Source of the DNA: Acidobacteriaceae bacterium
Lineage (GTDB): Bacteria; Acidobacteriota; Terriglobia; Terriglobales; Acidobacteriaceae
Direction: 5' to 3'
Length of the DNA stretch: 64,000 nucleotides
NCBI GenBank assembly: GCA_903642235.1
Contig: CAHJWL010000005.1
Location: 186,001-250,000, forward strand
Under the pieces are notes generated by a model, which had not been told where the DNA came from, made no database searches, and was given only the letters and a program-made list of their open reading frames with translations. The translations under genes were made by a program, and so were the position numbers. This document shows, one piece after another, positions 1-64,000 of the stretch; position 1 is the first letter of the stretch, and each line of letters begins with the position of its first letter.

Positions 1-816
1 CTGGCCAAGGCGGATCTTGGGTCCCTGAACAACCGACGCGACTTCGGAGAGCTTGAGAGCGGTTCCGTTCTGCGCCTTTAGAACTGTGTTCCCAATGTCA
101 GTAGTGCTCCGAAAAAGTCCTACTTCGCGAACGTTGATCTGCTGCGAGCCCTGTTCGATAAAGCTGCCGCCGGCGTTGACGTTATTAGCCGCAACCTGTT
201 GTTTAACCTGCGCGACAGAGAGGCCGTATGAGACAAGCTTTGCCGGATCGAGGATGATCTGATACTCACGAGTCGGGCCGCCGAAGCTCGAAACGTCAAC
301 CACTCCGGGTACAGACCGGAAACTCTTCTCGAGTGTCCAATCCTGGAGACTCTTCAACGCCATGGTGTCGTACTTCGGGTTGGAGCTTTCGAGCGTGTAC
401 CAGTAGATCTGTCCGACCGGACTCCAGTCCGTGCCGATCTGTGGCTGCAGATTGGCAGGAAGAGTGACTTGCGAGAGCCGTTCCAGAACCTTCTCGCGAT
501 TCCAGTCGTTCTCACTCTCATCATCAAAGATCATCGTGACGCTCGAGAGACCGGCCAGTGACGTCGACCGGAGATGGGCCATATGCGGTATGCCTGCCAT
601 GGCGATCTCAAGCGGGATGGTGACCTGCTGCTCAACCTCCTCAGCCGCCCGCCCGGGCCACTGCGTGATCACCGTTACATAGTTATTTGCCACATCCGGG
701 TACGCCTCCACTGGAAGATTGTGAAAGGAGATGGCGCCCCAGCCAAAGAGCAGAATGGTCACGACCAGGATGATGAAGCGGTTGTTCAGTGCAAAGTCAA
801 CGATCTGCCGGATCAT
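1..816 (-). CDS. CzcA/CusA-family RND efflux permease (N-terminal part, cut by window edge)
   Basis: Inner-membrane proton-driven permease of a heavy-metal-type RND tripartite pump. Only the first 272 codons are inside the window; the frame is open to base 1. The start ATG overlaps the adaptor gene's TAA by one base (TAATG), so the two are translationally coupled. Residues 1-30 hold the usual cytoplasmic helix and TM1 (FALNNRFIILVVTILLFGWG), followed by the periplasmic porter domain with VEAYPDVANNYVTV and WPGRAAEEVEQQVTIPLE, typical of the CzcA/CusA (HME) branch rather than AcrB. The substrate cannot be read from this part. Confidence 0.92.
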   Translation of the reverse strand, partial: MIRQIVDFALNNRFIILVVTILLFGWGAISFHNLPVEAYPDVANNYVTVITQWPGRAAEEVEQQVTIPLEIAMAGIPHMAHLRSTSLAGLSSVTMIFDDESENDWNREKVLERLSQVTLPANLQPQIGTDWSPVGQIYWYTLESSNPKYDTMALKSLQDWTLEKSFRSVPGVVDVSSFGGPTREYQIILDPAKLVSYGLSVAQVKQQVAANNVNAGGSFIEQGSQQINVREVGLFRSTTDIGNTVLKAQNGTALKLSEVASVVQGPKIRLGQ

Positions 817-2087
817 TACTGCGCCGCCGTGTTCTGCAGCTCCAGCGCGTTCGCGACGACCTGCTGCCCTGGGGCCACGCCCGAGAGGATCTCAACCATG
901 TTGCCGGAAAGCGTCTTGCCCGCCTTCACCTGAACCTGTCGGAAATCCTCCTGACTGCCTGCCGGCTCAAAGACGAACTCACTATCGTGCAGGTGAAGAA
1001 TGGCCGTACCAGGAACCGTCACGACAGACTCTGCACGTGCCTCCAGAAACGTCGCCGCGGCGAACATACCGATGCGCAGCAGACTGTCCGGATTCTGAAC
1101 CTGAATGCGAACCTTCGCGGTCCGTATAGCTGGGTCAAGCACAGCGCCGATATCAGAGATGATGCCGGTACGCACCTTGTCCGGGTAAGCGTTCAGGCGG
1201 ATCTGCACACTCTGCCCCAGGTGGACCTGAGCAAGATCGTTCTCATAAACATCACACAGCACCCAAACGTGGGAGAGATCCGCGATGGTAAAAGAGCCGT
1301 TCGCGCCTGCAAATGTAATACCGGCAGCTCCGGAGGCAGTCGTATTCTGCGCAATGATTACACCGGAGGCCGGCGCAAAGACCTTCACCGTGTCACCGGG
1401 GTGATCCCGATCCACGCCAAGAATATGGAGCTGCTCCAGCGAAGCCTTCAATGCAGCCTGTGCGTCGTCCTCGCCGTTTTGCGCAATCTCAAGCTGACTC
1501 TTGGCGATCGCGCCCTTGTCAAAGAGCAACTGGTCCCGGTTCAGAACTATCTGCGCAAGATGCTCATCGGCCACAGTCTTCAGATACGTTGCGAAGGCTG
1601 TTGAGACATCCGGAGACTGCACCTCCATGATGAGCTGTCCCCGATGAACTACGTCGCCCAGACCGGCGTGGAGTGCCACAACTCGACCGTTTGCAATCGA
1701 CAGCACCGGGACCTCCCGCGACACATCAGGGGCGACACTGCCTGTTACCTCAAGTGTCTTGGTCGCCTGCTGGAGAGCTGCCGCAGCCAGCGCAAAGCTT
1801 GTATTCCCCTGGAGGTGAAGGACACCCCCATTGGTGTTGACGGCCACTATGGCGGGCTGTGCCGGCGGCGCCTCCTGCGCGGCGCGGTTCTCATCCCGTC
1901 TCTTGCAGCCCATCATGAGCGCAACAAGCGCAAGGGAGAAAAGGAACGAGCAGGCTATCCACTGGCGCCTGAAAGGTACGAAGGTCGTGGCGTGCAACGA
2001 GCCGTGCAGTGAAGGTCCGCCAGGAATCTCCTCTCCTTGTAAAACGAAGAGTTTTGTCCAAAAAGCCATAGGTACAGGGTAGTTCAC
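816..2087 (-). CDS. RND efflux periplasmic adaptor subunit (CzcB/CusB type), probable lipoprotein
   Basis: Membrane-fusion protein that links the permease encoded just downstream to an outer-membrane channel. Of the 423 residues, a hydrophobic stretch ending LALVALMMGC at about residue 60 looks like a lipoprotein signal with a lipobox cysteine, so the true start is probably inside the long frame. The GTG at 2087 and the ATG at 2069 are the visible candidates and neither has a good ribosome site. After it come the lipoyl/barrel segments (VVALHAGLGDVVHRGQLIMEVQSPD; TASGAAGITFAGANGSF) and a C-terminal membrane-proximal domain. It is divergent from the two-component genes at 2.2-4.3 kb, which may control it (inference). 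Confidence 0.88.
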   Translation of the reverse strand: MNYPVPMAFWTKLFVLQGEEIPGGPSLHGSLHATTFVPFRRQWIACSFLFSLALVALMMGCKRRDENRAAQEAPPAQPAIVAVNTNGGVLHLQGNTSFALAAAALQQATKTLEVTGSVAPDVSREVPVLSIANGRVVALHAGLGDVVHRGQLIMEVQSPDVSTAFATYLKTVADEHLAQIVLNRDQLLFDKGAIAKSQLEIAQNGEDDAQAALKASLEQLHILGVDRDHPGDTVKVFAPASGVIIAQNTTASGAAGITFAGANGSFTIADLSHVWVLCDVYENDLAQVHLGQSVQIRLNAYPDKVRTGIISDIGAVLDPAIRTAKVRIQVQNPDSLLRIGMFAAATFLEARAESVVTVPGTAILHLHDSEFVFEPAGSQEDFRQVQVKAGKTLSGNMVEILSGVAPGQQVVANALELQNTAAQ

Positions 2088-2193
2088 ACGCAGCCTGGGC
2101 AGGAAATCGGCAAGTATATCTTTCGATTGCAGAATGTTGATCTTTCAGCCCAGCTCCGCCTTCGCTGCTCTACCCGCCATACTGGAAAGGGAC

Positions 2194-3588
2194 ATGGACA
2201 TGCCGCCTCTTCTCAGACGCCGATGGGCCATCTTTACAGCAGGCGTCATCCTGCTTGCACTTATCGCGTGGGCCGATCTGCACCTGAACGATGCAGTCCC
2301 GCTCGCCCTTCTTTACATCGTGCCTATCGTTCTTCTAAGCACTGTGTTAAACCGTTCGCAGGTGGGCCTGCTTGGCATTCTATGTGCACTTGTGGCGGAG
2401 TTTGCAGACGAGTACCCGTGGAACGTAGAGCAGGGGATTCCGCGCGACATTCTCTATCTGCTTGCGTATGAGTCAGTCGGCTTCTACGTCACCGAGTTTG
2501 TTTCGCGACGCCGTGCGGAACGACTTCATGTCATGGCACTTGAAACAGAGATGGCGGCTCGTCGCGGTGCGGAGGAGCAGCTTCGTCTGGTTCTAGCGAC
2601 ATCCTCTCTCGCCATCGTGACCTCCGATGCCGATGGAACCATCCTCGACGCCAACAGCTCCGCCGAAGACTTATTCTTTGGGGAGTCTCTGCTTCGTGGA
2701 CCGCTGGTCGGCCGATCCATGACGGAGTTCATCCCTTCGCTTGCAAGGGTGCAGATCCAGAGAGAAGGCTGGCAGCAGATGAAGACCATGATGCAGTGTC
2801 AGGGTTTCCGCTCTGGCAGGCAGCCCTTTCTGGCAGATGTCTGGTTCTCTTCCTACAAGACCTCACATGGCGGCCGGCTTACGTCCATGATCGTTGATAC
2901 ATCCGCCGAGCTGCGGGACCGGGAAGAAGGAAATCTCGAACAGGTTCTGGCAGGCTCCAGACTCGCCGTCGGTGCTCTGGCGCATGAGATCCGGAATATC
3001 TGCGCGGCCATCGCAGTCGTGCAAACCAATCTGCTTGCCAAGTCTCCGCATCTGCTGGAGTCCGAAGATTTCCTTGCGCTGCAAAAGCTCACATTGACCT
3101 TGGGAAACATGTCTTCCGTTGAGCTCTCCCGAGTGAAACGACAGTCTGCCTCTCTGGACCTGCAACCCTTCTTTCGCGATCTCTACATCATCATTTCTGC
3201 TTCGTTGCGCGATGCGGCGGTCGATCTCAGATGGAACGTTCCTGACAACCTCACGTCTGTGTGGGCGGATGCGCAAAGTCTGCTGCAGGTGATTCTCAAT
3301 CTGATCCGAAACGCCGAGACAGCTCTCGCGCGAACTGTGCAGCCCTACGTTGACCTCACCGCAAAGCAGAGCGCCCAGGGAGTGGAGATCTGCGTGAGCG
3401 ATAACGGACCTGGAGTGACTCAGCCTGAGCAGCTCTTCAATCCGTTCTGCACAAATCTCGGCAAGGGCGGCTTTGGCTTGTACCTGTCCAAAGCGATGAT
3501 GCTGAGCTTCCAGGGCGATCTTCGTTATGTGCCAACCTCTGCGGGCGCTGCCTTCGTTCTCGATCTTGTGGTTGCAGAAGCGCCATGA
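2194..3588 (+). CDS. PAS-domain sensor histidine kinase, membrane bound
   Basis: Sensor kinase of a two-component system. The first 100 residues contain three to four membrane helices, followed by a short coiled stretch (RRAERLHVMALETEMAARRG), a PAS domain (VTSDADGTILDANSSAEDLFF), the phospho-acceptor H-box ALAHEIRN with His near residue 264, the N-box NLIRNAETAL, and the ATP-binding G boxes DNGPGV (about residue 403) and GKGGFGLYLSK. I chose ATG 2194 because AAAGG precedes it. ATG 2200 is equally possible, and the frame stays open up to 2134. The stop overlaps the response-regulator ATG (ATGA), so the two are cotranslated. Confidence 0.9.
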   Translation: MDMPPLLRRRWAIFTAGVILLALIAWADLHLNDAVPLALLYIVPIVLLSTVLNRSQVGLLGILCALVAEFADEYPWNVEQGIPRDILYLLAYESVGFYVTEFVSRRRAERLHVMALETEMAARRGAEEQLRLVLATSSLAIVTSDADGTILDANSSAEDLFFGESLLRGPLVGRSMTEFIPSLARVQIQREGWQQMKTMMQCQGFRSGRQPFLADVWFSSYKTSHGGRLTSMIVDTSAELRDREEGNLEQVLAGSRLAVGALAHEIRNICAAIAVVQTNLLAKSPHLLESEDFLALQKLTLTLGNMSSVELSRVKRQSASLDLQPFFRDLYIIISASLRDAAVDLRWNVPDNLTSVWADAQSLLQVILNLIRNAETALARTVQPYVDLTAKQSAQGVEICVSDNGPGVTQPEQLFNPFCTNLGKGGFGLYLSKAMMLSFQGDLRYVPTSAGAAFVLDLVVAEAP

Positions 3589-4277
3589 AGCAGGCCGGGG
3601 AGACCAATACTGTGCGGATCGTCCTTGTAGACGATCACACGCTGTTTCGCGAGAGTCTGCATCGCCTGCTAAGCGCTGAGGCAGGACTTGAGGTGGTCGG
3701 TGAGTTCTCCTCGGCCTCTGACCTCGTTCATGCAGTTAGGACCGGCTTACGCTTCGAGGTCGCTCTGATTGACTTCGATCTGTCCGCACCCGGAATAAAG
3801 AGAGAGACCGGGCTGGATCTTTTGCGTGAGCTTGCCACTCTCTACCCGGACGCAAGAACTCTGTTAGTAACGGCCGGGATGACGAATGCTGAATCCGAAC
3901 GAGCAATCCGTCACTACAAGGCAGGTTTATTTCTCAAGACCGAGCCGATCGCGGAGCTCATTCTTGCCATTCAGAGAACCTCTCGCGGAGAGCAGTGGAT
4001 CTCCTCCGCCGTCGCCCTTTCGCTTCTGGCAACAAACGATGCGCCACGTCCCGAACAAGTGGACCTGGCGGACCTGAACACCCGCGAGCAGGCTGTGTTG
4101 CGCGGTGTGCTCGAGGGGCTCAGCAATAAAGAGATCGGACACAGGCTTGATGTCAGCGAGAGCCTTGTGAAAGCAATTCTGCAGCGGCTCTTCGAACGCA
4201 CGGGTGTTCGAACCCGTTCACAGCTGGTGCGCATCGCCATCGAGCGGCAGATTGTATTCGGCTCTCACACCGGCTGA
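3585..4277 (+). CDS. NarL/FixJ-family response regulator with LuxR-type HTH
   Basis: DNA-binding partner of the kinase directly upstream, overlapping it by four bases. The receiver domain shows the acidic pair D16-D17, the likely phosphorylated D64 (LIDFD) and the conserved K119 (LFLKTEP). The output domain (about residues 165-225) is a LuxR HTH: LNTREQAVLRGVLEGLSNKEIG then VSESLVKAILQRLF. The target is unknown. The closest candidate is the divergent RND metal pump upstream (inference from position only). Confidence 0.93.
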   Translation: MKQAGETNTVRIVLVDDHTLFRESLHRLLSAEAGLEVVGEFSSASDLVHAVRTGLRFEVALIDFDLSAPGIKRETGLDLLRELATLYPDARTLLVTAGMTNAESERAIRHYKAGLFLKTEPIAELILAIQRTSRGEQWISSAVALSLLATNDAPRPEQVDLADLNTREQAVLRGVLEGLSNKEIGHRLDVSESLVKAILQRLFERTGVRTRSQLVRIAIERQIVFGSHTG

Positions 4278-4285
4278 AATCGCTC

Positions 4286-6559
4286 TTACTTGCCGGCCGA
4301 CTCCAGAAGAGCCGCGGCATTGTTTAGTGCTGCGTTGAGCGCTTGGATCTGCGCCTCGGTTCGCGCGGCATCCCCAGCCTCTATGCCCTCCGTCACGCCC
4401 GGTATGACCATCGCAGCATAGCCGGTGAACTCACCCGGAGCATAAATGGTGTGCTTATACCAGGAGCGCTGCGGCAGACCTGCGGGGTTGAGCAGGGCGG
4501 TTTCGGCGGCACGCAGCAGGCTATTCAGTCTGGCCGCCCCGCCCGGCTTGGCCTGTGCTTCCATCTGCCGTGCATGCATGCTGACGCCGGCAGCAGAAAA
4601 GCGTTTTGCCGCTGCCTCGCTTGGGCCGAAGTCGAGCTTCAATGCATGGCTTTCTGCCTCCCGTTTCGCGCCCTGCACGTACGACAGGATCTCCGCACCG
4701 TAGCTCGCGTCGTCATAGGGCAGCACGTCAGCATCAGCCATGTGCAGAATCTCAAGACCGAAGACGCGCGCCTGCTGCTGCTCATAGACAAACGTGGGAT
4801 CGGCGTTCTTCACAAACCAGGCATAATTGTCAAAAGCCGAATGGTAGACGCCGTAAGGGCCATCCGAGCCAATGTCAGTTGCGGGCACACCCAGGTGCTG
4901 AATAAATGGCGTGTAGTCAGAACCAGAGCCGAGATCCCCGACGCGTACCGCTTGGGTTGCGTGCGTCGAATCAGACGCAGCACTAAAGGGGCTCTCCGAT
5001 CGCCGTCGTCGTGGGGTCTCCACCTGGGATTTCTGCCATTGGTCGAAAACTGTGCCGCCCTTCGGGCTCGGCACGGCACGCGTTACGTCCCGAATAAATT
5101 CTTTGAGTGAGGGCACCGCCGATGCATTGAAGTCGCTCCCGGAGACAGCCACGTCCGTGTTGAAGTAGGCAACTGCCTTCCCGAGCTGAACGGCGTGCTG
5201 TTCCGCCCACTCGGTTGAGCCGATCAGACCTTCCTCTTCGGCATCCCATGACCCGAGCAGAATGCTGCGTTTTGGCTTCCATCCCTGCTTCAGCAACTCG
5301 CCCAGGCCATGTGCCGTCTCAAGCATTGCTGCGGTCCCGGAGTTCGGATCTACCGCGCCGAAGACCCACGCGTCCCGATGATTGCCGGCAACAACCCAGT
5401 TATCCTTCTCCGCTGCGTCCGCACCGGGAATCATGCCGATGACATCCCAGATCGTCCGCAGCTGGGTATCCTGTACCAAAGCCATGTGGGCCGTCACGCC
5501 GGAGCCGCCCAGGTGGTACGCAAAGGGGAGGCCGCCCTGCCACTCATGTGGCACCGCGGGCCCCGAAAGCGCGCGTAGGATGGGGCTCGCGTCGCCGTAC
5601 GAAAGCGGATTCACCGGAATTGACGGCTGATCGCCGCCCGGCAGCTGCCGCGTCTGCGCCTCTGTCAATCGTTTGGTATCGGGCAGATCCGGCGTTGACG
5701 CGATGCCCGGTGTCTCAGGATCGCCCGGATAGAGGGGCAGGAACTGCGTAGACCCTCGCTGGACGGCACTCTCGGGTCGCATGGGCCCCGCCGGGTAGAT
5801 GTCCCCACGATCGTACCCGTCGTCCGCAGGGTCGGAGTAGATCAGCACGCCCGCGGCACCGTGCTGTTGCGCGATGTAGACCTTGACCCCTCGAAAGTTG
5901 CCGCCATACCGAACCAGAACAATCTTGCCCTTTACCGAGACACCCAATTTCGCAAGCTCGTCGAAGTCTTCGCGTGTGCCATAGTTGGCGTATACGACTT
6001 CGCCTGTGACGTCGCCCGAGGGACTGGAGCCATTGAAGGCCGGTAGAATCTTGGGACTGTCCTCGAAGGGATCGCCGCCGTGGTCTGAGGCGTCGACGTG
6101 CTCGGCTGACGGTCCGGACATAAGCCGATGATGCTGCCCATCGAACGCTTCAATCTTGATGCTGACCGGCTTGTTGAGTAGAACCCTGTAGGGAACGATC
6201 TCCGTTTGCATGCCGGCCGCTTTAAACTTTTCCGCTACATACTGCGCCGTCTTGTAGTCCTCAGGGGAGCTCGCCCAGTGCGGCTCCGCGGTAAGAATCT
6301 TCAGGTGCTGTCCGGCGAGTTGCGCATCGGGAACCTTCAGGAAATCTGCATCCCACTTCAGCTGGGTCGCAGAATCGTGGAAGCCGAAGATCGGTCTCGG
6401 CGCGACGGTCTCGGTCGGCGTTTGGGAGATACCCTGGACAGGCAAAGCCAGAAGGCAGGCAACGGCGGCAAGGCGGGCATTCTGCAAGACGCGGATCTCC
6501 AGGGACACATGGGTGAAGGAGCAGTTCAAGGTGACCGAACGATGGCCGTTCAAGGACAT
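4286..6559 (-). CDS. M28-family metallopeptidase, glutamate carboxypeptidase II-like, exported
   Basis: Secreted zinc aminopeptidase/carboxypeptidase with the glutamate carboxypeptidase II (PSMA) layout: an N-terminal export signal (ARLAAVACLLALPVQGISQ), a protease-associated domain (GVSVKGKIVLVRYGG, AAGVLIYSDPADDG), the M28 catalytic core and a C-terminal transferrin-receptor-like dimerisation domain. The di-zinc ligands and catalytic Glu are visible in order: HRDAWVFGAVDPNSGTA, WDAEEEGLIGSTEW, NTDVAVSGSDF and HSAFDNYAWF. The 757 residues match the family's size. The stop is nine bases from the convergent regulator gene. No Shine-Dalgarno supports the ATG at 6559; a GTG at 6508 would place the signal peptide closer to the N-terminus. 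Confidence 0.9.
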   Translation of the reverse strand: MSLNGHRSVTLNCSFTHVSLEIRVLQNARLAAVACLLALPVQGISQTPTETVAPRPIFGFHDSATQLKWDADFLKVPDAQLAGQHLKILTAEPHWASSPEDYKTAQYVAEKFKAAGMQTEIVPYRVLLNKPVSIKIEAFDGQHHRLMSGPSAEHVDASDHGGDPFEDSPKILPAFNGSSPSGDVTGEVVYANYGTREDFDELAKLGVSVKGKIVLVRYGGNFRGVKVYIAQQHGAAGVLIYSDPADDGYDRGDIYPAGPMRPESAVQRGSTQFLPLYPGDPETPGIASTPDLPDTKRLTEAQTRQLPGGDQPSIPVNPLSYGDASPILRALSGPAVPHEWQGGLPFAYHLGGSGVTAHMALVQDTQLRTIWDVIGMIPGADAAEKDNWVVAGNHRDAWVFGAVDPNSGTAAMLETAHGLGELLKQGWKPKRSILLGSWDAEEEGLIGSTEWAEQHAVQLGKAVAYFNTDVAVSGSDFNASAVPSLKEFIRDVTRAVPSPKGGTVFDQWQKSQVETPRRRRSESPFSAASDSTHATQAVRVGDLGSGSDYTPFIQHLGVPATDIGSDGPYGVYHSAFDNYAWFVKNADPTFVYEQQQARVFGLEILHMADADVLPYDDASYGAEILSYVQGAKREAESHALKLDFGPSEAAAKRFSAAGVSMHARQMEAQAKPGGAARLNSLLRAAETALLNPAGLPQRSWYKHTIYAPGEFTGYAAMVIPGVTEGIEAGDAARTEAQIQALNAALNNAAALLESAGK

Positions 6560-6583
6560 TCAATCAAGTGCAAAGCATGATGT

Positions 6584-6988
6584 CTAAACGGCCGCGGGCA
6601 CCGGTTCTCCACAGAATTTGCAACGGGTTGCGAGAAGAGGAATGTCCCCAAGGCACTGTGGGCAGGGCTTCGTCGTACTCGGCGCGGGACCGCGCAGGCG
6701 AAGCAGAAGCGCATTGGTGGGGAGAACGATGGCGAAGTAAACAGTGCTGGCAATGAGGATGAAGGCAATCGCCGCATTCAAGAAGTTTCCGTACTTGATA
6801 ACGCCGCCATGAAGGCTCAGGGTAAGGGCAGAGAAATCTGGCTTGCCCACAATTGCGGCGATCAGCGGATTGATGATGTCCCCGACCAGGGAGTTCACAA
6901 TTCCGGTGAAGGCGGCTCCGATGATGACGGCGACGGCAAGTTCAACCACATTGCCCCGCAGGATGAAGTCGCGAAATCCCTTTAACAT
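6584..6988 (-). CDS. mscL: Large-conductance mechanosensitive channel MscL with C-terminal zinc-ribbon tail
   Basis: Turgor-release channel of the inner membrane. MLKGFRDFILRGNVVELAVAV is the standard MscL N-terminus with TM1 (VIIGAAFTGIVNSLVGDIINP), and TM2 is AAIAFILIASTVYFAIVLP, so I start at 6988 rather than at an upstream in-frame ATG at 7033. The unusual part is the last 25 residues: instead of the charged helical bundle there is CPQC-(12)-CKFC, a four-cysteine zinc-ribbon pattern. Total length is 134 residues, near the family norm. It follows the M28 peptidase start with no shared strand logic beyond direction. Confidence 0.95.
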   Translation of the reverse strand: MLKGFRDFILRGNVVELAVAVIIGAAFTGIVNSLVGDIINPLIAAIVGKPDFSALTLSLHGGVIKYGNFLNAAIAFILIASTVYFAIVLPTNALLLRLRGPAPSTTKPCPQCLGDIPLLATRCKFCGEPVPAAV

Positions 6989-7073
6989 GCAAGCACCTGA
7001 GAAGAAGTTTTGAATGTTGGGGAAGTCTACCACCGCCGAGGAAACAAGTCCGGAAGACGTGCCGCTGAAGCTC

Positions 7074-7385
7074 CTAATGCGTTCCTGAAAGCCAAGCCGC
7101 GTAGGGATACAACCAGAAAAACGCGATCATGCTGAGCACCATCAGGTCGGCGTACACGCACAGCACAACGCCACCGTGATACCAGCTCCAGGTCTTGCGC
7201 ATATTGCGTGCCGTATCGATCGTGCCGGCTGCCGCCAGAAAGAAGGGGAGAAACAGGAAAGGATTAGCACGGTTTGCTGGGAAATCCGCCATAAGCAGTG
7301 AGAGCCCAAAGCTGAGGCCAACCAGCAGGCAAGCGCGAAGCAGAGAGGGGCGGCGCGGGTTGAAGAAGTCGGCAATCACCTCCAT
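7074..7385 (-). CDS. Small membrane protein of unknown function
   Basis: A 103-residue protein with three hydrophobic spans: ACLLVGLSFGLSLLMADF, PFLFLPFFLAAAGTI and VLCVYADLMVLSMIAFFWLYP. I do not recognise a family. It lies 85 bases upstream of mscL on the same strand and could be its cotranscribed neighbour. The start ATG at 7385 is the only one that includes the first helix. Nothing convincing is seen in the 193 bases between it and the nucleoside hydrolase gene. Confidence 0.65.
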   Translation of the reverse strand: MEVIADFFNPRRPSLLRACLLVGLSFGLSLLMADFPANRANPFLFLPFFLAAAGTIDTARNMRKTWSWYHGGVVLCVYADLMVLSMIAFFWLYPYAAWLSGTH

Positions 7386-7578
7386 TCAGCATAGGCCAGA
7401 GGCCGGTTCGGGTCTTCCTTGCGGACTCGGCGGTCTGCAGTCCATGAAGCTGCGGCGCAAATCATTTTGATGAGCCCTCGTGGCAACCGCTTGAGAGCCC
7501 AGGTGCTCCGGGAGTGAGGCCAGTTGACCGCGGCCCTGCTGTACCCTTCCACGTCAGACCTCCAACTGAGGCGAACTC

Positions 7579-8637
7579 TCACGGGCCAGGCGGAATCAGG
7601 GCTTTCCTGCGGTCCGGCCCCATCTGCCCTAAGAGCCGAGTCATGTACAGATCGAAGAAGCTGTCAGAGTCGGAGCGCAGGCAGACGGAGACATTCGGTT
7701 TCCCCGTCTGCTCGCGTGTATATCCTCGTTCATCAACGGTCAGCCGCATAGGTTTTACCGGACAGATGGATGGATCAAGTGCAAAGGCTACCGCCACCGC
7801 GTCAAACATGGTGGGCGTCGTTAGCTCCGTCGTACGCGACCACTGGTGATAGAGCAGGGTCAGCGCGTCGGTCAGCGGGGAGCCTGCGGTGAACAAAAGG
7901 CGGCGCTTGGTCTCGTCGAGCGGAATCTGCGTCGAGTCAAGCGGCATCACGAACAAAGGCACACCCGCCTCAAAGACCTTGCGAGCAGCCTCAGGATCCA
8001 TGGCGATGTTGTATTCGGCATCTGCCCCATGATCGGCCACATACCCCAGGTCTCCATAGCCACGATGGACCGAGCCGCCCATGAGAACGATCGCGTGTAG
8101 CTGATGAAAGGTGGCCGGATCCCGATCGAGAGCGGCAGCTACCGTGGTCAGAGGAGCTACGGCAATCAGTGTAAGCGCGTCCGGATGCGCCCGGATGCTC
8201 GACAGCAGCAACTCTACGGCATCCGGGTAAGAGCGGACGGGCTGGCGGCTTGCCCAGTGTGCCTGTGAGAACACGCCTTCGCCAGCATGGTGCTTCACCG
8301 GCCCGATCGCGACTGGAATCTCCGCATGGCCGGTCTCGAAGAGCAAACGATCCAGCAGACGCGCCCGCAGCGAGGTGTCGCCCCAGGAAGCGGTGATACC
8401 AACGATCTTCAACTCGGGGCTGGACAGCGCAAGACCGAGCGCCAGCGCATCGTCTATGTCATCGCCGATGTCCGTGTCGAAGAGAATCAACTTCTGCGCG
8501 GCTGGAGCGGCTGCTCCCTGCATCGCAGACATTTGGCCTCGAGCCGTTGAAACGGTCGTCACAAGGGCAGCCAGGACGGAGAGAGCAGCGAAGCGTTGGT
8601 ACTGTGACGGACGCCTCGTCTTGGACGCGTATTTCAC
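7579..8637 (-). CDS. Inosine-uridine-type nucleoside hydrolase, exported
   Basis: Hydrolyses the N-glycosidic bond of ribonucleosides. The calcium- and ribose-binding signature DTDIGDDIDDA lies at residues 54-64, and the second substrate motif is NIAMDPEAARKVF. The first 35 residues are an export signal (RFAALSVLAALVTTVSTARG), so the enzyme probably acts in the periplasm on scavenged nucleosides. The GTG start at 8637 overlaps the mtnA stop (GTGA), so it is translated with mtnA. Pairing with methylthioribose-phosphate isomerase hints at nucleoside or methylthioadenosine salvage, but the export signal argues against a direct shared pathway. Confidence 0.9.
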   Translation of the reverse strand: MKYASKTRRPSQYQRFAALSVLAALVTTVSTARGQMSAMQGAAAPAAQKLILFDTDIGDDIDDALALGLALSSPELKIVGITASWGDTSLRARLLDRLLFETGHAEIPVAIGPVKHHAGEGVFSQAHWASRQPVRSYPDAVELLLSSIRAHPDALTLIAVAPLTTVAAALDRDPATFHQLHAIVLMGGSVHRGYGDLGYVADHGADAEYNIAMDPEAARKVFEAGVPLFVMPLDSTQIPLDETKRRLLFTAGSPLTDALTLLYHQWSRTTELTTPTMFDAVAVAFALDPSICPVKPMRLTVDERGYTREQTGKPNVSVCLRSDSDSFFDLYMTRLLGQMGPDRRKALIPPGP

Positions 8638-9701
8638 GCCGGCACGAGCTCCGGCGACGGCTGTTGCGCCAATGCAGCAATCGAAGCCTCAAACGGCGAG
8701 CGCAGCACACCACGTTCAGTGATGATTCCCGCAATGTATCTTGCAGGCGTCACGTCAAATGCAGGATTTTCGATGCCCACGCCAGTGGGGGTCATCTGCT
8801 TGCCATTCGAGTGCGTGACCTCACGCTCATCGCGCTGCTCGATTGGGATCAGGCCGCCATGCGCGGTTGCGAGATCCACCGTTGCCCACGGAGCCGCAAC
8901 ATAAAACGGAATGCCATGCTCTTTAGCGAGGATGGCGACGCCGTACGTTCCAATCTTGTTTGCAGTATCGCCATTCGCGGCAACGCGATCAGCTCCAACG
9001 ATCACCGCCTGAATCCTGCCTTTGCTCATCAGGTGCGCGGACATGTTGTCACACAGCACGGTCGTAGGAATGCCGTCTTTCATCAACTCCCATGCTGTAA
9101 GCCGTGCCCCCTGCAGGTACGGCCGGGTCTCATCCGCGAGAACATCGATCTCGTGTCCGCGTTCGACCGCCGCGCGAATGACGCCAAGCGCGGAACCATA
9201 GCCGCAGGCCGCAAGAGCGCCGGCATTGCAATGCGTTAGCACAGTGCCTTTCTGCGGGAGCAACTCCGCCCCGAAGGCTCCCAGTTGCTTGCACGCGGCG
9301 ATGTCCTCGTCGTACATGCGACGAGCCAGAGTAACGACCTGAGACTTAATTTCAGGGATCGAGGTCTGGGCGGCTGCAAGCTGGTTGTACAGATCGCGAA
9401 CTTTGCCGATACCCCAAAACAGGTTGACCGCGGTAGGCCGCGTCGACGCGAGCGTGTCACAGATGAGCGCGACCTCCGCTGTGAGGGCCGGAAGGGTCGA
9501 TGCGGTTGAGCGCTCAATCCCAAGCGCAACACCCATGGCCCCGGAGACGCCGATCGCCATGGCTCCGCGAACGATCATGTCCCGAATGACGCGCGCAACC
9601 TCCTTGTAATCGGTGGCGAGAACGTAGGTTTCTTCAAGCGGCAGCTTGGTCTGATCAAGAAAGTTAACGCCGGAAGGGAGCCATTCAAGGGTGGGGATCA
9701 T
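8634..9701 (-). CDS. mtnA: S-methyl-5-thioribose-1-phosphate isomerase
   Basis: Methionine-salvage enzyme converting methylthioribose-1-phosphate to methylthioribulose-1-phosphate. The 355 residues carry the family hallmarks RGAMAIGVSGAMG (residues 45-57), the catalytic cysteine C158 in THCNAGALA and the catalytic Asp D238 in GADRVAANGDTANKIGT. Related eIF2B-alpha-like paralogues lack this full set, so the isomerase call is firm. No other mtn genes are in the window. The downstream nucleoside hydrolase overlaps its stop codon. Confidence 0.95.
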   Translation of the reverse strand: MIPTLEWLPSGVNFLDQTKLPLEETYVLATDYKEVARVIRDMIVRGAMAIGVSGAMGVALGIERSTASTLPALTAEVALICDTLASTRPTAVNLFWGIGKVRDLYNQLAAAQTSIPEIKSQVVTLARRMYDEDIAACKQLGAFGAELLPQKGTVLTHCNAGALAACGYGSALGVIRAAVERGHEIDVLADETRPYLQGARLTAWELMKDGIPTTVLCDNMSAHLMSKGRIQAVIVGADRVAANGDTANKIGTYGVAILAKEHGIPFYVAAPWATVDLATAHGGLIPIEQRDEREVTHSNGKQMTPTGVGIENPAFDVTPARYIAGIITERGVLRSPFEASIAALAQQPSPELVPA

Positions 9702-9973
9702 GTCACACCCAGTCTACCGAAGATGAGTCCCGTACAAAGAGGAGCGGCGGCAAGAGCATGGCTCTTACCGCACGCTTTGAGAGAAAAGCAGAAGAAGGAC
9801 CCGGGAGCGGCTCCGCGGGCAGAGTTAGAAGAAAGTGCGCACACAATAAGAAACCAGAGAAGCAGGACAGCAGTGGTACAGGAGCCTCTGTTGCGTGGGC
9901 TCTCAGTGAGCAGAGTAGGATCACTGCGCGCTTGCGGCCATCCCTCGTCCGTGGGAGAGTTCCCGCGGAAAGG

Positions 9974-10660
9974 TCATGCGTTCTCGACCAGGCTGTGGAG
10001 ATGCATGTGGGAAGCTCGGATATCGTCCGCGGTGAAGAGAGAAAAGAAGGGAGCAGGGGCAACAACGGCTTGAATGGCGGCGCGTCCGTCCTGTTCGCGG
10101 TCGACCAGGCAAAGGACGCCGGCGACGACCATGCCGGCTTCTCGAGCGGCTTCAATAGCGGTGATGGTAGAGATGCCGGTGGTGCAGACGTCGTCGACGA
10201 TAACTACGGGGGCGCCGGATTGGACGAAGCCTTCAATGCGGCGGCCGGTGCCGTGGGTCTTTTCGGCTTTGCGAACCAGGAAACCGTTGATGAGATTCGG
10301 TCTCGCCTCCTCGGACTCGCGGAGGGGATCGGCTTCCTCGAGGTCGAGTTGCTCGGCGAGCTCAAGGATTTCGGAGAAGTCGGCGGCGGCCCAGGCGCTG
10401 GCGGAGGCGATGTTTGAGACCAGGGGATCAGCTCCCATGGTGAGGCCGCCTACGGCTAAGGCATTTGGAATGTGCTCTTTGATGAGATCGTAGAGGAGCA
10501 GTCCGGCGAGGCGGCCGCCCTCGGCGTGGAGGGTGGTGGTGCGGCAATCGATGTAGTAGTCGGACTTCTGACCGGAGGCAAGGGTGAAGTCGCCGAGGCG
10601 GAAAGAAAGGGTGGCGAGCAGGTTGAGCAGGCTCTGGCGGTGGTCAAGCTGAGGAGGCAT
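9974..10660 (-). CDS. pyrE: Orotate phosphoribosyltransferase (PyrE type) with an internal acidic insertion
   Basis: Transfers phosphoribose from PRPP to orotate in pyrimidine synthesis. Signatures are FTLASGQKSDYYIDCR, the flexible loop VRKAEKTHGTGRRIEG and the PRPP-binding loop VVIVDDVCTTGIST at residues 152-165. Between GADPLVSNIAS and NGFLVRK, where the family has a short connector, there is an extra stretch of about 35 residues (roughly 87-122) rich in Glu, Leu and Ala. The 272 bases on its downstream side, up to mtnA, hold no supportable gene. Confidence 0.88.
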   Translation of the reverse strand: MPPQLDHRQSLLNLLATLSFRLGDFTLASGQKSDYYIDCRTTTLHAEGGRLAGLLLYDLIKEHIPNALAVGGLTMGADPLVSNIASASAWAAADFSEILELAEQLDLEEADPLRESEEARPNLINGFLVRKAEKTHGTGRRIEGFVQSGAPVVIVDDVCTTGISTITAIEAAREAGMVVAGVLCLVDREQDGRAAIQAVVAPAPFFSLFTADDIRASHMHLHSLVENA

Positions 10661-10769
10661 AGGGCGATTTTAGTGGTTTTGAGAGCGGTTTTCGCTGAGG
10701 TTAAGCGTGGTTTGGTGGACTTACGCAGCGTTTTCGCGGAGGTCTGGGAGGCGCATGGAGGGCTGAGGG

Positions 10770-10806
10770 TAGAGAAGCAGATCCCTACGGGATGACAACA
10801 AAGAAA
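10770..10806. repeat. Dispersed palindromic repeat, AGAAGCAGATCCC family, copy 1
   Basis: Core is GAGAAGCAG, then ATCCC-TAC-GGGAT, then GACAACAAAG. It lies between the orotate phosphoribosyltransferase start and the deacetylase stop. The same element recurs at nine further places in the window. Confidence 0.9.
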
Positions 10807-10836
10807 GGGGGCTTGGTGCAATGCGTGGCTTGAGGT

Positions 10837-11781
10837 TTAGAGCGGGTCGGCGTCGTCGAGTTTGCTGTGAAGGTCGTCGACCCACTTGGGGACTTGTGGC
10901 TTGTCGAGGGTGAGATCGCCGCGACCGCGGGTGACGGCCCAGTGGTCGAGCCAGGTGGCGCCGACGTCGGAGATGTAGGTGTCAGGCTGGGCGTAGGCGG
11001 GGTCGGTGAGGGCATCGGGGAGGGAGATGAGGGTGTAGCCGTGCTTTTGGAGGAGGGCGATGAGATCGGGGAGGTGGTCGGCCTCGAGCCAGTTGGCGTG
11101 GAGGAGCAGGATCTGCTTCGGCTCGTAGCCGAGGAGGGTGCGGGAAAGGGCTTCGTCATGGGTGAGGACCTGCTCGGTGTAGGTAAGCCAGGCTTGTGCG
11201 AGCTTTGGCATGAGGGCGGCGTCGTGGCGGGTGTGGGCATCGTCGTAGAGGTCGGCGAAGTACCAGTCGCGCGGGTCGATGGTGACGGGGGCGACGCGGT
11301 AGCCTCGGCCGGTGAGAAACTGCTCGGCGGCGCGGCGGGTCTTGAGGTCGGGGCCGACGTCAAGGTAGGGGTGGCGGAGGTAGTGGAGGTCTTTCTTGTG
11401 GGCCTGCGAGAGCATGCGGGTGACGGTCTCGCCGAAGATGACGTCGTCTTCCCAGTCCTTGAGCTCGACGTGGTTGAGCGAGGTGTGGGAGAAGGTGTGA
11501 TTGCCGAGATCGAGGCCGGCGTCGAGCCAGGCGTTGAGGGTGGCGATGCGTTCGTCGGTCTCGCCGGTCTTGTAGAGGCGCTCTTCGTTGACGAAGCCGA
11601 TGGCCGGGATCCGGTCGGCCTTGAAGGTGGCGATGATCCTCTGATTGATGGTGGTGATGGCGGCGCTGGTGAGATTGGTCGCGCTCATGGCGGGGAGGTC
11701 GTCGACGGTGAGGGAGATGCTGCGGGTTTGTGCACTCAGCGTGGCAGTGGTGAAGAGAAGGGTAAGGAGGAGTTTGTGCAT
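10837..11781 (-). CDS. Polysaccharide deacetylase (NodB-fold), exported
   Basis: Carbohydrate esterase family 4 enzyme that removes N- or O-acetyl groups from a cell-wall or exopolysaccharide. It begins with a short export signal (MHKLLLTLLFTTATLSAQ). The metal site shows the paired aspartates of TVDDLP and the two histidines of HTFSHTSLNH, and LRHPYLDVG supplies the arginine motif. The length of 314 residues fits. It is flanked on both sides by short repeats, so it is probably transcribed alone. Confidence 0.88.
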   Translation of the reverse strand: MHKLLLTLLFTTATLSAQTRSISLTVDDLPAMSATNLTSAAITTINQRIIATFKADRIPAIGFVNEERLYKTGETDERIATLNAWLDAGLDLGNHTFSHTSLNHVELKDWEDDVIFGETVTRMLSQAHKKDLHYLRHPYLDVGPDLKTRRAAEQFLTGRGYRVAPVTIDPRDWYFADLYDDAHTRHDAALMPKLAQAWLTYTEQVLTHDEALSRTLLGYEPKQILLLHANWLEADHLPDLIALLQKHGYTLISLPDALTDPAYAQPDTYISDVGATWLDHWAVTRGRGDLTLDKPQVPKWVDDLHSKLDDADPL

Positions 11782-11841
11782 GATGACCTTAGCGGCAAGG
11801 GTAAACGGGTTTCTGGCCGCCGGGTGGAGAAGTGAAATACA

Positions 11842-11903
11842 GGGGTCTCTCCGCTCCCCGTTCGACTCGCCTGCGGCTCGCTCAGGGTCGGTCGAGATGA
11901 CGG
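11842..11903. repeat. GC-rich intergenic repeat of the CTGCGGCTCGCTCAGGGTCG type
   Basis: A stretch containing CCGTTCGACTCG, then CTGCGGCTCGCTCAGGGTCG, then GTCGAGATGAC, in the gap between the deacetylase and the CPBP gene. It ends in the same GAGATGAC/GGGATGAC style as the AGAAGCAGATCCC family, but the body differs. Only one clear copy is in this window, so calling it a dispersed repeat rests on resemblance to elements I associate with related genomes. Confidence 0.45.
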
Positions 11904-11913
11904 CTATTAGAGG

Positions 11914-13047
11914 CTATTTCGGGAGTTTGTCGAGGTGTTGGTAGCCGCCGGTGGTGATGAAGGCGGCGAGGAAGACGGTGAAGTTGTAAGAGGCGTGGAT
12001 GACCGTGGAGGCGGCGACGGAGCGAAGGCGTATGCGGACGCTGGTGAGGATGAGCGAGACGCAGAAGAGCAGGGCGAGAATGGGCCAGGTGAAGGCGGTC
12101 TGCTTGCCGTGGACGAGGGCGAAGAGGACGCTGGTGAGAACGGCCGAGAAGACGAGGGCGTTGCGGGTGATGGCGTTGGAGCTCTGCCAGGATGCGCGGG
12201 CGGCTTCGGTGCGGGGAAGACAGAGCCAGTCGTAGGCGATGGCGAAGGCGGGCAGAAGGAAACCGCGGAAGAGGACCTCCTCAAAGAGGGGTGCGAGCAC
12301 CGTGCCGAAGACGGTGATGAGCCAGACGGTGGACCGGGTGTGGAAGAAGGCGTCGATGGGGAGTTCTTTGGGAACGTCGATGTAGTTGGACAAGCCCTGG
12401 ACGATGGCGGAGAGAAGCAGGCCGAGAGGGATGAGGCGGATGGCGTTGCGGGTGGCGGCGGGGCCGTTCCATTGCAGGCCGAGGAGGAAGGGACGCTGCC
12501 AGAGCGGGGGAAAGACGAAGAAGGCGGCGGTGAGGGTGAGGAGGTAAGCAACGGCCTCAGACGCGATAAGAAGGCGTGGGTCGATATCGAGCGGGTGGGT
12601 GGGATGGCCGGCGAGCAGGGCAAGGGCCTGCGAGAGGATGAGGAAGAGTGTCGTGATGGCGATGAAGAGGAGCGCGTGGCCGAGGTGGGGGACGCGGGTG
12701 GAGGGATCGGGTGGGGCGCTGTTCGGGGTTTCGTCGGTCGGCGGAAGGGCGATGGCGTCGCCTTCAGCAAGGGCGAGTGGGGGAAGCGGCAGATCGTCGG
12801 GGTTGGGCAGGGTGGAGAAGAAGAGGGGTGACGGGGACCGATTTGAGGTATGGACGTTTTCGGCAGAGAAGCAGATCCCTATGGGATGACAACAAAGAGA
12901 CAAGCGGCGGCGAAGGCGAGATGCGGGGGGCAGTTCGCGGCAGACGTTCCTGGTAGAGAAGCAGATCCCTACGGGATGACAACAAAGGAACAGGCAACGG
13001 CGGAAGAACAGGTAACGGCGGAGGCGAGAACCAAGGGCTGGGGTCAT
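11914..13047 (-). CDS. CPBP-family intramembrane metalloprotease with repeat-encoded N-terminus
   Basis: Multi-pass membrane protease of the CPBP (Abi/CAAX-like) family. The catalytic motifs are [13 protein letters not shown] (Glu-Glu plus Arg), FALVHG and a later His in VIHASYNF, among about eight hydrophobic helices. The frame starts at an ATG that overlaps the uvrA stop (ATGA). The first 65 residues are unlike any protease: they contain two copies of the peptide LCCHP(V/I)GICFS, the translation of two AGAAGCAGATCCC repeats (12864-12898 and 12953-12987). I found no ATG, GTG or TTG between these repeats and the conserved part, so either the repeats are translated or a non-canonical start is used. 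Confidence 0.8.
12864..12898. repeat. Dispersed palindromic repeat, AGAAGCAGATCCC family, copy 2 (inside CPBP frame)
   Basis: Same element as at 10770, here with ATG in place of TAC in the loop. It is read on the minus strand as [11 protein letters not shown] within the CPBP protease frame. Confidence 0.9.
12953..12987. repeat. Dispersed palindromic repeat, AGAAGCAGATCCC family, copy 3 (inside CPBP frame)
   Basis: Canonical copy with a TAC loop, 89 bases from copy 2 in the same orientation and same reading phase, read on the minus strand as [11 protein letters not shown]. Confidence 0.9.
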
Positions 13048-16000
13048 TGTGTGACCTCTTTAGTTGCTTTCTTCGCTGCGGTCTTCGACCTACGTTTGGC
13101 GGGAGATTCGGAGGCAGTCTTTGTAGCAGCTTTCTTTGGCGCGCGCGAGGTTTCGGCGGGTTTAGCGGCGTTGGCTTTGGGGACGCCGGTCTTCTTTTCG
13201 GGCTTGATGAACTTCGCGCGCAGTTTGCGATCGGCGTCGGCTGCGGCGGCGATGGAGTCGGATTGGGGGCCGGCGTAGGAGATTCCGGGCTTGAGGGTCG
13301 AGGTGGCTGGAGGGTGGGTGCGGTAGTAGTCGCGGAGGAAGGTGGCGGTGTGAGACTCGGCGACTGTGGCGACCTGCTCGGGGGTGCCGTGGGCGACGAT
13401 GCGGCCGCCGCCTTCGCCGCCTTCGGGGCCGAGGTCGAGAAGGTAGTCGGCATTGCGGATGATGTCGAGGTTGTGCTCGATGATGACGACGGAGTTGCCG
13501 AGGTCGGTGAGGCGATGGAGGACTTCGAGGAGCTTGCGGACGTCGTCGAAGTGGAGGCCGGTGGTGGGCTCGTCGAGGAGGTAAAGGGTGCGGCCGGTCT
13601 GGCGTTTGGAGAGTTCACGGGCGAGCTTCATGCGCTGAGCTTCGCCGCCCGAGAGCGTGGTGGCAGACTGACCGAGATGGATGTAGCCGAGACCGACGTC
13701 GACGAGAGTTTGTAACCGGACGTAAACGTTGGGGATGTCGGACAGGATGGGGACGGCATCGGCGATCGGCAGATCGAGCAGATCGGCGATGGAGTAGCCG
13801 TTGAATCGGACGGCGAGGGTTTCGGTATTGTAACGACGTCCGTTACAGACCTCGCAGAGGACGTAGACGTCCGGGAGGAAGTTCATCTCGATGCGTCGCT
13901 GGCCTTCGCCCTGGCAGGCCTCGCAGCGGCCGCCGCCGACGTTGAAGGAGAAGCGGCCGGGCTTGTAGCCGCGCTCGCGCGACTCGGGGAGCATGGCAAA
14001 GAGGTCGCGGATGGCGGTGAAGACGCCGGTGTAGGTGGCGGGATTCGAGCGTGGGGTGCGGCCGATGGGCGACTGGTCAATCTGGATCACTTTGTCGAGC
14101 TGATCGATGCCGACGACACGGCCGTGCTGGCCTGGATCTTCACGCGAGCCGTAGAGCTCCTTAGCGAGCGAGCGGTAGAGGATGTCGTTGACGAGCGAGG
14201 ATTTGCCGGAGCCGGAGACGCCGGTGATGACGGTCATGACGCCGAGGGGGAAGTGTGCGGTGACGCGCTGCAGGTTGTGCGAGCGGGCATCTTCGATGGT
14301 GATCCACTGGCCGGTGAGGGGGCGCGGGCCGACTTCGCCGACGGCGTTCGGTGGGCGGTTGATGACGTCGATGGCGCCCGAGAGGTACTGGCCGGTGACG
14401 GAGGCGGGATTGGCCATGACCTCGGCGGGGGTGCCTTCGGCGATGAGGAAGCCGCCGTTCTTTCCGGCGCCGGGGCCGAGGTCGAGGAGGTAATCGGCTT
14501 TGCGCATGGTGTCTTCGTCGTGCTCGACGACGAGGACAGTGTTGCCGAGGTCGCGGAGGCGCTCGAGCGCGGTGATGAGGCGCTGGTTATCACGCTGATG
14601 GAGGCCGATAGAGGGCTCGTCGAGAACGTAGAGGACGCCGCGGAGGCGGGAGCCGATCTGGGTGGCGAGGCGGATGCGCTGGCCTTCGCCGCCGGAGAGG
14701 GTGGCGGCGGAGCGATCGAGGGCGAGGTAGGTGAGGCCGACGGCGTTGAGGAACTCGAGGCGCTCGATGATCTCGCGCTGGAGGCGATCGGCGATGAGGT
14801 GCTCGCGGCCGGTGAAGTGCATGGAGCGGGCGCCGAGGAGAGCGCGGTCGAGCGGGAGGGCGGTGAAGTCGGCGATGGATAGGTCGGTGGTGCCTGAGGG
14901 TTGAGTCGCAGCTTCATCCCACATCTCAGAAGCGAGATGTGGGGCACCCGGTTTGATGGGTGAGGCAACAGGGATGGTGACGGCGAGGGACTCGGGGCGG
15001 AGGCGTTTGCCGTCGCACTTGGGGCACCGGGTCGCGGACATGTACTGCATCATGTACTCGCGGTAGCCCTCGGACTTGGTCTCTTCGAGGTTGGAGCGGA
15101 GGTAGGCGAAGATGCCATGGAAGCCGGTGCGGGCGGCCTCGGCGCGGGGTGGGCCGTAGAGGAAGAGCTCCTGGTGCTCGCGGGAGAGCTGGCCGAAGGG
15201 GCCCTTAATGTTGATCTTGTACTTGTCGGCGGCGAGCTTGATGAGGCGGAGGAGGTAGGCGGAGGCAGAGCCGGGTCCCATGGCGCCGTCGAGCAGGGGC
15301 TTGGACCAGTCGGCGATGGCCTTGGCGGGGTCGAAGTCGTAGATGGAGCCTAGGCCGTGGCACTCCGGGCAGGCGCCGTAGGTGGAGTTGAAGGAGAAGG
15401 AGCGGGGCTCGAGCTTGGGGACGTTGATGCCGCAGTCGGGGCAGGCCATGGAGGAGGAGAAGAGGGTCTCGACCTGCTCGCGGGTGCTGGGGTCCTGGAT
15501 ACCAATGAGAACGAGGCCGTTCGCCATGGCGAGGGCCTTGGTGACGGAGGTCTCGAGGCGGCGGGTGTCGTACTTGGGCGGGGTGGCTTCGCCGCCAGGG
15601 GTGGTGAGGGCTGCATTGGTGCTTGGGGATGGAACCCGGGTCTCAGAATCGAGACCCGGGGCACCCGGCTCTGTGGCGGGCATTGGCTTGAGGATGATGC
15701 GGTCGACGATGGCTTCGACGGTGTGGTTCTTGCGCTTTTCGAGGCGCATGCCTTCGGAGATCTCGGTGATCTCGCCATCGATGCGGACGCGGAAGCCCTG
15801 CTGGTCGAGAGCTTCGAGCTCTTCGCGGAACTCGCCTTTGCGGCCGCGGACGATGGGGGCCATGACGGTGATGCGCTCGCCGGGACTCAAGGAGGCGATG
15901 CGCTCGACGATCTGCTCGGCGGACTGGCGAGTAATAGGGCGGTGGCAGTTGGGGCAGTGGGGCTGGCCGACGGAGGCCCAGAGCAGACGGAGGTAGTCGT

Positions 16001-16451
16001 AGATCTCCGTGATGGTGCCGACGGTGGAGCGGGGGGAGCGCGAGGTGGTCTTCTGCTCGATGGAGATAGCGGGCGAGAGGCCGTCGATGGCGTCGACGTC
16101 CGGGCGCTCCATCTGATCGAGGAACTGCCGGGCGTAGGCGGAGAGGGTCTCTACGTAGCGTCTTTGACCCTCAGCGTAGATGGTGTCGAAGGCGAGCGAG
16201 GACTTGCCAGAGCCGGAGAGGCCGGTGACGACAGTGAGCGTGTTGCGGGGGATGGAGACGGAGATGTTTTTGAGGTTGTGCTGGCGGGCACCGCTCACGG
16301 TGATGTGCGTGATCGCGGCACGGGGGGGAGCCTTCGACGTCGCCTGGGTCGGAATCTGAGTCGGAGTTTGGGCCGGGGTAGCCAAGGATCTAGGATACGG
16401 TACTCGGGCGCTTGGTATCCTCCGAGTCAACACTGCCGCCTCAAATTGCAT
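13044..16451 (-). CDS. uvrA: Excinuclease ABC subunit UvrA with two repeat-derived insertions and a basic tail
   Basis: Damage-recognition ATPase of nucleotide excision repair. Both ABC modules are complete: Walker [10 protein letters not shown] and GVSGSGKSS, signatures [12 protein letters not shown] and [12 protein letters not shown], Walker B VLDEPS and [10 protein letters not shown], with zinc-binding CxxC groups (CPNC, CPDC...CPEC, CPKC, CEAC...CEVC). At 1135 residues it is about 190 longer than E. coli UvrA. The extra length is an N-terminal Pro/Thr/Ala stretch, insertions near residues 262-300 and 497-525 containing palindromic elements, and a C-terminal tail of about 70 residues rich in Lys and Ala ([20 protein letters not shown]). 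ATG 16451 follows TTTGGAGGT. Confidence 0.97.
14918..14943. repeat. In-frame palindromic element A within uvrA
   Basis: Perfect 10-bp stem CCCACATCTC / GAGATGTGGG around the six-base loop AGAAGC, followed by GGCACCCGG. It encodes [11 protein letters not shown] on the minus strand, near UvrA residues 503-512, in a loop where other UvrA proteins have only a few residues. Confidence 0.85.
15635..15660. repeat. In-frame palindromic element B within uvrA
   Basis: Perfect 10-bp stem CCCGGGTCTC / GAGACCCGGG around the loop AGAATC, followed by GGCACCCGG. It has the same architecture, loop start, flank and reading frame as element A, but four stem pairs differ, each kept paired. It encodes [11 protein letters not shown] near UvrA residues 264-273. 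Confidence 0.85.
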
Positions 16452-16548
16452 TTACCTCCAAAGGAGTGTCTGCCAGAGTGGAGTGGGCGCCGGAGCCCCG
16501 CGTGGGTGTGCGGGGTGAGTGCCGGAACCAGGAAAAGAGGCTGTAGTG

Positions 16549-16713
16549 ATGACGTCGATCATGCTGGTGTGTGCGGTGCTGATGAGCTTAGCGGTGGGAG
16601 TTCTGGTGGCGTACTGGGTGTGTTTAGCAATGTTTCAGGTATTTCAGATCCATGTGAAGCAGGTTCAGGCTCGCAGGGCGCTCGGCGCAGCGGTACAGGT
16701 AGCTCGCGGGTAG
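16549..16713 (+). CDS. Small single-pass membrane protein
   Basis: A 54-residue protein with one hydrophobic span (SIMLVCAVLMSLAVGVLVAYWVCLAMF) and a basic tail (HVKQVQARRALG). ATG 16549 is preceded by AGAGG at normal spacing; an in-frame GTG lies 30 bases upstream. It is divergent from uvrA and I recognise no family. It is short, so only moderately supported. Confidence 0.55.
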   Translation: MTSIMLVCAVLMSLAVGVLVAYWVCLAMFQVFQIHVKQVQARRALGAAVQVARG

Positions 16714-16782
16714 AGGTTCAGGAGAGCCAGCGAGTGACACTGACGGCGGGGAAGCGGTCAGCAGGGTTTTAGCTGGATGACT

Positions 16783-17565
16783 CTACTGCGGACTCTGGCC
16801 GGCCGGGCTCGCCTGCTGCCGGAGTCTCTGAAGCTGTTCGAAGATCTGCTGCGGGGTCTTGGGTGTATCCGGCGAGGACGCGGCCGGCGTTGTAGCGTCG
16901 GGCGGAGCGCCTGAGGCGTTTCCGGTGGAGTCTGACGGGGGGAAGACGACTGCTTCCGGAGCCGGAGAGGGAGTCGTGCGGTCCGTTGCGGCTTCGGGAG
17001 GCAGGACCGGAGTGTCGACGCGGCCAGGTTGTACGGCCGGGCGGGCGCGAGGAGCGGAGAGAACGACGGGGGCACCGGGCGGCGGTGCGGAGTCATCCTC
17101 TTCGTCGTTCTGGCCGAGATTCGCGTTTGGGTTAGGCGGGGTTGCTGCACCAGTCCGAGGGGTGAGGATGAGCTGCTGGGGTGCATCTGCGGCGTTTGAA
17201 AGGATGAGGATGTTAGAACCGGTGCCGTCGAGCAGAGTGGCGAGAACCTTCTGCGGCACATCGGGGCCGTAGGTGCCGAAGACGCGATCCTCAGCCACTG
17301 TTCCTGAGACCCTCATGCCGGTTTTTCGCGCGATCTCGCGAATCAGGCCGTTCAGACTAGCATTGGTAGCGGCTACAGTAAGCAGGCCGTTATCAAGGGT
17401 AATTTGAGAGTGATGCTGCTGCGGCTGAGTGGATGGCGCCACGATGGCCGGCGAGGAGACCGGAGTCTGTTGGGCTGCACGTGAGGGGGACGATAGAGTG
17501 CCGAGCAGGACTGCAAGAGTCAGAGCAGGCGAGGAGAGATCACGAAATGGAAGGCTGCTTCGCAT
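16783..17565 (-). CDS. Exported STN-domain protein with Pro/Ala-rich tail
   Basis: After a signal peptide (LTLAVLLGTLSSPSRAAQ) comes a segment of about 70 residues (ITLDNGLLTVAATNASLNGLI ... VLATLLDGTGSNILIL) with the pattern of the STN domain found at the N-terminus of secretins and TonB-dependent receptors. The rest (about 130 residues) is low-complexity Pro/Ala/Asp/Thr sequence ending in a short helix (PQQIFEQLQRLRQQ). The start at 17565 has a good ribosome site (GGGAGG). A free STN domain might act as an adaptor to a secretion pore or sigma-factor regulator, but no partner gene is adjacent. It is divergent from the secreted protein gene at 17692. Confidence 0.7.
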   Translation of the reverse strand: MRSSLPFRDLSSPALTLAVLLGTLSSPSRAAQQTPVSSPAIVAPSTQPQQHHSQITLDNGLLTVAATNASLNGLIREIARKTGMRVSGTVAEDRVFGTYGPDVPQKVLATLLDGTGSNILILSNAADAPQQLILTPRTGAATPPNPNANLGQNDEEDDSAPPPGAPVVLSAPRARPAVQPGRVDTPVLPPEAATDRTTPSPAPEAVVFPPSDSTGNASGAPPDATTPAASSPDTPKTPQQIFEQLQRLRQQASPAGQSPQ

Positions 17566-17691
17566 GCTTTCCCTCCCTTGGACGCGTCTGATGCAGTAGA
17601 TGGTGGTGTGCAACACGGAGCGGCTGCCGCTTCGTGCGGGATGCTACAAGTACTTTACCCGGGAAGTCGGGCTTGGGGAGCTGGATCGCAG

Positions 17692-18759
17692 ATGATTCGA
17701 AGGGCGAGAGTGGGGAACAGGCGTGCAGGATTTCCTGAGTACGGACGGAGATGGAAGCGCTCTGGAGCGGTAGTTGCCAGGTTCGTGCTGCTCGCCGTCG
17801 GTCTGATCTTGTCCACGCAGGCGAAGGCGGAGAGCTGCACGACGCAGTCGGCTATGCAGCCTACGGACAGGGATGCACTTGCCCGGGCGGCTCGTGAGCT
17901 GGGTAGCACGCTGCAGACGGGCGATGCGGCAGCGTTGCAAGCACAGACGATCGCAGAGTTGACGAGAGACTTCGGTGGCATTCGTACGGCGGCCCTTGAG
18001 CTTGCACCTCACCTGCGAGGAGACACGCTGACGGTCGACCAGGTGTACCTGCTCGATGCAACGACCCTGGCGGCGGGGGCAGACGCGCAGTTCTTCTGCA
18101 CGCTGAACAAGTCGCAGGCGGAGGTTGACCTTTCTGTTTCAGGTCTAACGGCGGGAACGTACGGCTTCGCGGTGGTCTACGGCGTTGGAGCATCGCCGTG
18201 GAGGGTCTCTTTCCTGCTGCGTCGGGAGGCCGGACGGTGGTTGCTAGCAGGCTTTTTCCCCGGGCCGACGCAAGCTGTCGGACACGATGGCGTCTGGTAC
18301 TGGCGGGAAGCGCGACGTGTGGCGGCGGCAAAGCAGCCCTGGACGGCGTGGCTCTACTATGCGGAGGCGCAGGCACTGCTGCGGCCGGCTGGATTTGTTC
18401 AGTCGACGCATCTTGAGCGGCTGCAGGATGAGCAAAAAGCGGCTGCTCCGCCGGCGCTTTCGAGCGGTGTGAGCCCCGGTACGCCGCTGGTGATCAAGGG
18501 GCCGGATGCGAAGGAGTACCGGATGACCGGGCTGGGCGTGGAAGCGCTGAGTGGGCACACCAGGGCGGACGTTGTGGTGCATCTCGAGGAGCCGTCGACA
18601 GACCCGGCGGAGCTGTGGGAACGTGGGGATGGAGCGGCACGGGCGCTGCTTGCGGCGTATCCGGAGCTTCGAGGAAACTTCGAAGGTGTGCTGGTGTCGC
18701 TTGACAGTGCGGGACGGCCGCCACTGATCACGGAGCACTTGGTTTCGGCGGTGAAATAG
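17692..18759 (+). CDS. Exported protein of unknown function
   Basis: About 355 residues with an N-terminal hydrophobic segment (AVVARFVLLAVGLILSTQAKA) that reads as a signal peptide cleaved near AKAES. The mature part has an alpha-helical start (DRDALARAARELGSTLQTGD), then a beta-rich section with VSFLLRREAGRWLLAGFFPGPT, and ends with LDSAGRPPLITEHLVSAVK. I do not recognise a domain. ATG 17692 is the last ATG before the signal; the frame is open further upstream to 17578. Confidence 0.75.
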   Translation: MIRRARVGNRRAGFPEYGRRWKRSGAVVARFVLLAVGLILSTQAKAESCTTQSAMQPTDRDALARAARELGSTLQTGDAAALQAQTIAELTRDFGGIRTAALELAPHLRGDTLTVDQVYLLDATTLAAGADAQFFCTLNKSQAEVDLSVSGLTAGTYGFAVVYGVGASPWRVSFLLRREAGRWLLAGFFPGPTQAVGHDGVWYWREARRVAAAKQPWTAWLYYAEAQALLRPAGFVQSTHLERLQDEQKAAAPPALSSGVSPGTPLVIKGPDAKEYRMTGLGVEALSGHTRADVVVHLEEPSTDPAELWERGDGAARALLAAYPELRGNFEGVLVSLDSAGRPPLITEHLVSAVK

Positions 18760-19135
18760 CCGGCACTCGTCCGGTGTTCCGGTCGCGCGGGTGCCGGGTG
18801 CGATGGTCTGGTCAGGGCGCAATCACGCCGCTTCGACAAGTACCCCAAGTCCCGAGCACAACTGCCCTGCCTCTTGATTTGTGACTTACGCGCTCGGAAG
18901 CACGTCTCGCCTAGAATTCCTCCAGAGGCGACTTTACGATTCTGGAGCTATGTGCCCGCGTTGTGATGTGACTGTTGCCGGGCTATGCGGCAAGGCAAAC
19001 CCTTCCATGATGCGAGAAGAGGCACTATTCCGGCGCGAGGCCGATGCTATTCTTTTCTGTAGAAGATTTGTGCTCAATATTGAAAACCATACGACGTAGT
19101 AGGTCCGTTGTGTGGGATAGGCCCCTCGAGACACG
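18760..19135. other. Intergenic region, 376 bases, with a possible operator half-site pair
   Basis: No gene is supported; a 72-codon frame at 18881 lacks a ribosome site and coding character. Just after the upstream stop, CCGGCAC (18760-18766) can pair with GTGCCGG (18791-18797), but no T-run follows. At 19090-19101 the sequence TACGACGTAGTA lies 35 bases before the nitroreductase gene and resembles half-sites used by BlaI/CopY-type repressors (inference). Confidence 0.4.
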
Positions 19136-19789
19136 ATGGTTCAGCAAGAGAAGAGTTTGGAGGAGGCGATCCGGCACCGGCGATCTACGCCGAGCTTTGA
19201 CGGAGCTCCTGTCCCGGCCGAGCATCTGCAGCAGATGGTGATGGCCGGCCTGCTCGCGCCAAGTGGCTACAACCTGCAGCCGTGGCGATTTGTGGTGGTG
19301 CAATCGGCAGAACAGAAGCGCAAGCTGCGGGCTGCCAGCTATAACCAGGCGAAGGTGGAAGAGGCGTCAGCGGTCATTGTGGCCTGCGGGGACGCGGACG
19401 GCTGGCGGCGTGACCTGGAGATGATGCTGCAGAAAGGTCTGGCTGGTGGGATGCCGGAGAGCTATGCGGCACAGGCGCGAAGCAGCGTGCCGAAGTACCT
19501 TGCTGGATTTACCACAGACCAGATGCATGCTTGGCTGAATAAGCACGTGATGATCGGCTTCACGCACATGATGTTGATGGCCGAGGTGCTGGGGTACGAC
19601 ACGGCGCCGATGGAAGGGTTTGAGCAGGAGAAGGTGCGGGAGGTCCTGCGGCTGCCGCTGAGCTATTGGGTGGTGGCTCTGTTATGTCTCGGTCATGCGC
19701 ATGGTGCGGACAAGTTCGATGGCGGCCGTTTTGACATGAACCACACCGTGTTTGGCGAAGAGTTCGGGAAGCCGCTGCTCCCCAAGTGA
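19136..19789 (+). CDS. Nitroreductase-family flavoprotein
   Basis: FMN-dependent oxidoreductase. The N-terminal FMN/phosphate motif is IRHRRSTPSFDGAPV, followed by APSGYNLQPWRFVVV, and the C-terminal part has GYDTAPMEGFEQEKVREVL and LLCLGHAHG. The length of 217 residues is usual. The natural substrate cannot be told from the sequence. It is the first gene of a three-gene operon in which each stop overlaps the next start. Confidence 0.9.
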   Translation: MVQQEKSLEEAIRHRRSTPSFDGAPVPAEHLQQMVMAGLLAPSGYNLQPWRFVVVQSAEQKRKLRAASYNQAKVEEASAVIVACGDADGWRRDLEMMLQKGLAGGMPESYAAQARSSVPKYLAGFTTDQMHAWLNKHVMIGFTHMMLMAEVLGYDTAPMEGFEQEKVREVLRLPLSYWVVALLCLGHAHGADKFDGGRFDMNHTVFGEEFGKPLLPK

Positions 19790-20271
19790 TGATGCCGACG
19801 GATGAGGGCACGGACGCAGGAGGCCGGCGATACCCGGCACGGCCTCTGGTGGGTGTTGCCGGGGCAGTCGTGCGAGAGGGCAGAGTGCTGCTGATCCGGC
19901 GCGGAAGCGAACCGATGCTGGGGTCGTGGACGCTGCCGGGCGGGGCGCTCGAAACCGGTGAGACGATTCTTGAGGGTGTAGCGCGGGAGCTGCTTGAAGA
20001 GACAGGGCTGCGGGTGCGGCCGCTGGAGTTGTTGGCGCTGCTGGACAGAATCGTGCGGGATGTGGATGGTGCGGTGGAGTACCACTATGTGTTGATGGAT
20101 TGGCTCTGTGAGCTGCTGCCGGAATCAAACACGGCAGAGGCGCATGCGAGTGGCGATGCGCTGAATGTGGCATGGGTCACGGCAGAGGAGATACACAGCA
20201 TGCAGGAGATGGATGAAGCGACACGGCACGTGCTGAAGGATGCACTGGCACGAGCCGAGGCGAGGGCGTGA
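19786..20271 (+). CDS. Nudix hydrolase
   Basis: Cleaves nucleoside-diphosphate-linked substrates. The full Nudix box is present (GX5EX7REUXEEXGU pattern) as GALETGETILEGVAREL followed by LEETGL, around residues 53-75. A GTG at 19786 overlaps the previous stop, and ATG codons follow at 19789 and 19792, so any of the three may start it. Sequence before the box (VGVAGAVVREGRVLLIRRG) is typical of the ADP-ribose or MutT-like subgroup, which cannot be separated here. Confidence 0.92.
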   Translation: MMMPTDEGTDAGGRRYPARPLVGVAGAVVREGRVLLIRRGSEPMLGSWTLPGGALETGETILEGVARELLEETGLRVRPLELLALLDRIVRDVDGAVEYHYVLMDWLCELLPESNTAEAHASGDALNVAWVTAEEIHSMQEMDEATRHVLKDALARAEARA

Positions 20272-21203
20272 GGCGGTGGATGCTTGCGGCAGGATGTGTT
20301 GTTGCCGGGGCGGCTGTGCTCGGGGGCAGTGTCGCTCTGCGGCCGCTCTCGTATATAAATGCTGCGCTGCGGTTTGAGCTGTGGAGGTCCGGAGTTAAGG
20401 GCAGATTTGTATCTGTGAACGGCGTGCGGATGCACTTCTTTGAAGCCCGGCCGAAGGATGGCACGGCCGGAACGCCGGTGCTGCTGGTGCATGGTCTGGG
20501 AGCGCGTGGCGAGGACTGGGGCAAGCTGATTCCGGGGCTTGCGGCGGCGGGGTTCCATGTGTACGCACCGGACCTGTTGGGATATGGCCGATCCGACCAA
20601 CCGGACGCAACCTACACAATCGCATACCAGCAGGCGGCGATACGGGACTACATGCAGGCGATGCGGCTGACGCACGCGGATGTTCTGGGATGGTCGATGG
20701 GAGGCTGGATCGCCATGCGCCTGGCGGCGGAGCATCCGGAGATGGTGGACCGGCTGGTGCTCTACGACAGCGCGGGTGTGTACTTTCCGCTGGAGTACAA
20801 GACCTCGATCTTCACGCCGAGGACTGCGGAAGAGCTGGATACTCTGATGGCCCGGTTGACACCGAAGCAGATCAAGATCCCGCGCTTCATGGCGAGGGAT
20901 CTTCTGCGGCGCGGCGCGAAGAATGCCTGGGTCCTGCAGCGAACAGTCGCTGCCATGGAGAACGGGAAGGACCTGATGGACTTTCGGCTGGGAGAGATCC
21001 GGGCGCCAACTGCGGTGATCTGGGGCAATCAGGATGAGCTGATTCCGCCCGCTACAGGCCGTAAGATCGCGGCGGGAATCACCGGTGCGATGTTTGTGCC
21101 GATCAAGGGATGCGGGCATCTGGCGCCGGCCGAGTGCGTCTCGCAGGTGCTGCCGGCTACGGTGACGTTTTTACGTAGGGGTGAGGCAAAGCAGGCGCGG
21201 TAG
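20268..21203 (+). CDS. Alpha/beta hydrolase with N-terminal membrane anchor
   Basis: Serine hydrolase fold: oxyanion motif LLVHGLGARGEDW, nucleophile elbow GWSMGG (serine near residue 142), acid in WGNQDELIPP and histidine in GCGHLAP. The first 25 residues (LAAGCVVAGAAVLGGSVAL) form a signal anchor, so the enzyme probably faces the periplasm. The start overlaps the Nudix stop (GTGA). The substrate is unknown; the family includes esterases and epoxide or haloalkane hydrolases. Confidence 0.9.
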   Translation: MRRWMLAAGCVVAGAAVLGGSVALRPLSYINAALRFELWRSGVKGRFVSVNGVRMHFFEARPKDGTAGTPVLLVHGLGARGEDWGKLIPGLAAAGFHVYAPDLLGYGRSDQPDATYTIAYQQAAIRDYMQAMRLTHADVLGWSMGGWIAMRLAAEHPEMVDRLVLYDSAGVYFPLEYKTSIFTPRTAEELDTLMARLTPKQIKIPRFMARDLLRRGAKNAWVLQRTVAAMENGKDLMDFRLGEIRAPTAVIWGNQDELIPPATGRKIAAGITGAMFVPIKGCGHLAPAECVSQVLPATVTFLRRGEAKQAR

Positions 21204-21236
21204 AGAAGCAGATCCCTGCGGTATGACAGCCAAGAA
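21201..21236. repeat. Dispersed palindromic repeat, AGAAGCAGATCCC family, copy 4
   Basis: Variant with ATCCC-TGC-GGTAT, so one arm base no longer pairs, followed by GACAGCCAAGAA. It fills the gap between the convergent hydrolase and ubiX genes. Confidence 0.85.
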
Positions 21237-21242
21237 ACGGCA

Positions 21243-21863
21243 TCAGGCGGGGTTGTCGGGTTGCCAGGTGTAGGCGTCGGGCTGAGGCAGGCCGATGTGG
21301 GCGAGGACGCGATGTATGAAGTTGCGGGCCATGTCTGCAGTGGTTTGCGGGTGATCGTAAAAGGTTGGGATGCAGGGATAGAGGACGGCACCGGCCTCGG
21401 CCGCGAGCTGCATGTTGCGGATGTGTATGCGATTGAAGGGGGTTTCTCGGACGCAGAGGATGAGAGGGCGGCGCTCTTTGAGGGTGACGTCGGCAGCGCG
21501 CTGGATGAGGGTGGCGGCGAGGCCGTTGCTGATAGCGGCAAGGGTGCCCATGGAGCAGGGAAGGACGACGGTGGCGAAGGTGGGATAGCTGCCGCTGGCG
21601 ATGCCGGCGCCGATATCGGTATCGTTATGCTGCTCGATCTTCAAGCTGGAGGCGCCAAGGAGTTTTTCGACGAGGTTGGCGCGGCCGCTGAGCTGGAGTT
21701 CTTCGGCGAGGACGCGGAGGGAGTTGGTGCTGACGATGAGGTTGACCTTGGTGACGCGCTGGTCGGCGGCGAGCGCGCGGAGCATCTCGGCGGCATAGAC
21801 CGAGCCGCTGGCGCCGGTAATGGCGAGGGTGACGTTGAGGGGCGAGGTGGGTGGCTGCGGCAT
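21243..21863 (-). CDS. ubiX: Flavin prenyltransferase UbiX
   Basis: Makes prenylated FMN, the cofactor for UbiD-type decarboxylases. Signatures are the FMN-binding ITGASGSVYAAEML at the N-terminus, VVLPCSMGTLAAISNGLA in the centre and LKERRPLILCVRETPFNRIHI. The length of 206 residues is normal. No ubiD gene is in the window, so the partner must lie elsewhere. Confidence 0.95.
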   Translation of the reverse strand: MPQPPTSPLNVTLAITGASGSVYAAEMLRALAADQRVTKVNLIVSTNSLRVLAEELQLSGRANLVEKLLGASSLKIEQHNDTDIGAGIASGSYPTFATVVLPCSMGTLAAISNGLAATLIQRAADVTLKERRPLILCVRETPFNRIHIRNMQLAAEAGAVLYPCIPTFYDHPQTTADMARNFIHRVLAHIGLPQPDAYTWQPDNPA

Positions 21864-21935
21864 GCTGCTTGATTATCGCGCGAGGGGACGGCGTTATGGT
21901 GCGCTGCCGAACACACAGAAAGGTCAAACAATAAA

Positions 21936-21973
21936 GCGAAGACCAGATCCCTACGGGATCACAAGCAAGAAGA
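21936..21973. repeat. Dispersed palindromic repeat, AGAAGCAGATCCC family, copy 5
   Basis: Diverged copy: GCGAAGACC replaces GAGAAGC, then AGATCCC-TAC-GGGATCACAAGCAAGAAGA. Intergenic between ubiX and the cysteine-cluster gene. Confidence 0.8.
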
Positions 21974-21996
21974 GAGCGGAGTGTCAGACCACTGCG

Positions 21997-22617
21997 TTAT
22001 GCGTGTGTGGAGGCGAGGGCGAAGGGGATGATGGTGCGGAACGGTTCGTCACTCGTGGGTGCGGCTCTCTGCGCGGCGAAGAGGGCCTCGGCTCGTTGTT
22101 CGGCGTCGATGATGGCGGGGTCGAGCTGGCAGCGGTCGATCTCCTCGGGGGAGGCGCCGTCGAAGCAGAGTTCGCAGACAGCGAGGCCGTCGTCCGGGGT
22201 GACCAGTGGTGGGCCGAAGGTGCGGCAGAGAATGGGTCGCGCGGCGTAGAGGTCGCAGGTCTGGGTGGCGGGATCAAGGGCGGGGCAGGGCTCGTCGTCG
22301 GCGAAGGTGTCGAAGGCTTCGATCGCTTCCGGAGTGGAGGCGAGGGCACCGGTGGTGAGGTCGCCGGGAAAGGTAGGTGCGAGGCGGGCGACGGAGGCGA
22401 GTGCGCGGGAGCGAACGGCTTCGGCGTGGATGGGATCAGTAAGGCTGAGGGAGTGCAGGCCTTCGCGCAGACGGTGGGCATCAAGGGCCGAGATGGCGAA
22501 GACGCCATGGCAGCATTGCGAGCAGCCGGGTCGGCAGGCGAGCCATGGGCCGGATCGCGCGACGGAGTCGGCGAGGGCGCGGTCGACGATCTGGACGAGT
22601 TGGTCAGGAGACGTCAA
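21997..22617 (-). CDS. YkgJ-type cysteine-cluster protein
   Basis: Contains the zinc- or iron-chelating cysteine cluster of the CxxCxxCC family: CRPGCSQCC near residues 28-36, then CPALDPATQTCDLYAARPIL and CRTFGPP. The arrangement matches proteins annotated as YkgJ/Fe-S-oxidoreductase-like, whose function is not established. The protein is 206 residues and cytoplasmic. It lies just downstream of an exported hypothetical gene and purB on the same strand. Confidence 0.85.
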   Translation of the reverse strand: MTSPDQLVQIVDRALADSVARSGPWLACRPGCSQCCHGVFAISALDAHRLREGLHSLSLTDPIHAEAVRSRALASVARLAPTFPGDLTTGALASTPEAIEAFDTFADDEPCPALDPATQTCDLYAARPILCRTFGPPLVTPDDGLAVCELCFDGASPEEIDRCQLDPAIIDAEQRAEALFAAQRAAPTSDEPFRTIIPFALASTHA

Positions 22618-22635
22618 AGTCTGTAACAGATGGTG

Positions 22636-23166
22636 TTACCGAACGGAACGGCAGGCGGGGACGATGTCGCGTTCGGGATTGATGGGGTAGTAGCTCCGGG
22701 TGAAGTGGAGGGCGAAGTATTCCGTGAAGCGACTCCAATAGAGGCCGACACCGACCCATACGACGGAGGGATCGATGGGGGAGGTGAAGGCGGCGACGGA
22801 GAAGCGGGTGATGCGGCGACCGCGCGCGGAGGATCGGTCGTCGTACTCGGCGACGCGTTGTATGTCGGCGGGAAGATGTGTGAGACCGGTGAGGGAGAAG
22901 AGGGCGCCATCGGCCTGCGACTCCTTGGCGAGCGTTGGCTCGGAAGGTTTACCGGCGGCGGCGCTGCAGACGATCTGACGGAGAAGCGGGCGGTCGGCGA
23001 TGCGGGTGAGAGGGCGCAGGTGTGCTTGCGCGCGGGCGGTCGTGAAAGCACGCGCCAGGGTGTCTTCGACGGAGGTCGACGCTGCTTTTGGTGGTGGCGT
23101 CTGCGCCTGCGAGACGAGCGTGGCTGTGAGGACGATGGAGAGCAGGACCGCGATGCGGAAGGTCAT
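22636..23166 (-). CDS. Exported protein, possibly a reduced CAP/SCP-like domain
   Basis: A 176-residue protein with a clear signal peptide (FRIAVLLSIVLTATLVSQAQ). ARAQAHLRPLTRIADRPLLRQIVCSAA and the later VWVGVGLYWSRF recall a CAP/SCP domain, but the usual histidine and glutamate set is not complete, so this is tentative. Its ATG overlaps the purB stop (ATGA), implying coupled translation with an unrelated housekeeping gene. Confidence 0.65.
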   Translation of the reverse strand: MTFRIAVLLSIVLTATLVSQAQTPPPKAASTSVEDTLARAFTTARAQAHLRPLTRIADRPLLRQIVCSAAAGKPSEPTLAKESQADGALFSLTGLTHLPADIQRVAEYDDRSSARGRRITRFSVAAFTSPIDPSVVWVGVGLYWSRFTEYFALHFTRSYYPINPERDIVPACRSVR

Positions 23167-24470
23167 GCCTGCTGGCCGAGGACGCGATGGAAGATGGCGT
23201 TGACGTTGCGAAGCTGGCGGCGGTAGTCGAAGGCGCGGTCGAGTTGCTCGGGCGAAAGGCGGGAGGTGATCTCGGGAACTTTGGCGATCTCGTCGCGGAA
23301 AACGAGGTCTTCCTTCCAGGCGCGCATGGCGTGAGCCTGCACGAGGCGGTAGGCGTCCTCGCGGCTCATGCCGGCAGCGGCGAGATCGAGCAGGAGCTGG
23401 CCGGAGAAGACGAGGCCGCCGGTGGACTCGAGGTTCCGGAGCATGCGTGCGGGATAGACGAGGAGCTTGTCAATGAGGTTTGAGGTCTTGGCGAGAAGGT
23501 AGTCGGCGAGGATGGTGGAGTCGGGCAGGATGACGCGCTCGGCAGAGGAGTGTGAGATGTCGCGCTCGTGCCAGAGGGCGACATCCTCGAAGGCGACCTG
23601 CGCATTGGCGCGAACGACGCGAGCGAGGCCGGAGATCTGCTCGGAGGTGATGGGGTTGCGCTTGTGCGGCATGGCGGAGGAGCCCTTCTGTTTTTCGGAG
23701 AAGAACTCTTCGGCTTCGCGGACCTCGGTGCGCTGGAGATGGCGAATCTCGGTGGCGATTTTGTCGAGGGTGGAGCAGAGAACGGCGAGCGTGGCGATGT
23801 AGGCGGCGTGGCGATCGCGCTGGACGACCTGGGTTGCAACCGGTACGGGACGAAGGCCCAGGGCGGCGCAGATGACCTCTTCGTGCTCAGGCTTTAGATG
23901 GCCGAAGGTGCCGACGGCGCCCGAGAGCTTACCGACGCGAAGGTCCTCGGCGGCAGCGTCGAAGCGGACCAGGTTACGCTGCATCTCGGCGTACCAGAGA
24001 AGGAGCTTGAGGCCGAAGGTGGTGGGCTCAGCATGGACGCCGTGGGTGCGGCCGATAGAGGGGGTGTGCTGAAACTCGAGGGCGCGGCGGCGAAGAGTTT
24101 CAGAGAGAGTGACAATGCCGGCGCGGATGATGGAGGAGGCGGCCTTGAGCTGGAGGGCCTGTGCGGTGTCGACGACGTCGGTGGAGGTGAGGCCGAAGTG
24201 GAGCCAGCGGGAGGCGTCGGGATCGTTGATGCTCTCAGAGACCGAGGTGGTGAAGGCGATGACGTCGTGGCGGACTTCGGCCTCGATCTCGTTGATGCGT
24301 GCCACGGTGAAGCTGCCCCTGTCGCGGATGGTGTCGGCGGCCTGCTGCGGCACCATGCCGGCACGGGCGAGGGCCTGCGAGGCGGCGATCTCGACGGTGA
24401 GCCAGCTGCGGTATTTGTTGTCGTCAGACCAGATCTGGCCCATCTCCGGGCGGGTGTAGCGAGCGATCAA
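23163..24470 (-). CDS. purB: Adenylosuccinate lyase
   Basis: Acts twice in purine synthesis, on SAICAR and on adenylosuccinate. The fumarase/aspartase superfamily signature is SSAMPHKRNP with the flexible catalytic serine loop; RTHGVHAEPTTFGLKL carries the first catalytic histidine region, and the N-terminus MIARYTRPEMGQIWSDDNKY is typical. The length of 435 residues fits the bacterial short form. Confidence 0.97.
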   Translation of the reverse strand: MIARYTRPEMGQIWSDDNKYRSWLTVEIAASQALARAGMVPQQAADTIRDRGSFTVARINEIEAEVRHDVIAFTTSVSESINDPDASRWLHFGLTSTDVVDTAQALQLKAASSIIRAGIVTLSETLRRRALEFQHTPSIGRTHGVHAEPTTFGLKLLLWYAEMQRNLVRFDAAAEDLRVGKLSGAVGTFGHLKPEHEEVICAALGLRPVPVATQVVQRDRHAAYIATLAVLCSTLDKIATEIRHLQRTEVREAEEFFSEKQKGSSAMPHKRNPITSEQISGLARVVRANAQVAFEDVALWHERDISHSSAERVILPDSTILADYLLAKTSNLIDKLLVYPARMLRNLESTGGLVFSGQLLLDLAAAGMSREDAYRLVQAHAMRAWKEDLVFRDEIAKVPEITSRLSPEQLDRAFDYRRQLRNVNAIFHRVLGQQA

Positions 24471-24544
24471 GAGGTCAATCCTTTCAAGGGCTCTTCCAGT
24501 TTACCGGCTTTGATGTGCCTTGATTGTGTGCGGGTCTTGAAGCA

Positions 24545-24563
24545 CTATGTCGTAGCACGATAG
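24545..24563. promoter_or_regulatory. Candidate MarR operator
   Basis: CTATGTCGTAGCACGATAG is a near-palindrome with inner arms TCGT/ACGA around AGC and outer CTAT/ATAG. It lies 10 bases before the MarR-type gene start, where autorepressors of this family usually bind. It is between divergent genes, so it might also affect purB. Confidence 0.45.
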
Positions 24564-24572
24564 AATAAGTGA

Positions 24573-25040
24573 ATGTCGACACGAGCGGGCCAGCGAACGA
24601 TGGGTCAGGTGGACGCGCGGCGCTTTGCGGCGATGGCGGAGTTCCGTTATGAGCTGCGGCGATTTCTGCATTTCAGTGAAACCAGTGCAGAGGCGCAGGG
24701 AATCTCTGCGCAGCAGTACCAATTAATGCAGGTCGTGCAGGCGACATCGGCGGAGGCACGGGTGTCGATCTCTACCATTGCGGAGCGGATGGTGCTGCGG
24801 CATAACAGTGCGGTGGAGTTGGTCGACCGGGCGGAACGGTTGGGGCTGGTGGAGCGGCTGGCAGATGAAGATGACCTGCGGCGATCGCTTGTGGTGCTGA
24901 CGGAGCATGGACGTAAGGTGCTGGCGCATGTGGCGGCGGCGCATCTGGTGGAGCTCGAAAGGGCGGGACCGATGATGGTGCAGGCGCTTGAACGCCTGGG
25001 CGTGAGTGAGGCGAGTAAGCGCGGGACGGAGGCGAAGTGA
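24573..25040 (+). CDS. MarR-family transcriptional regulator
   Basis: Winged-helix repressor of 155 residues. The DNA-recognition part is ISTIAERMVLRHNSAVELVDRAERLGLVERLADEDDLRR, the usual helix-wing of MarR proteins, preceded by a dimerisation helix. It overlaps the next gene by four bases (GTGA), so it probably senses a condition linked to the chloride transporter it is cotranslated with. A palindrome upstream may be its operator. Confidence 0.92.
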   Translation: MSTRAGQRTMGQVDARRFAAMAEFRYELRRFLHFSETSAEAQGISAQQYQLMQVVQATSAEARVSISTIAERMVLRHNSAVELVDRAERLGLVERLADEDDLRRSLVVLTEHGRKVLAHVAAAHLVELERAGPMMVQALERLGVSEASKRGTEAK

Positions 25041-26944
25041 CGCTGATGCGAAGCTCTCTGCGCGATTACTCGGCAGACTCACGCATTCTGTATGTAAGCG
25101 TGCTGGCGGCAGGTTTGGGGGCGGTCTCGGCGGTTGCGGCGTGGGCGTTGCTCGAGATGATTGCACTGTTTACGAACCTGTTTTACTTCCGGCGATGGAG
25201 CTTTGTGGATGTGGATCCGTGGCAGGGACACGCGGGGTGGTGGCGGGTCTTTCTGCCGGCTCTGGGAGGTCTGCTGGTGGGGGTGATTGCGCGATTTGGG
25301 TCGAAGAAGATTCGCGGGCACGGGATGCCGGAGGCGGTGGAGACGATTGTGTTTGGCGGCGGCAAGGTGCAGCCGAGGGTGGCGCTGCTGAAGCCGCTGG
25401 CGACGGCGATCTCGATTGGGTCGGGCGGGCCGTTTGGGGCGGAAGGTCCGGTGATTATCACGGGCGGGGCGATCGGGTCGGTGCTGGGGCAGCTGCTGCC
25501 AATGACGGACTCCGAGCGAACGGTGCTGATGGTCGCGGGTGCGAGCGCTGGGATGGCGGCGACGTTTAACTGTCCGATGTCGGCGGTACTGCTGGCGGTA
25601 GAGATTTTGCTGTTTGAGTGGAAGCCGCGCAGTCTGGTGCCGGTGGCGATGGCGTGCGTGACGGCGGGCGCGGTACGGCGACTGCTGCTGGGACCGCGGC
25701 CGCTGTTCGAGATGGTGCCGACCGGCGCTCCGGTGTACCACATGGCGATGCTGGGCGCGCTGGCGATTGGGATTGTGGCGGCGTTCCTGGCTGCCGGGCT
25801 GACGCGGGCGGTGTACTTCTCGGAGGACACATTCAAGAAGCTGCCGATCCACTGGATGTGGTGGCCAACGATTGGCGGGCTGGGGATCGGGCTGGGAGGA
25901 CTCATCTTTCCGCAGGCGCTCGGTGTGGGGTACAGCGTGATCCAGCAGATGATCGCTGGCAATGCGGGATGGAAGCTGCTTGCGGGCGTGTTGTTGGTCA
26001 AGAGTGCGATCTGGATCTTTTCGCTGGGGTCGGAGACGGCGGGCGGTATTCTGGCGCCCCTGCTGATGATCGGCGGGGCAATGGGCGCGGCACTGGGGCA
26101 CTGGATGCCCACCATGTCGACCGGAGCGTGGGTGATGGTGGGGATGACGGCGTTGCTGACGGCGGCGCTCGGCAGTCCGCTGACCGCGGCGATGCTGGCC
26201 ATCGAGCTGACGCACAATGGCGGGCTGATGCTGCCGGTGCTGCTGGCGTGTGTGAGCGCTTATGCGATCAGCGTGCTGGTGCAGCCGCGATCGATGCTGA
26301 CGGAGGGGCTGAGCCGTCGCGGACTACATTTGAGCCGGGAGTATGGCGTGGATCCGATGGAACTAGTGCTGGTCGGGCAGGCGATGCATACGAGTGTGTA
26401 CGCGCTCAAGGCGACGGCAAGCCGAAAGGACGCGACAGACTGGCTGCGCTCGATGGAGGAGCGAGGTGGCGACGCCTGGTCGCACTGGCAGAGGCTGTTC
26501 CCGCTGGTGGATGAGGCGGGCAAGCTGACAGCGGTGCTGACACGGTCGCAGATGATTCGAGCGGGAAGAGAGCAGGAGCCGGGACGGCCGCTTTGGATGG
26601 ATGGGAATGCTGAGCCGGAGGCGATGTCGCCAGGACAGACGCTGCGGCAAGCGGCGACAGAAATGGCGGAGTCAAAGCTGACCAGCTTTCCAGTGGTCGA
26701 TGTGGCAGGCCGATTTGCAGGCATCATGACGATCAACGATCTGCTGACGGCGACAACACGAGCGACACAGCGCGACAGGGACCGGACGCGGGTGCTTTCG
26801 CTGCGATGGCCGTTTGCAGGACGCGCGTTTACGACGAGGCGGGTGCAGGTAGCGAGTCCAGCGGCACAGGCGGCGGAGCAGACGGATCCCATGCCGGGAG
26901 AGGTCTTGCAGGAGCAGGCGGCGGAGGAGCGGGAGCAGGTGTAA
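25037..26944 (+). CDS. ClC-family chloride channel/antiporter with C-terminal CBS pair
   Basis: Membrane chloride transporter with about ten to twelve helices. Selectivity segments are visible: GHGMPEAVE (the usual GxGxPE), GSGGPFGAEGPVII with the gating glutamate, and GGILAPLLMIGGAMG. After the membrane part (about residue 430) come two CBS motifs, the second in LTSFPVVDVAGRFAGIMTINDLL. A Gln/Ala/Glu-rich tail ends the protein. The length of 635 residues suits a ClC-CBS protein. The GTG start is coupled to the MarR gene. Confidence 0.94.
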   Translation: MTLMRSSLRDYSADSRILYVSVLAAGLGAVSAVAAWALLEMIALFTNLFYFRRWSFVDVDPWQGHAGWWRVFLPALGGLLVGVIARFGSKKIRGHGMPEAVETIVFGGGKVQPRVALLKPLATAISIGSGGPFGAEGPVIITGGAIGSVLGQLLPMTDSERTVLMVAGASAGMAATFNCPMSAVLLAVEILLFEWKPRSLVPVAMACVTAGAVRRLLLGPRPLFEMVPTGAPVYHMAMLGALAIGIVAAFLAAGLTRAVYFSEDTFKKLPIHWMWWPTIGGLGIGLGGLIFPQALGVGYSVIQQMIAGNAGWKLLAGVLLVKSAIWIFSLGSETAGGILAPLLMIGGAMGAALGHWMPTMSTGAWVMVGMTALLTAALGSPLTAAMLAIELTHNGGLMLPVLLACVSAYAISVLVQPRSMLTEGLSRRGLHLSREYGVDPMELVLVGQAMHTSVYALKATASRKDATDWLRSMEERGGDAWSHWQRLFPLVDEAGKLTAVLTRSQMIRAGREQEPGRPLWMDGNAEPEAMSPGQTLRQAATEMAESKLTSFPVVDVAGRFAGIMTINDLLTATTRATQRDRDRTRVLSLRWPFAGRAFTTRRVQVASPAAQAAEQTDPMPGEVLQEQAAEEREQV

Positions 26945-27031
26945 AGAAACCCGCTCCTCTGACGCGAAGGAGACAAGGCTGAGCGCGAGTTTTCCTAAGG
27001 AAAGCTTCTCGCGGCACACACCATAGGTGCG

Positions 27032-27280
27032 CTAGACGCCGAAAAGAGCGGCCATCTCCTCGTGAAGAAAACCTTGTCCGGGTTTGTAGGGCTGAACCCA
27101 TCGGCCGTCGATAACGAACTGCGGAATGGCGCGCTTTCCTACGTTGCGCAGAACCTCGTCAGCGGCGCCGGGAGTGTTTTCGATATCGATCTCTTTGTAG
27201 GGGATGTTGTGCTGCGCTAGAAAGCGCTTTGCTTCGCGGCAGTCGCGGCACCAGGCGGCGGAGTAGAGGGTGAGGTCCAT
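27032..27280 (-). CDS. Glutaredoxin-like protein
   Basis: Small thiol-disulphide oxidoreductase. The active site is YSAAWCRDCREAKRFL (CxxC), and the glutathione-side motif is RAIPQFVIDGRWVQPY, with a cis-proline before the valine-like strand. MDLTLYSAAW is the natural beginning, so I start at 27280; ATG 27289 is nine bases longer and equally possible. The length of about 82 residues fits NrdH/glutaredoxin-type proteins. Confidence 0.88.
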   Translation of the reverse strand: MDLTLYSAAWCRDCREAKRFLAQHNIPYKEIDIENTPGAADEVLRNVGKRAIPQFVIDGRWVQPYKPGQGFLHEEMAALFGV

Positions 27281-27319
27281 GTGATCCATTTTAGGGCAGT
27301 GACTGCCTTGAAGCATCGG

Positions 27320-27353
27320 CAGAGAAGCAGGTCCCTACAGGAGGACAACAAAC
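27320..27353. repeat. Dispersed palindromic repeat, AGAAGCAGATCCC family, copy 6
   Basis: Diverged copy CAGAGAAGCAGGTCCC-TACA-GGAGGACAACAAAC, in which GTCC can still pair with GGAC. Intergenic between the SDR stop and the glutaredoxin start. Confidence 0.85.
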
Positions 27354-27409
27354 GTGTCCAGCGAAGCCAAACAAAAGGCGACCCAAGAAGATTGAAAAAT
27401 AGAGCGGCG

Positions 27410-28183
27410 TTACTGCTCGTGGTAGTTGCGAATCAGACCGCCGTCAATGAAGTAGGTCGATCCGGTGACGTAGGCGCCATCGGGGGAGGCGAGAAAGGCG
27501 GCAACGCCGGCGACGTCCCCGGCTGTGCCGATGCGGCCGAGCGGAATATTTCGGAGCAGGGCGTCAAGCTTTGGTTTGTCAGCCATAAGGTGGGCGTTGA
27601 TAGGAGTATCGACTGCGCCGGGAGCGATGTTATTAACGGTAATGCCGAGAGGTCCCAGTTCAACGGCAAGGTCGCGCATGACCATGCGCATACCGCCTTT
27701 TGAGGCGCAGTAGGTGGAGAAGTTCGGGAAGACCATGTCCTCGTGCACGGAACTCATGTTGATGATGGTTCCCGGCTTTTTTGCGTCAACCAGACGCTTC
27801 GCAAAGAACTGCGCGAGGAAAAAGGCGCCTTTGAGATTGACGTTGAGCACGGCGTCGTAGTCGGCCTCTGTCACTTCCAGAAAGGGTGCGTGCTTCTCGA
27901 TGCCGGCGTTGTTGACGAGGATGTCGCAGCTGCCGAACTGCTGCCAGGCTTGATCGACCAGATTCTGGCAATCAGAGAGCTTGGAGACATCCGCTTCGAC
28001 CATGATGGCTTTTCCGCCGGCGGCTTCGACTTTGGCGCGCGTCTCCTGCGCCGACTCGATGTGGCCGCGGTAGTCCACGACGAGATTGGCACCCTCCGCG
28101 GCGAGACGCTCTGCGACGGCCTGACCGATGCCCGAACCTGAACCGGTGACAATGGCGACCTTCTCTGCGAGACGACCAGACAT
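27410..28183 (-). CDS. Short-chain dehydrogenase/reductase (glucose 1-dehydrogenase-like)
   Basis: NAD(P)-dependent oxidoreductase of 257 residues. The cofactor motif TGSGSGIGQAVA, NNAG, the catalytic Ser of INMSSVHED and the Tyr-Lys of STYCASKGG are all present, and the end VTGSTYFIDGGLIRNY is typical of classical SDRs. ATG 28183 has the strong ribosome site AAGGAG, so the longer frame from 28213 is not used. Last gene of the minus-strand run after tadA. The substrate is not certain. Confidence 0.92.
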   Translation of the reverse strand: MSGRLAEKVAIVTGSGSGIGQAVAERLAAEGANLVVDYRGHIESAQETRAKVEAAGGKAIMVEADVSKLSDCQNLVDQAWQQFGSCDILVNNAGIEKHAPFLEVTEADYDAVLNVNLKGAFFLAQFFAKRLVDAKKPGTIINMSSVHEDMVFPNFSTYCASKGGMRMVMRDLAVELGPLGITVNNIAPGAVDTPINAHLMADKPKLDALLRNIPLGRIGTAGDVAGVAAFLASPDGAYVTGSTYFIDGGLIRNYHEQ

Positions 28184-28213
28184 GCGAGCTCCTTGTGTAT
28201 GCCTTGACGGCAC

Positions 28214-29054
<841 letters not shown>

Positions 29055-29055
<1 letters not shown>

Positions 29056-30137
29056 CAGGCGGGCTCCTGTTGGGTCATGCAATGCAGAGCGCCGAGGCCC
29101 CAGATGAAGTCGGTGCAATGGATGCCGGTGACGGTGCGATCGGGGAAGCACTCCGCGATGGTGTTGAGGGCGATGCGATCGTTGGGGTCGTTGAAGGTGG
29201 GTACGAGGACGAGGGCGTTGGCGATATAGAAGTTGGCGTAGGAGGCGGGGAGGCGCTGGTTGGCGAAGAAGACGGGCGCGGGCATGGGGAGGGTCTTGAT
29301 CGTGAAGGGGTCGCCGTGGAGGTTGCGGGCGGAGTGGAGGCGATCGAGGTTCTCGGCGAGCGGGAGATGATTTTCGTCAGCGGTGTTGGGCTCGGTGGCG
29401 GTAACAATGGTATTGCCCTGTAGATCGGCGCCGGGAACGAAGCGGGTAATGTCGTCGACGTGGCCGTGAGTGTCATCGCCAGCGCAGCCGCGATTGAGCC
29501 AGAGAACCTGATCGATGCCGAGATGGTCGTGGAAGGCCTGTTCGAGCTGCTGGCGTGTTGTCTCGCGATTCCCGAGGTCGGGGTTGCGCTGCTGAATCTC
29601 GGAGAGGAGGCACTCTTCGGTGGTGAGAAGGATGCCTGCGCCGTTGGTGTCAATGCTGCCTCCTTCAAGGACGAGGCGATGCTCCGTGCCGTTGGGGAGG
29701 GTGATGGTTGGCTGTACGCTCGGCATGCCGTGAAGGCCGGCGACACGGGATGGGATTTCGTTGTCGTTGAGGTGATTGTTGTACTTGGCCCAGGCGTTGA
29801 ACTTCCAGTCGGTGACGGCGATCTCGCCTGTGGAGCTCTTGACGAAGATGGGGCCGGAGTCGCGGAGCCAGACGCGATCGGTGCGCCAGGTGTGAAAATG
29901 CAGGCGGGCAAGGTTCGCGCCTTGGCGGCGGAGCATGCTGTAGGCGCGCTTCTCGGCGGCGACGTCATTGACGAGGATGTGGACATCTTCGTCGGCGGAG
30001 AGATGGCGGACGATCTCGCAGTAGACCCAGGGAATGGGCTGGAATTTGCCAGGCCAGTCCTCGGGGTTGTGCGGCCACGCGATCCAGGTGGCGGTGTGCG
30101 GGGCCCACTCGGCGGGCATGCGGAAGCGGTCGGCCAT
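29055..30137 (-). CDS. aguA: Agmatine deiminase
   Basis: Converts agmatine to N-carbamoylputrescine. The 360 residues belong to the guanidino-group-modifying superfamily: MPAEWAPHTATWIAWPHNPEDW at the start, VWLRDSGPIF, the catalytic acid/His region GCAGDDTHGHVDDI and the catalytic Cys in LGALHCMTQQEP near the C-terminus. The start ATG overlaps the carbamoylputrescine amidase stop by one base, so the two enzymes of one pathway are translationally coupled. Confidence 0.95.
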
Positions 30138-31114
30138 CAGTCGATGAACCTGCTGGTGAGGCCGGTGTAGCCGTCGATGCGGCGGTCGCGGAGGAAGGGC
30201 CAGTGCTGGCGAGTGGTCTCGACGAGCTTGGGGTCGAGGTCGGCGGTGAGGATCTCTTCGTGGTCGTGTGAGGCCTGAGCGAGGATGCGGCCGAAGGGAT
30301 CGGCGATGAAGGAGCCGCCCCAGAACTCGAGACCGGGGTTGGGGCCGGCAGTGAAGTCGCCGGTCATGCCGAGGACCTCGTTGGCGGTGGGCGGGACGCG
30401 GTTGAGCTGGCCGCTTATGAGGACGTCGCCGAGCTCGTGGCCGACGCGGTTGACGGCGCAGACGAAGACGCCGTTGGCGATGGCGTGAGCACGCTGAATG
30501 GTCTGCCAGGCGTCGTACTGGGCCTCGCCGAACTCGGCCTTTTCGGCGGGGTGCCAGCCGATCGCGGTGGGATAGAAGAGGGTCTCGGCGCCGCGGAGGG
30601 CGGTCTCGCGGGCGGCCTCGGGGTACCACTGATCCCAGCAGACGAGAGTTCCAACCCGTCCTGCGGACGTGGCGAGGGCACGGAAGCCGAGGTCGCCGGG
30701 GGTGAAGTAGAACTTTTCGTAGTAGAGCGGGTCGTCGGGGATGTGCATCTTGCGGTAGATGCCGGCGATGTTGTCGGGAGCGGAGCTGGCGGGGTCGAGG
30801 GTGACGGCGGTGTTGTGGTAGAGGCCGGGGGCGCGGCGCTCAAAGAGCGAGGCGATGATGACGACGTTGTGCTCGCGGGCTATGGCGGCGAGGGCGGCGG
30901 TCGAGGGGCCGGGAATGGACTCGGTGAGCGCGAAAAGGGCATGATCTTCGCGCTGGCAGAAGTACTGTGCGCGGAAGAGCTCGGGCAGACAGATGATAGT
31001 GGCGCCGGCGAAAGCGGCCTCTTGGCAGCGAGCGGCGGCTTTCGCGAGATTGACTTCGGGATCGGGCTCGCAGGACATCTGAATCAGCGCGACGCGGGTG
31101 GGTTTGGTGGTCAT
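30137..31114 (-). CDS. aguB: N-carbamoylputrescine amidase
   Basis: Nitrilase-superfamily amidohydrolase that releases putrescine, CO2 and ammonia from N-carbamoylputrescine. The Glu-Lys-Cys triad is in CLPELF, IYRKMHIPDDP and LVCWDQWYPEAAR. The order amidase then deiminase gives a complete agmatine-to-putrescine route. The 325 residues are slightly longer than usual because of VGHELGDVLISGQLNRVPPTA-type loop sequence. It begins 11 bases after vapC. Confidence 0.95.
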   Translation of the reverse strand: MTTKPTRVALIQMSCEPDPEVNLAKAAARCQEAAFAGATIICLPELFRAQYFCQREDHALFALTESIPGPSTAALAAIAREHNVVIIASLFERRAPGLYHNTAVTLDPASSAPDNIAGIYRKMHIPDDPLYYEKFYFTPGDLGFRALATSAGRVGTLVCWDQWYPEAARETALRGAETLFYPTAIGWHPAEKAEFGEAQYDAWQTIQRAHAIANGVFVCAVNRVGHELGDVLISGQLNRVPPTANEVLGMTGDFTAGPNPGLEFWGGSFIADPFGRILAQASHDHEEILTADLDPKLVETTRQHWPFLRDRRIDGYTGLTSRFID

Positions 31115-31125
31115 AGGACGGGACC

Positions 31126-31548
31126 TCAGGCCTGCAGGTAGGCGAGCTTTATACTTTTCGCAAAGATGAGGATATCGCGGTCGCGTGTCACAAGCGTCAA
31201 ACCCTCGACGCGAGCGGAGGCGACGAGGATGCGGTCCGAAGGATCCTTATGCATGAGTTCTGGGAGATCAATCGAAGCGATGGCGATCTCTGGGGTAAAG
31301 GGAAGGAGCTGGATGCCGGGTTTTGAGGAAGCCTCGCTTATCCATTGCGTCACCGACCGGCTTAGCGATAACCGTCCGAGCCGTACCAGAAGAGCGATCT
31401 CCCAAACGGAGATAACGGAGACGAAGACGAGTCCACGGCCAGCAGCGGCTTCGATGACAGGCTTTGCGGCTGGGCGGATGTCCTCTGACCCGTTCTGGTA
31501 CTTGATCCAGATGTGAGTATCAAGGAGTAACGGAGTGACGCTACTCAT
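31126..31548 (-). CDS. vapC: PIN-domain toxin (VapC family)
   Basis: Probable ribonuclease toxin of a type II toxin-antitoxin pair. The acidic residues of the PIN active site are in LLLDTHIWIKY, VWEIALL, DPSDRILVASA and LVTRDRDIL. MSSVTPLLLD is taken as the start (31548), which overlaps the antitoxin gene by eight bases. It is 140 residues. This DTHxW-type PIN is the subgroup usually paired with Phd/YefM antitoxins. Confidence 0.9.
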   Translation of the reverse strand: MSSVTPLLLDTHIWIKYQNGSEDIRPAAKPVIEAAAGRGLVFVSVISVWEIALLVRLGRLSLSRSVTQWISEASSKPGIQLLPFTPEIAIASIDLPELMHKDPSDRILVASARVEGLTLVTRDRDILIFAKSIKLAYLQA

Positions 31549-31825
31549 TCTCTTCTTTGAGGGTCCACTCAACTCCGGTTGGCCCGACGATGTCACCGAG
31601 TATTTGCACCGTGCCGCGCATAGACCCGAAGAGTGGGGCAGGAACGTCGTTCAGCGGAACGATCTGTGCGATGGGAACGCCACGTTTGAGGACCGTGATC
31701 GCGCTGCGCCTTTTCTGCACGCCAGAGACCACAGAAGAGAAGTGAGCTTTTGCGTAGGCGACGGAGACGCTCTTTGGATACTCGACATTGGCTGTCTTAA
31801 GGGCCTTCTTCTTTAGTCCCGGCAT
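31541..31825 (-). CDS. Phd/YefM-family antitoxin
   Basis: Antitoxin of the PIN toxin downstream. YPKSVSVAYAKAHFSSVVSGVQK is the Phd/YefM DNA-binding N-terminal domain, followed by AITVLKRGVPIAQIVPL; the C-terminal part binds toxin. ATG 31825 follows GGAGGT at proper spacing, so it is chosen over a GTG inside that ribosome site. The pair precedes aguB on the same strand and may drive some read-through into it. Confidence 0.9.
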   Translation of the reverse strand: MPGLKKKALKTANVEYPKSVSVAYAKAHFSSVVSGVQKRRSAITVLKRGVPIAQIVPLNDVPAPLFGSMRGTVQILGDIVGPTGVEWTLKEENE

Positions 31826-31980
31826 TCTAGTCACCTCCAGATGACCTCTTCAGTGTAGCAGCGGATACCACCACCTCCCCGACTTGAACAGCCTTCTATC
31901 CAGGTGCAGGATCTGTTACGTTGGAGTGAAAAGCACACCTTTGACGCACGATTCTGGATCACCTGACATCAACGCAGTCT

Positions 31981-32010
31981 GGTTCGGTTGCTGTCCGTAC
32001 GGGCCGAACC
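31981..32010 (+). promoter_or_regulatory. Hairpin in the glnA leader
   Basis: GGTTCGG (31981-31987) pairs with CCGAACC (32004-32010), and the loop contains the palindrome CCGTACGG (31995-32002). The structure ends 15 bases before the GAAGGAG ribosome site of glnA, leaving it free. It might be an attenuator, a transcript stabiliser or a protein site. Confidence 0.5.
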
Positions 32011-32034
32011 TTCAACGAGATTTGAAGGAGCGTC

Positions 32035-33462
32035 ATGAGAGAGTTTCGCGATTTTCTTGAGTTGTCGTATGCCGAACTGGAGGAGTTGAACCTCGAGGCG
32101 AAGGATCAGCGGAAGAAGCGGGTTCCGGCCGAGCAGCTGCAGGAGCAGCGGCTGAGGTACCTGACCGACACCAAGGGGGTGAAGGCGGTGACGGTGATGT
32201 TCAGCGATCTTGAAGGCCGGCTGCACATGCTGGACTACGATGCGAAGTTCCTGGCCAAAAGCTATGACAATCTGACGTTTGATGGCTCGTCGATCCGCGG
32301 ATTTACGGCGCAGCGCGAGAGCGATCTGCGGCTCGGGATCGATTGGAGCGCCTTCTATTGGGTGCCGGCGGATGTGTTTGGGCCGGGCAAGGTGATCGTG
32401 TTCGGTGAGGTGATCGACAAGAACGGCGGGACGTACGCGGCCGACATCCGCGGGGTGCTGAAGCAGTACTCGAAGGAGCTCTTCGAGAAGCAGGGATACA
32501 CGCTGAACGCAGCGAACGAGATTGAAGGATTTCTGTTTGAAGGGACGGACGCGGAGCGGAGCTTCCATGAGACGGGCGCGTTCGAGTATGTGAATAAGGG
32601 CGGCTACTACCACTCGTTGCCGGGCGATCCGCTGCGGGACTTTATTGATATCGCCGCCGAGGTGCAGCGCGCGATGGGATTTGAAAATGAGAAGGATCAT
32701 CCGGAGGTCGCACCGAGCCAGTTTGAGATCAACTACACCTACGGCGAGGTGGTGGCAGCGGCGGATCAGATCCAGCTCTACAAGCTGATCTGTCGACAGG
32801 TCGCAACGCAGATGGGGATGACAGCGAGCTTTCTGCCGAAGCCAGTAACGGGCGTGAACGGCAGCGGCATGCACACGAATATCTCGATCACGAAGGACGG
32901 CAAGAACCTGTTCTGGGATCCACAGGGCGAGGAGAAGATCTCGCCGATGGCGTGGCAGTTTACGGATCGCATTCTGACGCACGGTAGTGATCTCTGTCTG
33001 CTGCTGAATGCGAGTGTGAACGCATACCGGCGGCTGGATCCACACTTTGAGGCTCCGAACCAGATCAAGGCGTCGGCGACGGATCGTGGGTCGATGGTAC
33101 GGATTCCGATTGGCAATGAAAAGTCGGCGCGCGTGGAGGTTCGGTCCGTAGGACCGGATGCGAACCCGTATATGGTGCTGTATTCCATCTTCAAGAGCGG
33201 CCTGGAGGGCGAGACGGCAAAGATCGACAATCTGCGGCAGGCAGAGCGGTACCTTCCGGATAACATTTACACGGCGATTGAAGACTTTCGCAGGGCCGAG
33301 TGGACGACAAAGCTGCTTGGCGAGGATGTGAAGGGGCGCTATGCGGATCTGAAGCAGGGATCGGCGGACCGGTGTGCGCGGCTGCTAGGAACGATTGTGA
33401 AGGCGCCCGAGATCCAGTTCCATCATGATGTTTACAACCAGCTGCTGTGGGGCCAGTTCTAG
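32035..33462 (+). CDS. glnA: Glutamine synthetase, type I
   Basis: Makes glutamine from glutamate, ammonia and ATP. The 475 residues have the GS signatures FDGSSIRGF, ANEIEGFLF with metal-binding glutamates, VNGSGMHTNIS and NAYRRLDPHFEAP followed by ASATDRGSMVRIP, with the C-terminal EVRSVGPDANPYM. It begins ATG at 32035 after GAAGGAG. The catalytic region is standard, although the usual NRSA(A/S)-type latch is replaced by TDRGSMVRIP. It is monocistronic, ended by the hairpin at 33527. Confidence 0.95.
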   Translation: MREFRDFLELSYAELEELNLEAKDQRKKRVPAEQLQEQRLRYLTDTKGVKAVTVMFSDLEGRLHMLDYDAKFLAKSYDNLTFDGSSIRGFTAQRESDLRLGIDWSAFYWVPADVFGPGKVIVFGEVIDKNGGTYAADIRGVLKQYSKELFEKQGYTLNAANEIEGFLFEGTDAERSFHETGAFEYVNKGGYYHSLPGDPLRDFIDIAAEVQRAMGFENEKDHPEVAPSQFEINYTYGEVVAAADQIQLYKLICRQVATQMGMTASFLPKPVTGVNGSGMHTNISITKDGKNLFWDPQGEEKISPMAWQFTDRILTHGSDLCLLLNASVNAYRRLDPHFEAPNQIKASATDRGSMVRIPIGNEKSARVEVRSVGPDANPYMVLYSIFKSGLEGETAKIDNLRQAERYLPDNIYTAIEDFRRAEWTTKLLGEDVKGRYADLKQGSADRCARLLGTIVKAPEIQFHHDVYNQLLWGQF

Positions 33463-33526
33463 GGGCCTGCGAAAGTCGTAGACGCATCACCCGATCCGGT
33501 GTTCAGTAGCTCCGATTATGCTCTAA

Positions 33527-33557
33527 AGTCCTCTCAGATGTATTGAGAGGGCTTCTT
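33527..33557 (+). terminator. Probable rho-independent terminator after glnA
   Basis: CCTCTCA (33530-33536) pairs with TGAGAGG (33544-33550); outer AAG/CTT extends it. The stem is followed by GCTTCTTTAT. It also forms the immediate upstream region of the next gene, so it may tune that gene's translation. Confidence 0.65.
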
Positions 33558-33558
33558 T

Positions 33559-33987
33559 ATGTACCAGAAAGTTGGAAATCAGGCTTCCTACACGGAACAT
33601 CGGAGAGCGATAGAGCTGGTAGCTCATGGCTTACATCCGGAGACTGGAGAGCCACTCCACTCGACGGAGATCATTCACGACGTCAGAGTCGTACGAGCTC
33701 TTTTTACCGCAGTTGACGTGCTTCGCTCGCGAGAGACAAACAGAGGTCGGAAGGAAGTGAGGTCCTCGTCTGTCACGAGTTCATCGGCTTTTGCAGCAGG
33801 TAGCCCATGGACTCCCGATGAAGATGAGGAACTTCGAGCCGAGTTTTTACAAGAAACAAAGCTCAGAGACATAGCAAGCTCGCATGCGAGAACAGCAGGG
33901 GCAATCGCTTCTCGCCTGGTGAGGCTTGGGTTGGTGCAAGATAAGACGGAGGCCCGGCTACGGCTAAGAAGCCAGGCTGCGCACTAG
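33559..33987 (+). CDS. Hypothetical protein with SANT/Myb-like C-terminal domain
   Basis: A 142-residue protein in two parts. The N-terminal half has [20 protein letters not shown] and [12 protein letters not shown]; the C-terminal half, [14 protein letters not shown] ... [25 protein letters not shown], is a SANT/Myb-like helix-turn-helix (W, then E/D-rich helix, then a recognition-type helix). The two-part layout is one I associate with a widespread but uncharacterised bacterial family. Probably DNA-binding (inference). Confidence 0.75.
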
Positions 33988-34061
33988 AGGACAAAGTGTT
34001 CCGATCTCCGTATGATTTACGTCGTAACGCGTGCACGTTGCAGCGTAAGGAATGGAGATTC

Positions 34062-34991
34062 ATGCGGAAGAAGGTAAGTATCATCGGGGCGGGGAATGTG
34101 GGGGCGACGGCGGCGCACTGGGTGGCGGCGAAGGAACTGGCGGACGTCGTTTTGCTGGATGTTGCGGAAGGGATACCCCAGGGCAAGGGGCTTGATCTGC
34201 TGGAGGCGATGCCGATCGAGAAGCGGGACTGCTCGATCCTCGGTACCAACGACTATGCGGATACGAAGGAATCGAATGTCGTGGTGATCACGGCCGGGAT
34301 TGCGCGGAAGCCGGGGATGAGCCGGGACGACCTGCTGAACACCAACTACAAGATCATGACGGATGTGGTGGCGAAGGTGGTTGCAGCGTCGCCGAAATGC
34401 GTAATCATTGTGGTGTCAAACCCGCTGGATGCAATGGCGCAGACCGCATTTCGGCAGGCGGGGTTCCCGCGGGAACGCGTGATCGGGATGGCTGGTGTGC
34501 TGGATTCTGCACGCTTTCGCACGTTCATCGCCGAGGAACTGAAGGTGTCAGTCGAGAATGTAACTGCTTTTGTTCTTGGCGGCCATGGCGACACGATGGT
34601 GCCGTTGCCGCGCTACTCAACGGTTGCAGGTATTCCGATTACGGAGTTGCTGGAGCCGGCACGCGTGGAGGCGCTGGTGCAGCGAACGCGAGATGGCGGC
34701 GCGGAGATCGTCAAGTATCTAAAGACCGGATCGGCCTACTATGCGCCCAGTGCGGCAGCGGTTGAGATGGTTGAAGCAATTCTGAAAGATAAGAAGAAGA
34801 TTCTGCCCTGTGCGGCGTATCTGCAGGGCGAGTACGGAATTACAGGCTTGTATGTGGGTGTTCCGTGCAAGCTGGGAGCGGGAGGTCTTGAGCAGATCCT
34901 CGAGATCAAGCTGACGGCTGAGGAGCAGACGGCGCTCCAGAAGAGTGCAGATGCGGTGAAGGAGTTGTGCTCCGTACTTGGCGTCGCGTAG
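34062..34991 (+). CDS. mdh: Malate dehydrogenase (LDH-like type)
   Basis: NAD-dependent oxidation of malate to oxaloacetate in the TCA cycle. The dinucleotide site [16 protein letters not shown] is at the N-terminus; [15 protein letters not shown] holds the arginine that marks malate rather than lactate specificity; [10 protein letters not shown] has the catalytic histidine. The length of 309 residues is normal. ATG 34062 follows GGAG. It is near glnA and in the same half of the window as sdh, but not in their operon. Confidence 0.96.
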
Positions 34992-35028
34992 CAGCCATGA
35001 TGGTCTCGTCGCGGCTTCGGTTTAAGTT

Positions 35029-36363
35029 GTGAGTACGGAAGCAGGATCGGCCTCAGTGGCGGCGCCAGCATCGCGTTTCAGCTACGGGGCTTGGACCTAT
35101 TTCCTCGGTTTGATGGCGGCGTACGCGGTCGTACTCCTGATGGCGCCACAGCCGCCTGCATTCGTAGATTATCCGGATTGGGTGTTTCAAGGTATGTTGC
35201 TGCGCGGCGTGCTGACGGGGCATCCGGTTGCTGGATACCTGCTGAAGCCGTACCCGGTTCCGAACAGTTTGACGACGGTGGGGCTGGGACTGCTGGACTG
35301 CGTGCTGCCGTGGGTGTGGGCGGCCAAGCTGTGGATCTGTGGGTACCTTGCGCTGGCAAGCGTGGCGACGTGGCGGCTCCGCGATGCCGCAGACGCGAAG
35401 GACTGGCGGCTGTTGGTGGCGCTGCCCTCCGTGGTGTTCCTGAATCTTGACTTTTGGTGGGGGCATATCAGCTTCGAGATCGGGCTGTGCCTGCTGTTTC
35501 TTTTCGCGGCGACGCTGCTTCGGCGCCGGTCCGCAGTGAGGCTGGGCACTCTGCTCCTGCTGCTGTTCTTTACGCATATGGAGGCGTGCGCGTGTGCTTT
35601 GCTGCTGCTCCTGCTAACCGCGCGTGAACAGCGCGACTGGACCATGCTGCGGGCGGCAGCACCGACCCTGCTGTTCACGCTGTGGTACGCGCTCGGTCGG
35701 TTTGGCGAGGGTTCTGCGGAGGGGCAGATTGCGTCGCCAACGCTCTACCGGTATGGGTCTCCGGGGTTTCTGCTGTATAAAGCAAGTTCGTTCCTGAAGC
35801 CGTTCGGATACGTGAATGCAAGGGCGGCGGATGGATGGTCGCAGACGGAAGCGATCTTCGGCCGAGCGGGATTTCTGCTGCTGGCCGCTGGTGCTCTGCT
35901 GGTTGCGGGACTTTGCTTCTGGCTGGTGCTTCGCCATGGCTTCAGCGTTCAGGCACGCGATGCCTTGATGTTGCGCTCTTTCGCCGTGAGCGCCTTTGTG
36001 CTGGCTTCGGTGCTGCCACAGTTGTTGCTGGGAGTGGCGGACCCTGGCTCGCGGCTGGTGCTTGCGGGGGTGGCGCTCGGAATCTTTTCTATACGCTGGC
36101 AACGACCGGCGGGGACTGTGCTCGCTCTTTACAGCGTGGTCTTTTGCCTGGTGAATCTATGGCAGTTCGGCCGCATCAGCCGGAATCCGGAGCTTCGGGG
36201 GAAGGTCAGCACCCTGCCCGCGGCGGTGCGAACCTTTGCGCATGTTGAGCCGGGAGCGCGCATTGCTGTGTATGGAAAGCTGCGCCGTGGTGAGATGGAC
36301 GACGCTATTTTTCAGACGGGGATCTTTCGGACGGCGCCAACGAAGGACGGCAGACCGAGATAG
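35029..36363 (+). CDS. Multi-pass membrane protein of unknown function
   Basis: 444 residues with about ten hydrophobic helices (e.g. YFLGLMAAYAVVLLMAPQ, LLLLLFFTHMEACACALLLLLL, FLLLAAGALLVAGLCFWLVL) and a soluble C-terminal end (AHVEPGARIAVYGKLRRG). The overall look resembles GT-C-type glycosyltransferase or related integral membrane proteins, but the catalytic Asp motif of that fold is not clear. GTG 35029 start, 37 bases after mdh, suggests it may be read through from mdh. A terminator hairpin covers its stop codon. Confidence 0.78.
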   Translation: MSTEAGSASVAAPASRFSYGAWTYFLGLMAAYAVVLLMAPQPPAFVDYPDWVFQGMLLRGVLTGHPVAGYLLKPYPVPNSLTTVGLGLLDCVLPWVWAAKLWICGYLALASVATWRLRDAADAKDWRLLVALPSVVFLNLDFWWGHISFEIGLCLLFLFAATLLRRRSAVRLGTLLLLLFFTHMEACACALLLLLLTAREQRDWTMLRAAAPTLLFTLWYALGRFGEGSAEGQIASPTLYRYGSPGFLLYKASSFLKPFGYVNARAADGWSQTEAIFGRAGFLLLAAGALLVAGLCFWLVLRHGFSVQARDALMLRSFAVSAFVLASVLPQLLLGVADPGSRLVLAGVALGIFSIRWQRPAGTVLALYSVVFCLVNLWQFGRISRNPELRGKVSTLPAAVRTFAHVEPGARIAVYGKLRRGEMDDAIFQTGIFRTAPTKDGRPR

Positions 36364-36374
36364 GTCTGCCGTCC
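36345..36374 (+). terminator. Perfect 12-bp hairpin overlapping a stop codon
   Basis: GGACGGCAGACC (36345-36356) and GGTCTGCCGTCC (36363-36374) pair over 12 bases around the six-base loop GAGATA; the TAG stop is at the loop/stem edge. No T-tract follows, so rho-independent termination is uncertain. It could mark transcript 3' end stability. Confidence 0.55.
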
Positions 36375-36409
36375 ATTCCCAACTTCGAGTTGCTATTATG
36401 TGGCTCCGG

Positions 36410-36448
36410 AGAGGCAACAGCAGATCCCTACGGGATGACAACCAAAGG
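36410..36448. repeat. Dispersed palindromic repeat, AGAAGCAGATCCC family, copy 7
   Basis: GAGGCAACAGCAGATCCC-TAC-GGGATGACAACCAAAG, between the convergent membrane-protein and cyclophilin genes; the GAGAAG lead is altered to GGCAACA. Confidence 0.85.
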
Positions 36449-36529
36449 GTAGCCGTCTGTGTTTTGCGCCTTTGCAGTGAATGGCCAGCCCCAAACGTGT
36501 GCGGCTAACGCATTCACATCGCGTCCTGG

Positions 36530-37048
36530 CTAGACGTGGTCGATGGTGACAGACTCGAGAACGACGGGGGTCTTGGGACGGTCCATGCCGTCGCGCGAGA
36601 GCTTGGAGATCTTCTCGGCAATGTCGTAGCCTTCGACGACCTCACCGAAGATGGTGTGCTTGCCAGTGAGCCAGCTGGTCTCTGCCGTGGTGATGAAGAA
36701 CTGGCTGCCGTTGGTGTTGGGACCGGCGTTCGCCATCGCGAGCTTGCCCGGTTGGGTGAAGCCGTGTTTCGAGCCCTTGGTCTCATCGGCGAACTTGTAG
36801 CCGGGGCCGCCCATGCCGGTGCCTTCGGGGTCTCCGCCCTGGATCATGAAGGACGGGATCACGCGATGAAAGATGGTGCCGTCATAGAGCTTCGCACCCT
36901 TCTTGGAGCGGGAGTTCCACTCCTTGGTGCCTTCGGCGAGGCCGATGAAGTTTGCTACGGTCTCAGGCGCATCTTGCTCGAAGAGCTTGCAGACGATGGT
37001 TCCTTCCGAGGTCTTAAACGTGGCGTATGTGCCGGGGGTGCTGGGCAT
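36530..37048 (-). CDS. Peptidyl-prolyl cis-trans isomerase, cyclophilin type, cytoplasmic
   Basis: 172 residues without a signal peptide. Active-site signatures are FHRVIPSFMIQGGDPEGTG, NGSQFFITTAETSWL and HTIFGEVVEGYDI. It starts MPSTPGTYATFKTSEGTIVCKLF, a compact cyclophilin. The ATG has AAGGAG-like sequence before it (rev. comp. of ATTCCTTCTCC). Immediately upstream on the same strand is a second, exported cyclophilin. Confidence 0.93.
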   Translation of the reverse strand: MPSTPGTYATFKTSEGTIVCKLFEQDAPETVANFIGLAEGTKEWNSRSKKGAKLYDGTIFHRVIPSFMIQGGDPEGTGMGGPGYKFADETKGSKHGFTQPGKLAMANAGPNTNGSQFFITTAETSWLTGKHTIFGEVVEGYDIAEKISKLSRDGMDRPKTPVVLESVTIDHV

Positions 37049-37129
37049 TCCTTCTCCTTATGCTGTTGATGAGATGGTGCGGTCAGACAAAAAGACCAGT
37101 GGGAGGGCGAAAAAGAGGTTTTATGCAAC

Positions 37130-37927
37130 TTAGTGCGTGGCCGGAGGAGCCTCTGACAAGGGAGTCCTTATCGCCGGTTTAGGCGCCGGATCCGGTGGGA
37201 TCGGCTGGCCGTCCGGAACAATAAGTATCTTCCTGATTAGGACTGGCGTGACCGGCTTGTCACTTGCGCTGCGATCGACCCGGGCGATGGCGGCCACGCG
37301 GGTAACGGTCTGTGAATCGCACTGTCCGAAGATGGTGTGTTTTCCGTTCAGCTCCTCAACCGGAGCTTCCGTAATGAAGAACTGGCTGCCGTTGGTTGAG
37401 GGACCGGAGTTTGCCATAGCGAGCCGGCCGGGGACGTTGAAGGTCAGCGCCGGATCGAACTCGTCTTCAAAGAAGTAGCCCGGATCGCCCGTGCCGTCGC
37501 CAACGCGATCGCCGCCCTGGATCATAAAGTTAGGAATTACGCGATGAAAGGTGGTTCCGCTGTAGAACGACTGCCCGTGCACCTTTTTGAGCGTTTTCGG
37601 ATCGACCCAGTCTTTTGTGCCAGTGGCGAGACCGATGAAGTTTGCAACGGTCATGGGCGCCTGCTTGTCATAGAGCTTGCAGCTAAGACGACCTAATGAG
37701 GTGTCAATCAGAGCCGTAGGGCCTGTAGGCGTCACAGGCGGGCGAATCTGGGAGGCAGCTTCCGGACCATCGGGCAGGTCTGTTGGCGGGCTCTGCGACG
37801 GCGCAGTCTGCGCAGGTTGAGCGGCAGGGGCCTGTGCTGCTGGTGGAGGTATGGCCTGGCCGCCGGCAAGAGGTGCCAGAAGGACAGGCGTAAGAACCAA
37901 ACGGAGCGTAAGTCGAATCGCGAGCAC
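37130..37927 (-). CDS. Peptidyl-prolyl cis-trans isomerase, cyclophilin type, exported
   Basis: 265 residues: a hydrophobic signal (LTLRLVLTPVLLAPLAGGQAIP), a Pro/Ala/Gln-rich linker, then the cyclophilin domain with FHRVIPNFMIQGGDRVGDG, NGSQFFITEAPVEEL and HTIFGQCDSQTV. A Pro/Ala-rich tail ends it. It probably assists folding in the periplasm, while the adjacent shorter gene serves the cytoplasm, so two compartments are covered by neighbouring genes. Confidence 0.92.
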   Translation of the reverse strand: MLAIRLTLRLVLTPVLLAPLAGGQAIPPPAAQAPAAQPAQTAPSQSPPTDLPDGPEAASQIRPPVTPTGPTALIDTSLGRLSCKLYDKQAPMTVANFIGLATGTKDWVDPKTLKKVHGQSFYSGTTFHRVIPNFMIQGGDRVGDGTGDPGYFFEDEFDPALTFNVPGRLAMANSGPSTNGSQFFITEAPVEELNGKHTIFGQCDSQTVTRVAAIARVDRSASDKPVTPVLIRKILIVPDGQPIPPDPAPKPAIRTPLSEAPPATH

Positions 37928-38065
37928 TCGACCCAGTTTACGCGAGGTTGGCTGCCGGGTGGGCGCTTCGCCTTCCTCCAGGAGTCTCGATCGGAATCTT
38001 GGACGTTTAGTGGCGGCGGATCAGAAGCCGGCATCCTAACAACGGAAAAGGAAAGGATGTGCACA

Positions 38066-38359
38066 ATGGTGAAGTTTGCACTCTACGGATCACTGAAGGC
38101 GAAGCCAGGCAAAGAGGCAGCAGTCGAAGCCTTTCTCAGGCAGGGCGCGGAGATGGCACGGCAGGAGACGGGCACGGTGACGTGGTATGCGCTCCAGGAG
38201 GGCGATGGACGGTACGGCATCTTTGACACCTTTGAGGCGGAGGAAGGACGCGAAGCTCACCTGAGTGGGGAGATCGCAAAGGCACTGATGGCGAATGCGG
38301 AGGAACTGCTGAGCGAGCCGCCGCAGATCCGCAAGATCACCATTCTGGCGGAGAAGTAG
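38066..38359 (+). CDS. Antibiotic biosynthesis monooxygenase (ABM)-domain protein
   Basis: 97 residues with the dimeric alpha/beta ABM fold: MVKFALYGSLKAKPGKEAAVEAFL, TVTWYALQEGDGRYGIFDTFEAEEGREAHLSG. Members include small quinol monooxygenases and stress-linked proteins; the exact reaction is unknown. I start at 38066; an in-frame ATG nine bases upstream (38057), just after AAAGG, is also possible. Convergent with the dipeptidase gene nine bases downstream. Confidence 0.82.
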   Translation: MVKFALYGSLKAKPGKEAAVEAFLRQGAEMARQETGTVTWYALQEGDGRYGIFDTFEAEEGREAHLSGEIAKALMANAEELLSEPPQIRKITILAEK

Positions 38360-38368
38360 GAGACGCGG

Positions 38369-39502
38369 TCAGGAGGCGGCTTGCTCAACGAGTCGCATGA
38401 CACGAAGCAGGTTTTCCCCTGCTATACCGCGGATCTGCTGCTCTGTATAGCCGCGGCTTGCGAGGGCTTCGATCACCCTGGGAAGATCAGCAGCAGAGTC
38501 GAGGCCCTCGGGCAGGGCACAGATGCCGTCGAAGTCGGAGCCGAGGCCGACATGGTCAACGCCGGCTACCTGGCAGATGTGGTCGAGGTGATCGATGAGC
38601 GAGCTGAGCGGCGGCCGGGGAAGGCGACTTGCGAAGCGCTGATCGATCGCATTGGAGAGGGCGTGCGTGACCGCCACGCCACGCAGGGCACACTCCTGTA
38701 GCAGACGCGTGTGCTCACGCTGTCGTTCCGGAGCCAGTACGTTCCAGGCACTCCGCCAGGCTTCATCGATGAAGGCTGCATAGAAGTTCACCATGACAAC
38801 CCCACCAGCGGAAGCGATGGCGCGAAGCATCTCGTCGGAAAGATTTCTAGGACTTGCCGTGAGAGCGCGAGCGCTGGAGTGACTGGCGATGATGGGCGCG
38901 TGGGACGTTTCCAAAACGTCGGCGAACGTGGCGTCAGAGACATGCGAGACATCAACCATCATGCCGAGTTGATTCATCTCGCGAACCACATCACGTCCGA
39001 AGCGTGTGAGGCCTCCGTGGTGGGTGATAGAGCGATCATCGAGATCACCTGAGGAGTCTGCCCACTCATTCGAGTTAGCCCAGGTGAGTGTCATGTAGCG
39101 CACACCGAGGGCGAAGTACTGTCGCAGGCGGTCGAGCGAGTTCTCAATGGCGTGGCCGCCTTCGAGGCCTAGAAGGACGGCGAAGCGACCGGACGCGTGG
39201 GCGGCGAGGATGTCGTCGACGGACCGGCACAGGACGAGCTGCTCCGGAGATCGTCGGACCTCCTGGTGGACGGCGTCAATCAGCTTGAGCGTGCGATCGG
39301 CATACAAGCCTCGCCACTGCTGCGGCTCCGGCCAGATGGCGAAGAACTCACCGGAAAGGCCACCTGCCTGAGCCGCTGCAAGGTCCAGGTGTCCGCTGCC
39401 GCGAGTGTGCGTAAGGTGCCAGTGCTCATCGAGAAAGCGCTGCGGTGTATCGGCGTGCGCGTCGAGCAACAGCCTGGGCCGGAGAGTTGTCTGCGGGGGC
39501 AT
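38369..39502 (-). CDS. Membrane dipeptidase-type metallopeptidase (M19 family)
   Basis: Zinc dipeptidase of the amidohydrolase superfamily. Metal-site motifs in order: LLDAHADTP, GLEGGHAIE, MVDVSHVSD, ASHSSARAL and VGLGSDFDG. The 377 residues match bacterial M19 enzymes. No signal peptide is seen, so it is likely cytoplasmic. It may act on dipeptides from peptidoglycan or diet; nothing in the neighbourhood narrows this. Confidence 0.93.
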   Translation of the reverse strand: MPPQTTLRPRLLLDAHADTPQRFLDEHWHLTHTRGSGHLDLAAAQAGGLSGEFFAIWPEPQQWRGLYADRTLKLIDAVHQEVRRSPEQLVLCRSVDDILAAHASGRFAVLLGLEGGHAIENSLDRLRQYFALGVRYMTLTWANSNEWADSSGDLDDRSITHHGGLTRFGRDVVREMNQLGMMVDVSHVSDATFADVLETSHAPIIASHSSARALTASPRNLSDEMLRAIASAGGVVMVNFYAAFIDEAWRSAWNVLAPERQREHTRLLQECALRGVAVTHALSNAIDQRFASRLPRPPLSSLIDHLDHICQVAGVDHVGLGSDFDGICALPEGLDSAADLPRVIEALASRGYTEQQIRGIAGENLLRVMRLVEQAAS

Positions 39503-39611
39503 TCTCTGTTGCAGTGTACCAACGCTGGTCGGGAAGAGCCGTTGCGGATAGCTGCAGCCGCTCGCGGCAACCTGAGGACCGGGCCTCTCGTCTTAGTATG
39601 CGAGGTGATGT

Positions 39612-39815
39612 ATGGCACAGGGCATTGATGCAACCAAGACTCCGGCTCGTCCTTCGCATGAGGCAATTGAAGGTAGCACGAGCGATGCGACCGATGTAAC
39701 GAAGTCCGAAGAGCACAAGCTGGATCATGTAGCGATGGAGGGTGCAAAACGCGCCGAGAACCGCATCCACTCGAATGAAGAGACGAGCTCGGGTGACAGC
39801 CTGTTTACAAAGTAA
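39612..39815 (+). CDS. Small hydrophilic protein of unknown function
   Basis: 67 residues, almost without hydrophobic amino acids, rich in Glu, Ser, Thr, Lys, Asp and His (e.g. TSDATDVTKSEEHKLDH). A strong ribosome site, GAGGTGAT, precedes the ATG, and a terminator follows at 39838, so it is a real gene. Composition suggests an intrinsically disordered, stress-protectant-type protein (inference only). Confidence 0.75.
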   Translation: MAQGIDATKTPARPSHEAIEGSTSDATDVTKSEEHKLDHVAMEGAKRAENRIHSNEETSSGDSLFTK

Positions 39816-39837
39816 GTCGAACACTTCTATATGACAC

Positions 39838-39864
39838 GAAAGCCCGCCACCGTGGCGGGCTTTC
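39838..39864 (+). terminator. Bidirectional intrinsic terminator
   Basis: GAAAGCCCGCCA pairs with TGGCGGGCTTTC over 12 bases with a CCG loop. TCTCGTGATT follows on the plus side and A-rich sequence on the minus side. It lies between the small plus-strand gene and the convergent heme-binding protein gene, serving both. Confidence 0.85.
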
Positions 39865-39881
39865 TCGTGATTGCACAGTCG

Positions 39882-40277
39882 CTAGTAGCCTTGTGAGCCG
39901 GCGATAGCGACGGCGTGGTCCTGCTCGCCCGATCCACCCGAGATACCGAGAGCTCCAACGACAGTCCCGTTCTGCTTGAGTGGAACTCCGCCGGCGAAGA
40001 TCATGATGCGGCCGTGATTGGAGACGTGGATTCCGTAGAACTGCTGACCCGGGGCGGAGTTGTCGCCGAGATCCTTCGTGGTGATGTCGAAGGCACGGGA
40101 GGTGAAGGCCTTGTTGATGGCGATGTCGATCGATCCCCGCCAGGCGTTTTCCATCCGCTCGAAGGCCAGCAGGTTTCCACCGTCGTCTACGACGGCAATG
40201 CACATTGGCTGGCCGAGCTCGTCAGCCTTCTTGGTGGCCTCGGCGATGATTTTCCGGGCGTCGCTTAGGTTCAGCAT
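39882..40277 (-). CDS. GlcG/HbpS-type heme-binding-like protein
   Basis: 131 residues matching the GlcG/HbpS (DUF336) family: LSDARKIIAEATKKADELGQPM, then VVDDGGNLLAFERM and the tail VPLKQNGTVVGALGISGGSGEQDHAVAIAG. Members bind heme or corrinoids or accompany other enzymes; the role here is unknown. ATG 40277 is preceded by AGGAGCGACACC (minus strand). It ends at the shared terminator. Confidence 0.88.
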   Translation of the reverse strand: MLNLSDARKIIAEATKKADELGQPMCIAVVDDGGNLLAFERMENAWRGSIDIAINKAFTSRAFDITTKDLGDNSAPGQQFYGIHVSNHGRIMIFAGGVPLKQNGTVVGALGISGGSGEQDHAVAIAGSQGY

Positions 40278-40370
40278 GGTGTCGCTCCTCTGCGTGACGC
40301 TGGGTCACGACTTCTATGATGCCTCGGATCGGAAGACTTTGCGTTTTCCGGTACAGCTTCGCTGTGAAGT

Positions 40371-41372
40371 CTAGGCTGGGGAAAGTGTGGGATGGGCGAT
40401 CGATGGGAGGGGATCGGGTGTTGGCTCCGGACTCTTCCAACCGTAGGTTTCGTAGCGCCAGTGAACCGCGCCGGCGCCGAGCTCGAGGACGGTAAAGCCT
40501 TCGGGTGTGCCCCAGCGGCTGCCGCGCCACCAGTTGCCGGAGACGGCGCCGGAAGTGATGTAGGGGACATCGCGCCAGAAGACCGTCTCGTTGATGTGTG
40601 TGTGACCCTGCAGGACGGCGATAACGCGGTGGCCTTCGAAGAGATCGATGACCTGGCGGGCATTGCCGACGAGGAAGCCGTGCAGATTGGTGAGGGCCTG
40701 GTAGGCTGCAGCCTTGGCAGCCTTGTCGTCCGGCAGGGAGTACTGCGGCGCGGCGGAGACGAGCGGGACGTGGGAGACGACGATCATGGGCGTGCCGGCC
40801 GGTGTGGCAGCGAGATCGGCGGCGAGCCAGGCGAGCTGCACGGGATCGATCATGGCATCAAACTCGCGCTCGGGCGTGATCTGGATAGAGTCGAGCAGGA
40901 TGATGTGGTAGCCCTTTTCATCGAAGGAGCGATACGTTTTGGTGTTGAAGCGCTGTTCGAAGGCCTTCTTGCCGTAAAGCGGGTCGGCGGGCTGGACGCC
41001 GGTAGAGGGAACCCTGCCGAAGACATCGTGGTTGCCGATGACGTGGTGGATTGGGATGCCGTTCAGGGTCTGCTCGGTCTTGGTGTAGAGGTCGAGCAGC
41101 ATAAGAGACCTGTCCCGCGGGACGGCGGCGAGATCAAAGCAGTGGTCGCCGCCCTGGATGCAGAGGTCGGGCTTGAGGGAGCGGATCTTCTGCATGGCGA
41201 GGGCGGTGCCTTCGCCGGCTTGGAGCTCGGGCTGGATGTGGGTGTCAGTGAAGAAGACGAGCTTGAGCGAGCCGGGGCTGACGGCTGGAGCTGGGGCGCT
41301 TGCAGGAAGGGTGTGCGCCGCGGCGGCAAGGGTGGCGAGGGACAGGAAGTGGCGGCGATCGAGGATCGGCAT
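40371..41372 (-). CDS. Metallophosphoesterase, probably Tat-exported
   Basis: Calcineurin-like phosphoesterase of 333 residues. The N-terminus LDRRHFLSLATLAAAAHTLPASA has a twin-arginine motif. The di-metal motifs are FFTDTHIQ, GGDHCFD, IGNHDVFG, VVSHVPLV and LQGHTHINE in the canonical order D-x-H, GD, GNHD, H, GHxH. It likely hydrolyses a phosphoester outside the cytoplasm. Downstream of it is hicBA on the same strand's far side. Confidence 0.92.
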   Translation of the reverse strand: MPILDRRHFLSLATLAAAAHTLPASAPAPAVSPGSLKLVFFTDTHIQPELQAGEGTALAMQKIRSLKPDLCIQGGDHCFDLAAVPRDRSLMLLDLYTKTEQTLNGIPIHHVIGNHDVFGRVPSTGVQPADPLYGKKAFEQRFNTKTYRSFDEKGYHIILLDSIQITPEREFDAMIDPVQLAWLAADLAATPAGTPMIVVSHVPLVSAAPQYSLPDDKAAKAAAYQALTNLHGFLVGNARQVIDLFEGHRVIAVLQGHTHINETVFWRDVPYITSGAVSGNWWRGSRWGTPEGFTVLELGAGAVHWRYETYGWKSPEPTPDPLPSIAHPTLSPA

Positions 41373-41399
41373 CTGGCGATGATAGCGGAGCTGTTCACC

Positions 41400-41639
41400 C
41401 TAGAGATTACGGAGAACGTCCGAACGTGAGACGCCCTTGTGGTCAGCGACCATGCGCACGATGGCTGCGAGTGTTCCAGTTTTTAGGGGCTTGTGCGCGG
41501 GAATGGGAAGACTTTGGCCTGATGGAAGTTCGGTTCGCAAAAGTATATGACTGCCGGTCTGTCTTTCTTCCCGATAATGCCAATCGCGAACCAGGTCGTC
41601 GGCAAGATCTCTGCCGTAGATGTCACGCGGAATCCTTAC
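41400..41639 (-). pseudogene. HicA-type toxin without a usable start codon
   Basis: Conserved HicA body in frame: RIPRDIYGRDLADDL, GSHILLR with the catalytic His, IPAHKPLKTGTLAAIV. The place where the HicA start belongs, overlapping the hicB stop, reads GTAAGG (minus strand). A GTG there (GTGAGG) would give the GTGA overlap seen elsewhere in this window; one G-to-A change makes HicA's start GTA and the hicB stop TAA. No ATG, GTG or TTG lies in frame nearer than about 41741. So the toxin is probably silent, unless it starts at a non-standard codon (e.g. ATT at 41633) or by a long overlapping extension. Confidence 0.7.
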
Positions 41640-41845
41640 GCGACAGCGAGCACCTGCTCCACATGAAGAAAGAGGCGGATACGGTCGGGTGGCATAGCGC
41701 CTTCGAAGTACAAGCGGACGGCGTCGAGGACCATAGAGCAAAGTTCGTCCCAAGAGTCACCCTGGGTCGCAATACTTTCACCTACTGCTACTGCCACGTA
41801 GCCGCCGTCTGATTCCTGGGTGATGTTGAAAAGGAGCTCACGCAT
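41636..41845 (-). CDS. HicB-family antitoxin
   Basis: 69 residues of the compact HicB half: LLFNITQESDGGYVAVAVGESIATQGDSWDELCSMVLDAVRLYF. It carries the partial RNase-H-like fold but no obvious DNA-binding C-terminal domain, so it is a short form. The order antitoxin then toxin fits hicBA. ATG 41845 has AGGAG-like sequence upstream on the minus strand only weakly. It starts 38 bases after the sdhB stop, so it may be transcribed by sdh read-through. Confidence 0.85.
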   Translation of the reverse strand: MRELLFNITQESDGGYVAVAVGESIATQGDSWDELCSMVLDAVRLYFEGAMPPDRIRLFLHVEQVLAVA

Positions 41846-41882
41846 GGCAACAGCTTACTCCAGACAACTAGCTTGCAGACTT

Positions 41883-42716
41883 CTACCGGGTGAAGAAGTC
41901 TTTCACCTGCTGGACGATGACGTCGCGGCTGACGTCGGAGATGGCCTCGGTGAGGGGGAGCTGCTTGGGGCAGGCCTCGACGCAGTTCTGGGCGAAGCCG
42001 CACTCCTGCACGCCACCATCACCGGCGAGGGCGCGGAGGCGTTCTTCTTTGAGGACGGCGCCGGTGGGGTGGTTGTTGAAGAGCTTGACCTGCGCGATGG
42101 TGGCGGCACCGACGAAGTTGGTGGAGTCATTGAACTGCGGGCAGACCTCCATGCAGATGGTGCAGGAGATGCAGTTCGAGAGTGGGTAGAGAGTCTCCTG
42201 CAGCTGCGGGAACTGGCGCGGGCCGCCGCCGAGATCGTAGGTGCCATCGATGGGAACCCAGGCTTTGACGGCCTTGAGGTTCTCAAAGAGGACGGAACGA
42301 TCGACAGCGAGGTCGCGGACGACGGGGAACTTCGAGAGCGGCGCGAGGGTGATTGTGCCTTCGCCTTTGGGGCCAGTGAGCTTGTCGACCAGGGCGGAGC
42401 AGGCCATGCGGGCGCGGCCGTTGATGAGCATGGCGCAGGAGCCGCAGATCTCTTCGAGGCAGTTGGCGTCGTAGGCGATGGGGGTTGTGGCCTGGCCAGA
42501 GGAGGTGACCGGATCGCAGGCGATCTCACCGAGCAGGGAGGTGATGTTCATGTTCGGCCGGTAGGGGATTTCGAACTTCTCGGTGCGCGCGGCGGCGTCG
42601 GGCGTAGCCTGGCGCTTGATCTCGACCTTGATGGTGCGGGCGGAGCGCTGGGCGGCGGTGGCGGACTGAACTACCGGGGTGTGCGTGGTGTCGGGGGTCT
42701 GAACCGTTGTGGCCAT
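41883..42716 (-). CDS. sdhB: Succinate dehydrogenase iron-sulfur subunit
   Basis: Electron-transfer subunit. The 2Fe-2S ligands are in CLEEICGSCAMLINGRARMAC, and the 4Fe-4S and 3Fe-4S sets are CISCTICMEVCP and CGFAQNCVEACPK. The first 35 residues are an extra Thr/Ala/Gln-rich lead. ATG 42716 has AGGAG seven bases upstream. It is separated from sdhA by about 1 kb of small membrane-protein genes, unlike the usual contiguous order. Confidence 0.95.
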   Translation of the reverse strand: MATTVQTPDTTHTPVVQSATAAQRSARTIKVEIKRQATPDAAARTEKFEIPYRPNMNITSLLGEIACDPVTSSGQATTPIAYDANCLEEICGSCAMLINGRARMACSALVDKLTGPKGEGTITLAPLSKFPVVRDLAVDRSVLFENLKAVKAWVPIDGTYDLGGGPRQFPQLQETLYPLSNCISCTICMEVCPQFNDSTNFVGAATIAQVKLFNNHPTGAVLKEERLRALAGDGGVQECGFAQNCVEACPKQLPLTEAISDVSRDVIVQQVKDFFTR

Positions 42717-42938
42717 GGTGCGTGCTCCTGTGGTGCGCTTTCCGTCTGGTGCTCTCAGCGGGGTGTACGCCCCCCTACTTAGGTCCTAAAATATTCCATC
42801 CTCACAGCTTAAGTCTGGACCCGGGTTTGGGCAGGATGCGGAGCTTAGGCCTTCTGACCTTGCGTGTCCCTGAGTTAAAGATACCTATCGGTGCAAGCCG
42901 TTGCGCTACGACTCACGTGAATTTTGGTTCAGTCGTAA

Positions 42939-43112
42939 CTATGGATCGCCTTGTGATTCCGCTGCGACGACGTTTCCAGAAGGCAAGGTCACGGGGTGTT
43001 TGCCGGCTGCGAGCAGCTTCTGTCGGCGGCCGTCGATCCAGACACCGACCAGAACGAGCGCGATAAAGAACGCGACCGAGACAACGCTGAGGACGATGCT
43101 GAGGGTTGTCAT
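42939..43112 (-). CDS. Small single-pass membrane protein in the sdh cluster
   Basis: 57 residues: one N-terminal helix (SIVLSVVSVAFFIALVLVGVWI) and a basic, polar tail (DGRRQKLLAAGKHPVTL). It begins ATG at 43112, seven bases from the stop of a frameshifted neighbour, and precedes sdhB on the same strand. No recognised family; possibly an accessory subunit of the complex (inference from position). Confidence 0.6.
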   Translation of the reverse strand: MTTLSIVLSVVSVAFFIALVLVGVWIDGRRQKLLAAGKHPVTLPSGNVVAAESQGDP

Positions 43113-43118
43113 ACGCTT

Positions 43119-43330
43119 TTAGGGCTTGCGTTCTCCGTCCGTCGGGCTGTTGCGAGCAGCAGTGCCGCGGGCGATGCCTTCCTGCTCGCTGGCGGGCAGG
43201 TGGCCGGTTTCTTTGAGGCTGGCCTGCTTGGAGCGAACGCTGCGGTTGTAGAAGAACCAGTAGAGCATCATGGCGATGAAGACGACCGCGCCGATGTAGA
43301 CGTTGGTGGTGAGAAGGGGTGTCCGCTCAT
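43119..43330 (-). pseudogene. Small membrane-protein gene with one-base frameshift
   Basis: The frame that ends at 43119 reads PLLTTNVYIGAVVFIAMMLYW then FFYNRSVRSKQASLKETGH, a plausible one-helix protein with high third-position GC, but has no start until two internal ATGs at 43268-43271. Upstream, an ATG at 43330 leads in MSG and then falls out of phase. Adding one base after GG at 43323-43324 would give MSGTPLLTTNVYIG and an intact 70-residue protein. Either a real frameshift, a sequencing error, or a 50-residue protein starting at 43271. Confidence 0.55.
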
Positions 43331-43441
43331 AGTTAGTTGGATGGTGACTCTTGGTAAGACGAACATCGTGCTGCTTGATACGGATCTAACCCACTAGGAA
43401 GCCGCGTAACATTCATGCGAGACGTAAGTAGTGGCATTCGC

Positions 43442-43723
43442 TCATCGCGTTCGTAGCACATCGACTACCAGATAGTTTACGAAAGCTCCGAGCCCGACGT
43501 ATGTGATCCCGATGACAGCTCGCAAAACCTTTGATGATCGGGAGTTGGACAGAGCCATGCTGACATTCAGGGGCTGTCCGCGAAGTGCTGGCCTCATCCA
43601 GCGCGGCAGGCGAGCCCAAGCCCTCGGAGCGCATACTAGGAGAGCTCCGCTGATTGGGATTACTAAGCCGAAGATGCAATAGAAGCAAAGCCCAATGCCA
43701 ATCGCGAATCCTGTCCTCACCAC
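43442..43723 (-). CDS. Small membrane protein, unknown
   Basis: 93 residues with hydrophobic spans at both ends (IGLCFYCIFGLVIPISGALLV; VIGITYVGLGAFVNYLVVDVL) and a basic middle. The sequence around it is less GC-rich than the neighbouring sdh genes, as for the 130-residue gene between sdhC and sdhA. It starts 23 bases after the sdhA stop. No family recognised. Confidence 0.6.
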   Translation of the reverse strand: MVRTGFAIGIGLCFYCIFGLVIPISGALLVCAPRAWARLPRWMRPALRGQPLNVSMALSNSRSSKVLRAVIGITYVGLGAFVNYLVVDVLRTR

Positions 43724-43746
43724 TGCTCACCTCTGAACCGAAGACT

Positions 43747-45522
43747 TTACGCTGTGGCCGCATAGTTGCGGGCGCGGGGTTCAATGTACTGGGTGTCGAC
43801 GTCTTCATAGGAGAGCTGGGGGGCTCCGTCGACGAAGGCGGCTTTGGTGGTCTTGAGGAAGTCGGGGTCGTTGCGCTCGGGGAAGTCGGGCTTGTAGTGG
43901 GCGCCGCGGCTCTCGTCGCGGGCGGCCGCGCCCTGGACGACGACGCGGGCGAGATGGAGCATGTTGTCGAGCTGGCGGCCGAAGGCGAAGGAGGTATTCG
44001 CCCACTGGCTCTTGTCGGAGAGGTTGATGTTTTTCGAGCGCGCCTGCAGTTCGACGATCTTAGCGTCCGCCTCGGCGAGGCCGTCGTTGTAGCGGATGAT
44101 GGTGGCATGGCGGGTCATGGTCTCGCCGAGCTCGCGCCAGAGCTTGAAGGGGTTCTCGGTGCCGGTGCTGGTGAGGAGCGCTTCGTTCTTTTCGCGCTGG
44201 CGCTGGATCTCTGCGGCGTGGCCGCCATCGCCGGGCTGCGGCGCGAGGGATTTTGCGTACTCGATCGCGCAGGGGCCGGCGACGAAGCCGCCGTAGATGC
44301 AGGAGAGCAGCGAGTTGGCGCCGAGGCGGTTGGCACCGTGGATGGAGTAGTCGGCCTCGCCGGCGGCAAAGAGGCCGGGGATGTTGGTCTGCTGGTGGAG
44401 GTCCACCCAGAGGCCGCCCATGGTGTAGTGCATGCCTGGGAAGATCTTCATGGGGACGTCGCGCGGGTCGTCGCCGACGAACTTCTCGTAGATCTCGAGG
44501 ATGCCTTCGAGCTTGCGATTGAGGGTGGCACGGTCGATGTGGGTTAGATCAAGGTAGACCATTGGCTGGCCATCGATGCCGAGGTCTTCCTGGTAGACGA
44601 TGCGGTGGATGGCGCGGGTGGCGATATCGCGGGGGACGAGGTTGCCGTACTTGGGATACCACTCTTCGAGGAAGTAGAAGCGATCTTGTTCCGGGATGCT
44701 TCGCGCTACGCGCTTCTCATCCTTCGAGCGTGGGACCCAGACGCGGCCGCCCTCGCCGCGGGCGGACTCGCTCATGAGGCGGAGCTTGTCTTCGCCGGGG
44801 ATGGCGGTGGGATGGACCTGAATGAACTCGCCGTTGGCGTAGAAGGCGCCCTGCTGGTAGAGCGCGGACTGGGCGGAGCCGGTGCAGACGACGGAGTTGG
44901 TGCTCTTGCCGAAGATGGCGCCGATGCCGCCGGTGCAGATGATCGCCGCATCCGCGGGAAACGTCCGGAGCGCCATGGAGCGGAGGTCCATGGCACAGAT
45001 GCCGCGGGTGGCGCCGTTGTCGTCGAGGACGGCCGAGAGGAACTCCCAGCCTTCGTACTTGGTGACCTTGCCTTCCGACTCGTAGCGGCGGACCTGCTCG
45101 TCGAGGGCGTAGAGCAGCTGTTGGCCGGTGGTGGCGCCGGCGAAGGCGGTGCGGTGGTAGAGCGTGCCGCCAAAGCGGCGGAAGTCGAGCAGGCCTTCGG
45201 GGGTGCGGTTGAAGGGGACACCCATGCGGTCGAGGAGGTCGATGATGGCGGGACCCTGGGCGGTCATCTGCTTGACGGGGGTCTGGTTGGCGAGGAAGTC
45301 GCCGCCGTAGACGGTGTCGTCGAAGTGCTTGAGGACGGTGTCGCCCTCGCCCTTGAGATCTTTGGCGGCGTTGATGCCGCCCTGGGCGCAGACGGAGTGC
45401 GAGCGCTTGACGGGGACGATCGAAAAGAGGTCGACGGTGCCGCCGGCTTCGGCGATCTTGATGACGGCGGCGAGGCCGGCGAGGCCTCCGCCTACGACGA
45501 TGATGCGGGGTGTGGTGGGCAT
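43747..45522 (-). CDS. sdhA: Succinate dehydrogenase flavoprotein subunit
   Basis: Catalytic subunit oxidising succinate to fumarate. FAD motif VVGGGLAGLAAVIKIAEAG at the N-terminus, KRSHSVCAQGGINAAK containing the histidine for covalent FAD, and the substrate-side YTMGGLWVDLHQQTNIPGLFAAGEA. The 591 residues and sequence style fit the Bacillus-like type that pairs with a single cytochrome b558 subunit, matching sdhC upstream. Confidence 0.96.
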   Translation of the reverse strand: MPTTPRIIVVGGGLAGLAAVIKIAEAGGTVDLFSIVPVKRSHSVCAQGGINAAKDLKGEGDTVLKHFDDTVYGGDFLANQTPVKQMTAQGPAIIDLLDRMGVPFNRTPEGLLDFRRFGGTLYHRTAFAGATTGQQLLYALDEQVRRYESEGKVTKYEGWEFLSAVLDDNGATRGICAMDLRSMALRTFPADAAIICTGGIGAIFGKSTNSVVCTGSAQSALYQQGAFYANGEFIQVHPTAIPGEDKLRLMSESARGEGGRVWVPRSKDEKRVARSIPEQDRFYFLEEWYPKYGNLVPRDIATRAIHRIVYQEDLGIDGQPMVYLDLTHIDRATLNRKLEGILEIYEKFVGDDPRDVPMKIFPGMHYTMGGLWVDLHQQTNIPGLFAAGEADYSIHGANRLGANSLLSCIYGGFVAGPCAIEYAKSLAPQPGDGGHAAEIQRQREKNEALLTSTGTENPFKLWRELGETMTRHATIIRYNDGLAEADAKIVELQARSKNINLSDKSQWANTSFAFGRQLDNMLHLARVVVQGAAARDESRGAHYKPDFPERNDPDFLKTTKAAFVDGAPQLSYEDVDTQYIEPRARNYAATA

Positions 45523-45529
45523 GATTTAT

Positions 45530-45922
45530 CTACCTTGAGCGCTGCGCAATCTTCGATTCTTTACTGAGGATGGCGCCATATCCAAAAAGAGCTACGCCAA
45601 GGCCCGCGGAGAATGCCGTCCTGAACGCCGGGTATGAGATCAATCCGAAGAGGTCCAATCCGACTAGGACTAGAAGAAAACATATAAAGCAAACGTAGAG
45701 CAGCAGCAGGATCTTTGAGGAGGGCTCGTGAGATATTGAGACCTCTAATCCCAGTTGGTGGCGCTTCATTGGGGCAATCAAGCGATACTGCACATAGATG
45801 TTGAGGGGGACGCCAATTACCAGTAGCAACCATTCGTGGTGATGGATTGCGTCCCATCCGCCAAAGACTAGACCTACCCACAGAATGGAGAGCCAGGCCT
45901 GCATGTGGCGCAGATTTCGCAC
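45530..45922 (-). CDS. Membrane protein inserted between sdhC and sdhA
   Basis: 130 residues with four hydrophobic helices (LSILWVGLVFGGWDAI; LLLVIGVPLNIYVQY; KILLLLYVCFICFLLVLVGLDLFG; AFSAGLGVALFGYGAI). The GTG start at 45922 overlaps the sdhC stop (TAGTG) and the stop is seven bases before sdhA, so it is embedded in the operon. Its base composition is visibly lower in GC than sdhC and sdhA, hinting at a later insertion (inference). No family recognised. Confidence 0.65.
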   Translation of the reverse strand: MRNLRHMQAWLSILWVGLVFGGWDAIHHHEWLLLVIGVPLNIYVQYRLIAPMKRHQLGLEVSISHEPSSKILLLLYVCFICFLLVLVGLDLFGLISYPAFRTAFSAGLGVALFGYGAILSKESKIAQRSR

Positions 45923-46755
45923 TATCGAACCTCGCCGGGCTGAGTGGGGTTGGTGGTGCCGGGGGCTGCGGTTGTGGGGGCGGGTTGGACGATGCCGGCG
46001 GGTTGGGCGGGCATGACGTCGGCGGGGGCGTTGGGGTACTTCCAGACCACGGCGTAGATGCTGATGAGGCCCATGAGGCAGAGGGCGGAGCCGAGGGCGG
46101 CGCAGGCGTAGCCCATGCGCTTGCGGGCGCGCTCGCCGGGGGTGATGCCCCACTTGGCCGAGAAGAGCCAGATGCCGTAGGCGAAGTGCCAGGTGGTGGC
46201 GACCATGGCGATGACGTAGATGGCAAGCATCCAGGGGTTGGAGAGCTCGTGCTGAACCTTGGCGAAGGCGGCGCCGGGGTGCTCGGGCAATTGGACACCG
46301 AGGAAGCGCTGACGAATGACGTGCTGGATGATGTAGGCGAGGGCGATGACGCCGGTGACGCGCTGGGAGATGTACATCCAGTTCGACGCCCAGGGGTAAA
46401 CGTTGACGTTGGCGCGGCCGCGGAAGGTGATGAACACGCCATAGCCGGCGTGGAAGGCGAGGGGGATGAAGATGAACGCCCACTCCAGCACGCGGACGAG
46501 CGGGAGGGCGTTGAGGAACTTGACCTGCTGGGCGTAGGCAAGGGGGCCGTTCCAGGTCTCGAAGTTCGAGACGATGTGCTCGATGAGGAAGGCGCCGATG
46601 GGGACGATGCCGGAGAGCGAGTGCAGCTTGCGCCAGAGAAAGGAGTGTCCCTGGCCGGCGCGGAGGGGCTGGACGCCACGGCGCTTGCCTTTCGATTCTT
46701 GGCCAAAGGGAGACTGCGCGAGATCCGGTGCTGCCATGGGTGCGGTTGCGGCCAT
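45922..46755 (-). CDS. sdhC: Succinate dehydrogenase cytochrome b558 subunit
   Basis: Membrane anchor with five hydrophobic helices. Candidate heme-ligand histidines are in RKLHSLSGIVPIGAFLIEHI, LAFHAGYGVF, IQHVIRQRF and WHFAYGIW, as expected for a di-heme b558-type subunit. A Pro/Ala/Thr-rich tail follows. ATG 46755 follows AAAGGAGGT, a near-perfect ribosome site, so this is the first gene of the sdh operon; the 205 bases upstream should hold its promoter. Confidence 0.93.
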   Translation of the reverse strand: MAATAPMAAPDLAQSPFGQESKGKRRGVQPLRAGQGHSFLWRKLHSLSGIVPIGAFLIEHIVSNFETWNGPLAYAQQVKFLNALPLVRVLEWAFIFIPLAFHAGYGVFITFRGRANVNVYPWASNWMYISQRVTGVIALAYIIQHVIRQRFLGVQLPEHPGAAFAKVQHELSNPWMLAIYVIAMVATTWHFAYGIWLFSAKWGITPGERARKRMGYACAALGSALCLMGLISIYAVVWKYPNAPADVMPAQPAGIVQPAPTTAAPGTTNPTQPGEVR

Positions 46756-46960
46756 CTGGGACCTCCTTTGGGACTACTCGCGACTGTCTGGACCGTGGTG
46801 AAAGCTCTCGAGTCGCACAGGTTGCGGCGCGTCGGGGCAGAGATCAGCACACTGATTATTGTCCCGGGTGTAAGGGTGGTCAATCATGGAAGGGGCGGAT
46901 GTGCGATTACCGACAAGTTTGTGCGATATCGGAAACGGACTCACCGAGGCTCTCTGCGGA

Positions 46961-47569
46961 TCAAGCGGGATCAAGTTTTGCGAGCAGGGATTTCAAGGCG
47001 CGGCCGCGATGGCTGAGGGAGAGTTTTTCTTCGGGTTTCAGCTCGGCCATGGTGACGCCGAGGTCAGGCAGGAGGAAGAGCGGGTCGTAGCCGAAGCCCA
47101 AGTTGCCGCGGGGAATGGCGAGGATCTCGCCTTCGACGGTACCTTCGGCTTCGGCGAGGATTTGGCCGTCGCGGGCGAGAGCGAGAGCGCAGCGGTAGCG
47201 GGCCTCCCGGTCGCCATCGCGGGTGGTGGCGAGGGCGTCGAGGACGCAGAGGTTGTTGCGCTGGTCGGGTGGAAGGGGGCGGCGGGTGATGTAGTTGCGG
47301 TCGTCGGCGAAGCGGGCGGAGCGGACGCCGGGGGCGCCGTGGAGCGCGTCGATTTCGAGGCCGGAGTCGTCGGCGAGGACGGGCAGGCCGGGGGCGAGCC
47401 GGGAGTAGTAGATGGCTTTGGAGCGGGCGTTTTCGGCGAAGGTGGGGGCGTCTTCCGGGGGTGGCGGGATGGTGGCGAGGTTGGGGAGCGGCTCGATGTC
47501 GGCGTGGGCGGCGAAGTCGCGGAGTTTGCCGGGGTTGGAGGTGGCGGCGAAGAGAGGCATGTGTTCCAT
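46961..47569 (-). CDS. rdgB: XTP/dITP diphosphatase (RdgB/HAM1 family)
   Basis: House-cleaning pyrophosphatase that removes non-canonical purine nucleotides. Motifs ATSNPGKLRDF, FAENARSKA, VLADDSGLEIDAL, GFGYDPLF and LSHRGRALK are all present. The length of 202 residues is normal. The start is at 47569 or nine bases in, at 47560. It precedes the sdhC promoter region. Confidence 0.94.
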   Translation of the reverse strand: MEHMPLFAATSNPGKLRDFAAHADIEPLPNLATIPPPPEDAPTFAENARSKAIYYSRLAPGLPVLADDSGLEIDALHGAPGVRSARFADDRNYITRRPLPPDQRNNLCVLDALATTRDGDREARYRCALALARDGQILAEAEGTVEGEILAIPRGNLGFGYDPLFLLPDLGVTMAELKPEEKLSLSHRGRALKSLLAKLDPA

Positions 47570-47598
47570 GATGGACTATGGGGTCGGCCTGCGGTCGA

Positions 47599-47637
47599 TG
47601 ACCCACTCATGGCGGTGAGGCTGCCATGAATGGGTCA
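47599..47637. repeat. Long imperfect hairpin repeat
   Basis: TGACCCACTCATGGC and GCCATGAATGGGTCA pair over 15 bases with one mismatch around the nine-base loop GGTGAGGCT, followed by CCC. It is intergenic between the ArsP-like permease and rdgB, 34 bases from a copy of the AGAAGCAGATCCC family. Confidence 0.75.
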
Positions 47638-47670
47638 CCCGTCTTCAGCCTGGCGGTCCGGGCTGCGACG

Positions 47671-47707
47671 GTAGAGAAGCAGATCCCTGCGGGATGACAA
47701 CCAAGAA
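47671..47707. repeat. Dispersed palindromic repeat, AGAAGCAGATCCC family, copy 8
   Basis: GTAGAGAAGCAGATCCC-TGC-GGGATGACAACCAAGAAG, with a TGC loop. It directly follows the long hairpin, so two different repeat types are stacked in one gap. Confidence 0.9.
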
Positions 47708-47731
47708 GATGGTGGGCGGTGGTGGCTCGCG

Positions 47732-48895
47732 CTAGTGGCAGCAGTGCTGGTGGTGGCCGTCGCCTGCGGGTGGGGCGTCGTCCATCATGCGGAGCATGGC
47801 GGGGCCGCCGGTGCGGAGGAAGCGCCAGAGAAGGACGGCGGTGACGGCGAGGAAGATGATGTTGAGGATGGAGGTGTAGTTCCAGCGGATGCTCTCGGTC
47901 ATGATGCGGGCGGCGCGGTGCTGGGGGATGAGGTGGAGGGCGCTGAAGAGGAACTCGACGGCGAGCGCGGCGAGAGCCATCGCGGCGTAGAAGGTGACGA
48001 AGAGGATCCCGGCGACCTTGAGGCCGTAGTACTTGCGGTAGATGTTGAGGATGGGAAGGATGATGAGGTCGGCGAAGAGGAAGGCGATGACGCCGCCGAA
48101 GGAGATGCCGCCGTTCCAAAGCACAGCCGCGAGGGGGACGTTGCCGACCGAGCAGACGAAGGAGAGGACGGCGACGAGCGGGCCGATGAGCGGGCCCCAG
48201 ACTTTGGTGAGGACGGGATGGCCGGTGAGGAAGAAGCCCTGCCAGACGTGCTGCGGGACCCAGGCGGCGAGGCAGCCGGAGATGAGCAGACCGCCGCCGA
48301 TATCGGGCCAGAGGGAGTACCAGTCCATCCAGAAATAGTGGCTGGTGGCGGTGAAGCCCTTCGCGGAGGTAAGTTTTTGCCAGAAGCTGCCCTGATGGAG
48401 GCTCATGTCCATGGCGGCGTGGCCTTCCATGCGGCCGACGAGTCCCTCTTCGGCCTGCTTGCGGGCGGCGGCGATGAGCTTCGGCGTGAGGGTGGCGCGG
48501 AGCATGAGGACGATGAGGACGATCATGATGGGGCCGCCGGTGAACTCGGCCAGGGTGAACTGCCAGCCGAGCAGGACGGCAAGGAGGACGCTGAGTTCCA
48601 CGACCAGATTCGTCGATGCGAACTGGAAGGCGATGGCGGCGATGAAGTCCGCGCCCTTGCGGAAGAGTGAGCGGGCGAGCGCGGTGGCGGCATAGGAGCA
48701 GGAGGAGCTGGCGGCGCCGAGGGCGGAGGCGACGAGGATGGTTCTGGGCGAGGAATTGGGCAGGAGCTTGCCTAACTGCTCCTTGGAGACGACGGCCTCG
48801 ACGATGGCGGAGAGAAGAAATCCGAGGCAGAGGGCCCAGAGCAGCTCCCATGCCATGATGCCGGACATCCGGAGCGCGTGAAGAAGTGCATGCAT
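47732..48895 (-). CDS. ArsP/YraQ-type permease with His/Cys tail
   Basis: 387 residues, about eight to ten helices, of the DUF318/ArsP-YraQ permease family, which exports organoarsenicals or other metal compounds. SALGAASSSCSYAATALARSLFRKG and the paired VCSVGNVPLAAVLWNGGISFGGV are the duplicated core. The C-terminus GDGHHQHCCH is a likely metal-binding tail. The start is 24 bases after the Met-rich exported protein gene. Confidence 0.85.
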   Translation of the reverse strand: MHALLHALRMSGIMAWELLWALCLGFLLSAIVEAVVSKEQLGKLLPNSSPRTILVASALGAASSSCSYAATALARSLFRKGADFIAAIAFQFASTNLVVELSVLLAVLLGWQFTLAEFTGGPIMIVLIVLMLRATLTPKLIAAARKQAEEGLVGRMEGHAAMDMSLHQGSFWQKLTSAKGFTATSHYFWMDWYSLWPDIGGGLLISGCLAAWVPQHVWQGFFLTGHPVLTKVWGPLIGPLVAVLSFVCSVGNVPLAAVLWNGGISFGGVIAFLFADLIILPILNIYRKYYGLKVAGILFVTFYAAMALAALAVEFLFSALHLIPQHRAARIMTESIRWNYTSILNIIFLAVTAVLLWRFLRTGGPAMLRMMDDAPPAGDGHHQHCCH

Positions 48896-48919
48896 GCGTG
48901 TATTCCTCGAAGCGGCGCT

Positions 48920-50401
48920 TTATTTGGAGTTGATGCGAAAACGGACGGAGGCAACGACGCCGAAGGGGTGTGCGCCATAGATTCCGGTCAATGCGCCAGG
49001 GGTGGTGTAGCTGGTGAACTGCGCGCCGGGGGCGGCGAGAAGATGCGGCGCGATGTGCAGATCGTGGTCATAGCCAGCGGTGTAGGCGGCGACGTGGCCG
49101 AGGGGGCTTTCTGCGAAACCCGGTGGAAGCTGCGAGCCGGGTGGAAGCAGAAGTTCGTTGGAGCGGCCGGTATTTTCGAGACGCGTCCAGATGTAGTTTG
49201 TGGAGGCGAACTGCAGCAGCGCTTCCGCGAGGTAGCTGTTTTCTTTGCTGTTGTCGGCAAGGGAGCGGGTTCGGCCCCAGAGCAGGGTGGCGGAGAGGTT
49301 AGCGGAGCGCTGGCCGCTGCCGATGTCGCGGCCGAGGGGGCGGTTGACCATGACGCTGGCGGTCTGGCGGCTTTGAGCGTCCTTGGGATAGAGCGATTCG
49401 GGGCTGGTCAGGTGGGCCCAGGAGTATTGAGCGGACCAGTTGGCAGATGGGACAAACGTCAGGCGCGAGCTGTAGCTGTCGATGGCGTGGCCGTTCGGAG
49501 AGGGCTCGAAGTGCCAGCGGGCCTCGGTGGGCTCGGCGCCATGGAAGCCGGACTCTTCAAAGCGCAGCCAGCGCCAGGTGAAGCCCGCGGTGAGGACGTT
49601 GAAGGCGATGTGGGTGGAGTCCTGCTGGTGGTGGCCGAGGGCGGCGATAGGATCTTCGGACGCGGACATGCGGTGGGGATACGCGGTGGGGCCGATGGCC
49701 GGATCACCGACCGGCGCGGCGTAGAAGCTGACGAGGGTTCGCTCGCTGGTCTTCCAGTCGTAGAGGGCGGCGACCTCCATGAAGAAGTCGTGCGGGTGCT
49801 GGCCGTCGACGATCGGGGCGCCTGAAGCAGTCTCCCCTTGCTGAAAAAGCTCGGGGTAGTAACGATGGGTGATCGTGGCCGGCTCGAGCGAAAACATGGC
49901 GCGCAGCGTGAGCTGTCCGGGGCCGAGCCGGCGCATGGCCATGGGCATGATCCAGTTGGTGGAGAAGAGCTTGTCGGCGCCACGGCGCGGTGCGGGTGAG
50001 ACAGGCTGGACGGCCTGCTGCTGGGTATCGGCGAGAAAGGCGTTGCCGTGCAGCATAAACATCCAGAGGCCCCGACTGGTCATGAGCATGGGCATGGGTG
50101 TCGAGGGCGGCTCGATGCTGGTGCCGGAGGCGCTATGGTTGAGAACAGAGCCGCGCAGATCGCCCGCGGGCGCCATCATGCCGGTCATACTCTCCATGGT
50201 TCCCGTGGCGGACGGCGGCATAGTCATGCCCGGCATGGTCTGCATGGAAGGAGCTGTTTGACGGTCGGCGGTTGTCGGGGAGGGCATGGTCATGCCCGGC
50301 ATGTCCGGCATATCCGGCATAGAAGAGGGCTGTTGAGAACGGGCGGTGGACGCGAGAAGGCACGGAAGGACCAGTGCAGCCGCAAGTACGTGAGACATCA
50401 T
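48920..50401 (-). CDS. Exported Met-rich protein, probable metal-handling outer-membrane protein
   Basis: 493 residues with a signal peptide (VLAAALVLPCLLASTARS). Residues 25-75 are packed with methionine motifs (MPDMPDMPGMTMP, MQTMPGMTMPP), a pattern typical of copper/silver-binding segments. The body is beta-rich with many aromatic strands ending in F/Y/W-x-polar patterns and a C-terminal VVASVRFRINSK, as in an outer-membrane barrel. It starts ATG 50401 after GGAGAG. Grouped with the permease and the Cys/Met-rich small gene. Confidence 0.78.
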   Translation of the reverse strand: MMSHVLAAALVLPCLLASTARSQQPSSMPDMPDMPGMTMPSPTTADRQTAPSMQTMPGMTMPPSATGTMESMTGMMAPAGDLRGSVLNHSASGTSIEPPSTPMPMLMTSRGLWMFMLHGNAFLADTQQQAVQPVSPAPRRGADKLFSTNWIMPMAMRRLGPGQLTLRAMFSLEPATITHRYYPELFQQGETASGAPIVDGQHPHDFFMEVAALYDWKTSERTLVSFYAAPVGDPAIGPTAYPHRMSASEDPIAALGHHQQDSTHIAFNVLTAGFTWRWLRFEESGFHGAEPTEARWHFEPSPNGHAIDSYSSRLTFVPSANWSAQYSWAHLTSPESLYPKDAQSRQTASVMVNRPLGRDIGSGQRSANLSATLLWGRTRSLADNSKENSYLAEALLQFASTNYIWTRLENTGRSNELLLPPGSQLPPGFAESPLGHVAAYTAGYDHDLHIAPHLLAAPGAQFTSYTTPGALTGIYGAHPFGVVASVRFRINSK

Positions 50402-50484
50402 GAGAGCTCTCTCCGGAGACGTTAAAGACACTGCAGGCGGAGACAACGGTGGTTGTCCTCGCGGGAGGCAGGAGAAGGGTCTCT

Positions 50485-50826
50485 TCAGATGCGGAGAGGT
50501 GGGGGGAAGGCAGGCGGCGGGGAGCCGAGGCAAGAGAGCCTGATAGGGCTCAGTCGATCGCAGGTTACGACAAAGGGCAGAGCGATGCTGAGCGGGGGAA
50601 GCGGAAGAGAGGCTTCGGAGCTTGCCGCGGCCTGTGCAGGGTGCTGCTTCGCGTGCATGGCACAGCAGGGTGGCGTCGTATGCTGATCCGGCATCGGCAT
50701 GGAACCGGTCATGGCGGTCTGGCAGCCCTGTTGGGAGCTCGCTAGGACATGACCGCAGAGCACGGGCGTGACAATGAGCGTGAGAAGACACAGCAACGTG
50801 AAACCGAGATGGAGGCCGCGCTTCAC
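50485..50826 (-). CDS. Small exported Cys/His/Met-rich protein
   Basis: 113 residues: signal segment (LGFTLLCLLTLIVTPVLCGHV) then CQTAMTGSMPMPDQH and PCCAMHAKQHPAQ, a metal-binding-type cluster similar in style to DUF2946/CopC-like small periplasmic proteins. GTG start at 50826. It is first in the presumed transcript with the Met-rich protein and permease, and two TACGAC direct repeats lie just upstream. Confidence 0.7.
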   Translation of the reverse strand: MKRGLHLGFTLLCLLTLIVTPVLCGHVLASSQQGCQTAMTGSMPMPDQHTTPPCCAMHAKQHPAQAAASSEASLPLPPLSIALPFVVTCDRLSPIRLSCLGSPPPAFPPPLRI

Positions 50827-51301
50827 TCACTCAAGTGTACGACTTTCAGTACGACGTATGCCTGCGGTGCATCGCGGATTTCAGAGGATTTGACGAACCT
50901 CGCCAGGAGACGTAGGTCGCATGGGCAGCATGAAAGCGCATACCGCAACACTGGGAAGATGATGCACACTGTCCTGGCTGCGACCTAAGGGAAGAACGAC
51001 CGAGACGATGGATCGAGGCTACTGCGGTGGTTGAAACTCCAACTGCGCTAGACGCGAACCGTTGATCTGTTGATTCGTGGCTCCGTGGATCCGTGGTCAA
51101 GCATGAAGACCCGCCTCTCACAACTGTTCACGAAGTCTTCCGTTCCCGCTCCCCTAGCTTCTGAGCGATTCCGGCAGTAGTTAGGGCGGATCGTCAGCTT
51201 TCGATAGCTGATCCGATGCGCCCTCTTGTCCTCGCCCAACGGTGCTGATCCTGGCGAGATCAATGGTGCAACTACGCCGACGGGGACTGCGTACGTAAGC
51301 C
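50827..51301. other. Intergenic region, 475 bases, with candidate operator and hairpin
   Basis: No gene is supported. TACGAC occurs at 50838-50843 and again at 50850-50855, twelve bases apart, immediately before the Cys/Met-rich gene; the second is part of TACGACGTA. At 51184-51222, GGATC-(GT)-CAGCT pairs with AGCTGATCC. The first looks like a repressor site, the second like a leader or terminator hairpin. Confidence 0.5.
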
Positions 51302-51784
51302 ATGCGAACCCTGACTCTTGTTTTGTTTTCAGTGACGCTTTTGCTGTGCGGTGCCTACGCGGGCATGGCTTTGTTCTGTCAGATAGGTGTGCTGCCCGCG
51401 ATGCGCCGCCTGAACCGCGGAGCTTATGTCGCCACCTGGGGCATCCTTGACGGCCTAATGGAGCGCAGCATGCCACCGTACAAGGTCACGCTGTTGGCCG
51501 TGTCTCTCGCCAGCGCCAGTTGTCTCTACGCACAACACTGCGCTCAACTAGCCGCAGCGACGGCGTTCAGCTTCTTGCTTAGTCTCGGAGGACTGGTTTT
51601 GACGATTGGGAAACAAGTGCCCCTTAATCGGGCGATCAGTGGCTTCCCGGAGAGCGAAGACGAACGCCTGCTCGTGGCTATGCGTGATCAGACGGAGAAA
51701 AACTTTGCCCTGCGATTGGGGATGGCTTTGCTGGCCTTCACTGCTCTGTGCGGAGGTATTGTGTTGTTCCCAATTTCGGCATAG
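51302..51784 (+). CDS. DUF1772 (anthrone oxygenase-like) membrane protein
   Basis: 160 residues with four helices (LTLVLFSVTLLLCGAYAGMALF; VTLLAVSLASASCLYAQH; AAATAFSFLLSLGGLVLTIG; LALLAFTALCGG-type end). QVPLNRAI and RDQTEKNFALR are the family's usual motifs. Function is unknown. It is convergent with the ABC transporter gene. Confidence 0.8.
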   Translation: MRTLTLVLFSVTLLLCGAYAGMALFCQIGVLPAMRRLNRGAYVATWGILDGLMERSMPPYKVTLLAVSLASASCLYAQHCAQLAAATAFSFLLSLGGLVLTIGKQVPLNRAISGFPESEDERLLVAMRDQTEKNFALRLGMALLAFTALCGGIVLFPISA

Positions 51785-51828
51785 CCAGGGAGAAAGACCT
51801 TTGTGTTGGTCGATCTCTGCGCGAAACC

Positions 51829-53805
51829 TCAGGCCGTGACGGAGATCTCTTCCTCAAGCTGCTGTTTTTCGGCGAGGGTGCGGTAGTAACCGTCCCGTGC
51901 GAGGAGTTCGTCGTGGGTGCCGACCTCGATGATGCTGCCGTCGACTAACACGGCGATATGGTCGGCGTTGCGCGCGGTAGAGACGCGATGCGAGATGAGG
52001 ATGGTGGTTCGGCCTTCCATGACCTCGCGCAGGGCGGAGAGGATGCGCTCTTCGGTGTAGGTATCGACCGAGGCGAGGGCGTCGTCGAGGATAAGGATTC
52101 TGGGGTCGCGGAGGATGGCGCGGGCGATGGCCGAACGCTGCTTCTGACCGCCGGAGAGGGTGACGCCGCGCTCGCCGACGACGGTGGCGAAGCCGGCGGG
52201 GAACTCCTTGATCTCAGAGGCGATAAAGGCGATGCGTGCGGCCTCTTCGATCTCGGCTTCGGTGGCGTTGGGACGGCCAAGAGCGATGTTTCCGGCGACG
52301 GTTGAAGAGAAGAGAAAAGTCTCCTGCGGGACAAAGCCGATGGCCTGGCGGAGGGTGTCAAGCGGGATGGAGCGGATCGGCCGGCCGTCCAGGAATAGGC
52401 TGCCCTCCGGTGCATCGAAGAGCCGGCCGATGAGGCCGACCAAGGTGCTTTTGCCGGAGCCGGTCGGCCCGAGGATGGCGAGCGAACTGCCGGCAGGGAT
52501 AGACAGGGTGATATCGCGGAGGACCGGGGTATCCGGGAGATAGGAGAAGTTCAGGTTGCGGAAATCAATCGTGCCCTGAAGCTTGGGCTGGTCCGGTAAG
52601 GAGCTTTGCGGCAGAGAAGCAGATCCTCCACCTGCGGCGAAGGAGGACAACAAGGGGGCGGTGTTGGTGGATACCGGCTTTGGTGACGGCGATGCAGATC
52701 CCTCCGCGTTGCTGCGGGATAGCAACGAAGGGGTGGGTGACGAGATCGGGGAGGAGAACGCAGCGAGCGACGACCATAGAGGGGACGATGACGCCAGGGC
52801 GGGGTCGCTGCCGGGATGTGTGGCGAGAAGCGCAGGATCATCGGCGATGGAGGGCTTCTGCTTTAGCAGTTCGTCGATGCGAAGGACGGAGGCGGTGCCG
52901 CGCTGAAAGAGGTTGACGACCCAGCCGATGGCGATCATGGGCCAGGTGAGCTGCACCATGTAGATGGTGAAGCCGGTGAACTGGCCGACCGAGATGTGGC
53001 CGCGCAGGACCTCGTGTCCGCCGACGAAGAGCGTGATCATGAGCGAAAGGCCGAGGACGAACTCGAGTGTCGGCCACAGCATGGCCATGAGACGGACAAG
53101 ATGGAGCGAGCGGTCGATGTACTCGAGGTTGGCCTTCTCGAAGCTGGCGATCTCGGCATCTTCCTGAGCAAAGGCGCGGATGAGGCGAGCGCCGGAAAAG
53201 TTCTCCTGCGCCTTGGCGGAGATCTCAGAGAACATCGCCTGTATCCGCTCGAAGCGGGTGTGGATCCTGTTGCCGAAGTACTGCACGAGGACGCTGGCGA
53301 TCGGAAGCGGGACGAAGGCAAACAGTGTGAGTCGCGGCGAGATGCGCAGCATGAAGGGAAGGGCCGCGGCGGTGAAGACGATGGTGTTGGCGGAGTACAT
53401 GATGGCCGGACCGAGGAGCTGGCGGACGGCCGCGAGATCGTTGGTCGTGCGCGCCATGATGTCGCCGGTGCGATGCGTGTGATAGAAGCTGGCGGACTGG
53501 CGTTCGAGATTGGCGAAGAGATCGTTGCGGAGATCAAACTCGATCTCACGCGAGGCTCCGATGACGACCTGCCGATTGATGTAGAGGCAGACAGCGCTCC
53601 CGAGCGCGATGAGTAGAAGAAGCTCCGCCTGGTGCGCGATGTGGACGGGGTTGAGGCCGTGCCGCATATCGTCGATAGCGCGAACGATGATGAGCGGAAT
53701 GAGGGCTTTTGAGCAGTTATAAAAGAGCGTGGCTAGACCACCCCAGGCAAAGCTGGACCAGTAGCGGCGGAGGTAGGGAGCAAGGGGCCTGAGTCGATTC
53801 AGCAC
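51829..53805 (-). CDS. ABC exporter (fused TMD-NBD) with repeat-derived linker
   Basis: MsbA/LmrA-like half transporter that works as a dimer. Six membrane helices (VLNRLRPLAP start, intracellular loops with HTHRTGDIMARTTNDLAAVRQLLG), then the ATPase: Walker A LGPTGSGKST, Q-loop GFVPQETFLFS, signature TLSGGQKQR, Walker B ILILDDALASVD, H-loop ISHR. Between the two domains is an unusually long linker of about 80 residues rich in Ser/Pro/Ala, part of which is encoded by two AGAAGCAGATCCC-related elements (52610-52653 and 52690-52731). I use GTG 53805; the frame extends to 53892, which would overlap the upstream FKBP gene. Confidence 0.9.
   Translation of the reverse strand: MLNRLRPLAPYLRRYWSSFAWGGLATLFYNCSKALIPLIIVRAIDDMRHGLNPVHIAHQAELLLLIALGSAVCLYINRQVVIGASREIEFDLRNDLFANLERQSASFYHTHRTGDIMARTTNDLAAVRQLLGPAIMYSANTIVFTAAALPFMLRISPRLTLFAFVPLPIASVLVQYFGNRIHTRFERIQAMFSEISAKAQENFSGARLIRAFAQEDAEIASFEKANLEYIDRSLHLVRLMAMLWPTLEFVLGLSLMITLFVGGHEVLRGHISVGQFTGFTIYMVQLTWPMIAIGWVVNLFQRGTASVLRIDELLKQKPSIADDPALLATHPGSDPALASSSPLWSSLAAFSSPISSPTPSLLSRSNAEGSASPSPKPVSTNTAPLLSSFAAGGGSASLPQSSLPDQPKLQGTIDFRNLNFSYLPDTPVLRDITLSIPAGSSLAILGPTGSGKSTLVGLIGRLFDAPEGSLFLDGRPIRSIPLDTLRQAIGFVPQETFLFSSTVAGNIALGRPNATEAEIEEAARIAFIASEIKEFPAGFATVVGERGVTLSGGQKQRSAIARAILRDPRILILDDALASVDTYTEERILSALREVMEGRTTILISHRVSTARNADHIAVLVDGSIIEVGTHDELLARDGYYRTLAEKQQLEEEISVTA
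52610..52653. repeat. Expanded palindromic repeat, AGAAGCAGATCCC family, copy 9 (inside ABC gene)
   Basis: Starts GCGGCAGAGAAGCAGA like the intergenic copies, then TCCTCC (52624-52629) pairs with GGAGGA (52642-52647) around a 12-base loop, then CAACAAG. The expanded centre removes the stop codon that the canonical copy would give in this frame. Confidence 0.7.
52690..52731. repeat. Expanded palindromic repeat, AGAAGCAGATCCC family, copy 10 (inside ABC gene)
   Basis: GATGCAG then ATCCC (52698-52702) and GGGAT (52716-52720) with a 13-base centre, followed by AGCAACGAAG. An alternative stem GTTGCT/AGCAAC (52708-52713, 52721-52726) is also possible. Same frame and peptide style (LLS...SAS) as copy 9. 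Confidence 0.65.
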
Positions 53806-53827
53806 GTATCTGTGAGATGGTGTGGAG

Positions 53828-54469
53828 TTACTTTGGATTCGGAGAGGCTGGCGGGGCGCTGGGAGCGTCTGGCGGGGTGGAGCTGGTTGCACCGGGCTGC
53901 GCGGTCGCAGGATCTGCGGCGGGCGGAGCGGGCGCTGGCGCGGCGTCGGCGAAGTTGACGAGCTCGATGTCGAAGATCAGATCGGCCCTGGGCGGGATCG
54001 CACCCTCGCGGCCGGCTTCTCCGTAGGCGAGCTGGTAGGGGATGTAGAGGCGACGCTTGCCGCCGACGCGCATACCGGTAAAGCCCGTATCCCAGCCCGG
54101 GATGACGCGGTGGGCGCCATAGGGAAAGGTGATGGGCTCCTGGCCGGCGTGGTCGTAGGAGGAGTCGAACTTGGTGCCGTCTGTCAGCCAGCCGGTGTAC
54201 TTGACGGTGTAGTACTTGTTCGGCGCGGCGAGGGGGCCTGTGCCGGTGATGACGTCAACATAGCGAAGGGAGTAGAGGGCCTTGGGCGCGGTGCTGACGG
54301 GCGGAACGCCGGGCGGGTTGTCGGTCTTGCTGGCAGTGGCAGACGACGCCGTGGGTGCCGCGGTGTGACGCGTTGCGGTCGTCGCCTTGTGGGTGGCAGT
54401 CCTGGCACTGGTCTGAGAGGCGAGCGGAAGTGCAGCGAAGAGAAGAGCGGCGGCTACGGGTCGAATCAT
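53828..54469 (-). CDS. FKBP-type peptidyl-prolyl isomerase, exported
   Basis: About 213 residues: signal (PVAAALLFAALPLASQTSA), Thr/Ala-rich spacer, then the FKBP domain with YTVKYTGWLTDGTKFDSS, VIPGWDTGFTGMRVGGKRRLYIPYQLAYGE and the end LIFDIELVNF. A Pro/Ala tail of about 35 residues follows. ATG 54469 is taken; a GTG at 54496 is an alternative. It ends 22 bases before the ABC gene, on the same strand. Confidence 0.9.
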   Translation of the reverse strand: MIRPVAAALLFAALPLASQTSARTATHKATTATRHTAAPTASSATASKTDNPPGVPPVSTAPKALYSLRYVDVITGTGPLAAPNKYYTVKYTGWLTDGTKFDSSYDHAGQEPITFPYGAHRVIPGWDTGFTGMRVGGKRRLYIPYQLAYGEAGREGAIPPRADLIFDIELVNFADAAPAPAPPAADPATAQPGATSSTPPDAPSAPPASPNPK

Positions 54470-54770
54470 CGTAGAGACAGTGTAGGGCTTGGACACGGTC
54501 AGGAGGAACGAAGGCGGCGCCCGCTAGAGCGAAAAGTCAGGCTTGTGAGAGGCAGAACGGGCAGCGCCGGTGTCTCTAGACGCAGGGAGACGCAAAGGGT
54601 GGGAAGACGGTGGATCGCTGCAGGCCTGCCTGCAGGGAGGCTGGTGTCACCCTCTTCTCACTCCTTCGATCGATTGTGGGAGCAACCGCAGGGGCTGTGC
54701 TGCTCTGCGCTGCCTGCCCTGATTGGTTCTTTGCGGGCTGATGAAGAGGCAGGCTGCATCTGAGTAGCGC
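54470..54770. other. Structured leader/intergenic region before the KimA-like gene
   Basis: Several strong inverted repeats, including CTGCAGGC-CT-GCCTGCAG and GTCTC...GGAGAC, with G-rich blocks. It could be a structured leader for the downstream potassium transporter. I could not match the conserved core of the ydaO/yuaA c-di-AMP riboswitch, which controls many KimA homologues. Confidence 0.35.
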
Positions 54771-56645
54771 ATGGGCTTTCTGGATGTCGTGCTGGGCCGA
54801 CCGCTGCGGTCGGAGGAGGATGATGCGCAGCGGGTTGGCGTGGCTGCGGGTGTGCCCACGTTCGGGCTCGATGCGCTGGGGTCGGCGGCGTACGGACCGG
54901 AGGCGGCGCTGACGATTTTGATTCCGGCCGGCATGGCTGGTATTGCGTATGTCTGGCCGATCAGCCTGACGATTCTTTTGCTGCTGGGGATCGTATTTTT
55001 CTCGTACCGGCAGACGATTGACGCCTACCCGAATGGCGGTGGGTCGTACACGGTAGCGGGCAAGAATCTGGGTGAGACTGTGGGGCTGCTGGCGGCGGCG
55101 GCGTTGATGCTGGACTACCTGCTGGATGTGGGAGTGGGGATCTCGACGGGGGTAGGAGCGCTGGTGTCGGCGGTGCCGCGGCTGGGGCCGCATACGCTTG
55201 CGATCTGCCTGCTGATCCTGGTGGCGCTGACCATCATCAACCTGCGCGGCGTGCGGGAGAGCGGGCTGCTGTTTATGGCGCCGACGTATGTCTTTGTGGT
55301 GTGCCTGCTGGGGGTGCTGGGATGGGGTGTGTGGAAGACCCTGATGAGCGGAGGGCATCCGCACGCGGTTGTGGCGCCGCCGCACCCGGAGGCGGGGCGC
55401 GCGATGGCCGCCGTCGGAGCATGGCTGCTGCTGCGTTCGTTTGCGAGTGGATGCACGGCGCTGACCGGGGTGGAGGCGGTGAGTAATGGTGTGCGATCGT
55501 TCCGGGAGCCCCGGACGCGGACAGCGCAATGGACGCTGACGGTGCTGGTGGTGCTGCTGGCACTGATGCTGGCGGGCATCGGGTATGTGGTGCGGGCGTA
55601 TGGGATTGAGGCGACGGAGCCGGGGTCGAAGGACTATCAGAGTCTGCTGTCGATCATTACGGCGGCAGTCGCCGGACGGAGCATGGTGTACTACACGACG
55701 ATCGCGTCCATCCTGGTGGTGCTGTCGCTTTCGGCAAACACGGCCTTCGCGGGCTTCCCGCAGCTCTGCCGGGTGATTGCAGAGGACGGCTATCTGCCGC
55801 GCTTCTTTGCGATTCGAGGACGAAGGCTGGTGTACACCGAAGGAATCCTGGTACTGACGGTGCTGGCCGGCGCCATTCTGGTGGTTTTTGGCGGTGTCAC
55901 AGACAGGCTCATCCCGCTGTTTGCGATCGGCGCTTTCCTGGCGTTCACGCTCTCGCAGGCGGGTATGGTGGCGCACTGGCAACGCGAGGGCGGCGAGCGC
56001 AAATGGCTGAACATCGGTATTAACGGGGTTGGCGCAGTTGCGACAGGGATCACCGTCGTGCTGGTACTGATGGCAAAGTTTGCGGAGGGAGCATGGATCA
56101 CGGTCGTGCTGGTGCCGCTGCTGATTCTGCTGATGCAGGCGGTGCACCGGCACTATGCGCGGGTGGAGAAGGTGACACGCGTCGGGGAACTGGATCTGAA
56201 GCCTCGCGGCTCGCTGATAGCGGTGGTGCCTGTGTCCCGCTGGGATAGACCGGCGGAGGGCGCGATGCGGTTTGCCTACGCGTTGACAGAGGAGGTGGAG
56301 GTGCTGCATGTGGACTGTTCGAGCGAGGAGGGCGAGACAGGATGCGAGGACTGGCGACCGCTGGTTGGGGAGGCGGCTGAACGAGCAGGTGTGAGTGTGC
56401 CAACGTTGACGACGGTGACGTCGCCTTTTCGCTTGATCCTCAAGCCGATCGTGGATCATGTCCTGAAGGTGGAGGCGGAACATCCGGAGCGATCGGTGGC
56501 AGTCGTGGTGCCGGAGCTGGTTGCGCGGCATTGGTATCAGTATCTGTTACATAACCATAGGTCGACGGCGCTGAAGGCAACGCTTCTGATTCGCGGCAAT
56601 GGTCGGATAGCGGTTGTGAATGTTCCGTGGTATCTCGAGAAGTGA
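54771..56645 (+). CDS. KimA-like potassium/APC-family transporter
   Basis: 624 residues: twelve hydrophobic helices of the APC superfamily and a C-terminal cytosolic domain of about 150 residues. Stretches resembling B. subtilis KimA include SYRQTIDAYPNGGGSYTV, NLGETVGLLAAAALMLDYLL, FASGCTALTGVEAVSNGV, SANTAFAGFPQL and the end RHWYQYLLHNHRST. KimA-type proteins take up potassium; function as a general amino-acid permease is the alternative. ATG at 54771 follows GAGTAGCGC rather than a classic ribosome site. Confidence 0.85.
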   Translation: MGFLDVVLGRPLRSEEDDAQRVGVAAGVPTFGLDALGSAAYGPEAALTILIPAGMAGIAYVWPISLTILLLLGIVFFSYRQTIDAYPNGGGSYTVAGKNLGETVGLLAAAALMLDYLLDVGVGISTGVGALVSAVPRLGPHTLAICLLILVALTIINLRGVRESGLLFMAPTYVFVVCLLGVLGWGVWKTLMSGGHPHAVVAPPHPEAGRAMAAVGAWLLLRSFASGCTALTGVEAVSNGVRSFREPRTRTAQWTLTVLVVLLALMLAGIGYVVRAYGIEATEPGSKDYQSLLSIITAAVAGRSMVYYTTIASILVVLSLSANTAFAGFPQLCRVIAEDGYLPRFFAIRGRRLVYTEGILVLTVLAGAILVVFGGVTDRLIPLFAIGAFLAFTLSQAGMVAHWQREGGERKWLNIGINGVGAVATGITVVLVLMAKFAEGAWITVVLVPLLILLMQAVHRHYARVEKVTRVGELDLKPRGSLIAVVPVSRWDRPAEGAMRFAYALTEEVEVLHVDCSSEEGETGCEDWRPLVGEAAERAGVSVPTLTTVTSPFRLILKPIVDHVLKVEAEHPERSVAVVVPELVARHWYQYLLHNHRSTALKATLLIRGNGRIAVVNVPWYLEK

Positions 56646-56704
56646 CGGCTTCTTCCGTGGGGCAGGTGGTTGATGGAAGCAGCACAGGGTGTCATGCTCA
56701 GACG

Positions 56705-57175
56705 ATGGTGTGCGTGAGAACAATTCTTGCAGGTCTGGTGCTGGGGATCTCCTGCTGCGTGTCGGTGGCAGCGCAGGAGAAGGGCAGATGGCAGCCCGTC
56801 AGTAAATCAGCAAGAGGGATCACAGGAACTCTGGCGTTCTCAGACGAGAAGCTCACAATGAACTTTCTCAAGTTCCCGATCGCCGAGATACGTGACCTCA
56901 CGGCGGAGGAACTGCAGGTGATCGCGACAGTCAACCCGACTGGAAAGAGCCTGTCAGTGAGCGGACATCTTTACCGCCTGAGCGTCCAGGGAGACTTACG
57001 TCTTCTGAACCGAAACACACTTTGTGGCGGTGAGGAGACGCAGTGGATGACGACTGCCATACAGGGAAAGACATTACAGGTGGCGTTCTTTTCCGGGGCG
57101 CAAATGCCTATCCTCACAGCGGAAGCTCTTGCAACGGCAACGACTCTGTGCGGAACATTTTCTTACGCGCGCTAG
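56705..57175 (+). CDS. Small exported protein of unknown function
   Basis: About 156 residues with a signal peptide (TILAGLVLGISCCVSVAAQ). The mature part is beta-rich (ITGTLAFSDEKLTMNFLKF; LSVSGHLYRLSVQGDLRLL) with two cysteines (TLCGG, TTLCG) that may form a disulphide. ATG 56705 or the frame start at 56627, which overlaps the transporter gene. It appears to be the last gene of the transporter transcript. Confidence 0.65.
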   Translation: MVCVRTILAGLVLGISCCVSVAAQEKGRWQPVSKSARGITGTLAFSDEKLTMNFLKFPIAEIRDLTAEELQVIATVNPTGKSLSVSGHLYRLSVQGDLRLLNRNTLCGGEETQWMTTAIQGKTLQVAFFSGAQMPILTAEALATATTLCGTFSYAR

Positions 57176-57209
57176 CCTGGAAGCAAAACGCTAAGCGCAA
57201 AGACACTGA

Positions 57210-57353
57210 TCAGCGGGTGGCTGACGAGTCGTGTGTCTTGCTGCCAGAGGAAGGGGAGGACTTTGCCTGGCTGTTTCGCAACACACCGAAGATGACTGCT
57301 CCGATTAGAAGTAGACCTGCAATCAAGGCAATCAGGACGGCGATCATGCTCAT
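57210..57353 (-). CDS. Small single-pass membrane protein
   Basis: 47 residues: hydrophobic helix (MIAVLIALIAGLLLIGAVIFGVL) and a Ser/Lys-rich tail (RNSQAKSSPSSGSKTHDSS). The ATG has AGAGGAAC seven bases before it. Too short for a family match, but the ribosome site and helix support it. 166 bases lie between it and the LptFG gene. Confidence 0.6.
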   Translation of the reverse strand: MSMIAVLIALIAGLLLIGAVIFGVLRNSQAKSSPSSGSKTHDSSATR

Positions 57354-57519
57354 GAATTTGTTCCTCTTCTGGTTCCGAGTCTTTGGAGAACCTTTTCGTT
57401 GCCCCTCCGAAGGAACATCGTTGCCGGGAGATGTCACGTATCCATAACGTCTCGGCTCTTTGTGACTAGAGCAAGTAAACCTTTGTCCGCGCAGGGTACG
57501 ACGAGAGTGGAGCTCTCGA

Positions 57520-59916
57520 TCACGTCGGGGTGCGCATGAGGAGGTAGGCACCCGTAAGGCCGAAGAGGACGTCAGGAGACCACGCGGCGAGCAGGGCGGG
57601 AAGGGTATTGACATTGCCCATGGCTTCAAAGGTGCCGGCAACGACCCAATAGGCGATAGCGAGGCCAATCGCGGTGGCGATTCCAGCGAGGCCGCCGCGC
57701 TTGCCCATGGAGAGGGCGAAGGGGACGCCGAGGATGGCCATGACGAGGGTGACGAGGGGGTAGGCGAGCTTGCGGTTAAGCTGCACGCGCAGGCGCATGG
57801 TGTCAAAGCCGGACTGCGAGAGATCGGTGATGTAGCTTGAGAGCTCGTTGTAGCTCATCTCCTGCGAGGGCCGGTCTTCTTTTTTGAAGTAGGTGGGCTG
57901 CTCGTGAATCTCGGCGAAGGAGGAGAGAGTGAAAGGCGAGTAGCCGGAGGTGGTCTCCCCGGAGAAGGAGCGCTGCCAGCCGTTCTCGAAGATCCACTGA
58001 CTGGCGCGGTCGTCCCAGTGGGCGGAGGAGGCGAAGATGCGGCGGATGAGCGTGAAGGTGCCGGGCTGGAACTCGAAGACGGTGAGATTGGCGAAGACGT
58101 TACGATCGGCGTCGAAGAACTGGTAGTAGAAGATGCGGCCGGGCTCTCCGGCGCGGGTGTTGGAGCCGGAGATCCATTTGCGATCAGGGCGAAGAAAGGT
58201 CTGGGCGGGCTTGCCCTTGATGGTGGCGCGGAGAGCTTCCTGGCGGCGGTTGGCCTGGGGGAGATAGAGCTCGTCGAAGGCGAAGAGAGCGCAGGCAATG
58301 ATGCCCGAGAGGACAAGGACGGGGATGACGACGCGATAGAGGCTGGTGCCGGTGGCCTTCATGGCGGTGAGCTCGGAGGTGCGGTTGAGCGAGCCGAAGG
58401 TGATGAGGACGGCGACGAGGGCACAGAGGGGGGTGGTGTTGTAGAGGATGTACGGGATGAGGTTGAGCAGGTAGTCGCCGACGGTGACGAGCGGGGTGCG
58501 GTTGCGGATGATGTCGCCGATGAGTTCAAAGAAGGTGAAGACGACGAAGAGGGTAGCGAAGGTGGTGAGGACGAGGGCGAGGTTGCGGGAGAACTCGCGG
58601 AGAACGTAGTCGTCGAGCAGGAGGGGAAAGCGGGCGCCGAAGGTCTCGCGGAGGCGACGGAGGGTGGTGGCGATGGTGGGGAAACGGCCTTTGGTGGCGG
58701 CGTTGCCGTTGCGCTGCGCCGGGCCGAAAAGGCCGGTGGTGAGGCTTTTGAAGACATCGCCGACCTGCGCGAAGACCGAGAGGGCGATGCCGCCGCGAGA
58801 GAGCTGGTAGAGGAGAAAGGCACCGGCGGCAGTGAAGATGAGGTTCGAGCCCCAGACGCCAAGGAAGGGGCTGAGCTTGCCGTTTTTGGCGAGGGCGACG
58901 CCGACCGACGACAGGAAGTAGTAGAGGAAGACGAGGAGGAGAGTAACAACGAAGCCTGTGGATTTGCCGCCGCGTTTGGACGAGAGGCCGAGGGGGACGC
59001 CGACGAGCATGAGGACAAAGCAGGCGCACGGGTAGGAGATGCGGCGGTTGAACTCGATGCGATAGATGTTGTTGGCTGCGGTGGCAGCCCTGTCTCCCGT
59101 TTGGCCGAGATGCCAGAGCCTGGTGAGCGGGAGGGCGAGGATGGGGGTTTCGGTGCGGGAGACGTGGGTGTCATCAGGGGCGGCGAGCTCGATGGGAACG
59201 TCGGTCGTGGCGAAGGTAGAGATGTTGTATTGGTTGGGGTCAGTGGCGGAGGTCTGGTGCTGGCTGCCGTTGAGGAGATGAAGGCGAAGGGTGCCGGCGT
59301 CCGGGGTGTTGGCGGGTCCGGCGATGACGATGGCCTGGTCAGCGGTGGTGATGGCGGGGGCGGCGGCCTGCGAGAGGTCGGCGAGGAAGACATGGTGCCA
59401 GACGGCGGCGCCGGCGGCGGGGCGGACGTCCTGGATGTAGAGGACGTAGTTCTTGAGGTCTTCGTAGAAGACGCGAGGCTGGATCTCGAAGGAGGCCTGC
59501 GAGGATTTGAGCGAGGACTCAAGATCAAGCAGGGCGCGGGCAGAGCGGGGGGCGAGGTAGAGGGAGTTGGCCAGGCCGACGATGAGGGCGACGAGAGAGA
59601 CGAGAGAGACGACGCGGACGAAGTCCAGCGCGCCCATGCCGGCGGCGCGCATGGCGGTGATCTCGGAGTCGGCGGCGAGGCGCGAGAGGCCGAGCAGGAT
59701 GCCGACAAGCACGGCCATGGGAATGGTGAGGGTGAGGGTATTGGGGAGGAGATAGAGGAAGAGGCGGGCCGTGTCGGCAAGCGAGGCGGAGTCGCGGACG
59801 ACGAGCTCAAGGATGGAGCCGAGGCGCGGCATAAAGAGGATAAACGTAAAGAGCAGGCCGCCAAGCAGAGCATGCGAGAGGACTTCGCCGAGGATGTAGC
59901 GGGTGAGGAGACGCAT
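57520..59916 (-). CDS. Fused LptF-LptG permease (two YjgP/YjgQ domains)
   Basis: 798 residues made of two complete YjgP/YjgQ halves. Half one: TRYILGEVLSHALLGGLLFTF to about residue 390. Half two begins near residue 440 with DDYVLREFSRNLALVLTTFATLF and ends ALLAAWSPDVLFGLTGAYLLM. Each has the N-terminal helix pair, an extracellular beta-jellyroll and three C-terminal helices. In other bacteria LptF and LptG are separate proteins (about 360 residues) that with LptB2 extract lipopolysaccharide. Here they are one chain, so the heterodimer is fixed. Confidence 0.92.
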   Translation of the reverse strand: MRLLTRYILGEVLSHALLGGLLFTFILFMPRLGSILELVVRDSASLADTARLFLYLLPNTLTLTIPMAVLVGILLGLSRLAADSEITAMRAAGMGALDFVRVVSLVSLVALIVGLANSLYLAPRSARALLDLESSLKSSQASFEIQPRVFYEDLKNYVLYIQDVRPAAGAAVWHHVFLADLSQAAAPAITTADQAIVIAGPANTPDAGTLRLHLLNGSQHQTSATDPNQYNISTFATTDVPIELAAPDDTHVSRTETPILALPLTRLWHLGQTGDRAATAANNIYRIEFNRRISYPCACFVLMLVGVPLGLSSKRGGKSTGFVVTLLLVFLYYFLSSVGVALAKNGKLSPFLGVWGSNLIFTAAGAFLLYQLSRGGIALSVFAQVGDVFKSLTTGLFGPAQRNGNAATKGRFPTIATTLRRLRETFGARFPLLLDDYVLREFSRNLALVLTTFATLFVVFTFFELIGDIIRNRTPLVTVGDYLLNLIPYILYNTTPLCALVAVLITFGSLNRTSELTAMKATGTSLYRVVIPVLVLSGIIACALFAFDELYLPQANRRQEALRATIKGKPAQTFLRPDRKWISGSNTRAGEPGRIFYYQFFDADRNVFANLTVFEFQPGTFTLIRRIFASSAHWDDRASQWIFENGWQRSFSGETTSGYSPFTLSSFAEIHEQPTYFKKEDRPSQEMSYNELSSYITDLSQSGFDTMRLRVQLNRKLAYPLVTLVMAILGVPFALSMGKRGGLAGIATAIGLAIAYWVVAGTFEAMGNVNTLPALLAAWSPDVLFGLTGAYLLMRTPT

Positions 59917-59990
59917 GGAGGTGCCTGACGTCGAGTGTAGCGGGAGAGTGGATTGGAGCGGGATGCCGGCCGCGATGCGCGCAGGTGGTG

Positions 59991-61070
59991 TTAGTGAACG
60001 GGAACATCCGAAGGAAGGGCTTCCTTACGGTTGCGGAGCCAGTCGACATCAAGGCTTGGCGACGGTTTGGTGCGATGCCGTTCGTCAAGGCTGGGCATAA
60101 ACATCTCAAGACCGGACTGCGGGGTGATGCGGGAGAAGCCCTGGAGAAGCTGAGTCTGATAGTGCACCAGGTCGAGATCGAACCAAAAATCCTTGGAGGC
60201 GTCGACCAGAGTGAGGTCGGCAGGATGCATGGTGAGATTGCCGAAGTTGACGGTGCCGCCGGTCAGCCGCAGGAAGTTGTGCCATTGATCAAGGTGGGCC
60301 TGATCGTCTCGAGAGTTGCCGAAGATAAGGACAAGGTCCGGGCTGGCCACGGTAGTGCTGGTGAGCTGGCCGCTGATGTGCGGCGGAGGAAGCAGTGTGG
60401 TGGTGTCAAAGAAGAGATCGTTGCCGGCGACCTCGATGCCGCGGATCGGATCTTTGCCAATGACGTCGTTCACGGTAATGTGCATGCCACCGAGCATGGC
60501 TTTTACGGGGAGCTTCAGCACATCGATTTTCGTCACGTGCAGGACGGTACGGCCTTCGGAAGCGGGAGCGACATCGCAGAGGAGTTCGACTGGAAGCGGT
60601 AGAAGGAGCTTGTGGAGGATGCCACTCAGCCTGACCTGACTTCCGGCGGCGCTGACCTTGATGTTCTTGAGAGGGAATGTCGCCGGAGATGTCGAGTTAA
60701 GGTACTTTCCGAAGTCTGCCAGATTGACGTGGATCACACCTTTTTCGATGAAGAGCTGGAAGGAGTTGGCCTCATCGAGCGAAGGAACCAGAGTGGAGCT
60801 GGTGGGAAGCATCTGGCCACGCATCCAGTTGATGTAGATACGAAAGACGGGACCTTTGCGGAGGCGGATGTTATGCGCCCAAACCGTCGTAAGGGATGCC
60901 GGGTGCCGGCTTGTTGCAGCAGGAGCGACGATTTCAGGTGCTACGCCGGCCGCAGGAAGTGAGGTGGAGGGATACGTGGGACGGGAGTGGATCAACCAGA
61001 GTCGAGCGCCGAGGAGAGCACCGAGAAGGAGGACAACGGCAACAACGATGCTGGCACGGACGCGGGTCAC
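59991..61070 (-). CDS. Membrane-anchored beta-rich protein upstream of LptFG
   Basis: 359 residues with one N-terminal helix (IVVAVVLLLGALLGARLWLI) and a periplasmic beta-rich domain (IRLRKGPVFRIYINWMRG; IHVNLADFGKYL; VSAAGSQVRLSGIL; ITVNDVIGKDPIRGIEVAGNDLFF). The topology resembles LptC or AsmA-like lipid-transport proteins, but I do not see a definite family signature. It is 74 bases upstream of the fused permease on the same strand, which suggests a lipid- or LPS-transport role (inference). Confidence 0.65.
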   Translation of the reverse strand: MTRVRASIVVAVVLLLGALLGARLWLIHSRPTYPSTSLPAAGVAPEIVAPAATSRHPASLTTVWAHNIRLRKGPVFRIYINWMRGQMLPTSSTLVPSLDEANSFQLFIEKGVIHVNLADFGKYLNSTSPATFPLKNIKVSAAGSQVRLSGILHKLLLPLPVELLCDVAPASEGRTVLHVTKIDVLKLPVKAMLGGMHITVNDVIGKDPIRGIEVAGNDLFFDTTTLLPPPHISGQLTSTTVASPDLVLIFGNSRDDQAHLDQWHNFLRLTGGTVNFGNLTMHPADLTLVDASKDFWFDLDLVHYQTQLLQGFSRITPQSGLEMFMPSLDERHRTKPSPSLDVDWLRNRKEALPSDVPVH

Positions 61071-61121
61071 AGAACTGATCTTAGATGGTGGAGCGCCTCG
61101 GCGATCAGGCTCCCCTTTTGT

Positions 61122-61197
61122 TGGCGTCCCCGACGGGATTCGAACCCGTGTTACCGCCGTGAAAGGGCGGTGTCCTGGGCCACTGGACGACGGGGAC
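61122..61197 (-). tRNA. tRNA-Glu (UUC)
   Basis: Cloverleaf on the minus strand: acceptor GTCCCCG/CGGGGAC, discriminator G, encoded CCA, anticodon loop CTTTCAC with anticodon TTC between CCGCC and GGCGG, T-arm ACGGG-TTCGAAT-CCCGT. Closely similar to the E. coli tRNA-Glu sequence. It lies upstream of the LptFG-associated gene. Confidence 0.97.
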
Positions 61198-61708
61198 GCA
61201 TTGCTTCAACAGGACTTCCACTAAAGTCCCACAGAGATCACGCTATCATAGGTGCCGTCTCCAGCCAAAGCGCCCGGGGGTGCAATGTGCACGCCACTTA
61301 CAGCATGAAACGAGTGCGCCTGGAGCGCAGAGAAAGCCTGCCATGACGTGCCCATGAGCTTTCCCTGCTGCAACTCAACAATCCCGCTTTTCGGCATCTA
61401 CTTTGAGGCTCTTATAAGCTGCTGCCGTCGGAACGGCATGCCCGGCTCTTTGCAGCTTACGGGTCCGGCATGGTCGTGCTTTCTCGAAAGCTGTCTGCTT
61501 TTGGTCCGGGCGCCTTCAGTCCAGTGCCATCTTGAGCCGTCACCTCGAAGTGCCCTCGAGAAAATTCTTCGAACCTCTTATCTTCTCGGGTCATCTAGTG
61601 ACTGAACCGGGATTCGTTGAGTCATCGTCAACCCCGGTTTCGAATTCGATCCGCCGTCTTTCCGTCGCTTCCACAGATTGTTTGCTGCAAGCGTTCAAGG
61701 AGTGTCCA
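61198..61708. other. Intergenic region, 511 bases, before the AcrAB-type operon
   Basis: No gene is supported; a frame runs through much of it in phase with the adaptor gene but lacks signals. AACCGGG (61605-61611) can pair with CCCGGTT (61633-61639) across about 20 bases, a possible repressor site. The region should contain promoters for both the tRNA and the pump. Confidence 0.4.
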
Positions 61709-62809
61709 TTGATTTCAACCTTTCATCGCCTTGTCCTCTCTCGATCCCTCTTTGCTGTCTCCGTTGGTGCGTCTGCTTTGCTCGTTGGGTGTACGCAGAA
61801 GAAGGTGGTGGTCGCTGCTCCGCAGGCGATGCCTGTACAGGTCAGCACGGTCGCACTCGATCCTGTTCCTGACACGGATGTTTATGTCGCGACTATCAAG
61901 AGCCGTCGCTCCTCAACCATGCAGCCGCAGGTTGACGGCAATCTCACACGCATCTTTGTGCACTCCGGGCAGGCCGTAAAGGCCGGGCAGATCCTCATGC
62001 AGATCGACCCGCTCAAGCAGGTTGCCACCGTGCAGTCGCAGGTTGGAACAGAGGCTCAGAAGCGGGCAGTCTACCAATACAACCAGGCCGAGGTAGAACG
62101 ACAGAGAAAGTTGTTCGAGGCTGGCGTGACCTCCCGTCAGGCTTACGACCAGGCAACGCAAGCCTTCCAGAACAGCGAGGCCGATCTCGCGTCGTCGACT
62201 GCTCTGACGGGTTCGCAGAAACAGCAGCTTGGCTACTACCAGATCCGTGCTCCATTCAGTGGTGTGGTCGGTGACGTACCTGTCCATCTCGGAGATTATG
62301 TTTCATCGACGACGGTTCTGACCACTGTCGATGAGATTGCAGATCTAGAGGCGTATATCTATGTTCCCACGGAGAGGGTCAATCAGTTGAAGCTCGGTCT
62401 GCCGGTCTCGATTCTCGACACCAACGGCCACGTTTTAGCCTCCACAAAGCTCGACTTTCTCTCGCCGCAGGTCGATACATCCTTGCAGGGCATCCTTGCG
62501 AAGGCCACGGTCCCGCGATCGTCCGAGGTGCTGCGGAATGCGCAGCTCGTGAAAGCCCGCATTACCTGGAATACGCAGCCGGCACCGACTGTTCCGGTCT
62601 TGGCCGTCACGCGGATCGGCGGTCAGCCCTTTGTCTATGTCGCTCAGCCAAAGGATGGCGGCTTCATGGCTCATCAGGTCGCGGTCACTCTGGGAGACAC
62701 CATTGGCAACGCATATCCCGTGGTAAGTGGTCTCGCGCTTGGACAGAAGGTTATTACCTCTGGCCTGCAGTTCCTCCAGGAAGGCGTCCCCGTAAAGCCT
62801 CTTGGCTGA
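61709..62809 (+). CDS. RND efflux periplasmic adaptor (AcrA/MexA type), lipoprotein
   Basis: 366 residues from TTG 61709, chosen because AAGGAG lies seven bases upstream and the lipoprotein signal (LVLSRSLFAVSVGASALLVGC) then begins normally. It continues with the lipoyl halves (NLTRIFVHSGQAVKAGQILMQIDP; YYQIRAPFSGVVGDVPVHLG) around a helical hairpin (EVERQRKLFEAGVTSRQAYDQ), then barrel and membrane-proximal domains. Partner of the permease 102 bases downstream. Confidence 0.92.
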   Translation: MISTFHRLVLSRSLFAVSVGASALLVGCTQKKVVVAAPQAMPVQVSTVALDPVPDTDVYVATIKSRRSSTMQPQVDGNLTRIFVHSGQAVKAGQILMQIDPLKQVATVQSQVGTEAQKRAVYQYNQAEVERQRKLFEAGVTSRQAYDQATQAFQNSEADLASSTALTGSQKQQLGYYQIRAPFSGVVGDVPVHLGDYVSSTTVLTTVDEIADLEAYIYVPTERVNQLKLGLPVSILDTNGHVLASTKLDFLSPQVDTSLQGILAKATVPRSSEVLRNAQLVKARITWNTQPAPTVPVLAVTRIGGQPFVYVAQPKDGGFMAHQVAVTLGDTIGNAYPVVSGLALGQKVITSGLQFLQEGVPVKPLG

Positions 62810-62911
62810 TCACGGCTCGCAGCCATGGCATCCATCCGGGACAGCCTCCATTTACTTGATAGCCCGCCGCCATCCAGCTACTCTGTGCGGTCGTAAAGAA
62901 TCGAGCGCTCC

Positions 62912-64000
62912 GTGTTCGTCGACTTCTTCATTCGCCGTCCCATCTTCGCTACTGTGTCCGCACTTCTCATCGTGCTGGTTGGTGCGATCTGCATTCCGAC
63001 GCTGCCGATCTCGCTTTATCCGCAGCTTGCCCCGCCGCAGGTAGTCGTCACGTCAAACTACGTCGGCGCCAATTCACAGATCGTCGAGTCTGCCGTGACG
63101 ATTCCGCTCGAACAGTCCATCAATGGCGTGGAAGGCATGCGGTATATGTCATCCACCAGTTCAAACGACGGCACCAGCTCCATAACGGTCACCTTTGACA
63201 CGGGCTACGATCTCAACATTGCAGCCGTCGATGTTCAGAACCGGGTGGCCTCCGCTCAGGGCCGGCTTCCTGCCACTGTCAACAACACCGGCATCTCAAT
63301 CACCAAAGCTAACAGCAACTTTGTGCTGGCCGCCGGTTTTGTCTCTCCTGATAACTCCCTTTCGCCTTCCTTCATCTCGAACTACCTCGACGTATATGTG
63401 TCCGACGCCCTGAAACGGGTGCAGGGTGTGGGTGCTGTTGTCATCTTCGGAGAGCGCAAGTATGCCATGCGCGTCTGGCTCGATCCTGCTCGCCTTGCAG
63501 CGCGCAACCTTACGGCACTTGATGTTTCGAATGCGCTGAGCGAGCAGAACGTCGAGGTAGCAGCAGGGCAACTGGGACAACCTCCATCAGACTCAAAGCA
63601 ATCTTTTCAGATGGCTGTTCGTGTAGTGGGACGGCTCTCCGAGCCAGGCGAGTTCGAGAAGATTATTCTTAAGAACTCTCCGGCATCAGGCGGAGTTGTT
63701 CTCCTCAAAGATGTTGGCCATGCTGAAGTTGGCGCCGAGAACTACAATACCGAACTGAAATACTCCGGCAGAAGCGCGGTCGGTATCGGCGTTCAGCAAC
63801 TCTCGAACGCAAATGCGCTCGATGTTGACAAGCGATGCCGCGCCGTTCTTAAAGAACTCGAGAAATCCTTTCCGCCCGGCCTCAAATACATCATTGCCGT
63901 GGACACAACGACGGTCATCAGCGAATCGGTGAATGAGGTCATCACGACGCTCCTTGAGGCTATCGTCATCGTTGTCATCGTCATCTTTCTCTTCCTGCAG
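62912..64000 (+). CDS. RND multidrug efflux permease (AcrB/HAE1 type), C-terminus outside window
   Basis: First 363 codons of an AcrB-like pump. GTG 62912 starts FVDFFIRRPIFATVSALLIVLVG (TM1), followed by SLYPQLAPPQVVVTSNYVGA and SSTSSNDGTSSITVTFDTGYDLNIA, typical HAE1 porter sequence, PAT-N-N-TGISITK and GAVVIFGERKYAMRVWLDP. It ends in TM2 (EAIVIVVIVIFLFLQ). Unlike the HME-type pump at the other end of the window, this branch exports organic compounds. Confidence 0.95.
   Translation, partial: MFVDFFIRRPIFATVSALLIVLVGAICIPTLPISLYPQLAPPQVVVTSNYVGANSQIVESAVTIPLEQSINGVEGMRYMSSTSSNDGTSSITVTFDTGYDLNIAAVDVQNRVASAQGRLPATVNNTGISITKANSNFVLAAGFVSPDNSLSPSFISNYLDVYVSDALKRVQGVGAVVIFGERKYAMRVWLDPARLAARNLTALDVSNALSEQNVEVAAGQLGQPPSDSKQSFQMAVRVVGRLSEPGEFEKIILKNSPASGGVVLLKDVGHAEVGAENYNTELKYSGRSAVGIGVQQLSNANALDVDKRCRAVLKELEKSFPPGLKYIIAVDTTTVISESVNEVITTLLEAIVIVVIVIFLFLQ

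Follow-up and report, generated by a model that had tools for sequence, protein, structure and literature searches.

What controls the three genes that run in tandem on the minus strand between positions 50826 and 47732 of the window (the 64,000-nucleotide stretch of Acidobacteriaceae DNA analysed here), and what is the role of the small gene at their head? The tandem itself is as originally predicted: a small Cys/His/Met-rich ORF, a Met-rich barrel and an ArsP-type permease, all in the same orientation. The first ORF (50826–50485, GTG start), here called the leader, encodes 113 amino acids with a signal-like hydrophobic N-terminus, a Cys/His/Met-rich middle and a Pro-rich tail that ends ...SPPPAFPPPLRI-stop; the hydrophobic N-terminus, seven Cys and several Met and His residues bear out the exported look that had been ascribed to it. 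After a gap of 83 nt follows a 493 amino acid ORF (50401–48920, counted from its ATG) with a Met-rich N-terminal part, a porin-like outer-membrane barrel, and then the 387 amino acid permease (48895–47732), whose reported GHHQHCCH tail is indeed there in a C-terminus that reads GDGHHQHCCH. The permease belongs to Pfam family ArsP_1 (PF03773; 216 bits against a cut-off of 32.3, E 7.7e-64). With the model of the SO_0444 Cu/Zn efflux transporter (NF033936) it scores 43 bits, well short of the equivalog cut-off of 300, and it is unmatched in the two same-genus genomes searched. The barrel matches no Pfam family, a PDB sequence search with it gave a single match at chance level, and the leader ORF matches no Pfam or NCBIfam model.

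The original prediction took a TACGAC repeat at the front of these genes for the half-sites of a BlaI/CopY-type repressor. The repeat is present, with TACGAC at 50838 and 50850, 12 bases apart (50838–50855, 12–29 nt upstream of the leader start), and so is the similar sequence said to precede a nitroreductase-like ORF, TACGACGTAGTA at 19090–19101, the sole perfect match to TACKACGTMGTA in the genome. In the window the hexamer occurs 45 times against 13.8 expected, and the spaced pair with at most one mismatch three times against 0.09 expected; the other two pairs have one mismatch each and lie at 54152 (within an ORF, by eye) and 7817. The pattern TACNACGTNGTA, with at most one mismatch, has one match in the window, and at least one in 22 of 100 shuffles. 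The spaced pair is thus enriched over chance in the window, but there is no support for a regulatory role. Genome-wide, where recurrence in front of other genes had been proposed as the check, the pair with at most three mismatches has four matches, its own included, against 13 and 17 for the reversed-pattern control, and TACKACGTMGTA with at most one mismatch has seven sites against 40 for its control. Among 48 leaders (see below) the perfect pair lies upstream of the window leader and is absent from the 47 relatives. The genome does encode BlaI-family proteins, as the prediction asked, but each of the two genes is preceded by a different CTCCTA..TAGGAG-type palindrome (by eye). Transcriptional control by a BlaI/CopY-type repressor bound at the TACGAC pair is therefore very improbable, even though the direct repeat exists, is enriched in the window and lies a short way before the leader start; the operator recurs before neither regulon nor repressor genes. 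The control element is likely the small gene itself.

A single-sequence search with the small protein matched two of 120 genomes, its own included, and first suggested an orphan; the rapid divergence of the protein makes this impression misleading, and there are many leader relatives in one family of soil Acidobacteriota. A small ORF that ends in Leu-Arg-Ile-stop (LRI; codons 50496–50485 in the window) lies upstream of the barrel gene in 48 of 80 Acidobacteriota loci, and six further barrel loci have such an ORF with an LRV (five) or MRV (one) end. LRI terminates 49 of the 3483 ORFs of at least 60 amino acids in the barrel loci, where the runner-up ending is found 15 times. Among 30 loci of a CusC/TolC-like OEP gene, 27 have a similar ORF ending in LRI, one has an LRV end (28/30 LR[I/V]) and one an LKI end. 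A leader profile has matches in 130 of 250 family genomes, and 40 leaders chosen by hand from the listed matches end in LRI (36), LRV (three) or LRL (one), that is, 40/40 in LR[I/V/L], the profile that picked this third set itself including the LRI end. The barrel leader set (the window and 47 relatives) and the leader alignment were likewise picked for the LRI end and the OEP leader rows for LR[I/V], so that counts of C-terminal tripeptides in picked sets hold by construction and a fair count is one made per locus; related genomes are, moreover, not independent samples. One leader with an LRI end and an odd Cys pattern (L121) was excluded from the codon and hairpin sets, and the OEP row L186 in the residue tallies is a chance ORF ending in LRV, the true L186 leader ending in LRI.

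The Leu (CTN/TTR) and Arg (CGN/AGR) codons of the LRI ending vary among leaders, and it is therefore the peptide that is conserved. LRI aside, Met1 is the sole invariant column in 16 aligned leaders and four Cys reach at least 90%; among the best-conserved Cys is a Cys-Cys pair (residues 54–55 of the window leader, codons 50667–50662, minus strand), a candidate metal site 60 residues before the C-terminus. The window leader has GC..CC and no CXXC, which is present in several relatives (by eye). In the remaining 26 of the 80 barrel loci no upstream ORF ends in LR[I/V] or MRV (three have the other ends LRT, LQI and SFLI, and 23 showed none, two of these being short of upstream sequence), and therefore the barrel does not always depend on the leader; counter-example leader ends are these three and also LRR, AFLI and two SFLI. 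Were the small protein simply an exported chaperone or scavenger of metal, co-transcribed by chance with the barrel and permease, it would look exported and be rich in Cys, His and Met, as is the case. Such a protein would, however, have no obvious reason to carry a conserved C-terminus that abuts the stop codon or to precede unrelated genes, and, besides some Cys positions, conservation extends little beyond the last three residues, which adjoin a covarying hairpin that hides a Shine-Dalgarno sequence. We regard this explanation as improbable.

In that hairpin, bases at and just past the leader stop pair with the Shine-Dalgarno sequence of the next gene, and they do so with locus-specific covariation in three sets. 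The predicted 5' arms in the window lie within 50498–50479 (50498–50492 are the Leu and Arg codons and the bases just before them, and 50483–50479 lie just past the stop), and the predicted 3' arm, at 50420–50409, contains the Shine-Dalgarno-like GGAGAG of the barrel gene, all on the minus strand. Under the rule that the start of a barrel or OEP gene is the nearest one that has a Shine-Dalgarno-like sequence, the complementarity between the stop plus 17 nt and the Shine-Dalgarno arm is −12.0 kcal/mol in the barrel set (n = 48) against −9.2 ± 0.4 with swapped partners, −13.6 against −10.5 ± 0.5 in the OEP set (n = 29; L189 left out and L208, which ends in LKI, kept) and −14.5 against −11.3 ± 0.4 in the third set (n = 36; L259, L265, L276 and L281 left out), with 0 of 200 swaps as good in each; by the same measure 114 ordinary co-directional gene pairs have a mean of −8.6. 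Hairpin z-scores are uneven over the 48 barrel leaders, with a mean of −1.5 and 18 below −2 (−2.27 in the window). The mean predicted pairing of the Shine-Dalgarno/start region falls from 0.65 to only 0.54 when the sequence through stop plus 12 nt is removed; the window value falls from 0.59 to 0.53, a weak local 4-bp hairpin persisting there after the removal.

The metal-handling character of the cassette, unlike the tandem operator proposed with it, is supported by the gene context of relatives. The barrel is present in 68 of 120 family genomes, its own included, and three plasmid-borne barrel relatives sit among metal genes, which include those for a four-helix copper-binding protein, DUF305 and MerR; a copper or heavy-metal P-type ATPase is near two of the three. 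Genes behind such leaders include those for the porin-like barrel, the CusC/TolC-like OEP and a protein of about 285 amino acids without a Pfam family. The one OEP-type operon checked is cusCBA-like, in that genes for a CusB-like adaptor and a pump of the CusA/CzcA family follow, and in one relative the permease is the last gene of an operon with such a leader at its head. A phylum-wide OEP search, in which few candidates were scored per genome, found such loci in five of 396 genomes, all of the same family.

We consider it likely that the small gene acts in cis as a leader that responds to metal, most likely copper, and in which dwelling of the ribosome at LRI-stop opens the hairpin that hides the next Shine-Dalgarno sequence. 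The leader would be translated and exported co-translationally, and a ribosome at Leu-Arg-Ile-stop would cover the 5' arm of the hairpin, the 3' arm of which masks the Shine-Dalgarno sequence of the barrel gene. A dwelling ribosome would then expose the barrel start site, so that barrel and permease are made, and metal bound to the Cys/His/Met-rich part of the nascent chain would alter the dwell time; with about 60 residues between it and the peptidyl-transferase centre, the metal site would by then perhaps lie close to the distal face of the translocon. The computed support is a fast-diverging ORF with a recurring tripeptide next to its stop, a covarying hairpin, and recurrence before genes of metal-efflux type; from these we infer that the leader is translated and exported, that the ribosome arrests or terminates slowly, that copper is the ligand, that metal induces, and what the barrel does. 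Normal termination of the leader, without arrest, could open the hairpin too. A polarity mechanism like that of CruR, in which stalling in the leader would shield the transcript from Rho and metal would relieve the stall, so that copper turns the barrel off, is unlikely. CruR reportedly operates in this way, and the coding strand at the 3' ends of the leaders is rich in C (C minus G averages 0.19, compared with 0.08 for the barrel gene, and is higher in 46 of 48); C enrichment of the intergenic region over the barrel gene is, however, not clear (higher in 24 of 48), a covarying hairpin on the Shine-Dalgarno sequence better suits translational control, and leaders at the head of efflux-type genes suit induction rather than repression by metal.

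If the cis-acting leader mechanism is correct, a leader class that is widespread in a soil Acidobacteriota family couples metal sensing, export and translation termination, and precedes unrelated genes. It would also provide an entry point to probable metal genes that lack a Pfam name (the barrel and the family of about 285 amino acids), a candidate for a chromosomally encoded release-factor trap and a possible account of unexplained CutF results.

Metal-responsive nascent-chain leaders are already known from CutF and CruR, and the leader described here is probably a copper-responsive leader of this type by analogy. CutF of the Rhodobacter capsulatus cutFOG operon is described (PMC9973294, PMC8456105) as a small protein exported by Sec; its sequence is poorly conserved, it carries a Cys motif and its C-terminus is Pro-rich. 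An intergenic stem-loop hides the next Shine-Dalgarno sequence, and translation of CutF is involved. In the same accounts CutF-like proteins head metal genes, with OEP as the commonest neighbour, no stalled form of CutF was detected, a C-terminal tag impairs CutF, and the CutF tail does not stall in a LepB-SecM sensor. The window leader passes the filters for CutF-like proteins given in PMC9973294 (fewer than 150 amino acids, PP in the last 15 residues, a same-strand gene within 1000 nt and a Sec signal, the last judged by eye here) with its 113 amino acids, its ...SPPPAFPPPLRI end and its 83 nt gap. A stem-loop that shields the next Shine-Dalgarno sequence is predicted here as well, with covariation in three sets, and the CutF end as reported, ...PEPEGPPPRL, has the penultimate Arg and hydrophobic last residue of our leaders. 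The leaders differ from CutF in that most end in LRI-stop with Pro some residues earlier, and in that the genes behind them include the porin-like barrel and the protein of about 285 amino acids without a Pfam family; the main text of PMC9973294 has no occurrence of "Acidobacteri*".

CruR of Bordetella pertussis (DUF2946) is reported to be likewise a leader ORF that responds to copper and precedes the gene of an outer-membrane protein; the spacing between its Cys motif and its C-terminal arrest motif is conserved. DUF2946 (PF11162) is not matched by the window leader, eight further barrel-type leaders or six OEP-type leaders, the window leader has no CXXC of the DUF2946/CruR kind, and R[A/G]PP is found in 0 of 48 barrel-type leaders. 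DUF2946 proteins occur in seven of 120 family genomes and not in that of the window; the four inspected carry RAPP or RGPP close to their C-terminal ends and are distinct from the barrel leaders. A conserved tripeptide abutting the stop codon is absent from the published CutF and CruR descriptions in their available portions. PMC10987492 describes Sec monitors (NSP-stop, NAP-stop and DGMK-stop) that are also Sec-pathway leaders stalling with a stop codon in the A-site (most likely so for DGMK-stop); their end motifs are different, and their signal is protein export, not metal.

The tail of the window leader, ...PPPLRI, also resembles Type II proline-rich antimicrobial peptides (apidaecin and drosocin), which likewise have a Pro-rich tail, a penultimate Arg and a hydrophobic C-terminal residue, and which are reported to trap release factors at stop codons. 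Those are free insect peptides that act in trans, whereas the leader would be a bacterial nascent chain acting in cis. By this analogy the leader may, tentatively, be a natural release-factor trap that serves as a metal sensor, RF1/RF2 being held at its own stop codon. The Pro-rich ...LR[I/V] end, released or nearly so, would remain in the exit tunnel and hold RF1/RF2 on the ribosome, acting in cis where apidaecin and drosocin act in trans. The pull of export through SecYEG would draw the chain out and end the arrest, and metal on the Cys-rich part would block this pulling, so that the ribosome stays over the 5' arm and the outer-membrane gene is on. We hold the trap slightly less probable because two other near-immutable apidaecin residues, P11 and R12 (8 and 7 from the end), have no full counterpart in the leaders: in the 48 barrel leaders position −8 is Pro in 58% and Arg is not the usual residue at −7, and OEP-type leaders have neither. 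If the trap exists, CutF (...PPPRL-stop) would share the same mode, and this would account for the reported impairment of CutF by a C-terminal tag and for the CutF tail not stalling inside the LepB-SecM sensor, in which, to judge from the sensor design, further protein follows the tail.

The three-gene cassette of the original prediction is present, with all its genes on the minus strand: an exported-looking leader ORF of 113 aa, rich in Cys, His and Met (50826..50485), and a Met-rich barrel-like ORF of 493 aa (50401..48920), both from ORF reading, and an ArsP_1 permease identified by Pfam match (48895..47732). A divergent plus-strand ORF for a membrane-like protein of 160 aa (51302-51784) has no match in Pfam or NCBIfam. 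Sequence search also located the TACGAC pair (50838 and 50850) and TACGACGTAGTA palindrome (19090). TACGAC occurs 45 times in the window against 13.8 expected, and the spaced pair with at most one mismatch 3 times against 0.09 expected. The proposal that the pair is a tandem BlaI/CopY-type operator nevertheless failed: in the 3.79-Mb genome the extended pair has one exact match, itself, and fewer near matches than a reversed control, the palindrome has a single perfect copy, and among 48 leaders (that of the window and 47 from relatives) a perfect pair precedes only that of the window. The genome encodes two BlaI-family proteins, but by eye each gene is preceded by a CTCCTA..TAGGAG-type palindrome and not by TACGAC.

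No Pfam or NCBIfam model matches the barrel at the limits used (its Pfam hits being at chance level only), and it is present in 68 of 120 family genomes, its own included; the closest named relatives in a genome scan carry the labels Edaphobacter and Granulicella. The AlphaFold model of the barrel (mean pLDDT 72.6) resembles general porins, with Foldseek E values of 1e-9 to 2e-8 and TM scores by target length of 0.47-0.69 among the 50 hits listed. Two plasmids of Sphingobium and one of Pontibacter (3 of 72,556 records) carry distant relatives (35-39% identity), and these three relatives all sit amid metal genes: DUF305 and MerR genes on both Sphingobium plasmids, additionally a heavy-metal P-type ATPase on one of these, and a copper P-type ATPase and a four-helix copper-binding protein on the Pontibacter plasmid. 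Upstream of both Sphingobium barrels is a small ORF with a CxxC motif and the end ...APPPP[R/K]IA-stop (L159:5055-5393 and L161:5030-5374; no Pfam family above cut-off), separated from the barrel by a second small Cys-rich ORF.

By sequence, the small protein of the window is almost alone (matches in 2 of 120 genomes, one of them its own); other genomes have, upstream of the barrel, a small Cys-rich ORF of different sequence with the same end. Among 80 named barrel loci, the best 80 of 301 from the genome scan, 48 have an ORF of at least 60 aa, no more than 1100 nt upstream of the barrel, that ends exactly Leu-Arg-Ile-stop (LRI-stop); all 3483 such ORFs in these loci include 49 LRI ends, and the runner-up ending occurs 15 times. 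The other 32 loci have LRV or MRV (6), LRT (1), LQI (1), SFLI (1) or, in 23 cases, none of these ends, 2 of the 23 being short of upstream sequence. The Leu and Arg are encoded by differing codon families among leaders, which indicates that selection on this end acts on the peptide. Substitutions in seven protein-aligned leader pairs favour the third codon position (216, 153 and 314 at positions 1, 2 and 3). In an alignment of 16 leaders, chosen for their LRI end, Met1 is the only invariant column outside LRI, and four Cys are conserved at 90% or more. Of the barrel-type leaders, 43 contain a Cys-Cys pair; the last such pair is 57-60 residues away from the C-terminus in 30 of them and 64 to 148 residues away in the other 13. 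We note that a weak relative of the window small protein (L065:696-1118, the match having an internal stop) ends ENRPPPATV and precedes a 435-aa TolC-like ORF (by eye), and that two barrels without an LRI leader have upstream an ECF sigma factor with a Cys-rich tail as well as short metallothionein-like Cys-rich peptides (L098:3363-3938 and L103:3327-3905).

The leader is portable between unrelated downstream genes. A barrel-leader profile matched in 19 of 150 family genomes, and four matches away from a barrel have a CusC/TolC-like (OEP) gene behind them. A search with that OEP found it in 54 of 150 genomes, and of the best 30 loci, which were fetched, 28 have a leader ending LR[I/V] (27 LRI, 1 LRV), the remaining two showing an LKI end and a read-through past LRI. 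One such locus was checked: behind its OEP (PF02321) come a CusB-like adaptor (RND_mfp) and a CusA/CzcA-family pump, both above cut-off. A profile of OEP-type leaders matched in 130 of 250 family genomes, without a match in the window genome; all 40 matches fetched end LR[I/V/L] (LRI 36, LRV 3, LRL 1), a count that is partly circular because the profile spans the C-terminus. Behind these 40 are 25 OEP genes, 7 genes for a ~285-aa exported-looking protein (L258, L263, L268, L269, L272, L273 and L277; for L258, the one tested, neither Pfam nor NCBIfam gave a match), one gene that by eye encodes a CusA-type pump, and 7 genes of other kind or unclear. Phylum-wide, 28 of 396 genomes have matches, and the five outside the family, all of them read, end LRI (1), LRR (1) and [S/A]FLI (3), so other stop-adjacent ends exist. 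The Cys-rich leader-like ORFs with [S/A]FLI-stop in other Acidobacteriota families (L284, L285 and L286) lie near OEP-like or CusA-type genes (by eye), and one ending SFLI-stop lies upstream of a barrel (L142); [S/A]FLI-stop is possibly a second stop-adjacent end motif.

The Shine-Dalgarno (SD) region of the next gene is complementary to the leader stop codon and the bases that directly follow it. The mean duplex energy of stop plus 17 nt against the SD arm is -12.0 kcal/mol for barrel leaders (n = 48; partners swapped, -9.2 +/- 0.4), -13.6 for OEP leaders (n = 29; -10.5 +/- 0.5) and -14.5 for the profile-picked leaders (n = 36; -11.3 +/- 0.4), and none of 200 swaps was as good in any set. Swapping preserves each arm and breaks only the pairing within a locus, so this signal is covariation; because the genomes are related, the sets hold fewer independent events than their sizes suggest. 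Among 114 ordinary co-directional gene pairs the mean is -8.6 kcal/mol, and 16% of them reach -12 kcal/mol or lower, against 58%, 66% and 81% of the barrel, OEP and profile-picked sets. Folds of the whole region vary more between loci (mean z -1.5, below -2 in 18 of 48). In the window, the predicted stem (z -2.27 against shuffles) pairs the Leu-Arg codons and bases past the stop (50498-50479, minus strand) with the barrel SD (50420-50409). A ribosome on the leader stop codon would cover most of the 5' arms; when the 5' side is blocked as far as 12 nt beyond the stop, the mean pairing of the SD falls only from 0.65 to 0.54. The stop is TGA in 34 of 48 barrel leaders versus TAG in 24 of 29 OEP leaders (long open frames of the barrel loci have 270 TGA, 161 TAG and 161 TAA), a skew that may reflect hairpin pairing or release-factor choice.

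A search of 120 family genomes found the permease in 9, its own included, and not in the two same-genus genomes that it covered; the permease does not reach the SO_0444 Cu/Zn model's cut-off. In a same-genus locus without it (L044), an ORF resembling window 46961-47569, which we take to be rdgB-like, comes immediately after the barrel. In another relative (G119) a large gene of pump size (a pump by eye) overlaps at its end with the permease gene, in a same-strand run headed by an LRI leader. This arrangement and the absence from those two same-genus genomes suggest that a metal-efflux setting of this kind was the probable source from which the permease entered the barrel operon.

The leader anatomy fits the scheme of Rhodobacter capsulatus CutF; the end motif differs, ...PPPRL in CutF and ...LR[I/V] here. 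The literature drawn on for these comparisons (PMC9426467, PMC9973294, PMC8456105, PMC10987492, PMC12992588, PMC13233979, PMC11347161, PMC11549390) describes copper-dependent CutO production as requiring an SD-hiding stem-loop and the translation, Sec export, Cys motif and Pro-rich C-terminus of CutF, reports that stalled CutF went undetected, and describes for CruR a RAPP arrest together with Rho. Some of our leaders may already be among CutF-like lists. A bolder reading, by analogy, is that the LR[I/V]-stop end would act at the release factor as Type II proline-rich antimicrobial peptides do. In the same literature, the penultimate Arg of these peptides makes contact with the release factor at its GGQ glutamine and the hydrophobic C-terminal residue nears the P-site tRNA; in a screen of endogenously expressed apidaecin variants these two residues were nearly immutable, and the third-last Pro could be replaced by Leu, giving an ...LRL end. 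Against this, the equally immutable Pro and Arg of apidaecin, 8 and 7 from the end, have a partial counterpart or none in the leaders, and [S/A]FLI ends lack the Arg. The literature searched by both terms yielded no link between CutF and apidaecin. Two CutF results described in this literature, impairment by a C-terminal tag and the lack of stalling by the CutF tail in a LepB sensor, are as expected if a free end at the stop codon matters.
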